From a bacterium (GTDB lineage: Bacteria; Verrucomicrobiota; Kiritimatiellia; CAIKKV01; CAITUY01), in the NCBI GenBank assembly GCA_037143175.1, contig JBAWZF010000001.1, positions 1-64,000 on the forward strand: DNA of 64,000 nucleotides. Reading direction: 5' to 3'. Below the pieces are notes generated by a model, which searched no databases, was not told the origin of the DNA, and was given only the letters and a program-made list of their open reading frames with translations. Made by a program: the position numbers and the translations under genes. Below, piece by piece: positions 1 to 64,000 of this stretch; position 1 is the first letter of the stretch; every line of letters starts with the position of its first letter.

Positions 1-2
1 GG

Positions 3-21
3 CAGCGGCGTCTCGCCGCTG
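3..21 (+). repeat. REP-like perfect hairpin
   Basis: An 8-bp perfect stem (CAGCGGCG / CGCCGCTG) closes a TCT loop. The same layout occurs on the opposite strand at 617-635, so this is a short palindromic repeat family rather than a one-off terminator; no T-run follows. Confidence 0.6.
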
Positions 22-51
22 ATTGAGAAGGATTCGATAGGCTGCTAATCC

Positions 52-266
52 CTAAGGAAGGAGGGCTGTCCGGACTTCGCTGCGCAAGGCCTTGCAGATT
101 TTCAGTGCTTGGGCGGCTATAGATTTCTGTGCCGATTCACCGGGATAACGAAACGCAACTGCAAACTGGTTGAGCACACCAAGATCAGGACGGAATGCAT
201 CCCACGTTGGCTCCACGGGCATGATGAGATCGAGCAATCGGACCATTCACCTGTCAGGGGATTCAT
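52..266 (-). pseudogene. HEPN-domain protein, internally deleted
   Basis: This is the HEPN half of an MNT/HEPN pair, the family in which HEPN is typically the RNase toxin. Reading down from an ATG at 264-266 gives the family N-terminus MNPLTGEW. The sequence then shifts frame and continues as VRLLDLI through the C-terminal half, including the FRYPGES segment, to the stop at 52. In intact relatives about 60 residues lie between these parts, carrying the helix with the conserved RxxxxH neighbourhood. A deletion of roughly 180 bp near 243-246 therefore joins start and end out of frame. The start overlaps the end of the nucleotidyltransferase gene by 20 bases, as usual for this operon. The gene is very probably dead as a toxin; a short C-terminal peptide starting at 246 could still be made. 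The HEPN assignment rests on recognising both ends by eye. Confidence 0.7.
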
Positions 267-564
267 ATAATAATTTCCCTTGTGTAGCTTCCTGGAGGAA
301 AAAATCATTCATAGCCAAACGACGTTTGATATCGGCGGGTGTCCGGATCACTAGATCGACTGCAAACGACGGATTAAATCGCCGGATTATTTCGGCCGCT
401 TTGCTGACGCCACTTCCTTTGAATGGCATAACCACCAGCAGATCCACATCTGAATCCAGACGAGCCTTGCCTGTCGCATAAGAACCAAACAAAACAATCT
501 GGCTGGGGCGGTACTCGGCTGCAATTTTTTTGCAGAATGATTCGATTTCGTTAACGGCTACCAT
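247..564 (-). CDS. MNT-type nucleotidyltransferase (minimal NTase)
   Basis: A small polymerase-beta-fold nucleotidyltransferase of about 105 residues. The signature GSYATGKARLDSDVDLLVV (near residues 27-45) carries the GS turn and the two metal-binding Asp residues of the SDxD motif, so the active site looks complete. In MNT/HEPN systems such proteins act as antitoxins, some by AMPylating the HEPN partner. I chose the ATG at 562-564 (MVAVNE) because the reading upstream, through the tail of a hairpin repeat, does not resemble the family. The partner HEPN gene just downstream is broken, so this antitoxin would have no functional local toxin. Confidence 0.8.
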   Translation of the reverse strand: MVAVNEIESFCKKIAAEYRPSQIVLFGSYATGKARLDSDVDLLVVMPFKGSGVSKAAEIIRRFNPSFAVDLVIRTPADIKRRLAMNDFFLQEATQGKLLYESPDR

Positions 565-616
565 AGTTTTTATACTGCCATAGGCACGGCGCACCTGCAA
601 CAATCTTGTGCAAGGC

Positions 617-635
617 CAGAGGCGAGACGCCTCTG
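617..635 (-). repeat. REP-like perfect hairpin
   Basis: An 8-bp perfect stem (CAGAGGCG / CGCCTCTG) with a TCT loop on the minus strand, preceded by AAAGTGG. It is the same design as the hairpin at 3-21 with one base-pair change per arm, and shares the AAAGTGGCAG lead-in with the hairpin at 4946-4974. Confidence 0.6.
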
Positions 636-651
636 CCACTTTAGCAGGTCA

Positions 652-803
652 AAAAACCGACAGGGATCGTAACATTATCCGCAGTCCGTGAAAGGTGGCA
701 GCCGACGTCACCGGCGGCTGCTGGTTCTGGGTAGGCCAATAGGGCCTCCAATGCGTTCGCCAGCCTGCCCGCAGTGGCTGGGGACGTCGAACACCACCGA
801 CCG
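652..803 (+). repeat. Dispersed repeat, copy 1
   Basis: About 150 bp starting at AAACCGACAGGGATCG and running to the TCGAACACCACCG segment. It aligns nearly base for base with 1890-2020, apart from about 20 extra bases around 755-780. It contains an internal stem GCAGCCG / CGGCTGC (702-725). It lies between the MNT start and the araC stop. Confidence 0.7.
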
Positions 804-830
804 CGTGTTTTGCGGTTAAACTTCTTATAT

Positions 831-1775
831 TTAAATCCCGTTCTTTCTTGTTTGCTGCCGGTATCGGCTTGGGCTCACGCCCATTTCCTTCCGGAACGTC
901 CGGCTGAACGTATAAATCGATTCGTATCCACACCGCTCTGCAATTTCTTTCAGCCGCAATTCCGTGACGAGCATCATGGTTCGTGCCCGATGGAGGCGTA
1001 ATTGGCGGATGTATGTCCCAAGTCCAATGCCTGCCAAGGCCTGGAATCGGGCTCGCAGATGACTTTCAGAATACCCCACCGCTCTGGCAACTTCCGGGAT
1101 TTGAATCGCGTCAGTCACGTGACTGTGAACATAACTTGCCACATCCTGAATCAAGCCCCGAGAGGGTGGTGGTGATTGGCTTGTCGTAAAATTAGAATTT
1201 TGGGATGGCGTTGCGGTAATCCGGAATTCCTGCAGCAAAAGGGCCGCGAGCAGAGTCAGTTCAGAACTCGGCGCCTGCTCTTCGTCCAGTGCCGCATAAC
1301 GCCGAGCCAATTGCCGGAGGCAGGTGATTTGTAAATGCGTCATTTCTACCGCCCGGCCCTGCAGGGCGCTAAATTCATCAACAGCATCGAGTTCAAAGCT
1401 TAAAAAGAGCCATAACAACTTGCCCTCGTTAAATCGGGCGTAGTGATGAAACTGGAGTGGAGTGACGAGTAATACATAACCTGGTTGCAGGCGTGAGACT
1501 TCGTCATCTACGATCACTGAACCCTCTCCCTGAAGGCAGAAAATTAGTAAGAACCGATGATGTGCCGTGCCTTGCCCATGGTCAAAGGCCTTCTGCCGAC
1601 TAAAAAGCAAAATGTTTTTTGGAAGTGCTACCGGACAATCTGGTAGGCCAATAAAATAATTCCGGGGATGAGGTTTAATGGCTTCGGCCACCTTGCAGAA
1701 GGCATTCCAATCATTTAAGCCATAGTCGGTATTGTTAAATATTTCGTCGATATGGCTATTTTCAACACGCATCAT
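831..1775 (-). CDS. AraC-family transcriptional regulator
   Basis: A 314-residue one-component regulator. The first ~45 residues are a unique leader, followed by a cupin-like sugar-sensing domain (roughly 50-150, with FLLIFCLQGEGSVIVDD and LQPGYVLLVTPLQFHHY). The C-terminal ~100 residues carry the double helix-turn-helix of AraC/XylS proteins, ending in the family signature CGYESIYTFSRTFRKEMG and SPSRYR. The effector is unknown but probably a carbohydrate. It is divergent from what was once a Gfo/Idh/MocA oxidoreductase gene, of which only about 14 codons remain at 1848. A near-identical divergent promoter sits at 3705-3777 next to the intact oxidoreductase, so this regulator may act there. 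Two ATG codons (1775 and 1772) are possible starts; no strong ribosome binding site is seen. Confidence 0.88.
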   Translation of the reverse strand: MMRVENSHIDEIFNNTDYGLNDWNAFCKVAEAIKPHPRNYFIGLPDCPVALPKNILLFSRQKAFDHGQGTAHHRFLLIFCLQGEGSVIVDDEVSRLQPGYVLLVTPLQFHHYARFNEGKLLWLFLSFELDAVDEFSALQGRAVEMTHLQITCLRQLARRYAALDEEQAPSSELTLLAALLLQEFRITATPSQNSNFTTSQSPPPSRGLIQDVASYVHSHVTDAIQIPEVARAVGYSESHLRARFQALAGIGLGTYIRQLRLHRARTMMLVTELRLKEIAERCGYESIYTFSRTFRKEMGVSPSRYRQQTRKNGI

Positions 1776-1847
1776 GGGGGTTATATTAACAAAATTGATG
1801 ATTGAGGACGATGGAAAAATATTTTTGTCTCATCAAGGAGCTGTTAT
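1776..1847. promoter_or_regulatory. Divergent araC/oxidoreductase promoter, copy A
   Basis: 72 bp between the araC start and the truncated oxidoreductase start. It is closely similar along its length to 3705-3777 (shared blocks include TTGATGATTGAGG and CGATGGAAAA). The conservation of a non-coding stretch between two decayed copies suggests a functional operator for the AraC protein. AAGGAG near 1835-1840 would serve the plus-strand start. Confidence 0.6.
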
Positions 1848-1928
1848 ATGAAAAAAGTCGGAATTGGTTTGATCGGATGTGGTGGGCGGGGAACCGACAG
1901 GGACAGGAACATTATCCTCAGTCCGTGA
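1848..1928 (+). pseudogene. Gfo/Idh/MocA oxidoreductase, 5' fragment
   Basis: The ATG at 1848 opens MKKVGIGLIGCGGR, the Rossmann-fold N-terminus found again at 3778 in the complete gene. After about 14 codons the reading runs into dispersed repeat copy 2 and stops at TGA about 1926-1928. Only the nucleotide-binding glycine loop survives, so no enzyme can be made. It marks the truncated half of a duplicated araC/oxidoreductase locus. Confidence 0.8.
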
Positions 1929-2020
1929 CGGGTGGCAGCCGACGTCCCCGGCGGCTGCTGGTTCCGGGATAGGCCAACAGGGCCGCCAATGCGTTCGCCG
2001 GGAGGTCGAACGCCACCGGT
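1890..2020 (+). repeat. Dispersed repeat, copy 2
   Basis: Begins GAACCGACAGGGACAGG and aligns with copy 1 through TCGAACGCCACCG. The stem GCAGCCG / CGGCTGC is retained (about 1936-1959). Its left edge cuts the oxidoreductase fragment and its right edge lies at the truncated end of the ORF6N relic. Confidence 0.75.
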
Positions 2021-2039
2021 ATTCTGTTTGTGCCGGGCG

Positions 2040-2326
2040 TTGGGGTCGAACGAAGGCTCGCATGATCGCAATGTTAACTTGTGTCGCGCATGGACTTCGC
2101 AGAACGCCGGAAAGCATAGAACCGCACGCTTTACTCTGTGAAAGCCATGGGTTCAGCACCGCCCAGTTTTCCGCAACCTGATATCACATTTTGTGATACC
2201 AGCAAATTGATCTCATCTGTCGTGAGAATAAACATGAAATCACTTGGGAAATGATCAAGGTTTCGGCGAACAGTCTGTTTTAACAAGCGTGTTTCAACTG
2301 CATAAAGTTCGGCAATGAAAATTATT
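2040..2326 (-). pseudogene. ORF6N-domain protein relic
   Basis: Translating the minus strand gives IAELYAVETRLLKQTVRRN and FPSDFMFILTTDE with SQNVIS, the hallmark of ORF6N proteins (phage or mobile-element DNA-binding factors related to KilA-N and antirepressors). Further on, in shifted frames, EPMAFTE and then ATQVNIAIMRAFVR appear, which are the next conserved blocks of the same family. The N-terminus is missing before IAELY, at least two frameshifts separate the blocks, and the distal end abuts repeat copy 2. This is non-coding debris of a mobile-element gene. Confidence 0.72.
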
Positions 2327-2466
2327 ACCCCCCCCTTTTTTTGTATTTAATTACAATTAATACTTGTTATAATATAAGAACATGATTTAAATCGAAATTC
2401 TTCCAAAAATTTAATATTTGGAGAGATTGACGTTATGTCTAAACTGACATATATTAAAGGTGAAGT

Positions 2467-2808
2467 GTGAGAGAGAAACCACTGCGATGGATGCATGGCG
2501 AGGTAAAAACTCCACCGATGAGTACTGAGGCGCGTAGGGAGATTGGAATTCTTCTAAGAGAATTGCAGAATGGGGAAAGTTTGCCCCTGCCTCACTCTCG
2601 TCCGATGCCTGCTATTGGATCTCATTGTTATGAATTGCGTGTAAATGAAAGCAACAAAACATGGCGATTGGTCTACCGGATTGACCCTGTAGCCATTGTC
2701 ATACTTGAAGTGTTTGAAAAGAAAACTCAGACAACCCCGAGAAAGATCATTGAGATATGTCGCCGGCGGTTGAAACAGTACGAGGCAAATTTTGATGAAA
2801 AAACTTAA
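2467..2808 (+). CDS. HigB/Gp49-like toxin of a type II TA pair
   Basis: A 113-residue basic protein of the phage Gp49/HigB (RelE-superfamily-like) type, normally a ribosome-dependent or free mRNA endonuclease. The core reads LPLPHSRPMPAIGSHCYELR, then WRLVYRIDPVAIVILEVFEK, and a helical C-terminus rich in Arg and Lys, matching the usual order and length. Translation starts at a GTG (2467-2469) with AAAGGTGAA just upstream; the reading MREKPLRWMHGEVKTPP is intact. It overlaps the antitoxin gene by 14 bases, which supports an operon. The pair is the only toxin-antitoxin module in this island that looks complete. An AT-rich stretch at 2340-2460 upstream probably holds the promoter. Confidence 0.82.
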   Translation: MREKPLRWMHGEVKTPPMSTEARREIGILLRELQNGESLPLPHSRPMPAIGSHCYELRVNESNKTWRLVYRIDPVAIVILEVFEKKTQTTPRKIIEICRRRLKQYEANFDEKT

Positions 2809-3082
2809 GAACGGATGGGTGGAGGGCTCGGTTCAGGATTTTCTTGAACTTTCTGCGGCTGAGGCCGCTTATATTGAAACCCGTGTTGCGTTGGCTCGGC
2901 GGCTGCGCGAGGAACGGAATAAGAAGCACTTGACCCAATTTGAATTGGCAACTGTCCTGCATACAAGCCAATCTCGAATCGCAAAAATGGAGAAGGCAGA
3001 TCCTTCCGTCTCCCTTGATCTAGTGATTCAGGCCCTTTTCAAAATTGGTATGACACGTAAAGATTTGGCCGCCGCCATCTGA
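2795..3082 (+). CDS. XRE-family (HigA-like) antitoxin
   Basis: A 95-residue helix-turn-helix protein. The DNA-binding domain spans about residues 35-90: ARRLREERNKKHLTQFELA and TVLHTSQSRIAKMEKADP, typical of XRE/Cro regulators, followed by a short C-terminal helix. It should neutralise the upstream HigB-like toxin and repress the operon. The ATG at 2795 was chosen over the TTG at 2792; both lie inside the toxin gene's end. Nine bases after its stop, dispersed repeat copy 3 begins. Confidence 0.82.
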   Translation: MKKLKNGWVEGSVQDFLELSAAEAAYIETRVALARRLREERNKKHLTQFELATVLHTSQSRIAKMEKADPSVSLDLVIQALFKIGMTRKDLAAAI

Positions 3083-3091
3083 GTGATTAAG

Positions 3092-3130
3092 AAAAACCGA
3101 CAGGGACAGGAACATTATCCTCAGGCCGTG
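3092..3130 (+). repeat. Dispersed repeat, copy 3 (short)
   Basis: AAAAACCGACAGGGACAGG and ACATTATCCTCAG match the left end of copies 1 and 2; identity ends after about 40 bp, where the truncated vapC reading begins. Only the left end of the repeat is present. Confidence 0.65.
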
Positions 3131-3241
3131 CGCGGAAGTCACGGCATGGGCATCGTTCACCAAGGCGTCAGCAGTGCCAAATTTCGGACTGGTGCTCAGA
3201 CACGATTCCACCAGCACCGAACTGTCAATGAACCGCTTCAT
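3128..3241 (-). pseudogene. vapC: VapC-type PIN toxin, 5' fragment
   Basis: The ATG at 3239-3241 starts MKRFIDSSVLVESCLS, a PIN-domain N-terminus with the first catalytic Asp (IDSSVLV). The family-like reading continues to NDAHAVTSAH, about 38 residues, then enters repeat copy 3 and ends on an unrelated tail at 3020. The later acidic residues of the PIN RNase active site are absent, so the toxin is inactive. The start overlaps the VapB stop by 4 bases (ATGA), the usual coupling. Confidence 0.75.
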
Positions 3242-3504
3242 CGGGGTATCCTCCGTTGCCGTATCGCCAACACCGCCTGGCCACTATCCCAGGTTTGCGG
3301 TAACGGTCCAGTATGCACCAACCGTCCGCGTTTGCGTGCCACTGAGGAAACGGCGGACGCCGGAACCGTGATCATAGCCGCCTTGTCCACGACTTCGATA
3401 CTGACCACCATGCGCCCAAAGACCCCAAAGACCCCAATGGCTTCACGGATATTCTTGGGCAAAACCAGGCGTCCAACTTCGTCCATTGTGATGTGTGCGT
3501 TCAT
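3238..3504 (-). CDS. vapB: AbrB/VapB-type antitoxin
   Basis: An 88-residue protein whose N-terminal ~45 residues form a swapped-hairpin AbrB DNA-binding fold: ITMDEVGRLVLPKNIREAIG is diagnostic. The remainder (from about residue 50) is the toxin-wrapping tail. It should repress its own promoter and inhibit VapC. The ATG at 3502-3504 lies next to a palindrome at 3505-3518 that may be its operator. GGAGG near its 3' end serves the downstream vapC start. Its partner toxin is truncated, so the gene may persist only as an autoregulator. Confidence 0.8.
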   Translation of the reverse strand: MNAHITMDEVGRLVLPKNIREAIGVFGVFGRMVVSIEVVDKAAMITVPASAVSSVARKRGRLVHTGPLPQTWDSGQAVLAIRQRRIPR

Positions 3505-3518
3505 GGTAATACATTACC
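3505..3518. promoter_or_regulatory. Putative VapB operator palindrome
   Basis: GGTAATACATTACC is a perfect inverted repeat (6-bp arms, 2-bp centre) directly upstream of the vapB start. A further ATTACC and a degenerate GGCAATACC follow within 25 bp. The position and symmetry fit autoregulation by an AbrB-fold antitoxin; binding is inferred. Confidence 0.5.
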
Positions 3519-3589
3519 AATTACCAACAGAATGGCAATACCTATCGAAAATGCGAAACGAGCCACCAAGGTGGAAAAGCGGTTACAGC

Positions 3590-3704
3590 ACTTGGAACCG
3601 AATTTTCACTGCCCGCCCCTGCAGGAGGCTTAATTCATCTCATTTATGCCATAGTCGGTTTTGGTAAATATTTCGTCGATATTGCTATTTTCAACACGCA
3701 TCAT
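3590..3704 (-). pseudogene. AraC regulator fragment, internally deleted (copy B)
   Basis: From the ATG at 3702-3704 the minus strand reads MMRVENSNIDEIFTKTDYG, almost identical to the start of the intact araC ending at 1775. After about 24 codons a stop appears. In another frame the sequence resumes as ELSLLQGRAVK, matching EFSALQGRAVE about 110 residues further into the intact protein. So the cupin domain has been deleted, and the rest beyond 3590 is not recognisable. It lies head to head with the intact oxidoreductase gene. Confidence 0.8.
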
Positions 3705-3777
3705 GATTGTTACATTAACAATATTGATGATTGAGGGCGATGGAAAATAATAATTTATCTCATAAAGGATCTGCTCA
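3705..3777. promoter_or_regulatory. Divergent araC/oxidoreductase promoter, copy B
   Basis: Homologous to 1776-1847. It now drives the intact oxidoreductase only. AAAGGATCTGCTCA just before the ATG supplies the ribosome binding site. Conserved blocks between the two copies (TTAACA, TTGATGATTGAGG, CGATGGAAAA, TCTCAT) are candidates for AraC half-sites. Confidence 0.6.
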
Positions 3778-4941
3778 ATGAAAAAAGTCGGAATTGGATT
3801 GATTGGGTGTGGTGGACGGAGTCGGGGCGTAGTTGGCGAATTGACCAAGGCAACGGATCAGGTCGAAATCGTGGCGCTCTGCGACCCCAACCCGCATTCT
3901 ATTGCTGCGACGAAGAGCGCCTTCAATCCCACTGCCCGGGTTCATGAAGATTATCGGGAACTGGTGCGTGACCCGGCGGTGGATTGGGTGATGATCGCTT
4001 CCTGGAATTGTTTCCATGCACAGCACACGATTGCCGCCTTCGAAGCCGGAAAAAATGTTTTCTGTGAAAAACCTTTGGCCCTATCTGTCGGCGACTGTCT
4101 TGCCATGAGGGATGCCTGGCGCGCTTCCGGGAAACTGTTCTCCATTGGCTTCACTCTGCGTTATTCTCCCCACTACCGGCGGATCAAGGAGCTTCTAAGC
4201 TCAGGTAAAATCGGTTCCATATTGAGCATGGAATTCAATGAGACCCTTGACTTCAACCATGGCGGTTACATTCACGCTGACTGGCGTCGTAAGACTGAGT
4301 GGGCGGGAAGTCACATTCTGGAGAAATGCTGTCACGATATTGATCTGGTCAACTGGATGACGGAGTCTCTGGCAATCAAGGCGGCCTCATTTGGCGGGTG
4401 TGACTTTTTCACCCCAGCCAATGCCCATCATTCGGCGCGACTGGGCCAGTCCTCTCAAGGGAAACCGGCTTTCACAACGTGGAATGACGATAAAATTCAG
4501 GGAAACATCATCAATCCTTTCAATAACGACAAAGACATTCTCGATAATCAGGTTGCGATTCTTCAATTCGCCAACGGGATCCGTGCCTCATTTCACACGA
4601 ATTGCTCCACCAGCATTCCCGAACGCCGCATGTATATTTGCGGAACTGAGGGCACGCTGCGTGCCGATGTGAGCACCGGGCAACTGGAAGTGAAGCGCAT
4701 AGGATTTGATACCCAATTAGAGGACTGCCGGATGGATGTCTCAGGAGGGCATGGCGGTGGCGACTGTATTCTCGGCGCAAGTCTTGCCAGCACTATGTTA
4801 CAGGGAACGCCTTCACTAACTTCACTGGATGATGGACTCCGTGCTGCCTTTACCGTGTTTGGCATCGATGAGGCCCAGCGTACTGGAACCGTCGTGGATC
4901 TAACCCCGTACTGGAAGCAAGCCGGAATCAATGTAGGTTAA
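3778..4941 (+). CDS. Gfo/Idh/MocA-family NAD(P)-dependent oxidoreductase
   Basis: A 387-residue cytosolic sugar or polyol dehydrogenase of the Gfo/Idh/MocA family. The N-terminal Rossmann domain (about 4-120) opens with GIGLIGCGGRSRG; the cofactor/substrate EKP motif is at 97-99 (FCEKPLAL). The C-terminal alpha/beta domain holds the family's catalytic HD pair at H186-D187 in CCHDIDLVNWM, and shows the usual length. The substrate cannot be told from sequence. It is preceded by the duplicated AraC-type promoter, so carbohydrate induction is plausible, with the regulator now encoded 2 kb away. A hairpin at 4946-4974 follows the stop. Confidence 0.9.
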   Translation: MKKVGIGLIGCGGRSRGVVGELTKATDQVEIVALCDPNPHSIAATKSAFNPTARVHEDYRELVRDPAVDWVMIASWNCFHAQHTIAAFEAGKNVFCEKPLALSVGDCLAMRDAWRASGKLFSIGFTLRYSPHYRRIKELLSSGKIGSILSMEFNETLDFNHGGYIHADWRRKTEWAGSHILEKCCHDIDLVNWMTESLAIKAASFGGCDFFTPANAHHSARLGQSSQGKPAFTTWNDDKIQGNIINPFNNDKDILDNQVAILQFANGIRASFHTNCSTSIPERRMYICGTEGTLRADVSTGQLEVKRIGFDTQLEDCRMDVSGGHGGGDCILGASLASTMLQGTPSLTSLDDGLRAAFTVFGIDEAQRTGTVVDLTPYWKQAGINVG

Positions 4942-4945
4942 TGAG

Positions 4946-4974
4946 AAAGTGGCAGCGGCTCCCAATGCCACTTT
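4946..4974 (+). terminator. Hairpin after the oxidoreductase gene
   Basis: Arms AAAGTGGCA / TGCCACTTT (9 bp) around an 11-base loop, 5 bases after the stop codon. There is no clear T-run. The AAAGTGGCAG lead-in matches the REP-like hairpins at 3-21 and 617-635, so it may be a variant of that repeat that also stops transcription. Confidence 0.5.
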
Positions 4975-4989
4975 ACCAGGGTAATTATT

Positions 4990-5077
4990 CATTAGCATCC
5001 CACGGAAATCCTAATCGTAATCTACTGCCTCCAGAAAGGATTACGATTACGATTAGGATTTCTATGGGATGCTAATG
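4990..5077. repeat. Long imperfect inverted repeat (MITE- or REP-like)
   Basis: Two 33-base arms (4990-5022 and 5045-5077) are reverse complements with two mismatches, separated by 22 bases. The outer part is CATTAGCATCCCA; the inner part contains repeated GATTACGATTA units. It fills the gap between the oxidoreductase and lipoprotein genes and would fold into a strong hairpin in RNA. Confidence 0.75.
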
Positions 5078-5117
5078 ATTACGAATGAAATTTCAACAAT
5101 CAAAAGGCAAATGGATC

Positions 5118-5498
5118 ATGAAGAGATTAATAATGTCAGTAGGGTTTATGTTTGCGCTTATGCTTGTTACGTCGTGTGCAACGACCAGGCATGAACTCAA
5201 GGCCGGAAGTTCACGGCTTGTGGTGGCAGTGATTCCTGATCCCTATGACAGATGGGAATCGGCAAAGGTGTATTTGAATGGGCATTTCGTTGATACGGCT
5301 GTTCCGGGAAGTGATCAAAAAACGTATGACCTTGCACAGGGAAACTATGATGTAAAGGTCATCACAGATGGTTACGAAACTTGCGAAGGAAACGTGTCCT
5401 TAATTGAAGGCAGAAAACAGCATTATATCGAATTCCATCCGAAAAAAGTGTTCAGAAGGTCGATGAGCGCTGCACTCCGGAAGTTCTTCAGTAATTGA
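5118..5498 (+). CDS. PEGA-domain lipoprotein
   Basis: About 126 residues. The start at 5118 gives MKRLIMSVGFMFALMLVTSC, a classic lipoprotein signal: basic n-region, hydrophobic core and lipobox LVTSC with the lipidated Cys near residue 20. The mature part resembles a PEGA-like beta domain (SAKVYLNGHFVDTAVPG, then YDLAQGNYDVKVITDGYE), which is common in surface-exposed or periplasmic proteins. No enzymatic motif is seen. The ATG at 5085 is less likely because it would bury the signal peptide. The gene is convergent with the PilZ gene, 20 bases apart. Confidence 0.7.
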   Translation: MKRLIMSVGFMFALMLVTSCATTRHELKAGSSRLVVAVIPDPYDRWESAKVYLNGHFVDTAVPGSDQKTYDLAQGNYDVKVITDGYETCEGNVSLIEGRKQHYIEFHPKKVFRRSMSAALRKFFSN

Positions 5499-5518
5499 GC
5501 ATTCAATGATCAGAGCCA

Positions 5519-5848
5519 TCAAAGGGGCTGACTGAAAGCAATTCCGAAAGTCAGGCTTGCTGCGCTGGCATGAAGGATTCGGGCTTGGGCCATGACTTCA
5601 CTGGTACGATTCGCACTGGGAAACCATTCGGGCACTCGAAAAGACACATGACATGACGTCAGGGCATCCAGAGCAGCTGAACATTTTACAAGCATTCCCC
5701 CTGAAGATATATTTTTTGCCACCGCATTAATGATGGAAATCTGTCCTGGCGTATCCAGGTGAATCTGGATCGGAAACATGCAGTCAAACCGATGAAACCG
5801 CCGCTGGTTTTTAGGACTGACCCCAATCTTACTCAAGCCGCGTTTCAT
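5519..5848 (-). CDS. PilZ-domain protein
   Basis: About 109 residues. Both c-di-GMP contact motifs of PilZ domains are visible: RRFHR (RxxxR) near residue 17 and NISSGG (NxSxxG) near residue 50, followed by beta strands ending in LTFGIAFSQ. It is therefore a probable cyclic-di-GMP receptor acting in the cytoplasm; the output is unknown. The start at 5848 (MKRGLSKIG) has a good GGAGGAAA site 5 bases upstream, so the longer reading from 5905 is unlikely. No cyclase or phosphodiesterase gene for c-di-GMP is in the window. Confidence 0.8.
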   Translation of the reverse strand: MKRGLSKIGVSPKNQRRFHRFDCMFPIQIHLDTPGQISIINAVAKNISSGGMLVKCSAALDALTSCHVSFRVPEWFPSANRTSEVMAQARILHASAASLTFGIAFSQPL

Positions 5849-6070
5849 GATTTTCCTCCATGAAGAGCATACAACTTGATCTTTGCGATGGATCCTTTTA
5901 TTCATTACTCTATCTTCCCCCTGACTACCAATACTTTACCACATCGGCCGTGAGGAAGAAATTATTTTTAATTTTTTAGGGGCAGTTGCCTCCCGGGCGC
6001 ATGCTTATTGGCTTGAGTGGATCAAATGGCACGCTATTATCTGGGAGTCATTCGAATGGGACTACCTGCT

Positions 6071-7864
6071 ATGAAACATTATTGGTTAACGGGATTATTG
6101 ATTATTGTATTGGGGGGCAGTCTGGCTCTTCAAGTTTCTGCAACGGATTATTTTGTAGAGAAGGGCGGAAATGATTCCAGTCCTGGCACGCGTATGCAGC
6201 CCTTCCGGACGATTCAAAAGGCGGCTGAGCTTATGTTGCCCGGGGATGTGTGCACGATCAGTCGCGGGGTGTACCGCGAAACGGTTCGCCCTGCGGTGTC
6301 GGGTAAACCTGATAAGTGGATTCGTTTTCAGGCCGCTCCGGGTGAAACCGTTACCATTGGGGGGGCGGATGAAAGCTTTGTCTGGCAGCAACATACTGGC
6401 GCCATTTACCGGGCATCTGTATCCAATGTCGTCCAGGTGCTGGTGGATGAGGTTCTGGCGACTGACAATCTCGATATCAATGACCTGACCCCTGCGCTCA
6501 CGTTACGGGCCACCTATTGGTATGATGCGCTTAATAGGGTCATCTATATCAGGCTTCCCCATAATGATGCCCCGGAAGGACACCATATTGAGTTGCAAAC
6601 GCGTGTCTGGGGTATGGATTTGCATAAGTTGTCTTACATTGAAGTGAAGGGGCTTAATCTCACAGCCTGCGGAATTAATCTGATGTCAGCCCGATTTTGC
6701 CGAATGGATGACGGTCATATCTGGTGGGGCGGCGGCCAGGTTTGCATTACCAACACTCTGGCAGGGGTGACGAACGCCACGTCATTGCGTGCGGCCATTG
6801 TCATGGGGGGCCGGGAAAATGAGATCGCCAACAGCTCAGTGATTGGCAGTGATGGGTACGGGATTGTGTTGTTGCCCGACGGCGTGAATAACCGGCTGCT
6901 CAACACATTGGTGCGAGGACGGGATTTTCCATTTGAACGTTCAGTGGGGATATTGGCTCAGGGTACGGCCCCCATAATTCGAAACGTTTCAGTCGTAAAC
7001 TTTTCAGGTGGGGCAATGTTATGTAGTAACGTCTTTAATGCCCGGATCGAGAATAATGATTTTTACCGGTGCGGCGCGGGGCAGACCAATGTGAGTTTGA
7101 TTCAGCTCACCGGGGATGGGAAGGGAACCGTACTGTCTTACAACTGGTTGCATGACAATCTGGCACTGGGGGGAGATGGGGTGCGGTTCAGCGGGCCTGT
7201 GGAAAATTATGTGTTCCGGCAAAATGTGATTTGGGGCCAAGCCGGGGTGGCATTAAGGCTTGCCGGGGTGGTCCGATATAATTACCTGCTGAATAGTACC
7301 TGCGCTCTGAATGGCGGGGGCATCGATGTCGAGAAACAAGGGCAGGAAGGGGATTGCAGCGAGACCCGTGTGATGAACAATATTATGACGGGCGATTCCT
7401 GGGCATCGCTTGGAGGCAAGCCGCCTCCAAAACTGGTTTGGAAAAAGAATTTTACGGGGGCCGCACCTGGTTTTGTAGATGAAACCAATCGAAACTTTCA
7501 GTTAGTAGCCGGTTCGCCTTGTATTGATGCTGGCCAGGAAGAGCCTGAGTTTACGGATGAGTATAGCGGCATGCTTCCGGATATGGGTGCCTATGAACAG
7601 GGAAGACCCTACCCGATGCCTGGTTGCCATGTGAATGATAATGCGAACAAGGTCGTCGCACCTGTGGTCAAGGTGATCATTGATTCTGAGACTGAGGGTG
7701 CGGAGGTGCGGTATACCCTTGACGGCCGGATGCCCGACCAGAACTCCGAGCGTTACACGGGGGCCGTTTCAGTGGTGTATGGAGCGATTGTCAAGGCCCG
7801 GGCCTTCCGTCAGGGTATGGAAGAGAGTTCCGCCACGACCATCCAAGTGAGACGGGTGGAATAA
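6071..7864 (+). CDS. Secreted parallel beta-helix protein with C-terminal chitobiase-like domain
   Basis: About 597 residues. The start at 6071 gives a signal peptide (MKHYWLTGLLIIVLGGSLAL, cleavage near VSA-TDYFV). The mature start TDYFVEKGGNDSSPGTRMQP and FRTIQKAAELMLPGDVCTI is typical of DUF1565/pectate-lyase-fold proteins. Repeated coil-like segments (GYGIVLLPDGVNNRLLNTLV, NARIENNDFYRCG) run to about residue 500. The last ~75 residues (VVKVIIDSETEGAEVRYTLD) look like the small beta-sandwich found at the C-terminus of chitobiases. It probably binds or cleaves a polysaccharide outside the cell; no catalytic residues can be assigned. Confidence 0.75.
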   Translation: MKHYWLTGLLIIVLGGSLALQVSATDYFVEKGGNDSSPGTRMQPFRTIQKAAELMLPGDVCTISRGVYRETVRPAVSGKPDKWIRFQAAPGETVTIGGADESFVWQQHTGAIYRASVSNVVQVLVDEVLATDNLDINDLTPALTLRATYWYDALNRVIYIRLPHNDAPEGHHIELQTRVWGMDLHKLSYIEVKGLNLTACGINLMSARFCRMDDGHIWWGGGQVCITNTLAGVTNATSLRAAIVMGGRENEIANSSVIGSDGYGIVLLPDGVNNRLLNTLVRGRDFPFERSVGILAQGTAPIIRNVSVVNFSGGAMLCSNVFNARIENNDFYRCGAGQTNVSLIQLTGDGKGTVLSYNWLHDNLALGGDGVRFSGPVENYVFRQNVIWGQAGVALRLAGVVRYNYLLNSTCALNGGGIDVEKQGQEGDCSETRVMNNIMTGDSWASLGGKPPPKLVWKKNFTGAAPGFVDETNRNFQLVAGSPCIDAGQEEPEFTDEYSGMLPDMGAYEQGRPYPMPGCHVNDNANKVVAPVVKVIIDSETEGAEVRYTLDGRMPDQNSERYTGAVSVVYGAIVKARAFRQGMEESSATTIQVRRVE

Positions 7865-7918
7865 CTTCGTGATAAAAGAGATAACTCTTGTTATATATTC
7901 CAAAAAAGGAGCCGAAAT

Positions 7919-10158
<2,240 letters not shown>

Positions 10159-10253
10159 ATTCTCTGTCTTCTGCATACTGCTCATTGCCTACTGCCTTCT
10201 GTCTTCTTCACTCTCAATCACCTGAAAACATTGAAAAATATTGCAGAGGGGTA

Positions 10254-10282
10254 TTGCATTCCCTAAGGAATATGCATATATT
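10254..10282 (+). promoter_or_regulatory. Putative sigma-70 promoter of the HU gene
   Basis: TTGCAT (10254-10259) and TATATT (10277-10282) are separated by 17 bases. It overlaps a near-palindrome GGAATATGCATATATTCC, a possible binding site for a regulator or for HU itself. Confidence 0.5.
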
Positions 10283-10290
10283 CCGATTTC

Positions 10291-10320
10291 GTGGGGGCCG
10301 AACCATAGTGGTTGGGCCAC
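10291..10320 (+). promoter_or_regulatory. 5' leader hairpin of the HU gene
   Basis: The leader between promoter and start folds with GGCC-AACCA / TGGTT-GGCC around a TAG loop (10296-10318, one G-G mismatch), or alternatively with GTGG / CCAC closing the outside. It ends 16 bases before the AGGAG ribosome binding site. Such a structure could tune translation or mRNA life; this is inferred. Confidence 0.4.
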
Positions 10321-10348
10321 ATAGTTAAACCTCATAGGAGTTATTCTA

Positions 10349-10642
10349 ATGGCGAAAGCAACGGCAAAGGCATTGACGAAGGGTCAGATCGTGGCGGGCG
10401 TGGCGGAAGCGACCGAAATCACCAAGAAGCAAGCTGGCGTGGCGATTGAGACGCTTGTGGGCTTGGCTTACAAGAACGCCAAGAACGGTTTCACGGTTCC
10501 TGGTTTGGGCAAGCTGGTGTTGGTCAACCGCAAGGCGCGCATGGGCCGCAATCCCGCGACCGGCGCAACGATCAAGATCCCGGCCAAGCGCGTGGTGAAG
10601 TTCCGCGTCGCCAAGGCTTGCAAGGATGCGATCCTGGGCTAA
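10349..10642 (+). CDS. HU-family DNA-binding protein
   Basis: 97 residues, very rich in Lys and Ala. It shows the HU/IHF fold: helix-turn-helix base (TKGQIVAGVAEATEITKKQA), then beta strands with the arm FTVPGLGKLVLVNRKARMGR and the intercalating RNPATGATIKIPA motif with its conserved Pro. The N-terminal AKATAKALTK extension is Lys/Ala-rich. It is a nucleoid protein that bends or compacts DNA. AGGAG lies 8 bases before the ATG, and the gene has its own promoter, leader hairpin and terminator, so it is probably monocistronic and highly expressed. Confidence 0.93.
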   Translation: MAKATAKALTKGQIVAGVAEATEITKKQAGVAIETLVGLAYKNAKNGFTVPGLGKLVLVNRKARMGRNPATGATIKIPAKRVVKFRVAKACKDAILG

Positions 10643-10664
10643 TTGAGTCTTTTAGATTCAAGAC

Positions 10665-10696
10665 AAGGCCGCTGCCGAAAGGTTGCGGCCTTTTTT
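10665..10696 (+). terminator. Rho-independent terminator of the HU gene
   Basis: Stem AAGGCCGC / GCGGCCTT with a 12-base loop, followed by a run of six T (10691-10696). It lies 23 bases after the HU stop codon. Confidence 0.9.
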
Positions 10697-10710
10697 GTTG
10701 GAGGTGTATT

Positions 10711-10932
10711 ATGCCAATTTATGAATATGAATGCGAGAAATGTGCGGGTCGGATCGAAGCGCTGATTCGGAATGACAAGGATATTCCCAAGACCTGCGGT
10801 AAGTGTGGTGGCAAATTGAAAAAAGCGCTCTCGGGATTCAGTGTTTCAATGGCCTCATCAGGCCCCAAGCATGAGCCCTCTTCCGCATGTGCCTCCTGTC
10901 CCAGTTCCGGCTGTCCGCACAGCGGACACTAA
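10711..10932 (+). CDS. FmdB-type zinc ribbon protein
   Basis: 73 residues. MPIYEYECEKCAGRIEALIR with CGKCGGKLKK is the FmdB/CxxC_CxxC_SSSS regulatory zinc-ribbon fold (Cys at about 8, 11, 29, 32). The tail is Ser/Cys-rich (SACASCPSSGCPHSGH), which may bind a further metal. Function in this family is poorly known. GGAG precedes the ATG at 10711, and the gene begins just after the HU terminator. Confidence 0.85.
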   Translation: MPIYEYECEKCAGRIEALIRNDKDIPKTCGKCGGKLKKALSGFSVSMASSGPKHEPSSACASCPSSGCPHSGH

Positions 10933-10938
10933 TCCAGC

Positions 10939-11131
10939 TTAAGATTCAATGTTCAAGGCGCGGTAGCGTGACGGGGTGATGTTCATTTGGGTTGTGAACA
11001 CCCTGGAAAAATATAGAGGATTATCATAACCAACGGCTTCAGCAATTTCCTTGATCGAGAGCGAGGTGCTGGAGAGCAGGTGTCGGGCTTTGTTGAGGCG
11101 TTGATTCATCATGTACAGGAAGGGGCTGCTT
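10939..11131 (-). pseudogene. AraC-family regulator, C-terminal fragment
   Basis: The minus strand reads SPFLYMMNQRLNKARHLLSS, SIKEIAEAVGYDNPLYFSRV and NITPSRYR to a TAA at 10939, which is the second helix-turn-helix of AraC proteins. There is no start codon or sensor domain; homology fades upstream of about 11131. It is head to head with the URO-D-like gene, the layout in which an AraC regulator normally controls its neighbour, so its loss may have freed that gene from control. Confidence 0.82.
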
Positions 11132-11281
11132 ATAATTATCGAGCATTCTCACTCTCCCTTATATCTATAAAGATAAGATCGTGCATGCTTATGTCAAGAT
11201 CGTTTATAGTGTGAGACAAGCCATTTGCTATCGTCTTGGTGGAGATGGAATCCATCTGTAATTTTACGAAAGGTCACAAGC

Positions 11282-12583
11282 ATGATAAACGAGGCCAGTC
11301 ATAAAATGATGAAAGCGGTTGGTGATGGCATCACCTTGTCACAACAGGATATTGATATTCTCCGCCATTTGGCTGGTGAGCTTGCAGTCATTGCTGCATT
11401 ACCGGTTCAGCGAGAAAAGGTACACCTTTGGACGAAGCTCAATGACCTGAATTCCGTGCGGCCCATGGTCTGGATCAATGAGGTTTGCTGGAATGAGATG
11501 AATGTGGATGGTGAGCTCACGCTCCTGGCGGAGCATCCCTGGGCACGGGGGCAGGAGGGCTGGTTACGGAGGACGATTTATCAGTGGCGCCATTTTCCTG
11601 GAGATATGATTGTAGATAATTACCTGGCTTGCCCCATGGCGATCAACAGCACAGGTTTCGGTATTCAGGAGGATGTGGAAGTGATCAAGACCGACGCTTC
11701 AAGTGATGTGGTGTCTCGTCATTTTCACAAGCAGATTAGCGAGTTGGAAGATCTCGATAAAATCAAACTGCCGGTCGTCACCCACAATGAGGAGGTGACG
11801 GCGATCCGGTATCAGGCCATGTGCGATGTCTATGAGGGGATTATGCCGGTGAAAATGGTCGGGCAATCTCATGTTTGGTTCACCCCCTGGGACTACCTGA
11901 TTCGGTGGTGGGGCGTTGAGGAGGCCATGATCGATATGTATGATCGCCCCGAATTGGTCCATGAGGCCGTGGATCGGATGGTGGATGCCTGGATGGTGGA
12001 GATGGATCAATACGAAGCACTGCACCTGTTGGCGCTGGACAATAACGTCCGTGTGGGGTCCGGGGGATACGGCTATGTATCTGAGCTGCCTGGAGCGGAT
12101 TATCAACCCGGACACGTGAAGCCGAGCAATATGTGGGGATGTTCCAATGCCCAGATTTTCTCGGAGATATCTCCCGAAATGCATTGGGACTTCGCGATTC
12201 GACATGATTTGCGCTGGCTCAAGCGTTGGGGTTTGACCTACTACGGCTGTTGCGAGCCGCTGGACGGGAAGGCCGAGATTCTGAAACGCATCCCCAATCT
12301 GCGCAAGGTGTCGATAAGCCCCTGGTGCAATAATGAGCGTGCGGTTGCGTCCTTTGGCGATAAGTATGTGTTGAGCCGCAAGCCGAATCCGGCGATTCTT
12401 GCCGAGGATAACTGGCATCCGGATCGGGCGCGGGCGGATTTGGTGCAATTCATGGAGGCGACGGGCGGGGATTGCCATGTGGAGTTAATCCTCAAAGACA
12501 TTTCTACCATTCGCTACAAGCCACAACGTTTGTGGGAGTGGTCTGAAATTGCGATGGAAGTCGCAGAGCAATATGCCCGGTGA
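11282..12583 (+). CDS. Uroporphyrinogen-decarboxylase-like protein
   Basis: 433 residues from the ATG at 11282 (MINEASHKMMKAV; an upstream reading from 11225 adds an unlikely leader). The TIM-barrel character of the URO-D superfamily shows in the C-terminal half: WGLTYYGCCEPLDGKAEIL, then RKVSISPWCNNERAVASFGD and YVLSRKPNPAILAEDNW. The C-C pair and conserved His resemble the zinc-binding methyltransferase branch (MtaA/CmuA-like) rather than true HemE. The substrate is unknown; members near AraC genes in PVC bacteria often belong to carbohydrate loci. An AraC relic lies upstream on the other strand. It ends just before purF. Confidence 0.72.
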   Translation: MINEASHKMMKAVGDGITLSQQDIDILRHLAGELAVIAALPVQREKVHLWTKLNDLNSVRPMVWINEVCWNEMNVDGELTLLAEHPWARGQEGWLRRTIYQWRHFPGDMIVDNYLACPMAINSTGFGIQEDVEVIKTDASSDVVSRHFHKQISELEDLDKIKLPVVTHNEEVTAIRYQAMCDVYEGIMPVKMVGQSHVWFTPWDYLIRWWGVEEAMIDMYDRPELVHEAVDRMVDAWMVEMDQYEALHLLALDNNVRVGSGGYGYVSELPGADYQPGHVKPSNMWGCSNAQIFSEISPEMHWDFAIRHDLRWLKRWGLTYYGCCEPLDGKAEILKRIPNLRKVSISPWCNNERAVASFGDKYVLSRKPNPAILAEDNWHPDRARADLVQFMEATGGDCHVELILKDISTIRYKPQRLWEWSEIAMEVAEQYAR

Positions 12584-12675
12584 GGCCTGATCGAAATTGT
12601 ACAACCGGAAGTGAAAAATCTTGCTTTCCTCCGCATGAAACGGTAAAGCCATTGGCCCCGTGTGGAGGATTATAC

Positions 12676-14124
12676 GTGAATTTTGAATCAGACTTTGATC
12701 ACCCTAAAGAATCGTGCGGACTGTTTGGCGTTTTCGGTATTCCGGACGTCGCGTTGTTAATTCATGCCGGACTGTTTTCTTTGCAACATCGGGGCCAGGA
12801 AGGCGCCGGAATTGTGGTTTCAGATGGCAGTCAGGTTAAGTCTTCAAAAGGCATTGGTCAGGTAAACGATGTGTTTAATACCGAGGTTCTGCGAGGAATC
12901 GCAGGCCATCTTGGTATCGGGCATGTTCGTTATTCGACCACTGGTTCCAACCGCGTTCAAAATGTTCAACCTTTAGTTGCCGAGACCGTGGATGGCATCT
13001 GGGCAATTGCGCATAATGGCAACCTTGTCAATGCCAGGGCACTCCGGCATATGTACCAGGAATCGGGTGCTATTTTCCAGACCAGTACGGATAGCGAAGT
13101 TCTGATTCATCTTCTGGCGGATCCCATGTACCGGAACCGCCCCCGCCGCGTGGCTCGCGCCCTGGCGGAACTCAAGGGGGCCTTTGCGTTTCTTCTGATG
13201 ACCAAGGATTGCATCATGGCGGCACGTGACCCGTTGGGATTCAAGCCTCTTTCCATCGGTAAACTTGGCAATGGGTATGTGTTCGCTAGCGAGACTTGTG
13301 CGCTCGTCCAGGTTGGGGCTGAATATATCCGGGATGTTGAGCCCGGCGAACTGGTGATCGTGGATGCATCCGGGCTTCGCAGCACCTGGTTTGCGGAAAA
13401 GGAACAGAAACAGTTTTCCCAATGTGTCTTTGAACATGTATATTTTGCCCGCCCTGACAGCACGGTCTTTGGGCAGAGCGTTCACTCGGTACGGTTGAAG
13501 TTGGGAATGCGTCTGGCTCAGGAACATCCCGTGGAGGCAGATTTGGTTACCGCGGTGCCGGATAGTGGTAATTCGGCGGCGCTCGGATATTCGCGACAGA
13601 GCGGGATCCCTCTTGATTTCGGCTTTATGCGTAATCATTATGTGGGCAGAACCTTCATCATGCCGGATTCGGATCAGCGCGCCCGGAGTGTGGATATGAA
13701 ACTGGCGGTCGTGGCGGATGTAGTGCGAGGCAAGCGGGTGATTGTGGTGGATGATTCCATCATTCGAGGGACCACCGCGCGTCGACGTGTCATGGCACTT
13801 CGCGAGGCCGGTGCGAAGGAGATCCATCTGCGTATTTCATGTCCCCCCACCATCAATCCCTGTTTTTTCGGGATTGATTTCGCCACTAAAGCGGAATTGA
13901 TTGCGGCGGGAAATACCATTGAGGAAGTTTGCGCCTACACGGGTGCGGATACACTCGGTTATCTCAGCTTGGAAGGGCTGTTATCGCCCTTCCCGAATTC
14001 ATCGGATTATTGCAATGCCTGTTTCTCCGGGAAGTATCCCATGGATATCAGTCGCATGCAGGGTAAGGAAGCTTTGGAGAGCAGTAGTATGTTGCTCAAT
14101 CTGGATTCAAAAGGGCAACGCTGA
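12676..14124 (+). CDS. purF: Amidophosphoribosyltransferase PurF
   Basis: First step of purine synthesis: PRPP plus glutamine to 5-phosphoribosylamine. 482 residues from a GTG at 12676 with GGAGGA 6 bases upstream. The catalytic Cys is residue 14 in [10 protein letters not shown], so a 13-residue propeptide must be cut, as in the Bacillus type. The glutaminase domain (to about 240) has [11 protein letters not shown]; the phosphoribosyltransferase domain has [13 protein letters not shown]. Cysteines at FSQCVF, INPCFFG and YCNACF match the four ligands of the oxygen-sensitive 4Fe-4S cluster. It opens a nucleotide run with pyrG and carB. Confidence 0.95.
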
Positions 14125-14135
14125 AAGAGTTGATT

Positions 14136-15788
14136 ATGGCTACACGAAATGGACCAACCCGACATATTTTTGTCACCGGTGGCGTGGTGTCGTCTCTCGG
14201 AAAAGGGCTGACCGCTGCCTCGCTGGCGCTGCTTCTTAAACGCCGTGGCTACCGGGTCAAGATGCAGAAACTTGATCCCTACTTGAATGTGGATCCCGGC
14301 ACCATGTCGCCTTACCAGCATGGTGAGGTCTATGTGACCGTGGATGGCGCCGAGACCGATCTGGATCTGGGCCACTATGAACGGTTTGGTGAAGTGATTT
14401 GTAACCGGAACAGTAATTATACGTCCGGCAGCATTTATCAATCGGTCATTCGCCGTGAACGGGAAGGGGGCTATCTGGGAAAAACTGTCCAGGTGATTCC
14501 TCATATTACTGATGAAATCAAGGCGGCAATCCGTTCCCTGGATGCGGAAGATGTGGATATCGTCATTACGGAGATCGGCGGTACCGCAGGGGATATCGAG
14601 TCGTTGCCGTTCCTGGAGGCGATCCGCCAGTTCCGGCATGAGATCGGGCGCCAGAATGGACTCTTTATCCATTTGACGCTGGTGCCGTATATTAAGGCCG
14701 CGGGCGAGATGAAAACCAAACCCTCCCAACAGTCGGTGGGTATCCTTCGAACGATCGGGATCATTCCGGATATTCTGATCTGCCGGTGTGAGCACCCGAT
14801 GAACGACGAGCACAAGGCCAAACTCGCTCTGTTTTGTGATGTGGATCTCAATAAGGTGATTGAGGAAAAGGATGTGGAGCACTCGATTTATGAAGTGCCT
14901 ATTGAGTTGGCCCGGCAGGATGTCGATGTGTATATCCTTGAGATGCTGGGCATGCATGTCAACCAGCTGAATTTGGATGACTGGAAAGATATGGTCCGCA
15001 AGTTGATTGAGCCGGCCAATGGCACCCTTGAAATTGCCGTGGTGGGAAAATACATCAGCTTGAAGGACGCCTACAAGAGCATCTATGAGTCTCTTGCTCA
15101 TGGCGGTATTGCCAGCAACGTCAAGGTGGAAGTCCGGATGGTGGAGTCGGAAGATATTGAGACGTCTGGCGCCGAAGCCCTGCTTAAAGGCGTGGTGGGC
15201 GTGCTGGTTCCCGGTGGATTTGGCGATCGGGGGATCGAAGGCAAGATCAAGGCGGTCGAATATGCGCGCACCCATAACATTCCTTTCTTCGGTATTTGTC
15301 TGGGGATGCAATGTGCGACCATCGAATTCGCCAGGAATGTGTGCGGCTTAAAGAACGCCAACAGTACCGAATTCAATCCCGAAACCGCTTATCCTGTGAT
15401 TGACATGATGGTGGAACAGAAGAAAGTGACCGAAAAGGGCGGAACCATGCGGTTGGGCGCCTATCCCTGCCGGATTACCGAGGGCACCAAAGCCTGGCAG
15501 TCCTACGGACAGGTTGACATTATGGAACGGCATCGCCATCGCTATGAGTTTAACAACAAATACCTTGAGCAGTTGACCAAGCAGGGGTTGGTTTTTTCCG
15601 GGATGTGCCCCGGGCGAAACCTGGTTGAAATTATCGAACTGAAAAACCATCCGTGGTTTGTGGCGTGTCAGTTCCATCCCGAATTTCAATCTACCCCGAC
15701 GCAACCGCACCCACTTTTCCGTGATTTCATTGCAGCGGCCCTGACGAGCAGGGGAAAGCAGGAATGCAGGAAACCAAAAAAAGTTTAA
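14136..15788 (+). CDS. pyrG: CTP synthase PyrG
   Basis: 550 residues; converts UTP to CTP using ATP and glutamine. The N-terminal synthetase domain starts with [20 protein letters not shown] (P-loop) and contains [20 protein letters not shown] and [13 protein letters not shown]. The C-terminal class I glutaminase has the nucleophile elbow FFGICLGMQ and the HPEF His-Glu pair. Length and order are standard. The ATG at 14136 lies 11 bases after the purF stop, so the two are cotranscribed. Confidence 0.97.
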
Positions 15789-15826
15789 CCCGATTAGTTC
15801 AACATTCAGATTAAGTTATTACGTTT

Positions 15827-18800
15827 ATGCCTAAAAGAACCGACATTAAGAAGATTATGCTTATCGGCTCCGGTCCGATTATCATCGGACAGGCCTGCGA
15901 GTTTGACTATTCAGGTGTGCAAGCCTGCAAATCCCTGAAAGAAGAGGGATACGAGGTCGTGCTGGTGAATAGCAATCCCGCCACGATCATGACCGATCCG
16001 GAGTTCGCCGATCGGACCTACATAGAACCTCTGACGGCCGCAATTCTTGAGGAAATTATCCGGCGGGAGCGTCCTGATGCGTTGCTGCCCACACTGGGGG
16101 GGCAGACCGCGCTGAATTTGGGAATTGAATTGCATGACCGTGGCATTCTGAAACGCTATGGCGTGGAGATGATCGGGGCTAAGGCGGAGGTGATCCGTAA
16201 AGCTGAAGACAGGGCTTTATTCAAGGCCGCCATGCAGAAGATCGGGTTGGATCTACCGCAGAGCGGGTCGGCGCATTCACTCGAGGAAGCCTGGACGGTT
16301 CAGAATGAAATCGGTCGTTTTCCTGTTGTGATTCGACCCGGGTTTACCATGGGCGGAACCGGCGGTGGGATTGCCCGTAATGAACAGGAGTTTGAAGAGA
16401 TTGTCCAGCGGGGACTGTTCTATAGCCCGACGACAGAAGTACTGGTTGAGGAGTCTATTGAAGGGTGGAAGGAATTCGAGTTGGAGGTGATGCGCGACAA
16501 TAAGGACAACGTCGTCATCATCTGTTCTATCGAGAATCTTGATCCCATGGGGGTTCACACGGGCGACAGCATTACGGTGGCGCCAGCCCAGACTCTGACA
16601 GATCGGGAATACCAGATCATGCGCGATGGCTCGATTGCCGTGATGCGTGAAATCGGGGTTGATACCGGGGGCTCCAATGTGCAGTGGGCACTCAACCCGG
16701 CCAATGGCCGCATGATCATTATCGAGATGAATCCCCGTGTATCGCGTTCAAGCGCACTGGCCTCCAAGGCCACCGGATTCCCCATTGCCAAAATCGCCGC
16801 CAAGCTGGCGGTGGGCTATACCCTGGATGAATTGCGTAACGATATCACGCGTGAGACTCCCGCATGTTTTGAGCCGTCCATCGACTACGTGGTAACCAAG
16901 ATGCCGCGGTTTGCCTTCGAGAAATTCCCCGGCGTGAATAGTACCCTGGGCACTCAGATGAAGTCCGTGGGTGAAGCCATGAGCATCGGCAAGACCTTCA
17001 AGCAGTCTTTCCAGAAGGCCTGCCGCTCCCTTGAAATCGGGCGCGCCGGTTTCGGTGCCGATGGCAAAGGCGCCGCCTTTGAAGCCCTGACGGATGAGGT
17101 GATGGCCGCCGAGTTGGTTCGCCCCAATGCCATGCGGATTTTTATCGTTCATGCCGCTTTCACACGAGGCTGGACGGTCGAGAAGATTCAGAAACTTACC
17201 GGGATTGATCCCTGGTTCCTGCGTCATTTGGAAGAATTGGTGGCCTATGAGGGTGAGATCAAGTCTGCCAAAACTCTGCCAGGCTTGCAGAAAGATCCCG
17301 CCCTGTTTCGTCAGATCAAGGAGATGGGTTATTCGGATCGGCAGATTGCGTTTCTGCTAGGGTGCAAAGAAGGGGATGTACGTTCCGCCCGCAAGGAGCA
17401 GAAACTGCTGCCCGTCTACAGCCTTGTGGATACCTGTGCGGCTGAGTTTACCGCGTTCACTCCTTATTTCTATTCGACCTACGGTGAGGTGGATGAGAGC
17501 CGGCCGTCAGATAAAAAGAAAGTCATGATTCTGGGCGGTGGCCCGAACCGGATCGGGCAGGGGATTGAGTTCGATTACTGCTGCGTGCATGCCGCCTTTG
17601 CCCTTCATGAGGCCGGGTTTGAAATCATCATGGTCAATAGTAATCCCGAGACGGTGTCAACCGACTATGACACCAGCGATCGGCTCTATTTTGAACCGCT
17701 CACACTGGAAGACGTTCTACACATTTATGAGCGTGAGAATTGTTGGGGTGTCATTGTTCAATTCGGGGGACAGACCCCGCTGAATCTGGCCAAGGATCTT
17801 GAGGCCAATGGGGTGAATATCATTGGCACCAAGCCTTCCAGCATTGAAATCGCGGAAGATCGCGATTTGTTTGCGGCCATGCTCCGGAAGCTTAAGCTGA
17901 AGCAGCCGGAGAATGGTATGGCCACGACCGTGGAACAGGCCGAGGTCATTGCCGAGCGAATTGGGTTTCCGGTCTTAATGCGTCCCTCGTTTGTACTGGG
18001 TGGTCGCGCGATGGTGATTGTCTATAATGTTGAGATGTTGCGGAAATATATGGCCGAAGCGGCTGAAGTTTCCGCCACACGACCGGTGCTCGTGGATCGT
18101 TATCTTGAGAATGCGGTTGAGGTCGATGTGGATTGCCTATCCGATGGCGACACTTCCGTTATTGGCTCCATCATGGAGCACGTCGAGCTGGCGGGGATTC
18201 ATTCGGGTGACAGCGCTTGCACCATTCCTCCTCCGACCCTGACCGAAGAGGTGAAGACTGAGATTCGGCGCTGTACCCTTCTGATGGCGAAGGAACTCAA
18301 TGTATGTGGTTTGATGAATGTCCAGTACGCCATCAAGGATGGTCATGTCTATGTGCTGGAAGTCAATCCGCGCGCTTCCCGGACCGTTCCGTTTGTCAGT
18401 AAGGCCATTGGGGTGGCGCTAGCCAAAGTGGCCTCACTCGCCATGGCCGGGTTTAAGCTGAAAGACATGGGTTTTACCAAGGAAATTATTCCGAAACACT
18501 TCTCCGTCAAGGAAGCCGTATTTCCCTTTGCCCGATTCCCGGGAGTGGATGTCATTTTGACACCTGAGATGAAGTCTACCGGCGAAGTCATGGGGATTGA
18601 TACCAGCGGTGGGATGGCGTTCCTGAAGAGCCAGTTGGCGGCGGGGAATCCGATGCCGGCCCAGGGGAATGTATTCCTGAGCGTTCGCGATGAGGACAAG
18701 GATGCGCTGTTACCTCTGGCTAAGCGTTTGGTAGAGCTTGGGTTCTCGATTTATGCTACGGCGGGTACGAGCACCTTGTTGCGCCAAAACAATATCAAGA

Positions 18801-19129
18801 GTATGGCATTATTCAGGATTGCCGATGGCCGTCCGAATGTCATTGATCTGATTGAGGAAAAGCAGGTGAGCTGGATCGTCAACACGCCGACCAGCGGGCC
18901 TAGTCCCCGGATCGACGAGGTCAAGATGCGCTCCCACGCCGTTATTCGCGGGATTCCGATCACGACGACCATCCATGGGTTCCGGGCGGCTTTGGCGGGC
19001 ATTGAGGCGATGCGGGATGCCAAGCGCATGGAAGTCTGCAGTATCCAGGAATTCCATCGGCATGCCCCCAAGATTAAGTATCCGAACTTGAGCGGGACAG
19101 CAAAGTCACCCCGCCGTAAAACGGCGTAG
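15827..19129 (+). CDS. carB: Carbamoyl-phosphate synthase large subunit (first copy)
   Basis: 1100 residues, slightly above the usual ~1070. It makes carbamoyl phosphate for pyrimidine and arginine synthesis. Two ATP-grasp halves are present: the first starts [20 protein letters not shown], the second near residue 565 with [20 protein letters not shown]. Both halves keep the grasp signatures ([23 protein letters not shown]). The oligomerisation domain lies between, and a methylglyoxal-synthase-like allosteric domain (from about 945, [19 protein letters not shown]) closes the protein. The small subunit CarA is not in the window. It follows pyrG by 38 bases. A second complete carB starts at 21709. 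Confidence 0.95.
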
Positions 19130-19176
19130 AGTGTAAAGTTGCCAGTGAGCAGTTTGCAGTTGGCAGTAGTCGGCAG

Positions 19177-19565
19177 GCTATGTCGTCCTTGGTCTCGTTT
19201 TCCTCAAATACATCTCCGACACTTTTGAGGAACACCACGCCAAACTGGTCGCGGGTAAGGGCGAATACGCCGGTGCCAATCCCGAAGACCAGGACGAATA
19301 CAAAGCCGAAAACGTTTTTTGGGTTCCGCCTGCTGCGCGTTGGACCTATCTTCAGAATAGCGCTAAACAGTCCACTATCGGCAAAATCGTGGATGATGCC
19401 ATGGTTGCCATTGAACGTGACAATCTCCGCCTTAAAGGCGTCCTCCCCAAGGACTTTGCCCGTCCCGGACTTGATAAGCACCGTCTTGGTGAACTTATTG
19501 ATCTTATCGGCACCATCGGTCTTGGCGACAAAGAGAACCGTGCCAAGGACATACTTGGGCGGGTC
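19177..19565 (+). pseudogene. hsdM: Type I restriction-modification methyltransferase fragment (HsdM)
   Basis: The plus strand reads [20 protein letters not shown], then [14 protein letters not shown], and [20 protein letters not shown] ending in GRVY. This is the N-terminal part of HsdM. The first ~40 residues and everything from the SAM-binding domain onwards are missing, and there is no usable start. At about 19565 the reading switches to antisense gmd sequence, so two unrelated gene scraps are joined tail to tail. No hsdS or hsdR sequence is nearby. Confidence 0.78.
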
Positions 19566-19566
19566 T

Positions 19567-20031
19567 ATTTGCGTCCACGTAGTCACCGGCATATCCCCAG
19601 TCGCGTTGTGCTTCCAGATTCCCAAGAAAGAGACTGTTTTGCAGGCCCACTTTGATGCGCGTGGCGGCTCGGGTGATTTTGCGGGTGACAAAGATTTCCC
19701 CGCGCCGGGGTGATTCGTGATTGAACAGAATGCCATTGCTGTCATGCAATTTATAAGCATCCCGGTAATTCACTGTTAACCAATAGGCATAAGCTTTAGC
19801 ACAAGCACAAACCAATTGCACCATTTGAACCGGATCGGCCAAATTGCCGTAATGCAGCGACAGGCGTGATTCGGCAATGTGTGGATCGCAGTAGAGATGA
19901 TCAATGCGTCCCGTGTGGAAAGAGGACGAACGCCGGATGACTCCATGAACCTTGTAGCCTTTGGCTAGAAGCAATTCCGCCAGATAAGATCCATCCTGCC
20001 CCGTGATTCCAGTTATGAGTGCTCGTTTCAT
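19567..20031 (-). pseudogene. gmd: GDP-mannose 4,6-dehydratase, deleted remnant
   Basis: The ATG at 20029-20031 starts [20 protein letters not shown], the NADP-binding end of Gmd. After [17 protein letters not shown] the reading jumps in frame to [14 protein letters not shown], skipping about 75 residues with the Ser/Thr and start of the catalytic region, and then continues [20 protein letters not shown] to [12 protein letters not shown]. There it is cut off at the hsdM scrap; the C-terminal half is absent. The preserved YAYW/K region shows the origin, but the protein cannot fold as Gmd. It once supplied GDP-fucose or related sugars. Confidence 0.85.
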
Positions 20032-20171
20032 GGTGATTAATATAACAGGAGGTAAGTGTGTTGTATGGCGCCTGCCGGTCGTGAGCAGCATTAACTAAAA
20101 AGCCGTTTACATTTCGCCTCTTTCCAGCTTAAGGTGTCGCCTGCGCAACAATGCTTTAAGCGGGAGACTTC

Positions 20172-21683
20172 ATGAAGGCACTTGGGTTCGATAACGAGAA
20201 GTATCTGGAAGAACAGTCGAAGGCCATCATTGAGCGGGCCGCACAGTTCGGCAACAAACTCTACCTCGAGTTCGGCGGCAAACTCCTGTTTGATATGCAC
20301 GCGGCCCGGATCCTGCCGGGCTTTGACCCGAACGTAAAGATGCGCCTTCTTCAAAAGCTCCGGGACAAAGTTGACATCATCATCTGCATCCACGCCGGGG
20401 ATATCGAGCGTAAGAAAATGCGTGCGGATTTTGGTATCACCTATGACGTCGACATTCTCAAACTTATCGACGATTTGCGTGAGTGGAAACTGGACGTGGC
20501 CGGGGTTGTGATTACCCGCTTCGATAACCAGCCTGCGACGACGCAATTCATTACCCGACTCGAGCGGCGTGGCATCAAGGTGTATACGCATCACGCGATC
20601 AAGGGCTATCCGACGGATATCGACGGGATCGTCAGCGACCGGGGGTATGGCTCCAATGCGTATATCGAGACGACCAAGCCGATCGTCGTGGTCACCGCTC
20701 CCGGACCCGGGAGTGGCAAGCTGGCCACTTGTCTGAACCAACTGTATCATGAGCATAAGCACGGCATCTCCTGCGGCTATGCAAAATTCGAGACATTCCC
20801 CATCTGGAGCCTCCCGCTCAGGCATCCGGTCAACATTGCCTACGAGGCGGCCACGGTGGATCTGGCCGATTTCAACATGGTGGATCCGTTCCATTTGGAG
20901 GCCTATAATCAGGTAAGCATCAATTACAATCGGGACGTGGAGGCTTTTCCGCTGCTGAAGCGGATCCTCGAGAAGATTTCGGAGGTGGGGGCCGGTTACC
21001 GCTCACCAACGGACATGGGTGTCAACCGGGCTGGCTTTGCGATTTCTGATGACGTAGTGGTCAGGGAAGCCTCCCTTCAGGAAATTATCCGCCGGTATTT
21101 CCGGTGCCACTGCGAGTTCGCCATGGGGGTGGCCGACAAAGAGTCCCTTGCCATTATTGAGAAGATTATGCGGGAGTCGGATCTGGTTCCCGAACGGCGG
21201 ACAACGGTTCTTCCGGCGCGTGAGGCGGCTTGGGATGCCGAACAGAAGGGTAAGGGGAACAAGGGTGTTTACTGCGGTGCGGCACTGGAACTTGAGGATG
21301 GCACAATCGTCACGGGCAAGAATTCACCGTTGATGCATGCCTCCTCGAGCGTTGTGCTTAACGCGGTGAAAAAACTCGCCGGGGTACCTGATCCGATCCA
21401 CCTCATTTCCGAGAACGTCATCGAGTCGATCAGTCGGATGAAGCATGAGGTCCTGGGTTCCCGGACGGTGAGCCTCAGCCTCGACGAAACCCTGATTGCC
21501 CTGGCTATCAGTGCCACCCATAATCCGACCGCCCTGGCGGTTCTGCAGCAACTCTGCCATTTGAGAGGCTGCGAGATGCATCTGACTCATATGCCGGCCG
21601 CTGGTGATGAGAAGGGACTTCGGCAGTTGGGTGTGAATCTCACCAGTGAGCCGAATTTTTCGGGTAAGGAACTTTTTACGTAA
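20172..21683 (+). CDS. UPF0371 / DUF1846 family protein
   Basis: 503 residues, the full family length. The start is fixed by GCGGGAG 5-7 bases before the ATG. It opens [20 protein letters not shown] and carries [20 protein letters not shown]. Near residue 175-185 it has a P-loop-like [12 protein letters not shown]. The biochemical role is unknown to me. It is followed by the second carB after 25 bases, reading the same way, so the two are probably one transcript. The family is best known from Firmicutes, which raises the possibility of transfer; this is a guess from memory of its distribution. Confidence 0.88.
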
Positions 21684-21708
21684 AACCAGTGACGAAAGGA
21701 TGACGTTC

Positions 21709-24700
21709 ATGAAGAAGTTGGCAGGAATCAACAAGGTATTGATCATCGGTTCGGGTCCCATCGTGATCGGGCAGGCTTGTGAGTTTGACTATTCTGGAAC
21801 CCAGGCCTGCAAGGCCCTGCGTGCCCTCGGCTACAAAATCGTGCTGGTGAATTCGAACCCGGCCACGATTATGACTGACCCAGGGATGGCCGATGCGACC
21901 TATATCGAGCCGCTGAACATTGAGGCCCTGGAGAAGATCATTGCCAAGGAACGGCCGGATGCGCTCCTGCCGAATCTTGGCGGTCAGACCGGCCTCAATC
22001 TGTCTTCCGATCTCGCCAAGGCGGGTGTGCTCGACAAGTACAACGTGCAGGTTATCGGCGTAAAGCTTGATGCCATCGAACGGGGTGAGGATCGGATTGC
22101 CTTCAAAAACGCCATGAATGAGCTCGGAATCGATATGCCGAAGAGCGAAGCGGTCTACAAAGTTGAGGATGCGGAACGGGCGGCCGTTGGCTTGGGCTAT
22201 CCCGTCGTGATCCGGCCCGCCTACACGATGGGGGGAACGGGCGGCGGCTTGGTTTATAACGTGGACGAACTGAGAACCGTCGCGGCCCGGGGGATCTCTG
22301 CCAGTCCTGTCGGGCAGATCCTGGTCGAGGAATCCGTCCTGGGCTGGGAGGAACTCGAGTTGGAGGTGGTTCGGGATGCGGACAACAAGCTCATTACCGT
22401 CTGTTTCATCGAGAACATCGACGCCATGGGGGTCCATACGGGCGACTCTTATTGTGCGGCTCCGATGCTGACGATCGACACGAAGGTGCAGAAGAGGTTG
22501 CAGGAATACTCGTATAAGATTGTGGAGTCGATTGGGGTCATCGGGGGTACAAATGTGCAATTCGCACACAACCCGAAAACCGGGCGTATCGTTGTCATTG
22601 AGATCAACCCCCGAACCTCTCGGTCATCCGCACTCGCATCGAAGGCGACGGGGTTCCCTATCGCGCTGGTATCTGCAAAACTGGCGGGCGGTATGACTAT
22701 GAGCGAAATGTCTTACTGGCGGGATGGTACGTTGGATCGCTATACGCCGTCCGGTGATTACGTGGTCATCAAGTTCTGCCGCTGGGCGTTCGAGAAGTTC
22801 AAAGGGGTGCAGGATAAGCTTGGCACCCAGATGCGCGCCGTGGGCGAAGTGATGAGCATCGGGAAGAATTATAAAGAATCTTTCCAAAAGGCGATCCGGT
22901 CGCTCGAGAACGGCCGGCACGGTCTTGGTTTTGCCAAGGACTTCAATCGGTTGTCGCTGGACGAACTGATGGCGCGTCTGAATGAGGCCACGAGTGAACG
23001 GCAGTTCCTCATGTATGAGGCGCTCAGGAAGGGGGCCGATACACAGGATCTGTTCCGCCGTACCCACATCAAGCCGTATTTCATCGAGCAGATGCGGGAA
23101 CTCGTAAAGCTGGAGGAGGAGGTTCTGGCATTCAAAGGCAAGGCTCTGCCCGACACTCTGCTCATGCGGGCGAAAAAGGACGGTTTTGCGGATAAGTATC
23201 TGGCCCAAATCCTAGGCGTCCCTGAAAAGGCGATCCGTGAGCAGCGAACGAAGGCCGGGATTGTGGAAGGCTGGCACGAGGTGAAGGTCAGTGGCGTGGA
23301 GAAAGCCGGTTACTACTACTCGACCTACAATGCGCCGGACGCTTCCACGGCTACCACCAATCCGAAGAAAGTCATGATTCTGGGTGGTGGCCCGAACCGG
23401 ATCGGGCAGGGAATTGAGTTTGACTACTGCTGTGTTCATGCCGCTTTTGCGTTGCGCGATATGGGCTACGAAAGCGTCATGGTCAACTGCAACCCGGAGA
23501 CCGTCTCCACCGACTACGACACTTCGAACAAACTTTACTTCGAGCCGGTCACGGTCGAGGATGTCCTCCAGATCTACAACAAGGAAAAACCGGTTGGTGT
23601 GATCTGTCAGTTTGGCGGGCAGACGCCGCTTAACTTGGCGAAGGACATCGAGGCCGCGGGAGTGAAGATTCTGGGAACGACCACTGGGACCATTGATTTG
23701 GCGGAGGATCGGGATCTGTTCAGGAAGCTCATGGACAAGATGGGAATTCCAATGGCCGAAAGCGGCATGGCGGTGACGATCGAACAGGCCTTTGAGATCG
23801 CTGCGCGGATCGGGTATCCGCTTATGGTGCGTCCATCGTTTGTGCTGGGTGGGCGGGGCATGGAGATCGTCTACGACGAGGCGATGTTGACGAATTACTT
23901 CGCGGCGGCAGTGGGGGTGACCCCGGATCGCCCGATCCTGATCGATAAATACCTCGACAACGCGCTGGAGGCGGAGGCGGATGCCATCGCCGATGGTACG
24001 GATGCCTATGTGCCTGCCGTGATGGAGCATATCGAGGAAGCCGGTATTCACTCGGGGGATTCCGCCTGCGTGATTCCGCCAAGAACGATTCCGCAGAAAC
24101 ATATCGACACCATCAAGGAGTACACGCGCGAGATCGCAAAGACCATGAAGGTCGTTGGCCTCATGAATGTACAGTTTGCCATTTACAGGGACACGGTTTA
24201 TGTGCTGGAAGCCAACCCGCGCGCCTCTCGCACCGTTCCGATCGTCTCCAAGGTGTGTGGCATGTCGATGGCACGGATTGCCACAGAAATCATGTTGGGC
24301 CGGAATTTGAAAGACTTCGATCTCAAGGATCGCTTCATCCCGCATTGCGGCGTGAAGGAATCGGTCTTCCCGTTCTCCATGTTCCCCGAGGTGGATCCAG
24401 TGTTGGGTCCTGAGATGCGTTCGACTGGCGAGGTGCTGGGAATGGCGGACTCCTTTGGTATGGCGTTCTATAAGGCGCAGGATGCGGCTAAGGCAACGCT
24501 GCCCACTTCGGGATCCGTGCTGTTGACGGTCTGCGTAAAGGATCGAAATCCGGCTTTGGTTGCCGCCGCCAGGAAGTTTGCCCAAATGGGGTTCAGCCTT
24601 CTGGCGACAAAAGGGACGCAGGCGTTTCTAGCGGAGAACGGGGTGAAATCAGAACTGGTGCTGAAGGTGCATGAAGGACGGCCCAGCATTGCGGATATGG

Positions 24701-24915
24701 TCACGAACCGCGCCATCCAACTGGTGATCAACACGCCTGCCGGGAAGTTAAGCGCGGTCGACGATTCGTATATCCGCAAAGCGGCCATCAGGCTCAAAAT
24801 TCCCTATATCACGACCGTTGCGGCCGCGGTGGCGGCGGCGGAGGGCATTGCGGCCCGACTTAAGGGCGACTACCAGGTGCGGTCACTGCAGAGTTACCAC
24901 GCCGACATCAAGTAG
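21709..24915 (+). CDS. carB: Carbamoyl-phosphate synthase large subunit (second copy)
   Basis: 1068 residues from the ATG at 21709, which has AAAGGA 9 bases upstream. Like the copy at 15827 it has two ATP-grasp halves ([40 protein letters not shown] near residue 550), [12 protein letters not shown] and [11 protein letters not shown], and a terminal allosteric domain (VLLTVCVKDRNPALVAAARK). Nothing obvious is missing, so both copies appear functional. The sequences diverge well beyond what a recent duplication would give. One may serve arginine and the other pyrimidines, or this one may have arrived with the UPF0371 gene. No carA accompanies either. Confidence 0.94.
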   Translation: MKKLAGINKVLIIGSGPIVIGQACEFDYSGTQACKALRALGYKIVLVNSNPATIMTDPGMADATYIEPLNIEALEKIIAKERPDALLPNLGGQTGLNLSSDLAKAGVLDKYNVQVIGVKLDAIERGEDRIAFKNAMNELGIDMPKSEAVYKVEDAERAAVGLGYPVVIRPAYTMGGTGGGLVYNVDELRTVAARGISASPVGQILVEESVLGWEELELEVVRDADNKLITVCFIENIDAMGVHTGDSYCAAPMLTIDTKVQKRLQEYSYKIVESIGVIGGTNVQFAHNPKTGRIVVIEINPRTSRSSALASKATGFPIALVSAKLAGGMTMSEMSYWRDGTLDRYTPSGDYVVIKFCRWAFEKFKGVQDKLGTQMRAVGEVMSIGKNYKESFQKAIRSLENGRHGLGFAKDFNRLSLDELMARLNEATSERQFLMYEALRKGADTQDLFRRTHIKPYFIEQMRELVKLEEEVLAFKGKALPDTLLMRAKKDGFADKYLAQILGVPEKAIREQRTKAGIVEGWHEVKVSGVEKAGYYYSTYNAPDASTATTNPKKVMILGGGPNRIGQGIEFDYCCVHAAFALRDMGYESVMVNCNPETVSTDYDTSNKLYFEPVTVEDVLQIYNKEKPVGVICQFGGQTPLNLAKDIEAAGVKILGTTTGTIDLAEDRDLFRKLMDKMGIPMAESGMAVTIEQAFEIAARIGYPLMVRPSFVLGGRGMEIVYDEAMLTNYFAAAVGVTPDRPILIDKYLDNALEAEADAIADGTDAYVPAVMEHIEEAGIHSGDSACVIPPRTIPQKHIDTIKEYTREIAKTMKVVGLMNVQFAIYRDTVYVLEANPRASRTVPIVSKVCGMSMARIATEIMLGRNLKDFDLKDRFIPHCGVKESVFPFSMFPEVDPVLGPEMRSTGEVLGMADSFGMAFYKAQDAAKATLPTSGSVLLTVCVKDRNPALVAAARKFAQMGFSLLATKGTQAFLAENGVKSELVLKVHEGRPSIADMVTNRAIQLVINTPAGKLSAVDDSYIRKAAIRLKIPYITTVAAAVAAAEGIAARLKGDYQVRSLQSYHADIK

Positions 24916-25045
24916 CGGAACAGTCGTGGCATTGATCCGTTGGCAGGCGCGTCGTGTGCCGACGAATTGTTGTGAATTCTGTATTCTTGATTTTTCACCT
25001 TCCTCCCTTGACGGGGTGGGGGCTCGGCCTGTTTAATGGCCGCCT

Positions 25046-26647
25046 ATGACTGATCGCCGAAAAGCTGCTGGAATTGTTGGTCTTGCCGTGATGGGGTCCC
25101 GTATTTTGGGGCTCGTCCGGGAGGTCGTGATTGCCGGAATGTTCAATGCAGGAAAGTGTCTGGACTCCTTTCTTGCTGCCTTCCAGATTCCCAATTTGCT
25201 GCGTGATTTGTTCGCAGAGGGAGCTTTATCCACGGCCTTCACCACGGTATTTACCAAGACGCTTCATAAGGAGGGGGAACAGCCTGCCTGGCATCTGGCC
25301 AGTTTGCTTTTCAGTGCCTTGATCGTGCTCATGGGTGTGATTTGTATTGTTGGCATTATCGCCAGTCCGCTATTGGTGCAGATCACGAACTTCGGTTTTC
25401 ATCAGGTGCCGGGTAAGTTTGAGCTGACCATCAGGCTGACGCGGATTCTGTTTCCCTTTATCATGTTGGTGTCACTGGCGTCAGTGGTGATGGGTATTCT
25501 GAATGCCCGGTTTATTTTCGGGCTTCCCGCCTCCGCCTCGACGGTATTCAACCTGGTATCGGTGATCAGTAGTGTCTTGCTTGCCTATGTGTTTGATCCG
25601 CAATCTGACTGGCGCCATCCGGTTTTTTCCGAACGGGCACTTTACGGGGTGACGTTGGGCGTGATGTTGGGCGGTTTGGCTCAGTTGGGCATGCAGTTGC
25701 CATCATTATACAAACTGGGTTTCCGCTTCAAATGGGAGTTGAATTGGCGTGACCCGCGTTTAAGACAGGTCTGGGCACTGGCCTGGCCCAGCATGATCGC
25801 GGGGGCAGCAGTACAGGTGAATGTATTGGTCAACGGCATGTTTGCCTCGGAAATTGATGGGGCAAGGTCCTGGCTTAACTGTGCGTTTCGCATGATGCAG
25901 TTTCCTATCGGGATCTTTGGTGTGGCGATTGCCACGGTGACCCTGCCAGCGGTGGCCAGGTTGCATGCCAAAGGGGCAATGGCGGAGGCGGGAAAAACGA
26001 TCGAAGAAGCACTCCGGCTGGCTCTTTTTTTAACCCTGCCGGCGGCGGTAGGACTTGCCGTACTGGCGCCGGAAATCATTCAGGTGATCTATCAACATGG
26101 CCACTTTTCCGCAGCGTCGACAGCGTCGACAGCGTCGGCTTTGCGGGCCTATGCGATCGGTTTGGCCGCCTATGCCGCCATCAAGGTGTTGACCCCTTGT
26201 TTCTATGCGTTGGATCGGCGTCGGATTCCCTTGAATGTCAGTTTGGTGGGGATTGGCCTGTGTATCGTTTTGAATTATATCCTGGTTAAGGTTTTACACT
26301 TAGGACATGTTGGGCTGGCCGCAACGACGGGCTGTATCGCGATCCTGAATTTTGCGCAATTGGCGCTTTATCTGAGGCGTGATGTTCATTTCGGCACGGT
26401 TCGTGCCTGGTTTCGGTTTGGGTTATTGGTGGGCGGTTCTGCCGGGGTGTGCGGGCTGACGGCCTGGCTTCTCAAACATTGGTTTGGCGGGTTTGACCAA
26501 AGTTTCACCCGCATGGTGCTGGCCCTGTGTATTGAGATCGGGGTAGCCGGTTTGGTATACTTTGTTCTAACGCACGTCTGCCGCATTAACGAAACCCATT
26601 ATATCGTGGGATTGTTACGACGGAAGCTGCGGGCAAGAGCGGATTGA
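25046..26647 (+). CDS. murJ: Lipid II flippase MurJ
   Basis: 533 residues, a polytopic inner-membrane protein of the MviN/MOP superfamily that flips lipid II for peptidoglycan synthesis. The N-terminus (SRILGLVREVVIAGMFNAGK, then DSFLAAFQIPNLLRDLFAEG and ALSTAFTTVF) is diagnostic, with the Arg and Asp residues lining the cavity. About 14 hydrophobic segments can be counted. At 26112-26138 a 9-base unit is repeated three times, giving STASTASA in an external loop, probably a slippage product. It starts the murJ-rlmN-rsmB group. Confidence 0.94.
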   Translation: MTDRRKAAGIVGLAVMGSRILGLVREVVIAGMFNAGKCLDSFLAAFQIPNLLRDLFAEGALSTAFTTVFTKTLHKEGEQPAWHLASLLFSALIVLMGVICIVGIIASPLLVQITNFGFHQVPGKFELTIRLTRILFPFIMLVSLASVVMGILNARFIFGLPASASTVFNLVSVISSVLLAYVFDPQSDWRHPVFSERALYGVTLGVMLGGLAQLGMQLPSLYKLGFRFKWELNWRDPRLRQVWALAWPSMIAGAAVQVNVLVNGMFASEIDGARSWLNCAFRMMQFPIGIFGVAIATVTLPAVARLHAKGAMAEAGKTIEEALRLALFLTLPAAVGLAVLAPEIIQVIYQHGHFSAASTASTASALRAYAIGLAAYAAIKVLTPCFYALDRRRIPLNVSLVGIGLCIVLNYILVKVLHLGHVGLAATTGCIAILNFAQLALYLRRDVHFGTVRAWFRFGLLVGGSAGVCGLTAWLLKHWFGGFDQSFTRMVLALCIEIGVAGLVYFVLTHVCRINETHYIVGLLRRKLRARAD

Positions 26648-26711
26648 GGCTGAGGGGAAAAGAATTTGGACAGAAGCTCACGACGACCACGAAGGTTGGG
26701 ATACTTGAAAC

Positions 26712-27761
26712 ATGAATGATAGTATAAAATTCAAACCGTTGATCCATGGGCTCCTTCGGGATGAGCTTACGGCGGCGTGTAAAGAGCTGGGGCAGCCGGC
26801 CTATCGTGCAGGACAGGTCTGGGACTGGCTTTATCGTCAGCATGTGAAGACGTGGGAAGAGATGAAAAATGTGCCGACTGTGCTTCGTGACGCGCTGGCT
26901 GAGCGGTATGAATTGCTGTCGGTAAAGCCTATTCAACAGGACGGTGAGCATACCGGGACACGCAAGATTCTGGTTGGCCTCCGTGATGGTGAATGTGTCG
27001 AGGAAGTCTTAATCCCCGCCCGGGAGCGGCGTACGGTATGTGTGTCCAGTCAGGTGGGGTGTAAATTTGCCTGCGCATTCTGTGCGAGCGGAAAAGGCGG
27101 CTGGATTCGTAATCTTGAAGCGGGTGAGATTGTAGAGGAGTTGATGCTGGCCTGGGAAGAATATGGGGACCGGCCCACCAATATTGTTTTTATGGGAATG
27201 GGTGAACCATTTGATAACTACGACGCCGTAATCAAGGCCATTCGGATTATCAATGATGGCAAAGGGCTGAATATCGGTATCCGGCACATTACCGTCAGTA
27301 CCAGCGGCGTGGTCCCGGGAATCAAGCGCTTGAGCGGCGAGGGGTTACAGATCGAGCTCTCCGTGTCCCTGCATGCCCCCAATAATGAACTGCGTAACCG
27401 CCTGATGCCGGTGAACAAACGTTACCCAATTGAGGAGTTGATCGAGGCCTGTGCCCGGCATACCGAGGCGACGGGGCGGATTGTAACTTTTGAATATACG
27501 TTGATCCGCGGGGTCAACGACACCCACGCGCATGCCGTCGAGTTGGCCAAACTCCTAAAAACTCTTCCGAGCCGCGTGAATCTGATCCCCTTAAGTCCAG
27601 TTGACGGGTACGAAGGTTTACCGCCACTAGACGGAACCTCCGAGATCTTTAAGGAGCAATTGGCGAAGGTGGGCGTCAATGCGACCTATCGGGTCTCCAA
27701 AGGCGGGGCCATTGATGCGGCCTGCGGGCAGTTAAGATTGAGAAGTTTGAAGAAGGAATAA
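26712..27761 (+). CDS. rlmN: 23S rRNA/tRNA adenine C2-methyltransferase RlmN
   Basis: 349 residues. A radical-SAM enzyme that methylates A2503 of 23S rRNA (and A37 of some tRNAs). The cluster motif is C117-KFA-C121-AF-C124; the two mechanistic cysteines are C110 (RTVCVSSQ) and C338 (DAACGQLR). The N-terminal domain with YRAGQVWDWLYRQHV binds RNA. All catalytic residues are present and the length is normal. It lies between murJ and the rsmB-type gene, reading the same way, 4 bases before the next start. Confidence 0.96.
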   Translation: MNDSIKFKPLIHGLLRDELTAACKELGQPAYRAGQVWDWLYRQHVKTWEEMKNVPTVLRDALAERYELLSVKPIQQDGEHTGTRKILVGLRDGECVEEVLIPARERRTVCVSSQVGCKFACAFCASGKGGWIRNLEAGEIVEELMLAWEEYGDRPTNIVFMGMGEPFDNYDAVIKAIRIINDGKGLNIGIRHITVSTSGVVPGIKRLSGEGLQIELSVSLHAPNNELRNRLMPVNKRYPIEELIEACARHTEATGRIVTFEYTLIRGVNDTHAHAVELAKLLKTLPSRVNLIPLSPVDGYEGLPPLDGTSEIFKEQLAKVGVNATYRVSKGGAIDAACGQLRLRSLKKE

Positions 27762-27765
27762 TAAA

Positions 27766-29058
27766 ATGAAGATGGCGTTGCAAAATAACTCCCGTGCGGT
27801 GGCAGCGGATATGATTGCCCGATGGATGGAGACCGGGGATTTCCCGGATCGGATGATGAATCGGGTGCGTGCAGATCGCGGCTTTGTGATGGAGGTTGTC
27901 TACGGCACCGTCAAGTGGAAGCGTGAGTTGGAATGGGTGTTGAAGCAGTGCATGAAGCAAATGCCGGCGATTCCACTGCGCGCTCATATGATGGTCGGCC
28001 TGTATCAGATTTTGCACATGGATTCAGTGGAGTCTTATGCGGCAGTCAACGAGACGGTCGCCGCTGTGAAAGCCGTGTCATCCCAGACGGAAGCCAATTT
28101 CACCAATGCGGTATTGAGGCGTGTTTTGCGTGAAAAGGCTGAAGTGATAACGGCTTTAAACCAACAGCCCTCCGGTATTCGCCTGTCCCATCCTGAGATC
28201 CTGGTCAAACGCTGGATTGCCACCTATGGGAATAGTCAGACAGATGCCTTGTGTAACTGGAATAATCAGCGTGCTGCGGTTATTCTCCGGATTAATACGA
28301 CGCGGATTCAGATGGCTGATTTCCGGGATCGCGTGATGACCGCGGGCATGAAAGTGGAGCCGCATCCCATGGATCCCTCACGGTTCTGTACCTTGGGGCG
28401 GGGCGTCAGTGTCGAAGACCTGCCGGGTTTTGAGGATGGCTGGTTTATGGTCCAGGATCCCTCCACGATTATGGCGGTGGAGATGCTGGCGCCTAAACCG
28501 CAGGAACGGATTCTGGATGCCTGTGCTGCACCGGGCGGGAAAACGGTGGCAATGGCCGAGGCGATGGGTGGGGGCGGGACGCTTACAGCCATGGATATTC
28601 ATGCCGACCGGATGGGTTACCTTCACGAAAATCTGACACGCATGGGGTTCAGTGGCGTGCGGGTCATTGAGGGAGATATGACGTCTTGCAAACCGGGCGG
28701 CGAGGGGGTGCCCGCACTGTCGGGCCTGGTTTTTGACGGGATTCTGCTGGACGTGCCTTGCATGAATACGGGGGTGTTGCAGCGGCGTGCTGATGCCCGC
28801 TGGCGTTTTGCCACAGATCGATTGGGCTCAGTCTGTGCAACTCAACGGGCGATTCTGGATGGGGCCGCCACCCGTTTACGTATTGGCGGACGCCTGGTTT
28901 ACAGCACGTGCAGTTTGGAGACTGAGGAAGACGAGGCGCTGGTTGCCGGGTGGGTAAAGGATAATCCGAACTTTGAACTGGTCCGTGAGAAAAAACTGTT
29001 TCCACCCACTGACGGGACAGATGGCGCGTATGCGGCGTTGCTGAAACGCATTTCCTGA
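27766..29058 (+). CDS. rsmB: RsmB/NOP-family 16S rRNA cytosine C5-methyltransferase
   Basis: 430 residues. The N-terminal NusB-like domain (about 5-140, YGTVKWKRELEWVLKQCMKQ) distinguishes RsmB from other RNA m5C methyltransferases. The SAM fold has ILDACAAPGGKTVAMAEAMG; catalytic cysteines are in LLDVPCMNTGVL and YSTCSLETEEDEAL. The PC loop reads MNTG instead of the more usual SGTG, a variation near the active site. It modifies C967 of 16S rRNA in E. coli. It ends 70 bases before the convergent oppF stop. Confidence 0.92.
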   Translation: MKMALQNNSRAVAADMIARWMETGDFPDRMMNRVRADRGFVMEVVYGTVKWKRELEWVLKQCMKQMPAIPLRAHMMVGLYQILHMDSVESYAAVNETVAAVKAVSSQTEANFTNAVLRRVLREKAEVITALNQQPSGIRLSHPEILVKRWIATYGNSQTDALCNWNNQRAAVILRINTTRIQMADFRDRVMTAGMKVEPHPMDPSRFCTLGRGVSVEDLPGFEDGWFMVQDPSTIMAVEMLAPKPQERILDACAAPGGKTVAMAEAMGGGGTLTAMDIHADRMGYLHENLTRMGFSGVRVIEGDMTSCKPGGEGVPALSGLVFDGILLDVPCMNTGVLQRRADARWRFATDRLGSVCATQRAILDGAATRLRIGGRLVYSTCSLETEEDEALVAGWVKDNPNFELVREKKLFPPTDGTDGAYAALLKRIS

Positions 29059-29128
29059 TTTTGTAATGTCCGCATAATGTCCCTTTTTTCGGATGAGTCC
29101 GCCTTAAAAATCAGGCAGGAGTGTAATA

Positions 29129-30160
29129 TTAAATCGTCATCAAAACTCTCGTCGGAAGGCCTAATGGTTGAGCGGGTATTGAAAAATGCGGCTCGTATTT
29201 CCTGATGCAAGCCACCAAACGGGCGGAATCTGCGGTGAGTGGCTCAAGTGGAGGGGGCGCCGTTTTGCAGGCTTCCATGGCATAGGGACAGCGGGTGTGG
29301 AAACGACAGCCGGATGGCGGGTTTGTGGATGAAGGAATATCCCCCCGGAGAATGGTTCTCTTTCTCTTGTCTCCCAGCGGGACCGGCACAGCCGAAATGA
29401 GCGCGCGTGAATAGGGGTGTGCAGGGTGATCAAGAACCTCGGATGCCGGGCCGGTTTCGACTACCACGCCCAGATACATGACCACCACCCGATCGGCAAT
29501 GTGCCGGATCACCCCTAGATCATGGGAAATGAACAGGTAGGCAAGGTTGTGGGAGGTGCGTAGATCTTTCAGTAGATTTAAAACCTGAGCGCGGACAGAG
29601 ACGTCGAGGGCGCTGACGGCCTCATCGCAGATCACAAGTTCAGGGCGTACCGCGATGGCGCGGGCAATACTGATACGTTGCCGTTGTCCGCCTGAAAACT
29701 CATGGGGATAGCGATGCAGTCCGCTAGGTTCCATCCCCACCTCATGGAGCAGCCGTACAGCTGCTGTTTCGCGGTCACGAGGGCGGATCAGTTTCTGTTG
29801 GAGCAGGCCTTCCGTAATAATCTCCTGAATGGTCATGCGCGGGTTCAGGGAGGAATAGGGATCCTGAAAAACCATTTGGATCCGGCGGCGGAGGGGCATG
29901 CTGTCCTGATGCCGGGAGGGCCAGAGCGAGGTGCCTCCTAAATGGATGGTGCCGGACTTTTTGGGCTCCAATCCCATCACTGTCCGGCCCAGGGTCGTTT
30001 TGCCGCAGCCTGATTCTCCCACCAGGCCCACGGTCTCGCCTGATTCAATTGTCAACGACACTCCATCCACGGCATGGATATGCCCGATGGTGCGGGAGAA
30101 CACTCCGCTCCTGATCGGGAACCATGTCTTGAGATCTTGAATTTGGAGTAGCGGGGGCAT
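29129..30160 (-). CDS. Oligopeptide ABC transporter ATP-binding protein (OppF/DppF type)
   Basis: 343 residues. Walker A GESGCGKTTL (about 44-53), signature FSGGQRQRISIARAI, Walker B ELVICDEAVSALDVS, followed by the oligopeptide-type C-terminal motif CRFHTRCPYAMEAC whose cysteines can bind a cluster. It energises a peptide importer. It is the last gene of a three-gene run (permease, OppD, OppF) and starts 3 bases after the OppD stop. No substrate-binding protein is encoded next to it. Confidence 0.92.
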   Translation of the reverse strand: MPPLLQIQDLKTWFPIRSGVFSRTIGHIHAVDGVSLTIESGETVGLVGESGCGKTTLGRTVMGLEPKKSGTIHLGGTSLWPSRHQDSMPLRRRIQMVFQDPYSSLNPRMTIQEIITEGLLQQKLIRPRDRETAAVRLLHEVGMEPSGLHRYPHEFSGGQRQRISIARAIAVRPELVICDEAVSALDVSVRAQVLNLLKDLRTSHNLAYLFISHDLGVIRHIADRVVVMYLGVVVETGPASEVLDHPAHPYSRALISAVPVPLGDKRKRTILRGDIPSSTNPPSGCRFHTRCPYAMEACKTAPPPLEPLTADSARLVACIRKYEPHFSIPAQPLGLPTRVLMTI

Positions 30161-30162
30161 GG

Positions 30163-31155
30163 TTATTTTGAGATTTGAGATTTGAGATCTGAAGTTTCAG
30201 AGAGGAAGCAGGCGGAACGGTGGTTGGGGGTCACATTATAGAGTGGGGGGAGTTCCTGGCGGCAGCGGGGGAAAGCATATTTGCAGCGGTCTGCAAAACG
30301 GCAACCTGCCGGATAGGCGAGCGGGGAGGGGACTTGCCCCTCAATAGATGATAATCGTTCTGAACGACTTGTCAGGCTGATGACGGATTCGAGGAGTGCC
30401 TGAGTATAGGGATGGGCTGGATTTTTGAATAGATCGTGACGCGGGCCTTCCTCTACAATTTTGGCCGCATACATGACTAATATCCGGTCACACATCTCCC
30501 AAACCACCCCTAGATCATGGGTGATAATCAGCAGGGACGTGTCCTTACTTTTCATTTCCAGAAGGAGGTCCAGTATCTGGGCCTGGATGGTGACATCCAG
30601 GGCGGTAGTCGGTTCGTCCGCAATAATGAGTGAAGGCTCCAGCATCAGGGCCATGGCAATCATGACGCGCTGGAGCATGCCCCCGGAGAGCTGATAGGGA
30701 TAAGCACGCATCCGTTCCTCGGGATCAGGAAGGCCAACTTTTCTAAGCCAATCCAGAGAGATGTTTTTAGCGGATTGATGATCAATATTCAGATGGAGTT
30801 GGAGAGTTTCAATCAGTTGAGCGCCGATCGTATGAAGGGGGGAGAGGGCGGCCTGGGGTTCCTGGAAGATCACGCTGATTCGTCGGCCCCGGATGGTTTG
30901 CAGTTCGGAGGCAGGCAGGCGCAGGAGATCACGCCCTTCAAATAAGACTTTGCCCGACAGGATCCGCCCTGGCGGCATGGGGATCAAGCGGAGCAGGCTC
31001 AGAGCGGTTACTGATTTCCCGCAGCCGGATTCGCCGACCAGACCGACGACTTCCCCCTGCCCGATAGAAAACGATACGTTTTCCGCCGCCGTGAGGGTGC
31101 CTTCATCCGTGTCGAATGCCACGCTCAGATTTTGTATATCCAGTAAGGTACTCAT
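30163..31155 (-). CDS. Oligopeptide ABC transporter ATP-binding protein (OppD/DppD type)
   Basis: 330 residues. Walker A GESGCGKSVTAL, signature QLSGGMLQRVMIAMAL, Walker B LIIADEPTTALDVT, and the C-terminal CRFADRCKYAFPRC block. The extreme C-terminus (DLKSQISK) comes from a GAGATTT repeat and looks like a read-through tail. Its start overlaps the permease stop by one base (TAATG). It pairs with OppF to form the motor heterodimer. Confidence 0.92.
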   Translation of the reverse strand: MSTLLDIQNLSVAFDTDEGTLTAAENVSFSIGQGEVVGLVGESGCGKSVTALSLLRLIPMPPGRILSGKVLFEGRDLLRLPASELQTIRGRRISVIFQEPQAALSPLHTIGAQLIETLQLHLNIDHQSAKNISLDWLRKVGLPDPEERMRAYPYQLSGGMLQRVMIAMALMLEPSLIIADEPTTALDVTIQAQILDLLLEMKSKDTSLLIITHDLGVVWEMCDRILVMYAAKIVEEGPRHDLFKNPAHPYTQALLESVISLTSRSERLSSIEGQVPSPLAYPAGCRFADRCKYAFPRCRQELPPLYNVTPNHRSACFLSETSDLKSQISK

Positions 31156-32750
31156 TATTCAAATTTGGTTTTCGGTCTGGGATCATAGACATTCCGGATG
31201 CCTTCTCCCACAAAAACCCCAAGCAGCATGACGATAAACAGGGCGAGGGCCGGATAGAGGATCAGCCACCAGGCCCATCTGAATTGCTGGGCCTGTTGCA
31301 GCAATTCGCCCCAGCTGGGCGTGGGGGGCGGCAAGCCGAAGCCCAGATAATCCAGCGCGGCCAGTGAGCCGATGGCCCCGACCAGATTGAAGGGAAAAAA
31401 GGTGATGAGGGGGGTGAGGGAGTTGGGCAGGATGTGGCGGAAGATAATGGTGCGGTGCGGGAGTCCCAAAGATCGGGCGGCCTCGACAAACGGCAGATGC
31501 CGCAGCCGCAGGAATTCCGCCCGGATGTAGTAGGAGATCCCTATCCAGTTGAAGATCGCGTAACAGATCAGCAATAACATGAAGCCGCGCCCGTAAACAG
31601 CGCCCAGCAGAATCATCACATAGAGAAAGGGCAGGGCACTCCATATCTCAGTGAAGCGCTGCCCAAGCATATCCACATGATTCCCGAAATACCCCTGAAT
31701 GGCGCCCAGAGCGGTGCCTAGAAACATGGCGAGGATGACCAGAAGAAAGCCAAAGGTTAAAGAGGTGCGCAATCCATAGAGAATGCGGGCAAGCACATCG
31801 CGTCCTGAGCTGTCGATCCCCATCCAGTGTCCTTTGATAGGCGGGTAGGGCCAGCGCACTTCAGATTTTGTCGCGGTGATGGTGTAGGACGTGCCCTTGA
31901 TATCTATAATACACGGGGGGACAGCATTGCTGAGCCCTGCGGCGGCGAAAGCGGTAAGTTCGGATTGTGTTTCCGGCGAGAGAGCCGTCCATTCAGAAAA
32001 GGAAGAGACGGAGAGTTCCATTTGGTCATTCCATCCCATGGTGCCATGGGGGAGTGTGGAGCGATCTGATTTTTCACGGAGGGTAAGTCTAATGGTGGCC
32101 GGGGCGGTTTCGCGGGGGGTGAATTCTGGAAGAGAGAGTTCTGACTCCACGGAGGGATTCGCAAGACGGACGGTTGTGGCGCTGATGGCCGGGGCCGCCT
32201 GGTTTTGCAGTCGAATGGTGATGGCTTCCTTGATGGCGGTGGGGAGGCTCCAGATGTTGGTGAAGGCCTGGCCGCGTAGGGCCTCCGTGCTGGACTCAAA
32301 GAAAAACGCCGTGTTGGCAGAGCGGGTGATGGTGAGCTCGGGTGATAAGGTGACAGAGGCCACATGTGGTTCGGGGCGGAAGGCTAATGTCACCGCCTCG
32401 GGTAGGGGGATGGAGGCGGTGGGGACATTCTCATAGGGGCCATAGGGAATAAGCGGGAAGATCATGAAATTGCCGGGATGATCTTTGAAGAGGGGTTGGG
32501 ATTGAATCTGCTTGTAGTCCGGTCGGGTCTGGCGCCCGTTTTGAAGGAAAGTGTCTTCCGGGTAGAAGCGGACGAGAGGGATATAGTAATGGCCGTCAAA
32601 GCGGACCAAAAGGGGTGTATTGTTGCAGATGACCTCTGCAACGAGGCTGATCAGGTACAATGAAGTGAGGATCCAGAGCGACCACCATGCGCGGCGTAGC
32701 TGCCGAAACCGACGCCACCGCTTTATTGTCACTGGATTCCAATCAATCAT
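31155..32750 (-). CDS. YejE/OppC-like peptide ABC permease with a large periplasmic insertion
   Basis: 531 residues, against about 300-340 for the family. Membrane segment 1 is near 20-42; next comes a YejE-like stretch (TPLLVRFDGHYYIPLVRFYP, IPYGPYEN). About 210 residues then intervene, Ser/Thr-rich with beta-type patterns (VTLSPELTITRSANTAFFFE), before the normal permease core resumes at MGIDSSGRDVLARILYGLRT. The core has the EAA loop (EAARSLGLPHRTIIFRHILP) and five membrane helices. The start at 32750 was chosen over 32804 since the latter adds an unconvincing leader. The insert may be a lectin-like binding domain replacing a separate binding protein; that is inference. Its promoter would be shared with the divergent Wzm gene. 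Confidence 0.82.
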   Translation of the reverse strand: MIDWNPVTIKRWRRFRQLRRAWWSLWILTSLYLISLVAEVICNNTPLLVRFDGHYYIPLVRFYPEDTFLQNGRQTRPDYKQIQSQPLFKDHPGNFMIFPLIPYGPYENVPTASIPLPEAVTLAFRPEPHVASVTLSPELTITRSANTAFFFESSTEALRGQAFTNIWSLPTAIKEAITIRLQNQAAPAISATTVRLANPSVESELSLPEFTPRETAPATIRLTLREKSDRSTLPHGTMGWNDQMELSVSSFSEWTALSPETQSELTAFAAAGLSNAVPPCIIDIKGTSYTITATKSEVRWPYPPIKGHWMGIDSSGRDVLARILYGLRTSLTFGFLLVILAMFLGTALGAIQGYFGNHVDMLGQRFTEIWSALPFLYVMILLGAVYGRGFMLLLICYAIFNWIGISYYIRAEFLRLRHLPFVEAARSLGLPHRTIIFRHILPNSLTPLITFFPFNLVGAIGSLAALDYLGFGLPPPTPSWGELLQQAQQFRWAWWLILYPALALFIVMLLGVFVGEGIRNVYDPRPKTKFE

Positions 32751-32863
32751 GGCGGTGGATTGTAACGGCCTCAGTTTTAAAAGAAAGACTGAATGGTTAC
32801 CCAAATTTCGGGGCAGTATTCGGGATTGTTTTCAATGGGCACTCCGCATACACTCTCGCCCCT

Positions 32864-33649
32864 ATGATTGGGTTGGTTAAAGATATTTATGCGCGCCGTG
32901 ATCTGCTCTCCATGCTGGTGATCCGGAACGTCAAGATCCGCTATAAGGAATCGGTTCTGGGGTTTCTGTGGACTCTGTTGGGGCCGGTTTTCCTGATTGC
33001 CATCTATGGTGTTTTCATGAAGATCATCATGAAATTCCCCATGCCCATGGAAGTGCTGGTGTCGGGAATCTTTGTTTGGCAGTACCTTGCCATGTGTCTG
33101 GGGGATTCCTCCTTTGCCATTATCGGCAATGCGAATCTGGTCAAAAAGGCCTGTTTCCCGCGAGTGCTGTTGCCGCTGTCCATTGTCTTGGCCAATTTTG
33201 TAAACTTCCTGTTATCCCTGTTGGTGATGATGGTTTATTTACTTTTCATGGGCCCGCATCTCGGGGGCATTGCCTGGCTTCCTTTGGCTTTAGTGGCCCA
33301 TCTGACGCTCTGTACGGGCATTAGTCTGGCGTTGAGCGCCTTGAATGTATTCTTCCGGGATGTTCAACATTTGACCGGCATCTTTACGATGGCGTGGTTT
33401 TTCCTGACCCCGGTGGTATATGACATTTCCATGATTGCTCCTATTACCGATAAGCATCCGATTCTCGGGCAGTTGTATTTTTTGAATCCCATGGCTGGCA
33501 TTTTGGCGCTCTATCGCTCCGCTTTGCTGGGTAACCCGCTGCCCTCGCTTTCCTTAATCATGCTTTCAGTGGGGATGACCGCTGTGGTTTTTGTAGCCGG
33601 AATTATTATTTTCCAAAAACTTCAACCTGGATTTTCAGATGAGCTGTAA
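32864..33649 (+). CDS. ABC-2 type polysaccharide export permease (Wzm type)
   Basis: 261 residues from the ATG at 32864 (MIGLVKDIYARRDLLSMLVI); upstream in-frame starts overlap the neighbouring permease gene. It begins with the amphipathic KDIYARRDLLSMLVIRNVKI and KESVLGFLWTLLGPVFL, as in Wzm/TagG permeases, then five to six membrane helices. With the next gene it forms an exporter for an O-antigen-like or other lipid-linked polysaccharide. Its stop overlaps the ATPase gene start region. Confidence 0.88.
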   Translation: MIGLVKDIYARRDLLSMLVIRNVKIRYKESVLGFLWTLLGPVFLIAIYGVFMKIIMKFPMPMEVLVSGIFVWQYLAMCLGDSSFAIIGNANLVKKACFPRVLLPLSIVLANFVNFLLSLLVMMVYLLFMGPHLGGIAWLPLALVAHLTLCTGISLALSALNVFFRDVQHLTGIFTMAWFFLTPVVYDISMIAPITDKHPILGQLYFLNPMAGILALYRSALLGNPLPSLSLIMLSVGMTAVVFVAGIIIFQKLQPGFSDEL

Positions 33650-33650
33650 C

Positions 33651-34838
33651 ATGAGTGATATTGCCATACAGGTTGAGGGCGTGGGAAAACGGTTCCGGTT
33701 GAGGAGTTCCGGTGGCCGCACCTTGAAGTCCATGGTAATGGATATGATCCATAAGCCCGGAAGTGAACGCGACTTATGGGCGTTGAAGGACGTGAATTTC
33801 ACCGTCGAACGCGGCACCACGCTGGGGTTGATCGGTGCCAATGGGGCGGGTAAGAGCACGCTGCTGTCTGTTTTGGCTGGCACCATGATGCCCACCGAGG
33901 GCAAAATCAAGACCACGGGTGTGATTTCCTCTTTGCTTGAATTGGGCGCAGGTTTCCATCCCGACCTGACAGGGCGTGAAAATGTCTTTCTGGCCGGAGC
34001 CATCATGGGGTTAACGCGGCAACAAATGACCCGTCGGTTTGATGCCATTCTCAACTTTGCCGACATTGGCACCTTTATTGACCAACCCGTGAAACATTAT
34101 TCGTCCGGAATGTATGTCCGGCTGGGCTTTGCGGTGGCGGTGGAGGTGGATCCGGATATTTTGCTGGTGGATGAGGTGCTGGCTGTTGGGGATGCCTCTT
34201 TTCAGCGCAAATGTCTGCGGCGGATGTCTGAATTCCGGGACCAGAAGAAGACGATGTTGATCATCTCGCATGATCTGGGAACCATTCAATCTGTGAGTGA
34301 TCAGATTCTTTTTTTAGATCATGGCCGGGTGTTGGGCCATGGTGCCCCGGGGAAAGTGGTGGGGCAGTATGAAAGCTTCTGGCGTAATCAGGCAAGTGCT
34401 GAGCGGAGTCGCGAGTGGGGGACCCGTGAGGTCATTCTGACAGGTGCCGAGTTTTTAGATGCGTCTGGAAATGCCACGACTAAATTCATGTGGGGTGAGC
34501 CCCTCACGGTTCGGTTGGGCTATGAGGTCAAGACTCCGGTAGGTGCTTCAATTTTCGGGTTTGGCATTAGCGACGAGGCTGGTCGGTTGGTTCATGGTAG
34601 CAATACTGAGATTGCGTCTGTGTCGATCCCCGGTTTGACGGGTTCCGGACATGTCGTCTTAAAGATTCCCCATCTGAATCTGGCTCGTGGCACCTATTTC
34701 TTCTCATTTTCTGTTCATTCTGCTGATCACAAGGTGAACTATCATCGCATGGACAATGCCTTCGCGATCGGGGTGGACTCAGTAAAAAACTTTGAAGGAA
34801 TTTGCCACATGCCAAGCGAATGGAGGGTGGAGGGATGA
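33651..34838 (+). CDS. Polysaccharide ABC exporter ATPase with Wzt C-terminal domain
   Basis: 395 residues from the ATG at 33651; an ATG at 33639 is also possible. The ATPase half has GANGAGKSTLLSVLAG, the signature YSSGMYVRLGFAVAVEV and Walker B ILLVDEVLAVGD. From about residue 250 a beta-sandwich of the Wzt carbohydrate-binding type follows (VILTGAEFLDASGNATT, then GTYFFSFSVHSADHKVNYHR). Such domains recognise the finished, capped glycan. The gene couples to Wzm upstream and overlaps the 5' leader of nadC downstream. Confidence 0.9.
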   Translation: MSDIAIQVEGVGKRFRLRSSGGRTLKSMVMDMIHKPGSERDLWALKDVNFTVERGTTLGLIGANGAGKSTLLSVLAGTMMPTEGKIKTTGVISSLLELGAGFHPDLTGRENVFLAGAIMGLTRQQMTRRFDAILNFADIGTFIDQPVKHYSSGMYVRLGFAVAVEVDPDILLVDEVLAVGDASFQRKCLRRMSEFRDQKKTMLIISHDLGTIQSVSDQILFLDHGRVLGHGAPGKVVGQYESFWRNQASAERSREWGTREVILTGAEFLDASGNATTKFMWGEPLTVRLGYEVKTPVGASIFGFGISDEAGRLVHGSNTEIASVSIPGLTGSGHVVLKIPHLNLARGTYFFSFSVHSADHKVNYHRMDNAFAIGVDSVKNFEGICHMPSEWRVEG

Positions 34839-35689
34839 TCAATCTCATTGAAAATCCAGTGGTGCAGGATCTGATTCGTCGGGCGTTGGCTGAGGATATA
34901 GGTTCGGGTGATGTCACGACGTTGTCTGTGGTGCCGGAAACCAGTCAAGGAAAGGCCGTGATCCTGTCTCGCGGGAATTATGTGGTATCCGGAGGTGCGG
35001 TGGCGCAGGCGGTTTTTGCCAGCGTGAACCCTGCGCTCAGGTGCCAATGTCTGATTGCAGATGGGGAAGCGGTCAAGCCGGATCAAGTCCTGATGACGAT
35101 TGAAGGGCCAATTCGAGGCATTCTGACTGGAGAGCGGACCGCGCTGAATTTTATGCAACGGATGACGGGAATTGCTTCGCGTACACATGATTTCGTGGAC
35201 AAAGTGAAACCCTTTGGCACCCGGATACTGGATACCCGTAAGACGGCCCCCACGTTGCGCATTTTTGAAAAATATGCTGTAACCTGTGGGGGAGGAACCA
35301 ATCACCGGATGGGATTGTACGACATGGTGCTCATCAAGGATAACCATCGGCGGCTCTGGCAGGAGGCGGGGATCAGCAATCTTCAGGGGGCGGTGGCGGC
35401 CGCGCGGGCCAAATTCCCAGGCATTCCCGTTGAGGTGGAAGTGGAATCCGAGGAAGAGTTACGCGACGCCATGCGGGCCGCTCCTGAATGGATCATGCTT
35501 GATAACATGTCGCCTGAGCGGATGAAGGCCTGTGTCGCCATTTGTGCAAAGCGATGCAAACTGGAGGCTTCCGGCGGGGTTTCCCTGGAGACGGTTGCGG
35601 CCATTGCGGCTACAGGTGTGGATGCCATCTCCATTGGAGGCCTGACGCATTCCGCGCCGGCGGCGGATTTGTCGCTGGAGATGAAATAA
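34835..35689 (+). CDS. nadC: Nicotinate-nucleotide pyrophosphorylase NadC
   Basis: 284 residues. Converts quinolinate and PRPP to nicotinate mononucleotide in NAD synthesis. Diagnostic segments: EDIGSGDVTTLSVVPE, GERTALNFMQRMTGIASRT, LDTRKTAPTLRIFEKYAVTC, GGGTNHRMGLYDMVLIKDNH and EASGGVSLETVAAIAATGVD. The start at 34835 follows GGAGGG closely. Its stop overlaps the coaX start by one base (TAATG). Confidence 0.95.
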   Translation: MINLIENPVVQDLIRRALAEDIGSGDVTTLSVVPETSQGKAVILSRGNYVVSGGAVAQAVFASVNPALRCQCLIADGEAVKPDQVLMTIEGPIRGILTGERTALNFMQRMTGIASRTHDFVDKVKPFGTRILDTRKTAPTLRIFEKYAVTCGGGTNHRMGLYDMVLIKDNHRRLWQEAGISNLQGAVAAARAKFPGIPVEVEVESEEELRDAMRAAPEWIMLDNMSPERMKACVAICAKRCKLEASGGVSLETVAAIAATGVDAISIGGLTHSAPAADLSLEMK

Positions 35690-36447
35690 TGGACTATTTT
35701 TTCGTTATTGATATTGGCAATACCAGTACCCACATCGGACTGGCTCGCGGGCGGCGGATTCTTCGGCAGGGTCGCATGGCGACGCGTGAGGGGCGTGAAG
35801 AACGTAAAATCATGGCGCTTCTACGGAAATTGGCTGCAGGACGTGTGGTCAAGGCGGCGGTATTGTGTTCAGTGGTACCGGGACTTAATCCGTTATGGAC
35901 GCAGGTGCTTCAGAACCTTTGCGGGAAAGAGCCCTTGCTCGTTGGGTATCGCATTAATTTGAACATCAAGGTGGAATATCCCCAGCCTGAAACCATTGGG
36001 GCGGATCGTTTGGCGGATACGGCTGCTGCTTGGGAGCTTTATCAGTCTGCTGTGATTGTCGCTGATTTCGGAACGGCACTCACTTTCGATGCCGTTACCG
36101 GCGATGGGCGTTATGTGGGCGGGGTCATTGCTCCAGGACTACCCTTGATGACCGATTATCTTGCTGAACGAACGGCATTGCTGCCGGAGATTGAGCTGGA
36201 TGGCAAATTCAAAAATATCGGGCGCTCTACCAGTGAGGCCATGCGGATTGGTGTGGTGGTTGGCTATCGCGGCATGGTTCGGGAAATCCTAAGCCATGTG
36301 AAAGCAGGGATGAAGGAACGTAAGATTCATTTCTGTGCCACGGGCGGGTATGCCGGTTTGGCATTGAAGGGGCTTGATGCTCCTGTGGATATTGTTCCGG
36401 ATTTGACTTTGGACGGTCTGGTTTTATTAAGGGAATTAAACCTCTGA
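35689..36447 (+). CDS. coaX: Type III pantothenate kinase CoaX
   Basis: 252 residues of the ASKHA fold; first step of coenzyme A synthesis. Motifs: VIDIGNTSTHIGLARG (phosphate 1), GADRLADTAAAWEL, and VADFGTALTFDAV (phosphate 2 region). Translational coupling on both sides (TAATG with nadC, TGATG with ruvX) makes nadC-coaX-ruvX one cofactor/RNA operon. No biotin-ligase fusion is present. Confidence 0.94.
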   Translation: MDYFFVIDIGNTSTHIGLARGRRILRQGRMATREGREERKIMALLRKLAAGRVVKAAVLCSVVPGLNPLWTQVLQNLCGKEPLLVGYRINLNIKVEYPQPETIGADRLADTAAAWELYQSAVIVADFGTALTFDAVTGDGRYVGGVIAPGLPLMTDYLAERTALLPEIELDGKFKNIGRSTSEAMRIGVVVGYRGMVREILSHVKAGMKERKIHFCATGGYAGLALKGLDAPVDIVPDLTLDGLVLLRELNL

Positions 36448-36896
36448 TGACAGGACGCATTCTAGGTGTAGATTACGGGACGAAGCGCGTGGGAATTGCG
36501 ATCAGCGACCCCATGGCCATGCTGGCGACCCCGCTTTCTGTGGAAACGGTCCAGTCGGTTGAAGAAGCGATCACGGCGGTGTGCCGGATTGCCCGTGACC
36601 GTGGCGTGGTCAAAATTGTGGTGGGTATCCCCATCAATATGAATGGATCCAGTGGGCCAATGGCTTTGGAAGCGGGAAAGTTTGTCGAGTTATTGCGAAC
36701 GGCGAGCGGTTTGCCGGTGGATATTACCGATGAACGGTTAAGTACCAGCCTGGTGGAACGGATGCTGCTAGAAGCGGATGTGTCCCGCGAGCGGCGCAAG
36801 GAGGTTCGTGATAAGTTGGCGGCCCAGGTCATCTTGCAGGGCTATCTGGATACTAAGGCCGAAGCGAATTACGTTCATGATCCGGATGATTATTGA
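36447..36896 (+). CDS. ruvX: Pre-16S rRNA nuclease / Holliday-junction resolvase-like RuvX (YqgF)
   Basis: 149 residues of RNase H fold. LGVDYGTKRVGIAISDP carries the first catalytic Asp, VVGIPINMNG the second block, and DERLSTSLVERMLLEADVSR the third. In E. coli YqgF processes the 5' end of 16S rRNA. The start overlaps coaX by one base. Its last 44 bases overlap the 3' end of the opposite-strand phosphoesterase gene. Confidence 0.94.
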   Translation: MTGRILGVDYGTKRVGIAISDPMAMLATPLSVETVQSVEEAITAVCRIARDRGVVKIVVGIPINMNGSSGPMALEAGKFVELLRTASGLPVDITDERLSTSLVERMLLEADVSRERRKEVRDKLAAQVILQGYLDTKAEANYVHDPDDY

Positions 36897-38355
36897 GTTC
36901 CAGTGACAGGCCGCGGACTCGAATGTTTCCTCGAAATTTTCCACGGATTTGAACCTGTATCGTTTTTCCGCCAGCGGGAATAGTGAATGTCTGCCGAGTT
37001 CTCATCCATCCATCAGCCCGTGCCAGTAAAGGTTCTTTTACAGCAAAATGTTGATTCGTTATGAGACCACAACCATCCTGCCGGATGAGCGTGACGGCCA
37101 CGATGATGGTTCCGGCGAAGCTGGCTCCCTTTTCAAATAATCCACTCATGCTCCAACTCTGGCCGGGATCCACCTGAACGAGAGGGGCAGAGAGTGTGAG
37201 CCCGGCATCGGCCGATTCAGATTCAAGTTGGAGGCAGTACCCCTCTTTTTTCAAGGGGATGACCGACGCTTTTTGCTGCCGGGAATCACCCAGCTGAATT
37301 TGCCATCCGGGAATGATTTGTCCTGACAGGATGGGATTGTGGTGTTGTGGTAGAAGATTGGTTTTGGCGGAGAAGTTGGTGGCGACGATGATGGGCGATG
37401 CGGCGCCTAAAATTGCCCGGTAATCCTTTTGTTCGCGCCAAATCCAAAGAGCCGCAATGATTGAAAGAGCCACCATGATAATGGCGGACGAAAAAAGGAA
37501 TTTCCAGTGACGGATCGAGCGTCTCAGGGATGTGATGTCCTGCATGGCTACGGCAGGGCGGGCTGCTTTTTCAGGTGCGGTGGGGGGAGTGAAGTCCAGC
37601 CTTTGACGTAATGGGAGGGTCTGGGCCAGAGGGTCAAGCTTGAGCAAAGCGCAACGTTTGGGGTCGAGTCCTGAGCGGATCAACGTGGAACGATAACTAT
37701 CCAGATCAAAGGGAATACGGCGCCAGAATACAGCCCGTGCCTCGGTGTCATAAATGCAGTAGCTGGCTCTCGGATCGCCATCTCGCGAACAACCGACCGA
37801 CCCGACGTTGACGAAATAACGTTTCCCGGGTTCAAGCTCGAAATCCTGAGGGACTGCCAGTCTGGGGATACCGCTTGGCCCCATCAGGAAAAAGGAGGGT
37901 TCATGCGTGTGGCCGGCTAATAAAAGTGGGGCTTCCACCGCTTTCCAGGAGGGGAGTGCATCTTCAGGGTTCAGCACATATTCAAAGCTGGCTGGGCGGG
38001 AAAATTCACCGTGCACGCACTGAAAACCATTACCGATCAGGGTGAGTGGAAACGACGATAAAAATGCGGAGGCCTTGCGGTTGAGTTTGGAGGCCGTCCA
38101 CCGGATCATTTCCCGGGCATGGGGATTAAAAGAAGAGTCGTCCATACGTCCACTGACGACGGCATCATGGTTACCTAAGACGAAGGCGTCGACATGGGCG
38201 TGCACCTCGTTGAGTACTTCTGCGGGGGATGGGCCATAGCCTATGACATCTCCCAGGCATAGAACGTAGTCGATTTTATTACTTCGAATATCGAGATGAA
38301 CGGCTCGCCAGGCTTGCAGGTTGGCATGGATATCTGAAATAAAGGCATAGCGCAT
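36853..38355 (-). CDS. Membrane-anchored calcineurin-like phosphoesterase with extracytoplasmic beta domain (1)
   Basis: 500 residues. The N-terminal domain (1-240) is a metallophosphoesterase with metal ligands in SDIHANLQA, GDVIGYGPSP, GNHDAV, CVHGEFS and GHTHEP, all intact, and FVNVGSVGCSRDGDPRASYC, as in YfcE-like phosphodiesterases. A linker precedes one membrane helix at about 285-306 (FLFSSAIIMVALSIIAALWI), flanked inside by Arg/Lys. The last ~180 residues look like a beta-sandwich or lectin-like domain (SWSMSGLFEKGASFAGTIIV). The topology should be enzyme in the cytoplasm and the beta domain outside. A paralogue with the same architecture lies 90 bases upstream. The substrate is unknown. 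Confidence 0.8.
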   Translation of the reverse strand: MRYAFISDIHANLQAWRAVHLDIRSNKIDYVLCLGDVIGYGPSPAEVLNEVHAHVDAFVLGNHDAVVSGRMDDSSFNPHAREMIRWTASKLNRKASAFLSSFPLTLIGNGFQCVHGEFSRPASFEYVLNPEDALPSWKAVEAPLLLAGHTHEPSFFLMGPSGIPRLAVPQDFELEPGKRYFVNVGSVGCSRDGDPRASYCIYDTEARAVFWRRIPFDLDSYRSTLIRSGLDPKRCALLKLDPLAQTLPLRQRLDFTPPTAPEKAARPAVAMQDITSLRRSIRHWKFLFSSAIIMVALSIIAALWIWREQKDYRAILGAASPIIVATNFSAKTNLLPQHHNPILSGQIIPGWQIQLGDSRQQKASVIPLKKEGYCLQLESESADAGLTLSAPLVQVDPGQSWSMSGLFEKGASFAGTIIVAVTLIRQDGCGLITNQHFAVKEPLLARADGWMRTRQTFTIPAGGKTIQVQIRGKFRGNIRVRGLSLELNNHPDHERNSLRP

Positions 38356-38445
38356 GCCTAATTACTAGCATAGTATAGCTAATATGTTCAATTAATTAAT
38401 AACCAGTCTGCTGTCTATAGTAATGGGCGATGTGGCGATGGCAGT

Positions 38446-39996
38446 TCAGTAACCTACCTGCGTTTTTTGATCCCATGTATTTTTAGGCTCCTCAGCAGGT
38501 TTCGTATCGGGTTCTTCGGTTAATGCGGGGTTGATTGGCGGTGGAACCTCTATTTTCGGGCAATATAATTTTGGTGTAAGGATAAGCAATTTTCCTGAAA
38601 ATTTTCCAAGGAGGGCAACCCGGATCATGGTGCTTTTTTCCGGGATGATAAACTGTTCCTCGATTTTCGACAGTCCTGAGATCTGTGGGGGCGGGATTTT
38701 CAGTGAGACAAAATTTGATACAATGGTGCCGCCACTTTTCTGGAGCATAATGACCAAAACGGCTTCACCAGCGAAATCCTTTTTTTTCTGAAGTGCGGCT
38801 TCAAACGCCCACTTTTCGCCCGGGTTGACCGAGACCCAACTGGAGATGAGGGTCATTGTCTTGTCAGCCTTCTTAGAGGAAAAATATAGGAACGGACGTT
38901 TAAAGGGGTCAAGATTAATGCCGATCTGTTGTCGATTTTTATCATCCAAATGAATCGCCCAACCATGGATCGGTTGGCCGGGTGTCACAACTCTTTCGGG
39001 TAAGGACAAACTATTGCGGTCAGACGATGCCAGCGAGGTAGTACTGGTGGCATTCAGGTCAATGGGATGAGGTAATTTTTGCCAGATGGCATAGCCTGAA
39101 ATTGCCAGCATTAACAACGCCAGAGAAATCATGCTGAGGGGAATTGATTTTTTTCGTTTAGGAATGGCTTTGATATCCTGAACGGCGACGACATCGTGAG
39201 CCGCTTGACTGGGGGATTTGGGGGGGGAGTATGCAACGTGCCAGTTTGCAGGCGTCTCTTGTGCCGTACCTTTGGACTCGGGAAGGTAGTAACTCGGATC
39301 TAATTTAAGCCCGGTGGCCCGTAATGCTTTCCGGTAGGGTTCAACATCGAATCTAACGCGACGCCAGTAGATGGATCGAGTTTCCGTGTCATAGATGCAA
39401 TAACAGGCGCGGGGGTCTTTATCCCGCGGTTGGCCCACAGAGCCGACGTTGACGAAGTAGCGTTTGCCCGGGTTGACGGTAAAGTCCTGGGGTTCAACAC
39501 TGCGGGGAGTGCCGCTGCTGCCGAGTACAAAGATGGCGGGCTCATGGGTATGCCCGACGAAAAGGAGATCCGACTCAGTGACTTTCCATGAAGGCATGAC
39601 CTCATCGGCGTTTGAAGCATAGTCAAAATTTCCCGGTGCGGAAAATTCGCCATGGGCACACAGAAATCCGTCACCGATCAAGGTGAGAGGGAGGGAGGAA
39701 AGGAATTTCAGGTCATCCGCGCTCAATTGTTTGCGTGTCCATTCAAGAAGACGCTGGGCATCGTCATTGAACAACGTTGCGTCCAATTTCCCGCAGCAGG
39801 CTGCGTCATGGTTACCGAGGATAACGGCATCGACTTTGCTGCGAACTTCTCGAAGCAGTTGGGCTGGGTTTGGGCCATATCCGACGATGTCACCCAGGCA
39901 GATAATGCGATCCGCATTATTATTCTGGATGTCTTCGTAAACTACTTTCCAAGCCTGCATGTTGGCGTGGAGATCGGAAACGATTGCATAGCGCAT
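38446..39996 (-). CDS. Membrane-anchored calcineurin-like phosphoesterase with extracytoplasmic beta domain (2)
   Basis: 516 residues, paralogous to the gene at 36853-38355 along its whole length. Metal motifs SDLHANMQA, GDIVGYGPNP, GNHDAA, CAHGEFS and GHTHEP are complete. The membrane helix is near 288-308 (SMISLALLMLAISGYAIWQK) after a KRKKS stop-transfer-type patch. The C-terminal beta domain is less conserved than the enzyme domain, and a Pro/Glu-rich tail follows (PPPINPALTEEPDTKPAEEP). The two probably arose by tandem duplication and diverged outside the membrane, which suggests different ligands for one catalytic reaction. Confidence 0.8.
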   Translation of the reverse strand: MRYAIVSDLHANMQAWKVVYEDIQNNNADRIICLGDIVGYGPNPAQLLREVRSKVDAVILGNHDAACCGKLDATLFNDDAQRLLEWTRKQLSADDLKFLSSLPLTLIGDGFLCAHGEFSAPGNFDYASNADEVMPSWKVTESDLLFVGHTHEPAIFVLGSSGTPRSVEPQDFTVNPGKRYFVNVGSVGQPRDKDPRACYCIYDTETRSIYWRRVRFDVEPYRKALRATGLKLDPSYYLPESKGTAQETPANWHVAYSPPKSPSQAAHDVVAVQDIKAIPKRKKSIPLSMISLALLMLAISGYAIWQKLPHPIDLNATSTTSLASSDRNSLSLPERVVTPGQPIHGWAIHLDDKNRQQIGINLDPFKRPFLYFSSKKADKTMTLISSWVSVNPGEKWAFEAALQKKKDFAGEAVLVIMLQKSGGTIVSNFVSLKIPPPQISGLSKIEEQFIIPEKSTMIRVALLGKFSGKLLILTPKLYCPKIEVPPPINPALTEEPDTKPAEEPKNTWDQKTQVGY

Positions 39997-40071
39997 AGGA
40001 ACCGTCCTGGTTGTTTGTTGTGATTCAGTCGTTCAATTGAAAAGCATAGAGGGTTTAGGGCATAAAGGCTT

Positions 40072-40455
40072 TTAAAGTGAGGCGATGGCCTCAATTTCGA
40101 CGGCCACATCTTTCGGGAGACGCGCCACTTGTACGGTAGATCGGGCTGGTGCGATATCGGTTCGGAAATACTCGGCATATACGGCGTTCATTTTCGCAAA
40201 ATCATTCATGTCATGCAGAAATACCGTGGTTTTGAGGACTTTGTCGAGAGAGGTTCCCGCTGCCTCGAGTATAGCCTTAAGATTCTCAAGAACCTGCCGG
40301 GTTTGATCTTCAATCGTGCCCGTGATGACGGCGCCAGTTTTTGCATCAACGGGAATCTGGCCTGCGGTAAAAACGAGGCGATCCATTCCCACAGCCTGTT
40401 GGTAAGGCCCCACAGGAGCGGGCGCTTTGTCGGTGTTGATGATCCTCTTTTGCAT
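40072..40455 (-). CDS. ridA: RidA family enamine/imine deaminase
   Basis: 127 residues. [20 protein letters not shown] at the start, [15 protein letters not shown], the [20 protein letters not shown] helix and [20 protein letters not shown] with the substrate-binding Arg identify RidA. It hydrolyses reactive 2-aminoacrylate released by PLP enzymes. The start at 40455 is chosen by family alignment; in-frame codons continue upstream to 40572 but do not resemble the family. It lies between the phosphoesterase pair and the divergent oppB gene. Confidence 0.93.
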
Positions 40456-40607
40456 AATCCCATAAATTTTAGCATGGAAAACCATGGCTTCAACCGATAA
40501 ATGAGCCTTTTGAACAATTTCGACGACACGCCCCGCTTGACACATAACCTCAGGATGAGGATCATACCCCATTTTCTATTAAATTCGACTGATAGGCCGT
40601 GCATTTT

Positions 40608-41891
40608 ATGACCCGTTTTATTATACGCCGCGTGCTTTATATGGTCCCGATGGTGCTGGGGGTAATTCTGGTTACCTTCCTGCTCTTTAATGTTGTGGGC
40701 GGGAGCCCGGCTTCCATGGCACTTGGTAAAAATGTTTCGCCGCAAGCCTTAGAGGAGTTTGATGAGCAACGGGGGTTCAACAAGCCCGTCATTTTCGGCT
40801 GGTGGACGACCACCAGGGCCTTTCCTGCCCGCGATTTTTCAGAGCCCGTCAAGCTTTTTGCGGGGACAAACTTGGCGGTTCAACTGCTTTTTCCATTACG
40901 CCCGGATTCCTGTTATCGGGTGAAGGTGCAGGTGCGGGGGCTGGAGTCCGGCACCAGGGTCAGGTTGCTGCCGGATTCCCTGATCATGCTATCCAATTCG
41001 AAGCCTGAAATCTCCTCCCGCTGGCATTGGACTGAGTTTCAGTTCCAGCCGGGAACTAATTTATCGGTGTCGCCCCCCGTTTTGTTATCGGTAGAGCAGG
41101 GGGCCTTAGAAGTGAGAAACGTGCGACTTGAGCGACGTATGCCACATGGGTTGGACTCCCAACTTGTGCATTATTTTAAGACTTTGGCTCGCTTGGATCT
41201 TGGCACCTCGTTATCGACCAATGAGAAGGTGACCACGATGTTGAGACGCGGGATTTTGCCATCGCTAGCGCTGACGGTCCCCGTTTTCTTTGGCGGATTG
41301 GGGCTATCTGTTGGGTTGGCTCTTCTCTGTGCCTATTGGCGGAATCGCTGGCCGGACCGCATTTTTGTCTTTATGGCGGTGGCACTGATGAGTGTGAATT
41401 ACCTCGTTTGGATCATTTTTGGACAATTTTTTATGGCATATAAATGGCATTGGTTCCCGATTTGGGGCTTTGAGTCCTGGGGCTATCTGTTGTTGCCGGT
41501 GATGATTGGTATCCTTAGCGGGCTGGGCGGGAATCTTCGGTTCTATCGAGCCGTTATTTTGGATGAGATTTATAAAGATTATGTGCGAACGGCCTTCGCC
41601 AAGGGGTTAAGTCCGGCGGGGGTGTTGTTCAAGCATGTGTTACCCAATGCGATGATTCCGATTGTGACCAACACGGTGATTGCTTTGCCTATTCTCTACA
41701 CTGGGAGCCTTTTGTTGGAGAGCTTTTTTGGAATTCCGGGACTGGGTGGACTCAGTATAAATGCCATTAACTCTTCAGACGTGGATGTGGTGAGAGGGGT
41801 GGTCCTGGTGGGGGCACTCCTGTATGTGGTCGCGAGTCTCGTTACAGATTTATGCTATGCGCTGGTGGATCCGAGGGTGAAGTTGAGGTAG
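40608..41891 (+). CDS. OppB-like peptide ABC permease with periplasmic insertion
   Basis: 427 residues, about 100 more than usual. Helix 1 is RRVLYMVPMVLGVILVTFLL. Where OppB proteins continue directly, roughly residues 65-170 form an inserted beta-rich segment (FSEPVKLFAGTNLAVQLLFP, YRVKVQVRGLESGTRVRLLP). The core resumes at YFKTLARLDLGTSLS and contains the EAA-type loop (YVRTAFAKGLSPAGVLFKHV LPN). The insert looks like a small jelly roll and may bind sugars or peptides; this is inference. The start at 40608 gives MTRFIIRRVLY. It is coupled to the OppC gene 3 bases downstream. Confidence 0.84.
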   Translation: MTRFIIRRVLYMVPMVLGVILVTFLLFNVVGGSPASMALGKNVSPQALEEFDEQRGFNKPVIFGWWTTTRAFPARDFSEPVKLFAGTNLAVQLLFPLRPDSCYRVKVQVRGLESGTRVRLLPDSLIMLSNSKPEISSRWHWTEFQFQPGTNLSVSPPVLLSVEQGALEVRNVRLERRMPHGLDSQLVHYFKTLARLDLGTSLSTNEKVTTMLRRGILPSLALTVPVFFGGLGLSVGLALLCAYWRNRWPDRIFVFMAVALMSVNYLVWIIFGQFFMAYKWHWFPIWGFESWGYLLLPVMIGILSGLGGNLRFYRAVILDEIYKDYVRTAFAKGLSPAGVLFKHVLPNAMIPIVTNTVIALPILYTGSLLLESFFGIPGLGGLSINAINSSDVDVVRGVVLVGALLYVVASLVTDLCYALVDPRVKLR

Positions 41892-41894
41892 GCA

Positions 41895-42857
41895 ATGGAA
41901 GAATGGGGACAATCATTATGGCGGGAGGCATGGAGGGATCTCATGCGTCGTCGGGTAATCCGGATTTGCTTCGGGATTATTGTCTGTTTTGGTTTGGTCG
42001 CATTTTATGGTGAGATTATCTTCAGGTATTATCAGGCCGTTGATCGAACGCCTTCTTATTCGCAAGTAAACTTAAGTGAGCGATATCTGCCCCCCAGTAT
42101 TTTCCGGCATCCTTTTGCGGAGGTGGATGGAGCTGGGCCGGGCCGTCGGCTCTGGCTCGGAGCAAAGACCTTGGCCTATCGTCCGTTAGGGACAGACAAT
42201 CTGGGCCGTGATGTGCTGCAGCGGACGATTCAAGGCACTCGAATTGCCTTTCTAGTGGGGGTGGTGACTTCCTTAATTGCCATTCCCATAGGGGTATTGC
42301 TTGGCTGTATTAGTGGTTATTTTGGAAAATGGGCCGACGATATCGTTGTTTGGGTATATTCCACGATCGAAAGCATCCCCGGTCTACTGTTTATACTGGC
42401 GATTTCGATGGTAGTGGGAAAGGGGATCATGGGGGTCTATCTGGGGATTGGTCTTACTACCTGGGTGGGGTTGTGCAGGTTATTAAGGGCCGAAGTGATG
42501 AAACATCGGGATCGGGCTTATGTGTTGGCCGCCCGTTCGTTGGGGTATTCATCCTGGCGCATCATTTTCCGACATATTTTACCCAATGTTTTCCATATTG
42601 TTATTATTACCTTCTCCATTCGCTTCCCAGCTGCCATAGGGACCGAAGTCTTTATGAGTTTCCTCGGAATTGGAGTGCAGGGAGAGCCATCTTGGGGTAT
42701 AATGATTGGAAATGCGCGTTTACGCCTCTGGCAGGGGGTATGGTGGGAAATGGCTGCTGTATCTGCCGCTATTCTGCTGGTTGTGCTGGCCTTCAATCTG
42801 GTGGGAGACGCCTTGAGGGATGCGCTGGATCCAAGATTGAGATCGCGAGAAGTTTAA
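41895..42857 (+). CDS. OppC-like peptide ABC permease
   Basis: 320 residues. One N-terminal membrane helix, a short periplasmic stretch, then LGTDNLGRDVLQRTIQGTRI leading into the five-helix core with the EAA loop (VLAARSLGYSSWRIIFRHIL PN). It ends LDPRLRSREV, the usual C-terminus. Together with OppB upstream it would form the channel of a peptide importer. The ATPase genes are not adjacent; OppD and OppF are encoded on the other strand at 29.1-31.2 kb. Confidence 0.9.
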   Translation: MEEWGQSLWREAWRDLMRRRVIRICFGIIVCFGLVAFYGEIIFRYYQAVDRTPSYSQVNLSERYLPPSIFRHPFAEVDGAGPGRRLWLGAKTLAYRPLGTDNLGRDVLQRTIQGTRIAFLVGVVTSLIAIPIGVLLGCISGYFGKWADDIVVWVYSTIESIPGLLFILAISMVVGKGIMGVYLGIGLTTWVGLCRLLRAEVMKHRDRAYVLAARSLGYSSWRIIFRHILPNVFHIVIITFSIRFPAAIGTEVFMSFLGIGVQGEPSWGIMIGNARLRLWQGVWWEMAAVSAAILLVVLAFNLVGDALRDALDPRLRSREV

Positions 42858-42885
42858 CGTAAGCGAAGAGACGGGAGTTCGATAT

Positions 42886-45096
42886 ATGATGCCGAAATCT
42901 ACACTTAAAAAAGTAACCCATGAGGCCATTCTGGAATTTTTCCAGAAACCTGACTATACCCCGATGACGCTTGGCGAATTGACTGACATCTTTGACCTCC
43001 GGGGAGCAGAGCGAAAGGCCTTGGTTGATATCCTTCACAAAATGGTTCTGAATGGTGAGATCGTCATCATTCGTAAGACCCGTTATTCCCTCGGGGCCCC
43101 GGCTGATTTGGTTACCGGTCGGCTGGAAGTGAAACGTTCTGGTGGCGGCTATCTTACCAATTTGGATGGGGAGCTGACGGTGCGCATCGAGCGCGGTAAC
43201 CTGAGCACGGCCTTGCCGGGCGATCAAGTGGTGGTACGCTTGGAACCCCTTAAGCCGGGCACACCCGAATGGCAACGGCAAGGTGTGGTGATCCGAGTGG
43301 TGGAGCGTGGATCGCGGGTGGTTGTCGGAACCCTGAAAAGCACAGGAAAATTTCTTTATGTGCTCCCGCTTAACCCCTCTTATCAACAGGATTTTTATGT
43401 GCCGGAGGCGAAGGGGGCTCAGATCAATGACCGCGTGGTCATCCAGTTTACCAACTGGGAAAACCGGCATGTCAATCCCGAGGCTGAGATCATTGAGGTG
43501 ATTGGGCCGGCGGATAATCCGTCGCTGGATACATTAGCCGTGATGCGGCAATACGATTTGCCCCAGGAATTTTCAAGTGAAGTCATGCAGGAGGCTTCTG
43601 ATACAGCCGCGCGGCTGACTCAGACTGGCAAGCGTCTGGATTTGCGCAGTAAATTTATCTTTACCGTAGACCCCGTCACGGCCAAGGATTTTGATGATGC
43701 GCTATCGTTGGAGCATGACGAGGAAGGTCGCCGGGTGTTGGGTGTCCATATTGCCGATGTCTGTCACTTCGTAACCAAGGGTAATGCCCTTGATCGGGAG
43801 GCCATTGAGCGAGGAAATAGTGTTTATCTCCCCGACAAAGTGATACCGATGTTGCCCGAGGAGCTTTCAAACGGGCTTTGCAGTTTAAAACCCGATCAGG
43901 ATAGGTTGGCGTTTTCCGCTTTTATGACCTTTGATCAGGTTGGTCGTATGATTTCGGCCCGGTTTGCCCGTACGATTATCCGCTCGCGGTTGCGTTTGAA
44001 TTATGAGCAGGCTTTACAAGTGATTCAGACCCCGGCCGGAATGCATTGCAAGGTGGCGATGCCGCCCGAGGCCCGGCCGTTGATTCTGGAGGTTTACGAG
44101 TTGGCCATGCAACTTCGTGCCCGGCGCATGGCGCAGTGGGCACTGGATATTACGATGCCGGAAAATTCGGTCATTATCGGCAAGGATGGGATGATTGAGG
44201 ATATCCGTCCTGTTGAAAATGATGTCTCTCATCAGATGATCGAGGAATGCATGGTTGCGGCCAATGAGGCTGTTGATCGGGAATTGAGCACGAAGGGGCG
44301 AGCGTTAATTCATCGTCTTCATGAAGAGCCAGATGCTGAAAAAATCGAGATGCTGACGGCCGATTTGCATGAGATGGGGTATCAGCCCGGGCAATTGAAG
44401 CATCGTCGTAATCTGATGGAATTCCTGGTTAGGATTAAGGATACGCCACTGGCTAACAGCGCCCAGATGGCGGTCTTGCGCAGTATGAAGCGGGCCATCT
44501 ATAGTTCAAAAGAGGGCGGGCATTTCGGTTTGGCAAAGAAATATTACGCTCATTTCACGTCGCCAATCCGTCGTTACCCCGATCTGATTGTACATCGGAT
44601 ATTGGCAGCACTGCTTGAGGGGAAGAGTAGTCCTTACCCCAATCAGGAGTTGGAACGATTGGCTGTACACTGTTCCGAAACCGAGCAGGTGGCTCAGGCG
44701 GCGGAGCGCGAATTGCTGGAAATCAAGAAGTACCGTTTCCTTGCCCAGCAGATTGAACAACGAAATGTGCGGGTGTATGACGCCGTGGTCGTCAAAGTGA
44801 TGAATTTCGGGCTTTTCATTGAGTTGGATGGGCTGGGAGTTCAAGGTCTGCTTCACTGTTCCGCCATCTCGGAAGCTTTTGTGCGATTCGATCCTGCGGC
44901 CAAGGCACTGCGAGCGGGGCAGGATTTGTATAAGTTGGGAACCCGGCTAAAGGTCATTCCCGTCAAAGTGGATTTCGATAAGCGACGCATTGATTTTGCC
45001 TTGCAGCGACCTGAGTCTGAAAAGACAAAGGGGGGGGGTAAGGGGGCAAGGCCGGCGCGTAATAGTGAGCAGGCTGGACGTAGGAGGCGGAGGTGA
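42886..45096 (+). CDS. rnr: Ribonuclease R
   Basis: 736 residues. 3'-5' exoribonuclease for structured RNA. Order: N-terminal winged helix (THEAILEFFQKPDYTPMTLG), cold-shock domains (about 75-210), the RNB catalytic domain with the acidic motif DPVTAKDFDDALSLEHD near 265, an S1 domain (VRVYDAVVVKVMNFGLFIEL) and a basic Gly/Arg/Lys tail (KGGGKGARPARNSEQAGRRR). The tail is consistent with RNase R rather than RNase II. The downstream gene starts inside its stop codon (GTGA). Confidence 0.95.
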   Translation: MMPKSTLKKVTHEAILEFFQKPDYTPMTLGELTDIFDLRGAERKALVDILHKMVLNGEIVIIRKTRYSLGAPADLVTGRLEVKRSGGGYLTNLDGELTVRIERGNLSTALPGDQVVVRLEPLKPGTPEWQRQGVVIRVVERGSRVVVGTLKSTGKFLYVLPLNPSYQQDFYVPEAKGAQINDRVVIQFTNWENRHVNPEAEIIEVIGPADNPSLDTLAVMRQYDLPQEFSSEVMQEASDTAARLTQTGKRLDLRSKFIFTVDPVTAKDFDDALSLEHDEEGRRVLGVHIADVCHFVTKGNALDREAIERGNSVYLPDKVIPMLPEELSNGLCSLKPDQDRLAFSAFMTFDQVGRMISARFARTIIRSRLRLNYEQALQVIQTPAGMHCKVAMPPEARPLILEVYELAMQLRARRMAQWALDITMPENSVIIGKDGMIEDIRPVENDVSHQMIEECMVAANEAVDRELSTKGRALIHRLHEEPDAEKIEMLTADLHEMGYQPGQLKHRRNLMEFLVRIKDTPLANSAQMAVLRSMKRAIYSSKEGGHFGLAKKYYAHFTSPIRRYPDLIVHRILAALLEGKSSPYPNQELERLAVHCSETEQVAQAAERELLEIKKYRFLAQQIEQRNVRVYDAVVVKVMNFGLFIELDGLGVQGLLHCSAISEAFVRFDPAAKALRAGQDLYKLGTRLKVIPVKVDFDKRRIDFALQRPESEKTKGGGKGARPARNSEQAGRRRRR

Positions 45097-46115
45097 TTTT
45101 GAAACGATATTTCCGGGCTGTGTTAATTATCCTGGTGTCATGGGGCGGTCCGGTCATGGCGGGTGAGTCGCGGCTGGCGGATATTGACGCCCGTTTTACG
45201 GCGTCGGAAACTCCGCTGTACATGGAATATGATGTCGGGTATCGCTTGCTTCATTTGGAACTTGCCCGAGTCGGGAAAATTGTGGCTTCGACGACCATTG
45301 GAACGTGGCGACATCGCGTGACTGGGGAAAGCATTCCCGCCCTGTTTCTCGACATGAAAGTGGATTCGCCGGACAGTGGGAAGACCGGGGAGCGCAACCG
45401 GGTGTCTATTCATGACCGGATTATCGCCGTCATGACCTTGCCGGAGATGAAAGCGTTGGTTTTCGCAAAGGTCACTGATGAATATTTACATCCCTTGATT
45501 GGACGGAATAAAGATGCCCTGATTGTATCGGTGTATGACGCACAGGCGGGGCGCATGTCGTATTCCACCTGCAACCTGCAGACAGGGGTGAGCTCAACGA
45601 ATCTGGCTAATCCTGAAGCTTTGTTCGATTTGAGTCAGCGGATTAAGCCGGTGATGGATTTTCTGGTGAGTCAGCACCGTGAAGGGGCGAAAGCGGGGGC
45701 CGCTTCAGGGCAAGGACGGATCGTTGCCAATTTAGATGGGAAAGTTGTGGCGCTGCAGATTTTAACGAAGCCCGACCAGAGTCCTGCGTGTTTTGGTCGC
45801 CTGCATTTTGACACTACCCGTATCGTACCGGTCGCCGCGCCCGGGAGTTCCGTGAAGCCTCGGGAGTTTCATGCGTGGAGTTTGGATTTTAAAAAGCTGG
45901 CGGCCTTGCGTAAAGATGAGGCTCTCATCAAGGCGGCGCAGGAGGCTCCCATTGAATCCATTGTGCCGTTGGTAATGGATTACGAACTGGGCCTTGGGTG
46001 TGTACGAACCACCATGACTGCCATATATATGGGGGCGGCAGCATCACCCCCCGCTCCTCTAGTTTTGTCTAAAGGTCCAAAACCGGTGGCTCAGGAAAAT
46101 TCCAATACACACTAA
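45093..46115 (+). CDS. Secreted protein of unknown function (DUF3108-like)
   Basis: 340 residues from a GTG at 45093 that overlaps the rnr stop; GGAGGCGGAG precedes it. A signal peptide is visible (FRAVLIILVSWGGPVMAGES). The body is beta-rich with alternating hydrophobic strands (LLHLELARVGKIVASTTIGT; GRIVANLDGKVVALQILTKP), resembling the DUF3108 kind of periplasmic barrel-like domain, though this assignment is weak. No catalytic motif is seen. Its last 57 bases overlap the opposite-strand gtrA-like gene. Confidence 0.65.
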   Translation: MILKRYFRAVLIILVSWGGPVMAGESRLADIDARFTASETPLYMEYDVGYRLLHLELARVGKIVASTTIGTWRHRVTGESIPALFLDMKVDSPDSGKTGERNRVSIHDRIIAVMTLPEMKALVFAKVTDEYLHPLIGRNKDALIVSVYDAQAGRMSYSTCNLQTGVSSTNLANPEALFDLSQRIKPVMDFLVSQHREGAKAGAASGQGRIVANLDGKVVALQILTKPDQSPACFGRLHFDTTRIVPVAAPGSSVKPREFHAWSLDFKKLAALRKDEALIKAAQEAPIESIVPLVMDYELGLGCVRTTMTAIYMGAAASPPAPLVLSKGPKPVAQENSNTH

Positions 46116-46511
46116 GCTTTCTGCGCAGAGTTTGGATAGACCTTCCACCAGGTGCACTTCCCAACCGGTCATGTGCTGGATCATCTCTGCCAGAGCCAGG
46201 GGAAGACTCTGGTTCTGGATGAAATACTGATGGAACAGCCATACAAGCAGGATGGATAGACAGTATGAGGCAATCCACACGATGCTAAATCGTGCGATTT
46301 CGTGATGGGTCCCCGTTAGTTGTTTTCGGTCAAAAGTCCAGATTTTGTTGAACGTGAAGCTGAATAGGCCACCGCAGGGGCGACTGATGAGGTTAGCGAT
46401 TTCCGGAGAAAAATTTGCATAATGGATCAGGGCTCCATAAATAGCGAAATCCGTAAAGGTGCTACCCACGCCCACCGTAGCGTACTTTTTAATTTGATTG
46501 AACCAATTCAT
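46059..46511 (-). CDS. GtrA-family membrane protein
   Basis: 150 residues with four membrane helices; KYATVGVGSTFTDFAIYGAL and FTFNKIWTFDR, ending SHRFWTFRQN, are the family marks. GtrA proteins are thought to flip undecaprenyl-phosphate sugars or otherwise support glycosylation of surface polymers. The C-terminal coding end overlaps the preceding gene by 57 bases in antisense. It may cooperate with the PAP2-GT39 protein 3 kb away. Confidence 0.85.
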   Translation of the reverse strand: MNWFNQIKKYATVGVGSTFTDFAIYGALIHYANFSPEIANLISRPCGGLFSFTFNKIWTFDRKQLTGTHHEIARFSIVWIASYCLSILLVWLFHQYFIQNQSLPLALAEMIQHMTGWEVHLVEGLSKLCAESLVCIGIFLSHRFWTFRQN

Positions 46512-46804
46512 GATGATTTAAGTGACTTTTACGGAAAACGGAACAGTTCAGCAATCCTAATACATTAAGCCTTCAAAGCTGCTGCCTTTTGCTTTTGCAT
46601 TTTTAGCCCGTGAATGTAGAATGCCAGCCTTTCTTAATCAGTTGAGTCAAGGTATGGGAAACACTTCACGATTTATATTCATCAAGAAGCTGAACCGAAT
46701 TCTATGCGGCCTTGGAACAAGTCGTGAGGCAGTTGATTTCATGATTCTTTAAAGACTATCGAAACGAGTGGAGGATAGGCGTTGATCGCCTAGTAGCACG
46801 AGAT
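46512..46804. other. Intergenic region with a leader hairpin, otherwise unassigned
   Basis: 293 bases between the gtrA-like and GGCT-like genes. A 43-codon reading from an ATG at 46621 (MPAFLNQLSQGMGN) has no recognisable family or good ribosome site. A hairpin TAGGCG / CGCCTA with a 5-base loop (46776-46792) lies 12 bases before the next start. I see nothing else here. Confidence 0.4.
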
Positions 46805-47203
46805 ATGAATCTGTTTGTATCAGGCCCATTAATGTTTGTGGAATTGGTTAAGGCATTGACGGGTAAATCCTATTCAACCAAGTTTGGTTCACTGAACGGG
46901 TATGCCCAGTTTGTGGTCAAAGATGAATGGCAGTCGGCCCTGGTCCCCTTTCCTGACAGGCAAGTAGACGGGGTGGTATATTTGGATGTGGATGAGGATG
47001 CTTTAGTCAATTTAGATGCCTTTCAGGGGAAGCGCTTTGTCCGGGAAGAGGTCTCGATCGAAGGTGAAGGGGGGGAGTGGGTGGAAGCCCTCGCTTACTG
47101 TTTGAAATTATCCCGGAAATCATTGCTTTCAGGGGTGGAGTGGGACGAGGATGTTTATCGCGAAAAACATTCGAAGAAAGTGTTGGACTCGTGTCGGAAA
47201 TAA
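46805..47203 (+). CDS. Gamma-glutamylcyclotransferase-like (AIG2-like) protein
   Basis: 132 residues. MNLFVSGPLMFVELVKALTG is a variant of the FVYGTLM start of the GGCT fold; YAQFVVKDEWQSALVP and VDGVVYLDVDEDALVNLDAF and EG-rich GKRFVREEVSIEGEGGEW follow in the right order. The catalytic Glu may be within DEDALVNLDAFQG. The substrate is uncertain. The following regulator gene begins 13 bases before its stop. Confidence 0.72.
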   Translation: MNLFVSGPLMFVELVKALTGKSYSTKFGSLNGYAQFVVKDEWQSALVPFPDRQVDGVVYLDVDEDALVNLDAFQGKRFVREEVSIEGEGGEWVEALAYCLKLSRKSLLSGVEWDEDVYREKHSKKVLDSCRK

Positions 47204-47784
47204 CTGAATTCGATATTCGCGAAGGGGGTTATCTCCTGGCTGAAGTGCCGCGACTGACGTTTTCGCAGGTGTGCCGTAAAATTGGTAGGTCACCCCATTT
47301 TTTGCGGAATTTTCAAATTAAATTGGGGCTTTACGTCCCCAAGGAGTCCGAAGGCTATTCGCCTGCGTATCTCCATTTTCTCGAAACCATTATTATTTTG
47401 CGGGCCTTTTCCGTGCCCCTCGAAGATATCGCCGAGCTTTTCGAGGCCGAGAAGCGTATTCTTCGTTTTCTGCGAATCGATTCGTTAACCATGTCGCCAA
47501 CCTGGTATTTGGATCAATGTGGACGAAATGAGGAAAGCGCCAATCGCCTTTTACTCACGAATCAGGATTTAGGTGGCTCCATTAGCGAAGGGGGCGTACA
47601 GTTTCATCTCGATTTCAGGGGCATGCATGGAGAGCTTTTTTCCGGTGCAGAAATGGGGCAGGATGCCAAATGCGTGATGGCGGCCTATGATACCCGGTTG
47701 GAAAAGGTCAGAAGCCGTGTTAAAACTGAAGAAGTCGTTTTGCGTCGTGCACTGGACTGGTCCGCCCGCTGGGAGACAAAGTAA
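47191..47784 (+). CDS. MerR-like helix-turn-helix protein
   Basis: 197 residues from a GTG at 47191; overlaps the GGCT-like gene by 13 bases. LTFSQVCRKIGRSPHFLRNF with YSPAYLHFLETIIILRAFSV resembles the HTH and wing of MerR-type regulators; a helical dimerisation segment follows (PLEDIAELFEAEKRILRFLR). The C-terminal ~90 residues match nothing I know. One base separates its stop from the lptF start, so it may be cotranscribed with lptF. Confidence 0.6.
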   Translation: MSEITEFDIREGGYLLAEVPRLTFSQVCRKIGRSPHFLRNFQIKLGLYVPKESEGYSPAYLHFLETIIILRAFSVPLEDIAELFEAEKRILRFLRIDSLTMSPTWYLDQCGRNEESANRLLLTNQDLGGSISEGGVQFHLDFRGMHGELFSGAEMGQDAKCVMAAYDTRLEKVRSRVKTEEVVLRRALDWSARWETK

Positions 47785-47785
47785 C

Positions 47786-48901
47786 GTGAAGATTATTGAT
47801 CGATATATGCTGAAGCAGTACCTGATTCCGTTCGGGTATTGTTTCGTGGCGTTCAGCTTGCTCTATATTGTGCTCGATTTGTTTGACCGATTTTCAGACT
47901 TTCTAGAAGTCAAAGCCCCGATCACAGACATCCTGCTGTATTATTGTTTTTTTCTTTTTAAAGTAAATGGGCACAATCCGTTTATTGTCGTGGTTCTGCC
48001 GATTGCTTTGCTGCTGGCGACTCTCTATACCATGACGATGTTTGCCCGGAATAACGAACTGACCGCCATGTGTGCCAGTGGGGTGAGTGTGCGCCGATTG
48101 ATGCTTCCCCTCATGGGTGTAGGCCTTTGTGCGAGTCTTTTCGGGGCTGTTGTTCAGGAAACAGTGGGGCCCGTCGCTACCCGCTGGGTAGCAGATTACA
48201 CTAAACAGGTGCTGAAACGATCCCCTGATTCTTCATTTGTTGTGCGGGATTATGTTTATCATACAGGGCCTTCACACCGGCAGTGGTTTGTGAAAGCTTT
48301 TGATCAGCGTACGCCCACCCGTTTGTCCGGCATTAAAGTCTCGCAGCAACGGACTGATGGCACGATCGAAATGGAAATTACAGCGGAGCGTGCGGAGTGG
48401 TTGGATGGCACGTGGTGGTTTTACGGGGTCCAAAAGAAAGAATTTGATGAAAAAGGTGATCCGCTGGGCCCGCCTTCCGTCCTGGTGGAACGGCCGATGG
48501 AGATGACTGATTATCCTGAGAGACCGGATGATTTTGTGAATGAGATGAAGGACTCTGATTATCTTTCAACCATTGAAATGATTAGGATCATTCAGAATCG
48601 GCCGAATGTTTCGGGTAAATGGGTCGCCTCGCGTCTGACCGATATTCATGGTCGTGTGGCAATGCCATGGTCTTGCCTTGTTCTCCTGCTGCTAGGGCTT
48701 CCTGCGACAGCGGGTGGGGCACGTAGCCCCGCCATGCGAAGCGTCGTGTTCGGGCTGGCCGCTTTGTTTAGTTTTTATTTCCTGGTGCAGTTCGGCCTGA
48801 TTCTTGGAAAGCAAGAGATCATCGCGCCCTGGCTTGCCGGCTGGCTTCCTAACATCGTCTTCCTTGTGATTGGCGGTATTCTTACTTGGCGCTTGCGGTA
48901 A
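47786..48901 (+). CDS. LptF/LptG-family lipopolysaccharide export permease
   Basis: 371 residues from a GTG at 47786. IIDRYMLKQYLIPFGYCFVA starts the YjgP/YjgQ family; helices 1-3 precede a periplasmic beta-jellyroll (about 140-260, YVYHTGPSHRQWFVKAFDQR), then three more helices (RVAMPWSCLVLLLLGLPAT). It works with LptB and LptC to move LPS-like lipids from the inner membrane. Only one of the usual pair is here, so the partner must be elsewhere. Its 3' end overlaps the VTT gene by 20 bases. Confidence 0.88.
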   Translation: MKIIDRYMLKQYLIPFGYCFVAFSLLYIVLDLFDRFSDFLEVKAPITDILLYYCFFLFKVNGHNPFIVVVLPIALLLATLYTMTMFARNNELTAMCASGVSVRRLMLPLMGVGLCASLFGAVVQETVGPVATRWVADYTKQVLKRSPDSSFVVRDYVYHTGPSHRQWFVKAFDQRTPTRLSGIKVSQQRTDGTIEMEITAERAEWLDGTWWFYGVQKKEFDEKGDPLGPPSVLVERPMEMTDYPERPDDFVNEMKDSDYLSTIEMIRIIQNRPNVSGKWVASRLTDIHGRVAMPWSCLVLLLLGLPATAGGARSPAMRSVVFGLAALFSFYFLVQFGLILGKQEIIAPWLAGWLPNIVFLVIGGILTWRLR

Positions 48902-49628
48902 TTAGTTTCTTCCGCATGTACCACACGATTAGGGAGATGCCACCAAGTCCCAGCATGGCAGCGGTGATTTGTGCAATGGAATGCTGAAAGGTTGCCTTAT
49001 TAAAACCTTTTCCAAAGCTGCTGCCAATGGCGGCTACCATGATGGAACTGGGCAGGTATCCAAGAAATGAGCCCAGAAGGAAATAGCGGTGCTTCACTGG
49101 GGTTACCCCTAATATCAAGTTAGGAACAATCCCGGCAATCGGCAATTGACGCACCAGAAATATGGTAAAAGTGGATGGTTTTTTCAGCATGTTCCGGAGC
49201 CGCTGACTTTTCTCGATCCGTTTTTGCACCCAGTCACGCCCGCCCCATCGGGCAAAAACGAATGTGGCATAGGAACCGAATAGCGCGGAAAATTGCCCAA
49301 TGACGCTTCCGGTCGTGAATCCAAATAGCACGCCTGCAAGCCCGCATAGCAACATGCGAGGGATGCCGATGGCGATCAAAGCAACACTGACAAGAAAGTA
49401 GATTGATGAGGCCCACATTCCTAGTTGGCTGATATAGGCTTTCCACGCTACATCACTTGTGAGTGACTTTAATGGGGTGAAATGGACTACAGCAATACAA
49501 GCGACCACGATGAGGGCCATGAGCAGAAGCTTTTTCTCGGACTTACCAGCAGATTCGGCGGCCTCGATTTCTAACTCAATAGGAATGGGATCAGGTTCAT
49601 CATTTAGCCCGTTTTGTTCTAAGTTCAT
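48882..49628 (-). CDS. VTT/TVP38 (DedA-like) membrane protein
   Basis: 248 residues with a cytosolic acidic head (IPIELEIEAAESAGKSEKK) and about six membrane segments. The VTT core has RMLLCGLAGVLFGFTTGSVI, GSYATFVFARWGGRDWVQKR and FLVRQLPIAGIVPNLILGVT, with the family's re-entrant loop glycine and Arg/Pro residues. Related DedA proteins move undecaprenyl phosphate across the membrane. Its ATG overlaps the PAP2-GT39 stop by 4 bases (ATGA), so the two are translationally coupled. Confidence 0.85.
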   Translation of the reverse strand: MNLEQNGLNDEPDPIPIELEIEAAESAGKSEKKLLLMALIVVACIAVVHFTPLKSLTSDVAWKAYISQLGMWASSIYFLVSVALIAIGIPRMLLCGLAGVLFGFTTGSVIGQFSALFGSYATFVFARWGGRDWVQKRIEKSQRLRNMLKKPSTFTIFLVRQLPIAGIVPNLILGVTPVKHRYFLLGSFLGYLPSSIMVAAIGSSFGKGFNKATFQHSIAQITAAMLGLGGISLIVWYMRKKLITASAK

Positions 49629-52024
49629 GGGATTTTATTTCTGAAAAGAATGTGAATTCTCACCTGTTTCCCCTGTGAGTAATTGAAGCCGGTGATGATA
49701 TCCAGCGTTTCAATTCCGGGGGTACGAAAGACTTCTAATTGCGGCATCAGTCTGGCCTCGGTTACTACTAGAATGCCGGGGCCTGCTTCGGCGGCCCACT
49801 TAGGTAGATCTGGCCCCTCAAGCGGGGTTATAGGGCTGCGCCCCAGATAGAAATTAAGGCTCGGTTCTCCATAGCCACAGGTCGCTACAGGCGTCATGGG
49901 GGCACTGTTGAGTTGAATGATTTCCGCGATCAGGGGGGACAATTTCAACCGCTCGATAGCTGGAAGCAGGAACAGGCTGGCGGAAAGCAGGATCACCATC
50001 ATGCCGCCCCCGAGAACGCTCGCTACATACTCATGACGGGCTTTTCGGTAATAATGACAGGCCACTCCAGTCATTGATAAAAACACAGCCCCCAATATCG
50101 TAGCGGGGACCCGAATGCTGTAAAGGGGCATTTTGGCCATGACCCAAGGGGCAAGCATCAAGCCTAACCCCAGGGTCGATCCAATGGTAACGAAAAGCCT
50201 CAGGCCGATTTTTGCGGTTAGAGAGTTGTTCCCGGCGCGCCGCATACGGATTGCATGAGTGAGCCCCAAGGCTGAGGCTATCGCTAACGCAGGCCAGGCA
50301 GGAAGAATGTAATGCGGGAGCTTTGTGGCTACCACACTCATCAGAATAATGATCGGTGCCGCCCAACAGAAGAGAATGCGGATACGATCCTTCCCCTGAT
50401 CTGGCCATAAGGAGATTTTTGAGAAAACTCGCGGAAGATAAAGGATCCATGGGAAAAAGGTCAAAATCACAACGGGAACATAATAGAAATAAAATGCAAA
50501 AGATTTGCCGCCATGGCTTTCCATGGCCGTCAAGGATCGGCTAACGACATGTTTTCCAATGCCCATCCGCATAAACTCTCCATTCGTGGCCGCGTTTGCG
50601 GGCAGTCCCCAGGAAAGGAATAGGAGGGTGGAGGCAATAACGGCAAACACCAGCCAGCCCGCATAGCGCCAGGGTTTGAGGGCGCCATTGCGGGTGAAGA
50701 TCATGATGGCAACCATCACGAATAACGGTACGACAAGCCCTACAGGGCCTTTGGTCAACAAGGCTCCGCTGAGTGATAGAATGAGTAGAAGGAGATGCCA
50801 GAGCCGGAAACCGTTCAACCAGGACAGCATAAATGCCGCAATGGCTCCTGTGATACAGGCAAGCAGCAGCGCGTCGGTCGTTGCCGCAGTTCCGCTAACT
50901 GTCATCAATGGGGTTAGCATCAGGATAAGTCCGGCCCAAAAGGCGATTTTCTGATCGAAGAGACGGCGAGCAAGCCAGAACGTCAGAAGCACCGTAATCA
51001 GCGTGGCAATGGGGGCCACCAGGCGGCAGGATAGCTCGGAGACCCCCAAGACCCGAACCGGGATGGACATGAGCCAATAGATAAGAATGGGTTTATCAGG
51101 GCGGAGTTGATTGTTAAAAGTGGGGAAGAGATAATTTCCTGATTCCACCATTTCTACAGTTGCCCTTGAGAAACGCGGTTCGTCTCGATCCCAGAGCGAT
51201 GATGCCGAGGTTAAAGACAGGTAGATGGTAAAGACCAGAAAGACGAGGAGGAAAAACCCCCTGACCGGATTTCCCATTATCTTCCTTTTGCGATACCAAA
51301 CCGGTATCAGCCGGGCGAAAACCAGAAAGGCCCCGAGGGGACCCCAGACCCGGAGGAAATCGAGTACAAAAGGGGTGGCGCGAGCCCAGGACAAGTTGAC
51401 GAGAGAAAACAAAATAATGACACTCCCAATGATTACAAACCAACGGCGGCGTGGTTTCCACGGCCAGCGGCGGAGCACAGCCCCTGCGATGGCACTGGCG
51501 ATGATTCCGCAAGCGACCCCCGCTAACACATCACTGGGATAATGCCGCCCATCATAAACCCGCCCTGTTGCGACTCCGGCGTTCAGTATGATGGCGATGG
51601 GGGCGCCCCAGGGGGAGGTTGTGACAAGTGGCATGCAAAACGCAGCAGCAGTCGCTGCGTCTCCGCTGGGGAAGGAGTGACTGTTTTTGTAACCCGGTCG
51701 CTCACGCCCAACACCCAGTTTAAAAGGCCAGATTAAAACCGACATGATCAGGAGGGCCAGGATGATATGTGCCGCCCGTTTTCTCAGACCGCATATCCCT
51801 AAACCAGCGACAATGACGAGAATCACATCCCCCTTCCCGAAAGGCCGACAAAGATTCAATGCTTCCTGGAAGATGTGAATCTTGCCGACGCTTCTGGAAA
51901 AGGCCCGGATGGAATCCGAGAGGCTGTAGTCAAACGGGTAAATGATGACTGCCGCGGCCAGAAAGAAAAGGGCTGCCAGTAGAGTCGGGGCGTAATGATG
52001 TTTTTTCGATAAGCACATGGGCAC
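49625..52024 (-). CDS. PAP2 phosphatase fused to a GT39/ArnT-type glycosyltransferase
   Basis: 799 residues, two membrane enzymes in one chain. Residues 1-190 are a PAP2 phosphatase: LGVGRERP (KxxxxxxRP), SFPSGDAATAAAF (PSGD, with Asp where PSGH is usual) and GRVYDGRHYPSDVLAG (SRxxxxxHxxxD block). From about 235 a PMT-2/ArnT family transferase begins (SLTSASSLWDRDEPRFSRAT, with the catalytic DRDEPR), followed by GNYLFPTFNNQLRPDKPILI and many membrane helices. GT39-like enzymes use polyprenyl-phosphate sugars and PAP2 proteins dephosphorylate polyprenyl pyrophosphate. The fusion suggests local handling of the lipid carrier. The PSGD variation should be checked for activity. Confidence 0.86.
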   Translation of the reverse strand: MPMCLSKKHHYAPTLLAALFFLAAAVIIYPFDYSLSDSIRAFSRSVGKIHIFQEALNLCRPFGKGDVILVIVAGLGICGLRKRAAHIILALLIMSVLIWPFKLGVGRERPGYKNSHSFPSGDAATAAAFCMPLVTTSPWGAPIAIILNAGVATGRVYDGRHYPSDVLAGVACGIIASAIAGAVLRRWPWKPRRRWFVIIGSVIILFSLVNLSWARATPFVLDFLRVWGPLGAFLVFARLIPVWYRKRKIMGNPVRGFFLLVFLVFTIYLSLTSASSLWDRDEPRFSRATVEMVESGNYLFPTFNNQLRPDKPILIYWLMSIPVRVLGVSELSCRLVAPIATLITVLLTFWLARRLFDQKIAFWAGLILMLTPLMTVSGTAATTDALLLACITGAIAAFMLSWLNGFRLWHLLLLILSLSGALLTKGPVGLVVPLFVMVAIMIFTRNGALKPWRYAGWLVFAVIASTLLFLSWGLPANAATNGEFMRMGIGKHVVSRSLTAMESHGGKSFAFYFYYVPVVILTFFPWILYLPRVFSKISLWPDQGKDRIRILFCWAAPIIILMSVVATKLPHYILPAWPALAIASALGLTHAIRMRRAGNNSLTAKIGLRLFVTIGSTLGLGLMLAPWVMAKMPLYSIRVPATILGAVFLSMTGVACHYYRKARHEYVASVLGGGMMVILLSASLFLLPAIERLKLSPLIAEIIQLNSAPMTPVATCGYGEPSLNFYLGRSPITPLEGPDLPKWAAEAGPGILVVTEARLMPQLEVFRTPGIETLDIITGFNYSQGKQVRIHILFRNKIP

Positions 52025-52043
52025 GGAGCTTAAGGCGGATGTT

Positions 52044-53723
52044 TTATTTTTGCTTATTCAACAATGAGGCTCCCCCCAGGTCCCCCAGTGAGGCTTTTGG
52101 GAGATCCGTCCACAGTGTACCCGGGCCTGAATGCAGGATGTTGATGCGTATATCCGAACGCAACGATCCCGCGAATTCCCATAGGCTGAAGGCGGTTGGG
52201 TCTCCGAATGCAACGGTTTTCATCTGTGAACCATGGGCACGCTGGCTTTCGACCACCTGCATGGAATCGGCTGCCGCTTTCCCCAAGGTGAGAACTTTGC
52301 TGGCCCTGAAACCCGCGGTTTCTTTGTCAATTTGGGACATCAGACGAAGGGTTTCCGCTTGAATCTCAGCCACCTGTTTATCCTGATCCGCCAAAATCTC
52401 CGCTTTCAGCTTCAAGGTTTCCTGGGCTACCTGGACACGTTTTTGATCGATCAACGACATTTCCGTATTCAGTTCGCCCTGCTTTTTGGCGGTATTCTGC
52501 CGTTCCTTATTCGTGAGATCCTGTTCGACCGCCACGCTGGCTTTTTGGATGGGATCCAGGATTTGCATGGGCACCTCCACATGTCGTATCAGGGCGTTAT
52601 GAGTAATGATCTTTTTTTCGTTGAGAGTTTTGGACAACGCATCCGTCATGTCCGTTTGGAATTTTTCGCGACCTTCGCCGACGATGAAATCCTTTGCCCT
52701 GTATTCGGAACCTTTATTACGTGAAATAGATAGAATTTGCGGCATGATGATTTTGTCGATCACAGCAGGGAGATCCCCGTAACTGCGATACAACCATGCA
52801 ATATTTTCAGGCAGGAGTTCGAATTCCACGGTCATGTCGAGGCTGATCAAAAAGCCGTCTCGTGACGGAAACGAAACATATTCATTGAGAACGTGAATAC
52901 CCTCGGCGGATTGTTGCTGTTGAGGGGGGGGTGACTTTTTGGATGCGACCGGCATGGCGCGCTGAGCCATTTGCGATTCTGCCTGCTGGTAGTAATCACG
53001 TCGTTTGGCCGCCTGCTTCTCAAGCATTTTGTCCTGCAAGACATCCATGGCTGCATTTTGGGCTGAGATTTGCCCCTTGGTAATCACGGTACTACCTTCC
53101 TTACCCAAAAGAGAAACTTGATTGACGCCAATTTCCACAATATTGATTTGGAATTCTTTTGGATTAACGTAATACAGTCCTGGTTGAAGAATATCTGACC
53201 GTACTCCCTTTTCACCCGTGACGGCAAAAGCTCCCTCAGGGGCCTGCTTGCCGGAAAGCGAAGTGATGATACCGACGTATCCGATCGGGATCACAACGGC
53301 ATCTTCAATTGTGATCTCATAACCATAGGGATTGAGGCGGTAGGTGCCGGGCCCGAGAACACGGCGCCAGATTCCTTTTTGGGTTTCATTCGCCAAAAAT
53401 TCGCCCTGGGGCAATTCAGCGCCCACTTTGGCGGTCACAACACCGATTTTGCCTGGCAAAATTGTGGTAACAGGCAAAATAATCCGGTCAAACTCATAGG
53501 GATTCCGGAAATGGCGACCTTCGCCCAACACTTCCTCCTGAATTCCCATTTGACCTTGTTTTGCAAGAATTTCACCAGGAGGTAGGGCGTCTCCTGTCTT
53601 GGCCGTAATGACGGCCATTTGTTCAGGACCGACATAGAAACGGCAGAATCCCCATTCCCAAACAAAGACAACAAACATAACAACACCAAACGCGGCGGCA
53701 ATCATCGGGGTGAGTGATTTCAT
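52044..53723 (-). CDS. SPFH/Band 7 protein with three N-terminal repeats (B)
   Basis: 559 residues. One membrane helix at about 7-27, then three repeats of about 57 residues: from VGPEQMAVITAKTGDALPPG, ILPGKIGVVTAKVGAELPQG and IPIGYVGIITSLSGKQAPEG, each closing with a GRHFRNPYEF / GTYRLNPYGY / GLYYVNPKEF turn. An SPFH domain follows (about 275-400, YVSFPSRDGFLISLDMTVEF), then a coiled coil rich in Gln, Glu and Lys (to about 500). Between them is a Gln-rich linker (SKKSPPPQQQQSAEGIHVL). SPFH proteins form large membrane-attached rings or cages. It overlaps the stop of the paralogue upstream by one base (TAATG), with GGAGG in place. Confidence 0.85.
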   Translation of the reverse strand: MKSLTPMIAAAFGVVMFVVFVWEWGFCRFYVGPEQMAVITAKTGDALPPGEILAKQGQMGIQEEVLGEGRHFRNPYEFDRIILPVTTILPGKIGVVTAKVGAELPQGEFLANETQKGIWRRVLGPGTYRLNPYGYEITIEDAVVIPIGYVGIITSLSGKQAPEGAFAVTGEKGVRSDILQPGLYYVNPKEFQINIVEIGVNQVSLLGKEGSTVITKGQISAQNAAMDVLQDKMLEKQAAKRRDYYQQAESQMAQRAMPVASKKSPPPQQQQSAEGIHVLNEYVSFPSRDGFLISLDMTVEFELLPENIAWLYRSYGDLPAVIDKIIMPQILSISRNKGSEYRAKDFIVGEGREKFQTDMTDALSKTLNEKKIITHNALIRHVEVPMQILDPIQKASVAVEQDLTNKERQNTAKKQGELNTEMSLIDQKRVQVAQETLKLKAEILADQDKQVAEIQAETLRLMSQIDKETAGFRASKVLTLGKAAADSMQVVESQRAHGSQMKTVAFGDPTAFSLWEFAGSLRSDIRINILHSGPGTLWTDLPKASLGDLGGASLLNKQK

Positions 53724-55225
53724 TATTTGACCTCCTTGACACTGGGAAGATAGGGCTGGAAGAGGGCTCCAAGCCCATCTCCCTGATCGGTACTCAAGAT
53801 GGAGTCGATACGGGGCCCAACCTTTTTTAAGAAAATGTAGCGGGCATAATTCAAGCCGTTACTAAAGGCCTGGACCTGGCTGGTGAGCACGCCTGCCTCT
53901 GCGACGTTCTGCATATTAACTACGGCGGCATCGGCGTTTGCTTTAAGCATGATTGCCTGGGCCTGGGCCGCAGCGGCCTCATTGTCGATCTTAGCCACTT
54001 CCAGTTCCTGGTTGGCTTTGACGACGCGTACGGACTGCCCCTGCTGGGCGGCAATGACGGCACTGATGCGGGCAGTGTCGGCTGCGACCTTTTCGCCACT
54101 TTGCTGGGCCAGCATTTCCTGTTTCACCAATTCTGCTTTTGACTTGGCCTGACCAATTTCCTGGTCATATTTCCGGCTTTCCTGAACCGCCACCTCCCGG
54201 TCGCGGATAATGCTCGAGATCTGTTCGGGCGGACTGATGTTGCGGATCAGTACCGATTTGATGGAGATCCCCCAGCTTTCACACGTGGTTTTAAGGTGGT
54301 TTTCCAGATCCCTTTGGAATTGTTGGCGTGTCTCGCCCACGATGAACGTTGTTGCCGGGTGCTTGCTTCCCTCAATGCGGCTGAAACCGCGGGCACGGGG
54401 AAGAATAATCTTTTTAATGATATCATTCAGATCACCGACACGATGGGTAAGTAAGGCGGCCTTATCTCCTATGATGGCGTATTCAATAGTGCCTTCGACA
54501 TCGACTCCAAAACCGTCCATGGTCAAAAAGCTGATCGCATCGGCGCCACTCATCTCGAAGCGCTGACTTTGCAGGTTCACCTCGGCCACGCTGACCAGGT
54601 ACGGGTTGAGGTAGTAGGTTCCGGCATCAAGAATTTCCGGTAGTACGCCCTTCATTGTTTTTCCGACAAGAAACCCATTCGGTTTATTGGATGAGATTTT
54701 GCTAAGGACGTCATCTCCGATCAGGGAGGTCACAACGCCGGCATAGCCTGGCCGGATTTTAATGGCGTCAAATATATCGATCCGGTAAGCGTACGGGTTG
54801 ATACGATATTTTCCGGGACTTAAGACGTCGCGAACAATGCCTTTTTCTCCGGGGCCAGCGATGATTTGATTTGGCGGAAGATCCTTGCCATAGAGGCGGG
54901 TCAAAACGCCCAATTTGCCTGCGGGAATATCGGTGATCCTGTATATCCGCCAGTCCCAGGAGTAGGGGTTTCTGAAATATCTCCCTTCCGAAAGCACATC
55001 CAGTTGGATCCCTTTCTGGTTTTCGTTTTCCGCCAGAATCTGGCCACTGGGCAGATTTTCGCCTGTTTTATGAATCAAAATGGCGATTTCTCCGCTGTCC
55101 GGTTCAATCCGGCAGAAGTACCAATAGAAAACAGCTGAACCGGCCAGCAGGACCAGCGCAAAAATCGGAATAAATGCGGCGCGCATCATCGAAAACGAAG
55201 GGCCGCTGTCTGTCATTCTCATCAT
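53723..55225 (-). CDS. SPFH/Band 7 protein with three N-terminal repeats (A)
   Basis: 500 residues. Membrane helix at about 17-37 (FIPIFALVLLAGSAVFYWYF), then three repeats: SGEIAILIHKTGENLPSGQI, AGKLGVLTRLYGKDLPPNQI and PGYAGVVTSLIGDDV, with the turns YFRNPYSW, YRINPYAY and YYLNPYLV. The SPFH domain runs about 215-335, and an Ala/Gln/Glu-rich coiled coil (AEAGVLTSQVQAFSNGL at its end) about 340-460. It is paralogous to the downstream gene, and the two are translationally coupled, so a hetero-oligomer is likely. The function is unknown. Starts at 55225 or 55222 are possible. Confidence 0.85.
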   Translation of the reverse strand: MMRMTDSGPSFSMMRAAFIPIFALVLLAGSAVFYWYFCRIEPDSGEIAILIHKTGENLPSGQILAENENQKGIQLDVLSEGRYFRNPYSWDWRIYRITDIPAGKLGVLTRLYGKDLPPNQIIAGPGEKGIVRDVLSPGKYRINPYAYRIDIFDAIKIRPGYAGVVTSLIGDDVLSKISSNKPNGFLVGKTMKGVLPEILDAGTYYLNPYLVSVAEVNLQSQRFEMSGADAISFLTMDGFGVDVEGTIEYAIIGDKAALLTHRVGDLNDIIKKIILPRARGFSRIEGSKHPATTFIVGETRQQFQRDLENHLKTTCESWGISIKSVLIRNISPPEQISSIIRDREVAVQESRKYDQEIGQAKSKAELVKQEMLAQQSGEKVAADTARISAVIAAQQGQSVRVVKANQELEVAKIDNEAAAAQAQAIMLKANADAAVVNMQNVAEAGVLTSQVQAFSNGLNYARYIFLKKVGPRIDSILSTDQGDGLGALFQPYLPSVKEVK

Positions 55226-55377
55226 ATGTTGTGTACTCCTCTATTCTTTCAATGGAGCGGAGTTTAATGGCCTTGGCGTAAGGCGTCAATCTTTGCCGGA
55301 ATGAATGTCTTCCATAAATCCTTGCGCCTAAGTATGAAGCTGGGGCATTCTGGGAGGACTAAGGGGCGATGTGACGA

Positions 55378-56112
55378 ATGTCAAAACAGAGATTGGATAT
55401 CATTCTTGTTGAACGTGGGCTTGCCGAGAGCCGGGAAAAGGCGCGTCGCCTGATTCTTGCTGGTGCGGTGCGGGTGGATGGGCAGATGGTTGACAAGGCT
55501 GGCCGGCCTTGCGATGAGGAGTCCATTCTTGAAGTCACTGCCGCTGACAAGTTTGTCAGTCGAGGGGGCGGAAAACTGGACGGGGCCTTTGAATCTTTCA
55601 AGTTGGATGTGACCAGTAAAGTGTGTGCGGATATTGGGGCCTCTACCGGTGGTTTTACAGACTGCCTGCTCCAGCATGGGGCCTCACGGGTTTATGCGGT
55701 GGATGTGGGGAAGGGGCAATTGAACTGGCGGCTTCGGAATGATCCCCGCGTCATCGTGAAAGAAGAGCTTAATGCCCGCTATCTCTCACAACGTGACATC
55801 CCTGAGCCCTTTCAGTTTGCCGTTATTGATGTATCGTTCATCTCCTTGACCCTGATTCTGCCGCCTGTTACAAAGCTGATTGAGCTGGGCGGACAAATCG
55901 TTACCCTGATCAAGCCGCAGTTTGAGGCTGGGCGTGAGCATGTCGGCAAGGGTGGGGTAGTTCGCGACGCCGCTGTTCATGAGGCGGTGGTGGCGCGTAT
56001 CCGTCAGTTTGGGACACAGGAATTGCCATTGGAATGGCTCGGATTATGTGAGTCCCCGTTACGAGGCCCGGCCGGGAATATCGAATTTTTGGCCTGGTGG
56101 AGAAAGCTATGA
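55378..56112 (+). CDS. tlyA: TlyA-family rRNA 2'-O-methyltransferase
   Basis: 244 residues. An S4 RNA-binding domain (QRLDIILVERGLAESREKAR, then VDGQMVDKAGRPC) precedes an FtsJ/Rossmann SAM domain with ADIGASTGGFTDCLLQHGAS and the K-D-K-E type residues (VDVGKGQLNW; DVSFISL; IKPQFEAG). Members methylate rRNA riboses; the haemolysin label is historical. Its stop overlaps the nadK start by 4 bases (ATGA). Confidence 0.93.
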   Translation: MSKQRLDIILVERGLAESREKARRLILAGAVRVDGQMVDKAGRPCDEESILEVTAADKFVSRGGGKLDGAFESFKLDVTSKVCADIGASTGGFTDCLLQHGASRVYAVDVGKGQLNWRLRNDPRVIVKEELNARYLSQRDIPEPFQFAVIDVSFISLTLILPPVTKLIELGGQIVTLIKPQFEAGREHVGKGGVVRDAAVHEAVVARIRQFGTQELPLEWLGLCESPLRGPAGNIEFLAWWRKL

Positions 56113-56963
56113 AAATTCTCGGAGTCATTGCCAATTGTGCGAAGGAAAAGGCACCCGCTGTTCTCGCACGGCTTCGTGTGAAGGCTGAGGAGCTCGGGTT
56201 GAAGTTGCTGCCTGATGCCGCGACCGCCAAGTTGATGGGCATCATATCGTCCGCGACACCCCGTGATGTGGTCCACCAGGCGGATACCCTCATGGTTCTG
56301 GGCGGCGATGGGTCGATGTTGCGTGCGGTGCGTGATCTTGAGGGGCGCGATATTCCCCTGATCGGGGTTAATCTTGGTGCTCTCGGATTTATGACGAGTG
56401 TCCCCGAGGATGAGCTTGAGAGGGCTTTGGTTTGTCTTGTTCAAAATCAGTATACAACCTCCCTGCGACTGATGCTGGACGCCTCGCTTTGGCGCAACGA
56501 GGTCTCCATCGGAGGCTATCGCGCCCTGAACGATGTGCTCCTGACCTGTGGGGCCCGTGTGGGCACATTGCGAATGACGGTGGACGGGCAGGATGTGGGC
56601 GACTTTGTTTGTGATGGACTGATTGTGTCGACTCCGACTGGAAGCACGGGCCATTCGCTTTCGGCGGGAGGCCCTGTATTATTGCCAACGGCGCCTGCGG
56701 TGGTGGTGAGTCTGATTTGTCCGCATACGCTAAGTACGCGCCCCTTGGTGATTCCCAGTGACTCTTCGATAGAAATCAAGGTGGTGGAACGCGCTGTGGC
56801 GGCCATGTTGGCTGTTGATGGCCAGGTGGGGCAGCCGCTTGAAATCGGTGATACCGTACGCGTAAACCGCAGTCCGCATCGTGTCCGGTTTATCCATCTG
56901 CCCGGCTATGACTATTTTTCCGTATTACGTCAGAAGCTCCATTGGCGCGGCACGAACGTTTAA
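56109..56963 (+). CDS. nadK: NAD kinase NadK
   Basis: 284 residues; phosphorylates NAD to NADP. GGDGSMLRAVR (around 64-74) is the catalytic GGDG motif; GVNLGALGFMT, STPTGSTGHSLSAGGP (about 175-190) and PHTLSTRPLVI are further family blocks. The NE/D motif reads ALNDVLL, with Asp in place of the common Glu. Start ATG at 56109 is coupled to tlyA. Confidence 0.94.
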   Translation: MKILGVIANCAKEKAPAVLARLRVKAEELGLKLLPDAATAKLMGIISSATPRDVVHQADTLMVLGGDGSMLRAVRDLEGRDIPLIGVNLGALGFMTSVPEDELERALVCLVQNQYTTSLRLMLDASLWRNEVSIGGYRALNDVLLTCGARVGTLRMTVDGQDVGDFVCDGLIVSTPTGSTGHSLSAGGPVLLPTAPAVVVSLICPHTLSTRPLVIPSDSSIEIKVVERAVAAMLAVDGQVGQPLEIGDTVRVNRSPHRVRFIHLPGYDYFSVLRQKLHWRGTNV

Positions 56964-56968
56964 ACGTT

Positions 56969-57634
56969 TTATTCAAACGCCAGTGTGCCGAAATGCCAGG
57001 GGAGATGGAAGTCCACTTTCCCAATGGTAGCCCAGGAATAATGACGGACCTGACTGTCCTTAGGATGATCTATGCGACAGAGATTCATGCGCCATTGATC
57101 GCCTGGGCGCGGGGTAAGGGTGTCGGCCCCGATCAGTGATGTGAAAGGGATCGCGTATTCTGCAGTCCATCCTTTGGCGCCGGGCGTGCCCAGTTCTCCA
57201 TCTACGAATACTGCTGTTTCCAACCCCTTGCAGGTATAGGCCTCAACAAACGAGGTAACGGCCCAATTCCCTCCATTCTCCGGGCGGCCATTTAGAATGA
57301 AGGTGTCAAAAACCGTATTGAGCGGGTTGAGATTAATCTCGTAATATTGCCGCACTTTTCCTGAAGGGCAGAGGAACACTTCCACGCATTCTTCGCTCCA
57401 GACGGCAGCATCATGTTGGGTCAATGTGGCCCAGACATAGGAATCGACGCATGTGAAGCCGATATACAGATGGGTGTCTGAGTACAGCAGCTGTGCGGAT
57501 ACGCGATCGGGGTGTGGCGTGCCGGTCACCGGGTCGGTCAGTTCCACTGTTTCAGCCTTCTTCCACTGTGGATCGTTCAGGCGGCCGGTGATTTTTAGAG
57601 GGGCAGGAATGTGGTGGCAGACACAGATGGGCAT
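56969..57634 (-). CDS. CBM9-like carbohydrate-binding-fold protein
   Basis: 221 residues without a signal peptide. ITGRLNDPQWKKAETVELTD, YSDTHLYIGFTCVDSYVWAT, VEVFLCPSGKVRQYYEINLN and WTAEYAIPFTSL follow the order of the CBM9/DOMON-like family found in many carbohydrate loci. Binding residues (W in ESW-type positions) are plausible but unproven. Divergent from the esterase and GH52 genes, so it may share their control. An intracellular location is unusual for a CBM. Confidence 0.72.
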   Translation of the reverse strand: MPICVCHHIPAPLKITGRLNDPQWKKAETVELTDPVTGTPHPDRVSAQLLYSDTHLYIGFTCVDSYVWATLTQHDAAVWSEECVEVFLCPSGKVRQYYEINLNPLNTVFDTFILNGRPENGGNWAVTSFVEAYTCKGLETAVFVDGELGTPGAKGWTAEYAIPFTSLIGADTLTPRPGDQWRMNLCRIDHPKDSQVRHYSWATIGKVDFHLPWHFGTLAFE

Positions 57635-57878
57635 GGTGTCGTTGTTCCTTAAATGGTGTTGATTGTTCTTGAAAACATCACGCTATCAGATACCGTGACG
57701 TGATTAATTTTATACAACTAGTCGCTGGCGGATGGGAAGTAGAAAAAAGAAATACCGATTCCATGAATGCAATTAATCACCCTAACCCAAAGGGTATGAG
57801 ATTTTTTGCTGACAGTTTGACGGAATTGTTTTGAATCTGAAATTAATGCGCTGAAGTTACGGAAAAGGAATAGACCGA
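57635..57878. other. Divergent intergenic region before the esterase gene
   Basis: 244 bases between the CBM9-like and SASA starts. It is AT-rich in the centre and contains GTGACGTGATTAATTTTATA. I see no clear operator, but the arrangement implies shared control. Confidence 0.35.
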
Positions 57879-59147
57879 ATGAAGCTGAATAGTTTGTTTT
57901 GCGAGAGCATGGTATTACAACGCGATATTTCCATCCCGGTGTGGGGGTGGGCTGAACCGGGGGAAGCGATTGAAGTCTCACTGGCCGGGAAAACGCTTAA
58001 GACCAAGGCGGATGCATCCGGTTCGTTCCGGGTGGCTTTTGCCCCGCTGCCGGCGGGCGGGCCGCATATTTTGAGTGTGCGGGGCGCGAAAGATCACCTG
58101 ACGTCCAAAAACGTGATGGTCGGCGAAGTCTGGGTCGCATCGGGTCAATCTAACATGGAATGGCAGGTTGCCATGAGTCAGGATGGTGAGGCCGAATGCG
58201 CGTCGGCAGATCATCCTCAGTTGCGAATGTTCACTGTGCCCAAGAAGGCGATCATGCAACCTCAGGCCGATGTGGAAGGGGTTTGGGAGGTGTGCACTCC
58301 ATATACAGTCGGAACCTTCTCCGCGGTGGGTTACTTTTTTGCACGGGAACTGCAACAACGATTGGGAGGTATTCCGGTTGGCATTATCAACACGTCCTGG
58401 GGCGGTACGCTCGCGGAAGCCTGGACCAGTCGTGAAGGGCTTTTGGTCGAGCCCGAATTGAAGCATATGATTGAGGACTCCGATCGTGCGCACCAGTACT
58501 GTACGCTTTTTCCTGCCATGATTCGGGATTGGCGCCGGGCCTGGGGATTACCCGCGCCAGCCAAGGCAGGTGCACCGGGTGGTGACTTTGCGTTCCATTT
58601 TGTGCAATTGGCCAACTATATGCCGGAACAACCAAAGCCGGGCGAGAGTGCCTGGGCGGAGTTGCGCGAAGCGCAGCGGTTGACGCTACGCGAGCCGAAC
58701 ACGGGGATGGCGGTGACTCTGGATATCGGTGACGGTGCTGATATTCATCCGACCAATAAACAAGATGTCGGGCGCCGACTTGCATATTCTGCGCTGGTTA
58801 CGGTGTATGGCCAGCCCCTGGCAGGTTCCGGGCCAGCCCCACGGGACTGGGAATCAAAGGATGGGGTCATGCGCGTGCGTTTTGACCACACTGAGGGCGG
58901 CTTAGTGACCCACGACCATGGGCCCGTTCGTGGGTTTGCGATTGCCGGAGCGAATCGCATTTTCCATTGGGCTTGGGCCAGGATTGAAGACGATACTGTG
59001 ATCGTGCGACACCCTCATGTTCCGAATCCCGTGGCAGTGCGATATGCCTGGGCGGACAATCCCGTTTTCAATCTCGGGAACGGTGCCGGTCTGCCTGCTA
59101 CCCCGTTCAAAACCGATGATTGGCCGTGGACTACTCAGCCGAAATGA
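57879..59147 (+). CDS. SASA-domain carbohydrate esterase with internal deletion
   Basis: 422 residues; relatives (sialate or xylan O-acetylesterases) have about 500-650. The N-terminal beta domain (VLQRDISIPVWGWAEPGE) leads to the SGNH-type nucleophile in VASGQSNMEWQV (about 88-99) and INTSWGGTLAEAWTS. At about residue 205 (IEDSDRAHQYCTLFPAMI) the region that normally contains YQGESN, plus roughly 70-80 residues, is missing in frame. The later Asp-His pair is kept in DIHPTNKQDVGRRLA. No signal peptide, so it is cytosolic. It precedes the GH52 beta-xylosidase and may once have deacetylated xylo-oligosaccharides. Activity is doubtful without the lost block. Confidence 0.8.
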   Translation: MKLNSLFCESMVLQRDISIPVWGWAEPGEAIEVSLAGKTLKTKADASGSFRVAFAPLPAGGPHILSVRGAKDHLTSKNVMVGEVWVASGQSNMEWQVAMSQDGEAECASADHPQLRMFTVPKKAIMQPQADVEGVWEVCTPYTVGTFSAVGYFFARELQQRLGGIPVGIINTSWGGTLAEAWTSREGLLVEPELKHMIEDSDRAHQYCTLFPAMIRDWRRAWGLPAPAKAGAPGGDFAFHFVQLANYMPEQPKPGESAWAELREAQRLTLREPNTGMAVTLDIGDGADIHPTNKQDVGRRLAYSALVTVYGQPLAGSGPAPRDWESKDGVMRVRFDHTEGGLVTHDHGPVRGFAIAGANRIFHWAWARIEDDTVIVRHPHVPNPVAVRYAWADNPVFNLGNGAGLPATPFKTDDWPWTTQPK

Positions 59148-59165
59148 AATGAAAGGAAAAGCGTC

Positions 59166-61286
59166 ATGAATAAAACAAATATTTTCTTTAATGCTCATCA
59201 CTCGCCCTCTGGGGCGTTTGCAAGTTTCACTCTTGGGTGCAAAGGCGCCAAGGGAGGGCTGGGATTGGAGTTGGGGCGGCCAGCGGATGAAAACATCTAT
59301 ATCGGCGTGGAAAACCGTGACGGGAGCGCCTATGAAAGTCTGCCATTTTATGCCCAGGCCGAAGACGATCGCAATCGTTTTGAGGTAGAATCCCTGGGGG
59401 GGGCGAAAAAGGCTTTTCCCCTTCGGCCCTTTGCGGATGATGAAATTGAACGTGATTTTCAACAGGGAACCGATACGTGGACGGCAGGGGACATGGTTTT
59501 TCGTATTCTCAGCCCCATGCCGGCGATTCCCGATCCCGATAAAGCAGCGGCCTCGGCCGTCAAGGCGGCCGTGGTGCCGGCAGTTTGGGCGGAGTTAACA
59601 GTTGATAATCGCAAGTGCGACCGGGCGCGAACAGCCTTCTTCGCCTGGCAGGGAGGGGATCCCTACAGCAATATGCGCTGGATGAACTCCGAATCCGGTC
59701 ACTCTTTCAGCGGTATTGGGCAAGGCACGCGGACGGCCATTGTCAGCCGTGACCGTGGCCTCAAAGTCGGAACATTTTTCAGTTTGGAGAATATGTTGCG
59801 GCCTGAGCATCCGGATAATGTTCGCTTTGGGATTGCCCCTCTCGGGGGGATTCAGGCTACCGTGCCGGCACGAAAACGGAAAACCTTTACCTTCGCTATT
59901 TGTTTCTTCCACGGCGGGATTGTGACGACCGGGATGCCCACATCTTATTATTATACCCGGTTCTTTTCAGACATTGAGGCCGTTGCGGACTGGTCTTTGG
60001 TACATGCTGGCGAGGCCCGCCGTGCCAGCCTTGCCGCTGATCGCGTTTTAGATAAGGCCAGACATCTTTCTGATGATCAGCGCTTCCAATTGGTGCATGC
60101 CATCCGGAGTTACTACGGCAGCACTGAGTTTCTGAAACAGGAAGGCCGGCCCCTCTGGGTGGTTAATGAAGGTGAATACCGGATGATGAATACCTTCGAC
60201 CTGACGGTGGATCATCTCTTCTATGAGCTCGGTAAAAATCCATGGGTTGTCCGGAATGTGCTGGATTTATTCCTGTCCCGTTATGCCTATACCGATCATG
60301 TCAGAGAGCCTGGAGTGGCGCGTTTGCAACCTGGCGGTTTGAGTTTTACCCATGACATGGGGATTGGGAATGTGTTTTCCCGTCCGGCCTATTCCAGTTA
60401 TGAATTATTCGGCTTGCACGGCTGTTTTTCGCATATGACTCATGAGCAGCTCTGCAATTGGGTGCTTTGTGCTACGACCTACGCCGCGCGATCGGGTGAC
60501 CAGGCATGGATGAAGCGGCGGCTTCCCGTACTTAAGGACTGTTTTGAGAGTATGCTCAACCGTGACCATTTCGATCCTGCGAAGAGGAATGGGTTGATGA
60601 GCCTTGATAGCGACCGGTGCAAAGGGGGGAGCGAGATCACCACTTATGACAGTCTGGACGTCTCCCTGGGGCAATCACGACACAACCTCTATATGGCGGT
60701 CAAATGCTGGGCTTCGTATGTGGCTATGGAAGCCGTTTTCCGGCGTGCAAAGGATTCGAAGACGGCATCGCAATGTGGGGAGCAGGCTCGGAAATGTGCC
60801 GACTCCATTTGTTCCTATCAAACGCCGGAAGACTGGCTTCCGGCCGTGATGGGTGAGGGCAATGCATCGAAGATCATTCCGGCTATTGAAGGGCTCGTCT
60901 TTCCCTGGGCGCAGGGACTGCATGAGGTTCTGGATGAGGCTGGACGGTTTGGTGAACTGATCATCGCGTTGCGCAAACATCTGGATGTGGTTCTTAAGCC
61001 GGGGGTTTGCCTGTTTGCTGATGGCGGCTGGAAGCTCTCATCTACAAGCGACAATTCCTGGTTAAGTAAAATCTACATCTGCCAGTTCGTGGCACGCCGG
61101 ATCTTCGGCCGGAAATGGGGTGCGGCCGAGCGTAAGGCCGACGCCGCTCATGTGGGCTGGTTGTTGGATCCCCAGAATGCTTATTGGTCTTGGAGCGACC
61201 AGATCGTGTCTGGTATCGCCAAGGGGAGTAAATACTATCCCCGAGGCGTCACGGCGGCGCTTTGGCTGGAAGAGTTACCAAAGTAA
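59166..61286 (+). CDS. Glycoside hydrolase family 52 beta-xylosidase
   Basis: 706 residues, the standard GH52 length. FFNAHHSPSGAFASFTLGCK at the start, VVNEGEYRMMNTFDLTVDHL with the catalytic Glu nucleophile (near 335), and ITTYDSLDVSLGQSRHNLYM with the Asp general acid/base (near 500) match the Geobacillus XynB2 type; SKYYPRGVTAALWLEELPK ends it. It removes xylose from xylo-oligosaccharides by a retaining mechanism. No signal peptide, so action is intracellular. It follows the SASA esterase by 18 bases, forming one unit. GH52 is a small family; its presence here may reflect transfer. Confidence 0.94.
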   Translation: MNKTNIFFNAHHSPSGAFASFTLGCKGAKGGLGLELGRPADENIYIGVENRDGSAYESLPFYAQAEDDRNRFEVESLGGAKKAFPLRPFADDEIERDFQQGTDTWTAGDMVFRILSPMPAIPDPDKAAASAVKAAVVPAVWAELTVDNRKCDRARTAFFAWQGGDPYSNMRWMNSESGHSFSGIGQGTRTAIVSRDRGLKVGTFFSLENMLRPEHPDNVRFGIAPLGGIQATVPARKRKTFTFAICFFHGGIVTTGMPTSYYYTRFFSDIEAVADWSLVHAGEARRASLAADRVLDKARHLSDDQRFQLVHAIRSYYGSTEFLKQEGRPLWVVNEGEYRMMNTFDLTVDHLFYELGKNPWVVRNVLDLFLSRYAYTDHVREPGVARLQPGGLSFTHDMGIGNVFSRPAYSSYELFGLHGCFSHMTHEQLCNWVLCATTYAARSGDQAWMKRRLPVLKDCFESMLNRDHFDPAKRNGLMSLDSDRCKGGSEITTYDSLDVSLGQSRHNLYMAVKCWASYVAMEAVFRRAKDSKTASQCGEQARKCADSICSYQTPEDWLPAVMGEGNASKIIPAIEGLVFPWAQGLHEVLDEAGRFGELIIALRKHLDVVLKPGVCLFADGGWKLSSTSDNSWLSKIYICQFVARRIFGRKWGAAERKADAAHVGWLLDPQNAYWSWSDQIVSGIAKGSKYYPRGVTAALWLEELPK

Positions 61287-62498
61287 TCGTCGGCCTGCGG
61301 TTTGGGCCGATTCGTAGACTACGCGAACGGAGACTTTATGGATGGCGGCTGCGCTGGCGCAGTCGTCATACTCCGGTGAGGCCGTCACCGGGGTCCCATG
61401 CCAGCGTCCGATTTTAATCTGGATGGGGCCATAGGCAGTCTCCGCGGTCGCAAACTCCCGCTCAAGCATGGTGCGGCGTGTGAGATGTTCGCGGATCCCG
61501 AAGGTCGTGCTTTCAGTAAAGATTAAATCCAGTATTACGGGCTTGAGTTCAGGCGCGCACAGCACTGTCAAAAGTGTGGCGGGCCTCTGTTTTTTCATTT
61601 GAATGGCGGACGTAAACGCATCATACGCCCCGACTGCCATGAGTTTTTGCACCAAGGCCCCAATCAGTTCCGGCGTGGTGTCATCGATATTGGTCTCCAG
61701 GACAAGGCAAAGGTCGGGATCACTTATCTTAACGGGCGCCGCTTCAAGCAATATGCCACGTAATAAATTGGGACGTTTGTCGAGGATCCGTTGGCCAAAG
61801 CCATGCCCCACGGCCTTGATCAGCCAGCCGTCCGGCCAGCTTTTCAGATTAGACCAAGTGGTCAATAAGGCCGCGCCGGTAGGAGTCACCAGTTCATAGG
61901 GTTCATCGGTATGGGTCACGGCAAAGCCTTTGAGAAGCTCCACTGTACCTGGCGCAGGATTAGGGAAAATGCCGTGGGCACAGGTGATGGTTCCGTGTCC
62001 CTGGGGCAGGGGCGAAAAGCCGACATGGTCAACATGGAGGAGATGCAAGCCCAGACAGGCGCCAACGATATCCGCAATGGCATCGAGTGCGCCTACTTCA
62101 TGGAAATGGACCTCCTGCGGCGTTTTCCCATGTACGCGTGCCTCGGCTTCCGCCAGTCGCTGAAACACGGCGATGCTCTTTTTCTTTACGTCAGCCGGCA
62201 GGGTGGCCGCTTCGATCATGCTCAGGATTTCAAGAAGTCCCCGGTGTGGAGCGTGATGATGGTGCCCGAGGGACTCGTGGTGATGATGGGCGTGATGCTC
62301 GTGAGCGTGAACGGTAATCTGGGATCCGTGCATTCCATTCGAGGCATGTTGGCGGGCCTCAATGGCAATATGAAAATCGCCCAGGGAGGCTAGGGCCTCA
62401 TTTAAATCCGAAGGGCGTACCCCCAGATCAATCAGCGTTGACAAAATCATGTCGCCGCTCGCCCCACCCACGCTATCAAACCATAAGATTCGTTTCAT
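61275..62498 (-). CDS. larC: Nickel pincer cofactor insertase LarC
   Basis: 407 residues in one uninterrupted frame (in Lactobacillus the gene needs a programmed frameshift). FDSVGGASGDMILSTLIDLG is the start of the family; HFHEVGALDAIADIVG and VTPTGAALL follow, and the C-terminal half has LVLETNIDDTTPELIGALVQ. A His-rich loop lies at about residues 62-85 (HAHEHHAHHHH then GHHHHAPH), suited to nickel storage. It inserts Ni into the pyridinium dithiocarboxylate cofactor used by lactate racemase and relatives. Its stop overlaps the GH52 stop region by 12 bases; it is coupled to larB upstream (ATGA). Confidence 0.93.
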   Translation of the reverse strand: MKRILWFDSVGGASGDMILSTLIDLGVRPSDLNEALASLGDFHIAIEARQHASNGMHGSQITVHAHEHHAHHHHESLGHHHHAPHRGLLEILSMIEAATLPADVKKKSIAVFQRLAEAEARVHGKTPQEVHFHEVGALDAIADIVGACLGLHLLHVDHVGFSPLPQGHGTITCAHGIFPNPAPGTVELLKGFAVTHTDEPYELVTPTGAALLTTWSNLKSWPDGWLIKAVGHGFGQRILDKRPNLLRGILLEAAPVKISDPDLCLVLETNIDDTTPELIGALVQKLMAVGAYDAFTSAIQMKKQRPATLLTVLCAPELKPVILDLIFTESTTFGIREHLTRRTMLEREFATAETAYGPIQIKIGRWHGTPVTASPEYDDCASAAAIHKVSVRVVYESAQTAGRRLLW

Positions 62499-63235
62499 TT
62501 GCCCTTGTTAATCATGGCGGCAGCCACACCGGCGCCGAATCCATTATCGATATTGACGACGGTAATGCCCGGGACGCAGCTGTTGAGCATGGCCAGTAGG
62601 GCGGTGATGCCGCCCATGCTGGTGCCATACCCAATGCTGGTGGGGACGGCGATGATGGGACAGTTGGTCAGGCCGCCGACAACCGAGGGCAGTGCCCCTT
62701 CCATTCCCGCCACCACAATCATAACGTGAGCCTTTTTCATGACTGGCAAGTGATGGAGCAGGCGATGGAGGCCGGCGACTCCGACATCGTAGACGCGCTC
62801 AACCTTGGCGCCCATGGTTTCTGCTACCAGGGCGGCCTCTTCTGCAACAGGAATATCGGTTGTGCCTGCCGAGAGTACCACGACACACCCTTTGGGGCGG
62901 GGCCGTGGCGTGACATCCAAAGTCAGAACCCGGGCGACTTCATGGTAACGTGTTTTGGGGAACTCCGCTTTAACGACGGCAAACTGTTCTTTAGAGACAC
63001 GTGTAGCCAAACAGTTTTGACCGGCTGCGGCCAAAGCGGATACGATTTTAACCAACTGTTCTGCGGTTTTTCCCTGACCAAAGATGACTTCAGGGAACCC
63101 GCGCCTGCGGAGACGATCCGTATCCAGTCGGGCGAATCCAATGTTCTTTTCGCGCAATCCCTCAATTTGACGGAGTGCCTTTCCCGCCGACAATGTTCCA
63201 TCCGCAACAGAATCCAGTATTGTTCGTACAGTCAT
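62495..63235 (-). CDS. larB: Pyridinium-3,5-biscarboxylic acid mononucleotide synthase LarB
   Basis: 246 residues. An AIR-carboxylase-like fold: VVVLSAGTTDIPVAEEAALV, MIVVAGMEGALPSVVGGLTN and IAVPTSIGYGTSMGGITALL are diagnostic. It carboxylates nicotinic acid adenine dinucleotide to start the nickel-pincer cofactor. The start overlaps nothing upstream; it follows mqnC by 31 bases. LarE and LarA are not in the window. Confidence 0.93.
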   Translation of the reverse strand: MTVRTILDSVADGTLSAGKALRQIEGLREKNIGFARLDTDRLRRRGFPEVIFGQGKTAEQLVKIVSALAAAGQNCLATRVSKEQFAVVKAEFPKTRYHEVARVLTLDVTPRPRPKGCVVVLSAGTTDIPVAEEAALVAETMGAKVERVYDVGVAGLHRLLHHLPVMKKAHVMIVVAGMEGALPSVVGGLTNCPIIAVPTSIGYGTSMGGITALLAMLNSCVPGITVVNIDNGFGAGVAAAMINKGK

Positions 63236-63266
63236 CTACTAAGAATGAAAGAGAGTGAAGAGGGAA

Positions 63267-64000
63267 TCAAGCAGGAAATCGGCGAAGAAGCTTATACTGT
63301 GTGTCGCGTTGTGCAGGAATCAGGCCGGTTTGGGCAATCAGGGAGATCACCAGTTCAGGGGCGACGGCATAAGCCGTGCCGGTGGCGCGAACGACTTGTT
63401 CTTCCATCAGCACCCCCCCAAAATCATCGGCGCCGAAAACAAGCGCCAGTTGGGAGAGGTCGGGGCCCTCAGTGACCCAGCCTGCCTGAATATGAGGAAT
63501 GTTATCAAGAACCAGGCGGGCGAGGGCGATCATCCTCAGGTAATCCGGGCCGGTGGCATGGCGCTGGAGCCATTGGGTTTTATTGGGTTGGAAACTCCAG
63601 GGAATAAAAGCGGTAAACCCTCCCGTTTTATCCTGCAGTTCACGAATACGGAGCAAATGCTCCACGCGTTGTGCCGGTGTTTCGCCAAGTCCATAGACCA
63701 TGGTCGCCGTGGTTTTCATCCCCAATTCCTGGGCGACCTCCATTACGGCAAGCCACTCAGCGGTGGTGATTTTTTTAGGACTGACCTGTTGGCGCACCGC
63801 GTCCACCAGGATTTCCGCTCCTCCACCCGGCAGTGAATCAAGACCAGCCCGACGTAATCGTTCCAGAGCCTCCCGTAACGACAAGCCGCTTTTCCGGGCG
63901 AGGTATGTGATTTCTGTCGGGGAGAGTGAATGCACGCAAACGTGCACCTTTTGCTTAATCGCAGTAAACACGCGTTCATAAAAATTCAGGTCGAGATCGG
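63267..64000 (-). CDS. mqnC: Cyclic dehypoxanthine futalosine synthase MqnC (3' part)
   Basis: About 244 residues are visible; the gene enters from beyond the right edge. SLSPTEITYLARKSGLSLRE, LDSLPGGGAEILVDAVRQQV, GMKTTATMVYGLGETPAQRV and GGFTAFIPWSFQPNKTQW assign MqnC rather than MqnE (which has MTGGGAEI). It is a radical-SAM enzyme of the futalosine route to menaquinone. The N-terminal CxxxCxxC cluster motif lies outside the window, so integrity cannot be judged there. It reads towards larB, with 31 bases between. Confidence 0.9.
   Translation of the reverse strand, partial: DLDLNFYERVFTAIKQKVHVCVHSLSPTEITYLARKSGLSLREALERLRRAGLDSLPGGGAEILVDAVRQQVSPKKITTAEWLAVMEVAQELGMKTTATMVYGLGETPAQRVEHLLRIRELQDKTGGFTAFIPWSFQPNKTQWLQRHATGPDYLRMIALARLVLDNIPHIQAGWVTEGPDLSQLALVFGADDFGGVLMEEQVVRATGTAYAVAPELVISLIAQTGLIPAQRDTQYKLLRRFPA

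What the first reader, a model, noticed from the sequence alone, without database searches (positions are those of the whole stretch)
52044..55225. SPFH pair with triplicated N-terminal modules: a possible membrane-anchored vault-like assembly
Two coupled paralogues each show a membrane helix, three ~57-residue repeats, an SPFH domain and a coiled coil. The repeats (G-x-x-x-V-T...LPxG...KGI..VLxxG.Y..NPY) are visible in both. This order, beta repeats then SPFH then helical cap, is that of eukaryotic major vault protein, except for the membrane anchor. A hetero-oligomeric dome or barrel is inferred.
Basis: partly seen in the sequence, partly recalled or inferred. Interest (0 to 1): 0.72.

Follow-up and report, generated by a model that had tools for sequence, protein, structure and literature searches.

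The report
Bacterial SPFH pair with tripled module
Two neighbouring genes of a Verrucomicrobiota bacterium encode membrane-anchored cage proteins of the SPFH family in which the first half of the SPFH domain is present in three tandem copies, an order of parts otherwise best known from the eukaryotic vault and shared with larger bacterial proteins carrying four or six copies, so it may help explain how vault-like cages arose.

Summary
Two genes overlapping by one base (A, 500 aa; B, 559 aa) each encode a transmembrane helix, three ~57-residue modules, an SPFH domain and a long helix. Correction: the third module is the SPFH1 half of the SPFH domain itself, so the proteins carry two added copies of SPFH1.

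An AlphaFold2 model of A 36-345 (mean pLDDT 87) shows three like β-modules in series, then SPFH2. Foldseek aligns prohibitin, Erlin, HflK/C and stomatin over about 190-206 columns. Among the listed PDB hits only major vault protein (MVP) aligns over 384-403 columns (E 5e-9 to 2e-6), but not rigidly (TM 0.31-0.35, rmsd 13-15 Å). MVP is not detected by sequence.

The pair is in 52 of 241 Verrucomicrobiota genomes, adjacent in all 38 other loci read. The module is not unique: single-chain bacterial SPFH proteins, some annotated 'flotillin family', carry four or six.

Best reading: a hetero-oligomeric, inner-membrane-anchored periplasmic dome of HflK/C type with a taller β-wall. It is not an MVP by membership, but its order of parts matches MVP's. 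Assembly and function are inferred.

The parts
53723..55225 (-). gene A: 500-aa SPFH protein with three SPFH1-like modules
   Evidence: open frame, Band_7 E 4.6e-25, 52 of 241 phylum genomes
52044..53723 (-). gene B: 559-aa paralogue, starts in the stop codon of A (TAATG)
   Evidence: open frame, Band_7 E 1.1e-15, adjacent to A in all loci read
55118..55180 (-). A transmembrane helix, about residues 16-36
   Evidence: helix in model, hydrophobicity and flank charges over 39 sequences
54932..55105 (-). A module 1, residues 41-98 (added SPFH1-like copy)
54761..54931 (-). A module 2, residues 99-155 (added SPFH1-like copy)
54584..54760 (-). A module 3, residues 156-214 (native SPFH1)
   Evidence: inside the Band_7 match; runs into SPFH2 in the model
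54233..54565 (-). A SPFH2, about residues 221-331
   Evidence: models; PDB profile hit to prohibitin E 3.2e-7
53795..54226 (-). A long helices, about residues 334-477
   Evidence: model, moderate confidence
53646..53711 (-). B transmembrane helix, about residues 5-26
   Evidence: hydrophobicity and flank charges over 39 sequences
53463..53630 (-). B module 1, residues 32-87
53292..53462 (-). B module 2, residues 88-144
53133..53291 (-). B module 3, residues 145-197 (native SPFH1)
   Evidence: inside or at the start of the Band_7 match
52890..53132 (-). B-specific insert between SPFH1 and SPFH2, about residues 198-278, Gln/Pro-rich in part
   Evidence: alignment of A with B
52548..52889 (-). 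B SPFH2, about residues 279-392
   Evidence: alignment with A and Band_7
52224..52547 (-). B helical region, about residues 393-500
   Evidence: sequence only, by alignment with the helix of A; not modelled

Best explanation
A and B are two subunits of one membrane-anchored SPFH cage on the periplasmic side of the inner membrane. SHOWN: two adjacent paralogous genes that overlap by one base and are kept together across Verrucomicrobiota; each encodes a transmembrane helix, three tandem copies of the SPFH1 beta-module, SPFH2 and a long helix; the triplication is older than the A/B duplication. PREDICTED: each module is a small antiparallel beta-unit with three long strands, the three follow each other in series and the last passes into SPFH2; the modules face the periplasm. 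INFERRED from solved SPFH complexes (HflK/C, prohibitin, Erlin, flotillin): A and B alternate in a ring, the helices close a dome, and the two added modules form extra beta-tiers between membrane and SPFH2 ring, raising the dome and enlarging the chamber. The likely job is that of HflK/C and prohibitin: to fence off a membrane patch and control which membrane proteins, or proteases such as FtsH, are inside. The architecture is much better supported than this job.
For: Band_7 in both; SPFH2 matches prohibitin and stomatin in PDB; model at pLDDT 87 with three like modules; Foldseek to prohibitin, Erlin, HflK/C, stomatin over one module + SPFH2 and to MVP over the whole length; A and B adjacent in all 38 loci outside the window, and each of the 52 positive genomes has at least two matches; A1+B1 and A3+B3 clades; N-in/C-out flank charges in 34 of 39 A and 32 of 39 B; HflK is the best NCBIfam hit of A, although below its cut-off; the own genome encodes FtsH and no HflK. 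Paired SPFH complexes are the rule in HflK/C, PHB1/2, Erlin1/2, FLOT1/2 (PMC12624060, PMC11260169).
Against: No oligomer was modelled or measured. The modules may not pack side by side between subunits. Topology rests on charges only. FtsH interaction is by analogy; HflK/C and the pair coexist in some genomes, so the pair is not simply a replacement. No conserved partner gene was found.
Confidence: 0.6

Rival explanations
1. Ordinary HflK/C-like dome with spacer arms: only SPFH1 (module 3), SPFH2 and helix assemble, and the two added modules are a stalk or client-binding arm between membrane and ring, without lateral packing into tiers.
For: The closest rigid fold matches are canonical SPFH proteins over module 3 + SPFH2; MVP superposes poorly as a rigid body (TM 0.31-0.35, rmsd 13-15 Å).
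Against: All three modules keep the same invariant positions and are modelled in series with high confidence; the same module is repeated four or six times in other proteins, which suggests a structural building unit.
Confidence: 0.25
2. It is a bacterial member of the MVP family: the modules are true MVP repeats by descent and the complex is a vault with a membrane anchor.
For: Tandem beta-modules followed by SPFH and helix; MVP is aligned over 384-403 columns with probability 1.00; three long strands per module as in MVP repeats (PMC13347060).
Against: No Vault model hit, no significant profile match, three repeats instead of nine, and a membrane helix that MVP lacks (PMC13100048). Independent duplication of SPFH1 explains the same order of parts.
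Confidence: 0.1
3. A and B do not co-assemble: each forms its own homo-oligomeric cage, and the operon only ensures co-expression.
For: The 4- and 6-module relatives are encoded as single proteins without a recognised B partner in the loci read.
Against: Strict adjacency in the order A then B, stop-start overlap in the window, and the precedents of paired SPFH complexes (PMC12624060, PMC11260169).
Confidence: 0.1

Closest known systems
HflK/HflC (SPFH3) and prohibitin PHB1/PHB2
   Same: N-terminal membrane helix, N-in/C-out topology, SPFH1-SPFH2-helix, two adjacent paralogues in the case of hflK/hflC; fold match over one module + SPFH2
   Different: A and B have three SPFH1 copies instead of one; A scores 31.7 bits against the hflK cut-off of 159.4, B has no hflK/hflC hit
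Eukaryotic major vault protein (MVP)
   Same: Tandem three-stranded beta-modules, then SPFH, then long helix; Foldseek alignment over 384-403 columns
   Different: Three modules, not nine; membrane helix present; two subunits; predicted periplasmic; no sequence similarity detected; not superposable as a rigid body
Single-chain multi-module bacterial SPFH proteins, several annotated 'flotillin family protein' or 'SPFH domain-containing protein' (Paraburkholderia WP_012406471.1, Rhizobium plasmid genes, L086-L091)
   Same: Same module by profile, N-terminal membrane helix, module(s)-SPFH2-helix order
   Different: Four or six modules, one gene, longer modules with an insert, and no positive N-flank, so topology may be the reverse
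SPFH11a/b of Hinderhofer et al. 2009 (PMC2636767)
   Same: Two SPFH paralogues invariably adjacent in one operon

Membership tests
SPFH (Band 7) superfamily | Band_7 domain over the curated cut-off | tested here: met
   89.1 and 58.6 bits against a cut-off of 23.6
SPFH (Band 7) superfamily | SPFH1-SPFH2-helix fold | tested here: met
   Model of A and Foldseek to prohibitin, Erlin, HflK/C, stomatin, E down to 1.8e-10
SPFH (Band 7) superfamily | Oligomeric ring or dome | not testable with these tools
   No complex prediction or experiment available
HflK/HflC (SPFH3) | Score over the hflK or hflC equivalog cut-off | tested here: not met
   A 31.7 bits against 159.4; B no hit
HflK/HflC (SPFH3) | Single SPFH1 between membrane helix and SPFH2 | tested here: not met
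   Three copies in A and B
HflK/HflC (SPFH3) | Adjacent gene pair, periplasmic domains | tested here: met
   Adjacency in all loci; topology by flank charges only
HflK/HflC (SPFH3) | Binding to FtsH | not testable with these tools
   FtsH is encoded in the genome; interaction unknown
Major vault protein | Vault repeat and MVP models of Pfam | tested here: not met
   No hit at E<=10; PF01505 has no hit at the A/B loci and none over cut-off in 241 genomes
Major vault protein | Nine N-terminal repeats and no membrane helix | tested here: not met
   Three modules and an N-terminal membrane helix
Major vault protein | Tandem beta-repeats followed by the SPFH shoulder in one chain, by fold | tested here: met
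   Foldseek alignment over 384-403 columns, probability 1.00, E 5e-9 to 2e-6; rigid superposition poor
Major vault protein | Two half-cages joined to a closed barrel | not testable with these tools
   No assembly data; a membrane helix at the N-terminus makes it unlikely (inference)
Multi-module bacterial SPFH proteins (working group of this report) | At least three hits of the module profile in series before SPFH2, after an N-terminal membrane helix | tested here: met
   A 70, 77, 50 bits; B 70, 77, 65 bits; 3, 4 or 6 in others. Caveat: the profile was built partly from these sequences

The most novel reading that the evidence does not exclude
The SPFH1 module is the unit from which vault walls are built: bacterial SPFH proteins with 3, 4 and 6 tandem SPFH1 modules form membrane-anchored vault-like cages of graded height, and MVP is the eukaryotic nine-module member of this series that lost its anchor.
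Probability: 0.25. Interest if true: 0.88.

Novelty: new variant of a known kind. Interest (0 to 1): 0.6.

Why it matters
A 2026 cryo-tomography paper still calls the MVP domains unique to the vault and contrasts the vault with all membrane-anchored SPFH cages (PMC13100048). Bacterial proteins that combine a membrane anchor with tandem beta-modules and an SPFH domain, in copy numbers 3, 4 and 6, are an intermediate architecture. They make the open questions of where the vault came from and what its wall modules do directly testable, and a pair of about 500-residue bacterial proteins is easier to express and image than a vault.

Tried and rejected
1. Folding A with only the four closest sequences failed in the repeats (pLDDT 53); that model was not used for the modules. 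2. Sequence links from the modules to MVP, HflK/C and QmcA by hhalign and module HMM: nothing significant. Since single SPFH1 domains are missed too, this neither proves nor disproves common descent. 3. Replacement of HflK/C as a rule: rejected, both occur together in several genomes (for example G035, G020, G037, G048). 4. A conserved third operon partner: none; the PAP2/mannosyltransferase and VTT genes downstream are kept only near the window's own lineage. 5. Scans of viral contigs for A/B itself found none; the multi-module loci found there served as alignment rows, and no claim is made that they are viral. 6. An early module alignment (A8) held one mistyped row; it was rebuilt (A9) and only A9 was used.

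Full report
OBSERVATION. The coordinates given are two complete minus-strand genes. A (53723-55225) encodes 500 residues, B (52044-53723) 559; they overlap by one base in TAATG. Both have a hydrophobic N-terminal helix and a Band_7 domain (A E 4.6e-25, residues 156-363; B E 1.1e-15, residues 160-415). Three ~57-residue modules precede or open that domain. All fifteen pairs among the six modules exceed every one of 500 shuffles (z 8.4 to 28.8), and profile-profile comparison gives 95.6-99.9% probability. The Band_7 match starts at module 3, so module 3 is the native SPFH1 subdomain and modules 1 and 2 are the additions. The N-terminal part of B alone gives a faint Band_7 match to the SPFH1 end of the model (E 0.03, below cut-off).

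CONSERVATION. The closest outside record is a Verrucomicrobia MAG, 77% identical in A. In an even draw of 241 genomes of the phylum, 52 match A at E<=1e-30, full-length matches going down to 50% identity, each genome with at least two matches. In all 38 distinct loci read outside the window, A and B lie side by side. Both proteins keep invariant Gly, Asn and Pro positions through the modules. Genes around the pair are not kept beyond near relatives. The own genome has no other Band_7 match and no HflK at E<=1e-20, but an NfeD pair on another contig hints at a further, divergent SPFH protein.

HISTORY OF THE REPEATS. In a tree of 84 modules, each of the six positions is one clade; A1 joins B1 (support 0.95) and A3 joins B3 (0.85); A2 and B2 are not resolved. 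The triplication therefore most likely came before the duplication that made A and B.

A WIDER CLASS. Distant hits led to single proteins of about 600-780 residues with the same module: Verrucomicrobiota L063/L064, a Paraburkholderia plasmid gene, Novosphingobium, and by similarity Rhizobium and Streptomyces plasmid genes, several annotated 'flotillin family protein', and contigs of the viral collection. A module profile counts 3 in A and B, 4 in most of those tested, and 6 in L087, L088, L091 and L089 (in L089 one module is split into two hits). Sixteen of the 241 phylum genomes match a profile of this class at E<=1e-40, though some of those matches are A genes themselves (G041, G037, G020). 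So module number varies, and the pair is a three-module, two-gene variant of a broader bacterial theme. I found no paper that describes it (the library holds open-access papers only).

FOLD. With 18 rows (window, L003 and the wider class) AlphaFold2 models A 36-345 at mean pLDDT 87.3, pTM 0.70. Long strands recur at 11-17, 69-75, 126-132; 37-43, 94-100, 158-164; and 55-61, 112-118, 176-182 (model numbering), the last step widened by an insert in module 3 of A. Module 3 has five strands and runs into SPFH2, which agrees with prohibitin, where the beta5-beta6 linker marks the SPFH1/SPFH2 border (PMC12624060). Foldseek against PDB: prohibitin, Erlin, stomatin, HflK/C and flotillin over about 190-206 columns, that is about one module + SPFH2; MVP (9r86, 9z4w, 9bw5, 9mxv, 4v60, 9bw6, 6bp7) over 384-403 columns, probability 1.00, E 5e-9 to 2e-6. 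That MVP aligns through modules 1 and 2 is inferred from the alignment length; the tool does not print the alignment. TM 0.31-0.35 and rmsd 13-15 Å mean that the parts are not arranged as one rigid body like MVP's. MVP repeats are described as nine antiparallel three-stranded beta-sheet domains (PMC13347060), which agrees with three long strands per module here.

SEQUENCE AGAINST MVP. No Vault model matches; profile searches of PDB sequences give prohibitin and stomatin but not MVP; the module profile finds nothing in MVP, but nothing in HflK, HflC or QmcA either. Common descent of modules and MVP repeats is therefore open, neither shown nor excluded.

MECHANISM. Shown: gene pair, modules, SPFH, conservation, order of events. 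Predicted: module fold, series arrangement, N-in/C-out topology from flank charges. Inferred from solved SPFH complexes: alternating A/B ring, helical dome, enclosed membrane patch. In that frame the added modules would be extra beta-tiers that lift the SPFH2 ring from the membrane. In canonical SPFH cages SPFH1 touches the membrane (PMC12624060, PMC11260169); here module 1, not module 3, would be at the membrane. The function as a membrane-protein or protease enclosure is by analogy with HflK/C and prohibitin and is the weakest step.

VERDICT. A real and well-conserved architecture, a new variant of SPFH cage protein. It is vault-like in the order of its parts and, loosely, in fold; it is not a vault protein by membership.

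Noticed in passing
L087, L088, L089, L091 (viral-collection contigs): Single-chain SPFH proteins with six tandem modules, the longest series seen; closest in module number to the nine repeats of MVP.
   Followed up: partly
BFVD A0A3G5A5B7 and A0A3G5A4K1 (Harvfovirus), A0A2H4UTE5 (Bodo saltans virus): Giant-virus SPFH proteins align with the three-module model over 359-371 columns (TMq about 0.50), longer than canonical SPFH proteins; they may also carry tandem modules.
   Followed up: no
window 49628-52024 (-): One 799-aa protein combines a PAP2 phosphatase domain with a PMT-type mannosyltransferase domain; it follows gene B 19 bases downstream and is kept in near relatives, next to a VTT-domain gene.
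   Followed up: partly
G000 contig C29, 14779-15431 (L134, L135): Two adjacent NfeD-domain genes without a Band_7 hit in the genome besides A and B; a divergent SPFH5/FloA-type partner may lie next to them.
   Followed up: no
L006 (genome G003), gene B: Gene B of this relative is interrupted by one in-frame TAG: a pseudogene or an assembly error.
   Followed up: no
A residue 38 and B residue 27 (window about 55114 and 53645, - strand): A Cys-Arg pair right after the membrane helix is shared by A and B of the window and nearly invariant in the B family; a possible inter-subunit disulfide or membrane contact.
   Followed up: no
Verrucomicrobiota genomes with paired ~640-700 aa hflK-like frames (for example G066:C49, G059:C23, G111:C26): Large adjacent hflK-like proteins, some with two hflK stretches in one frame; a further unexplored SPFH group.
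   Followed up: no
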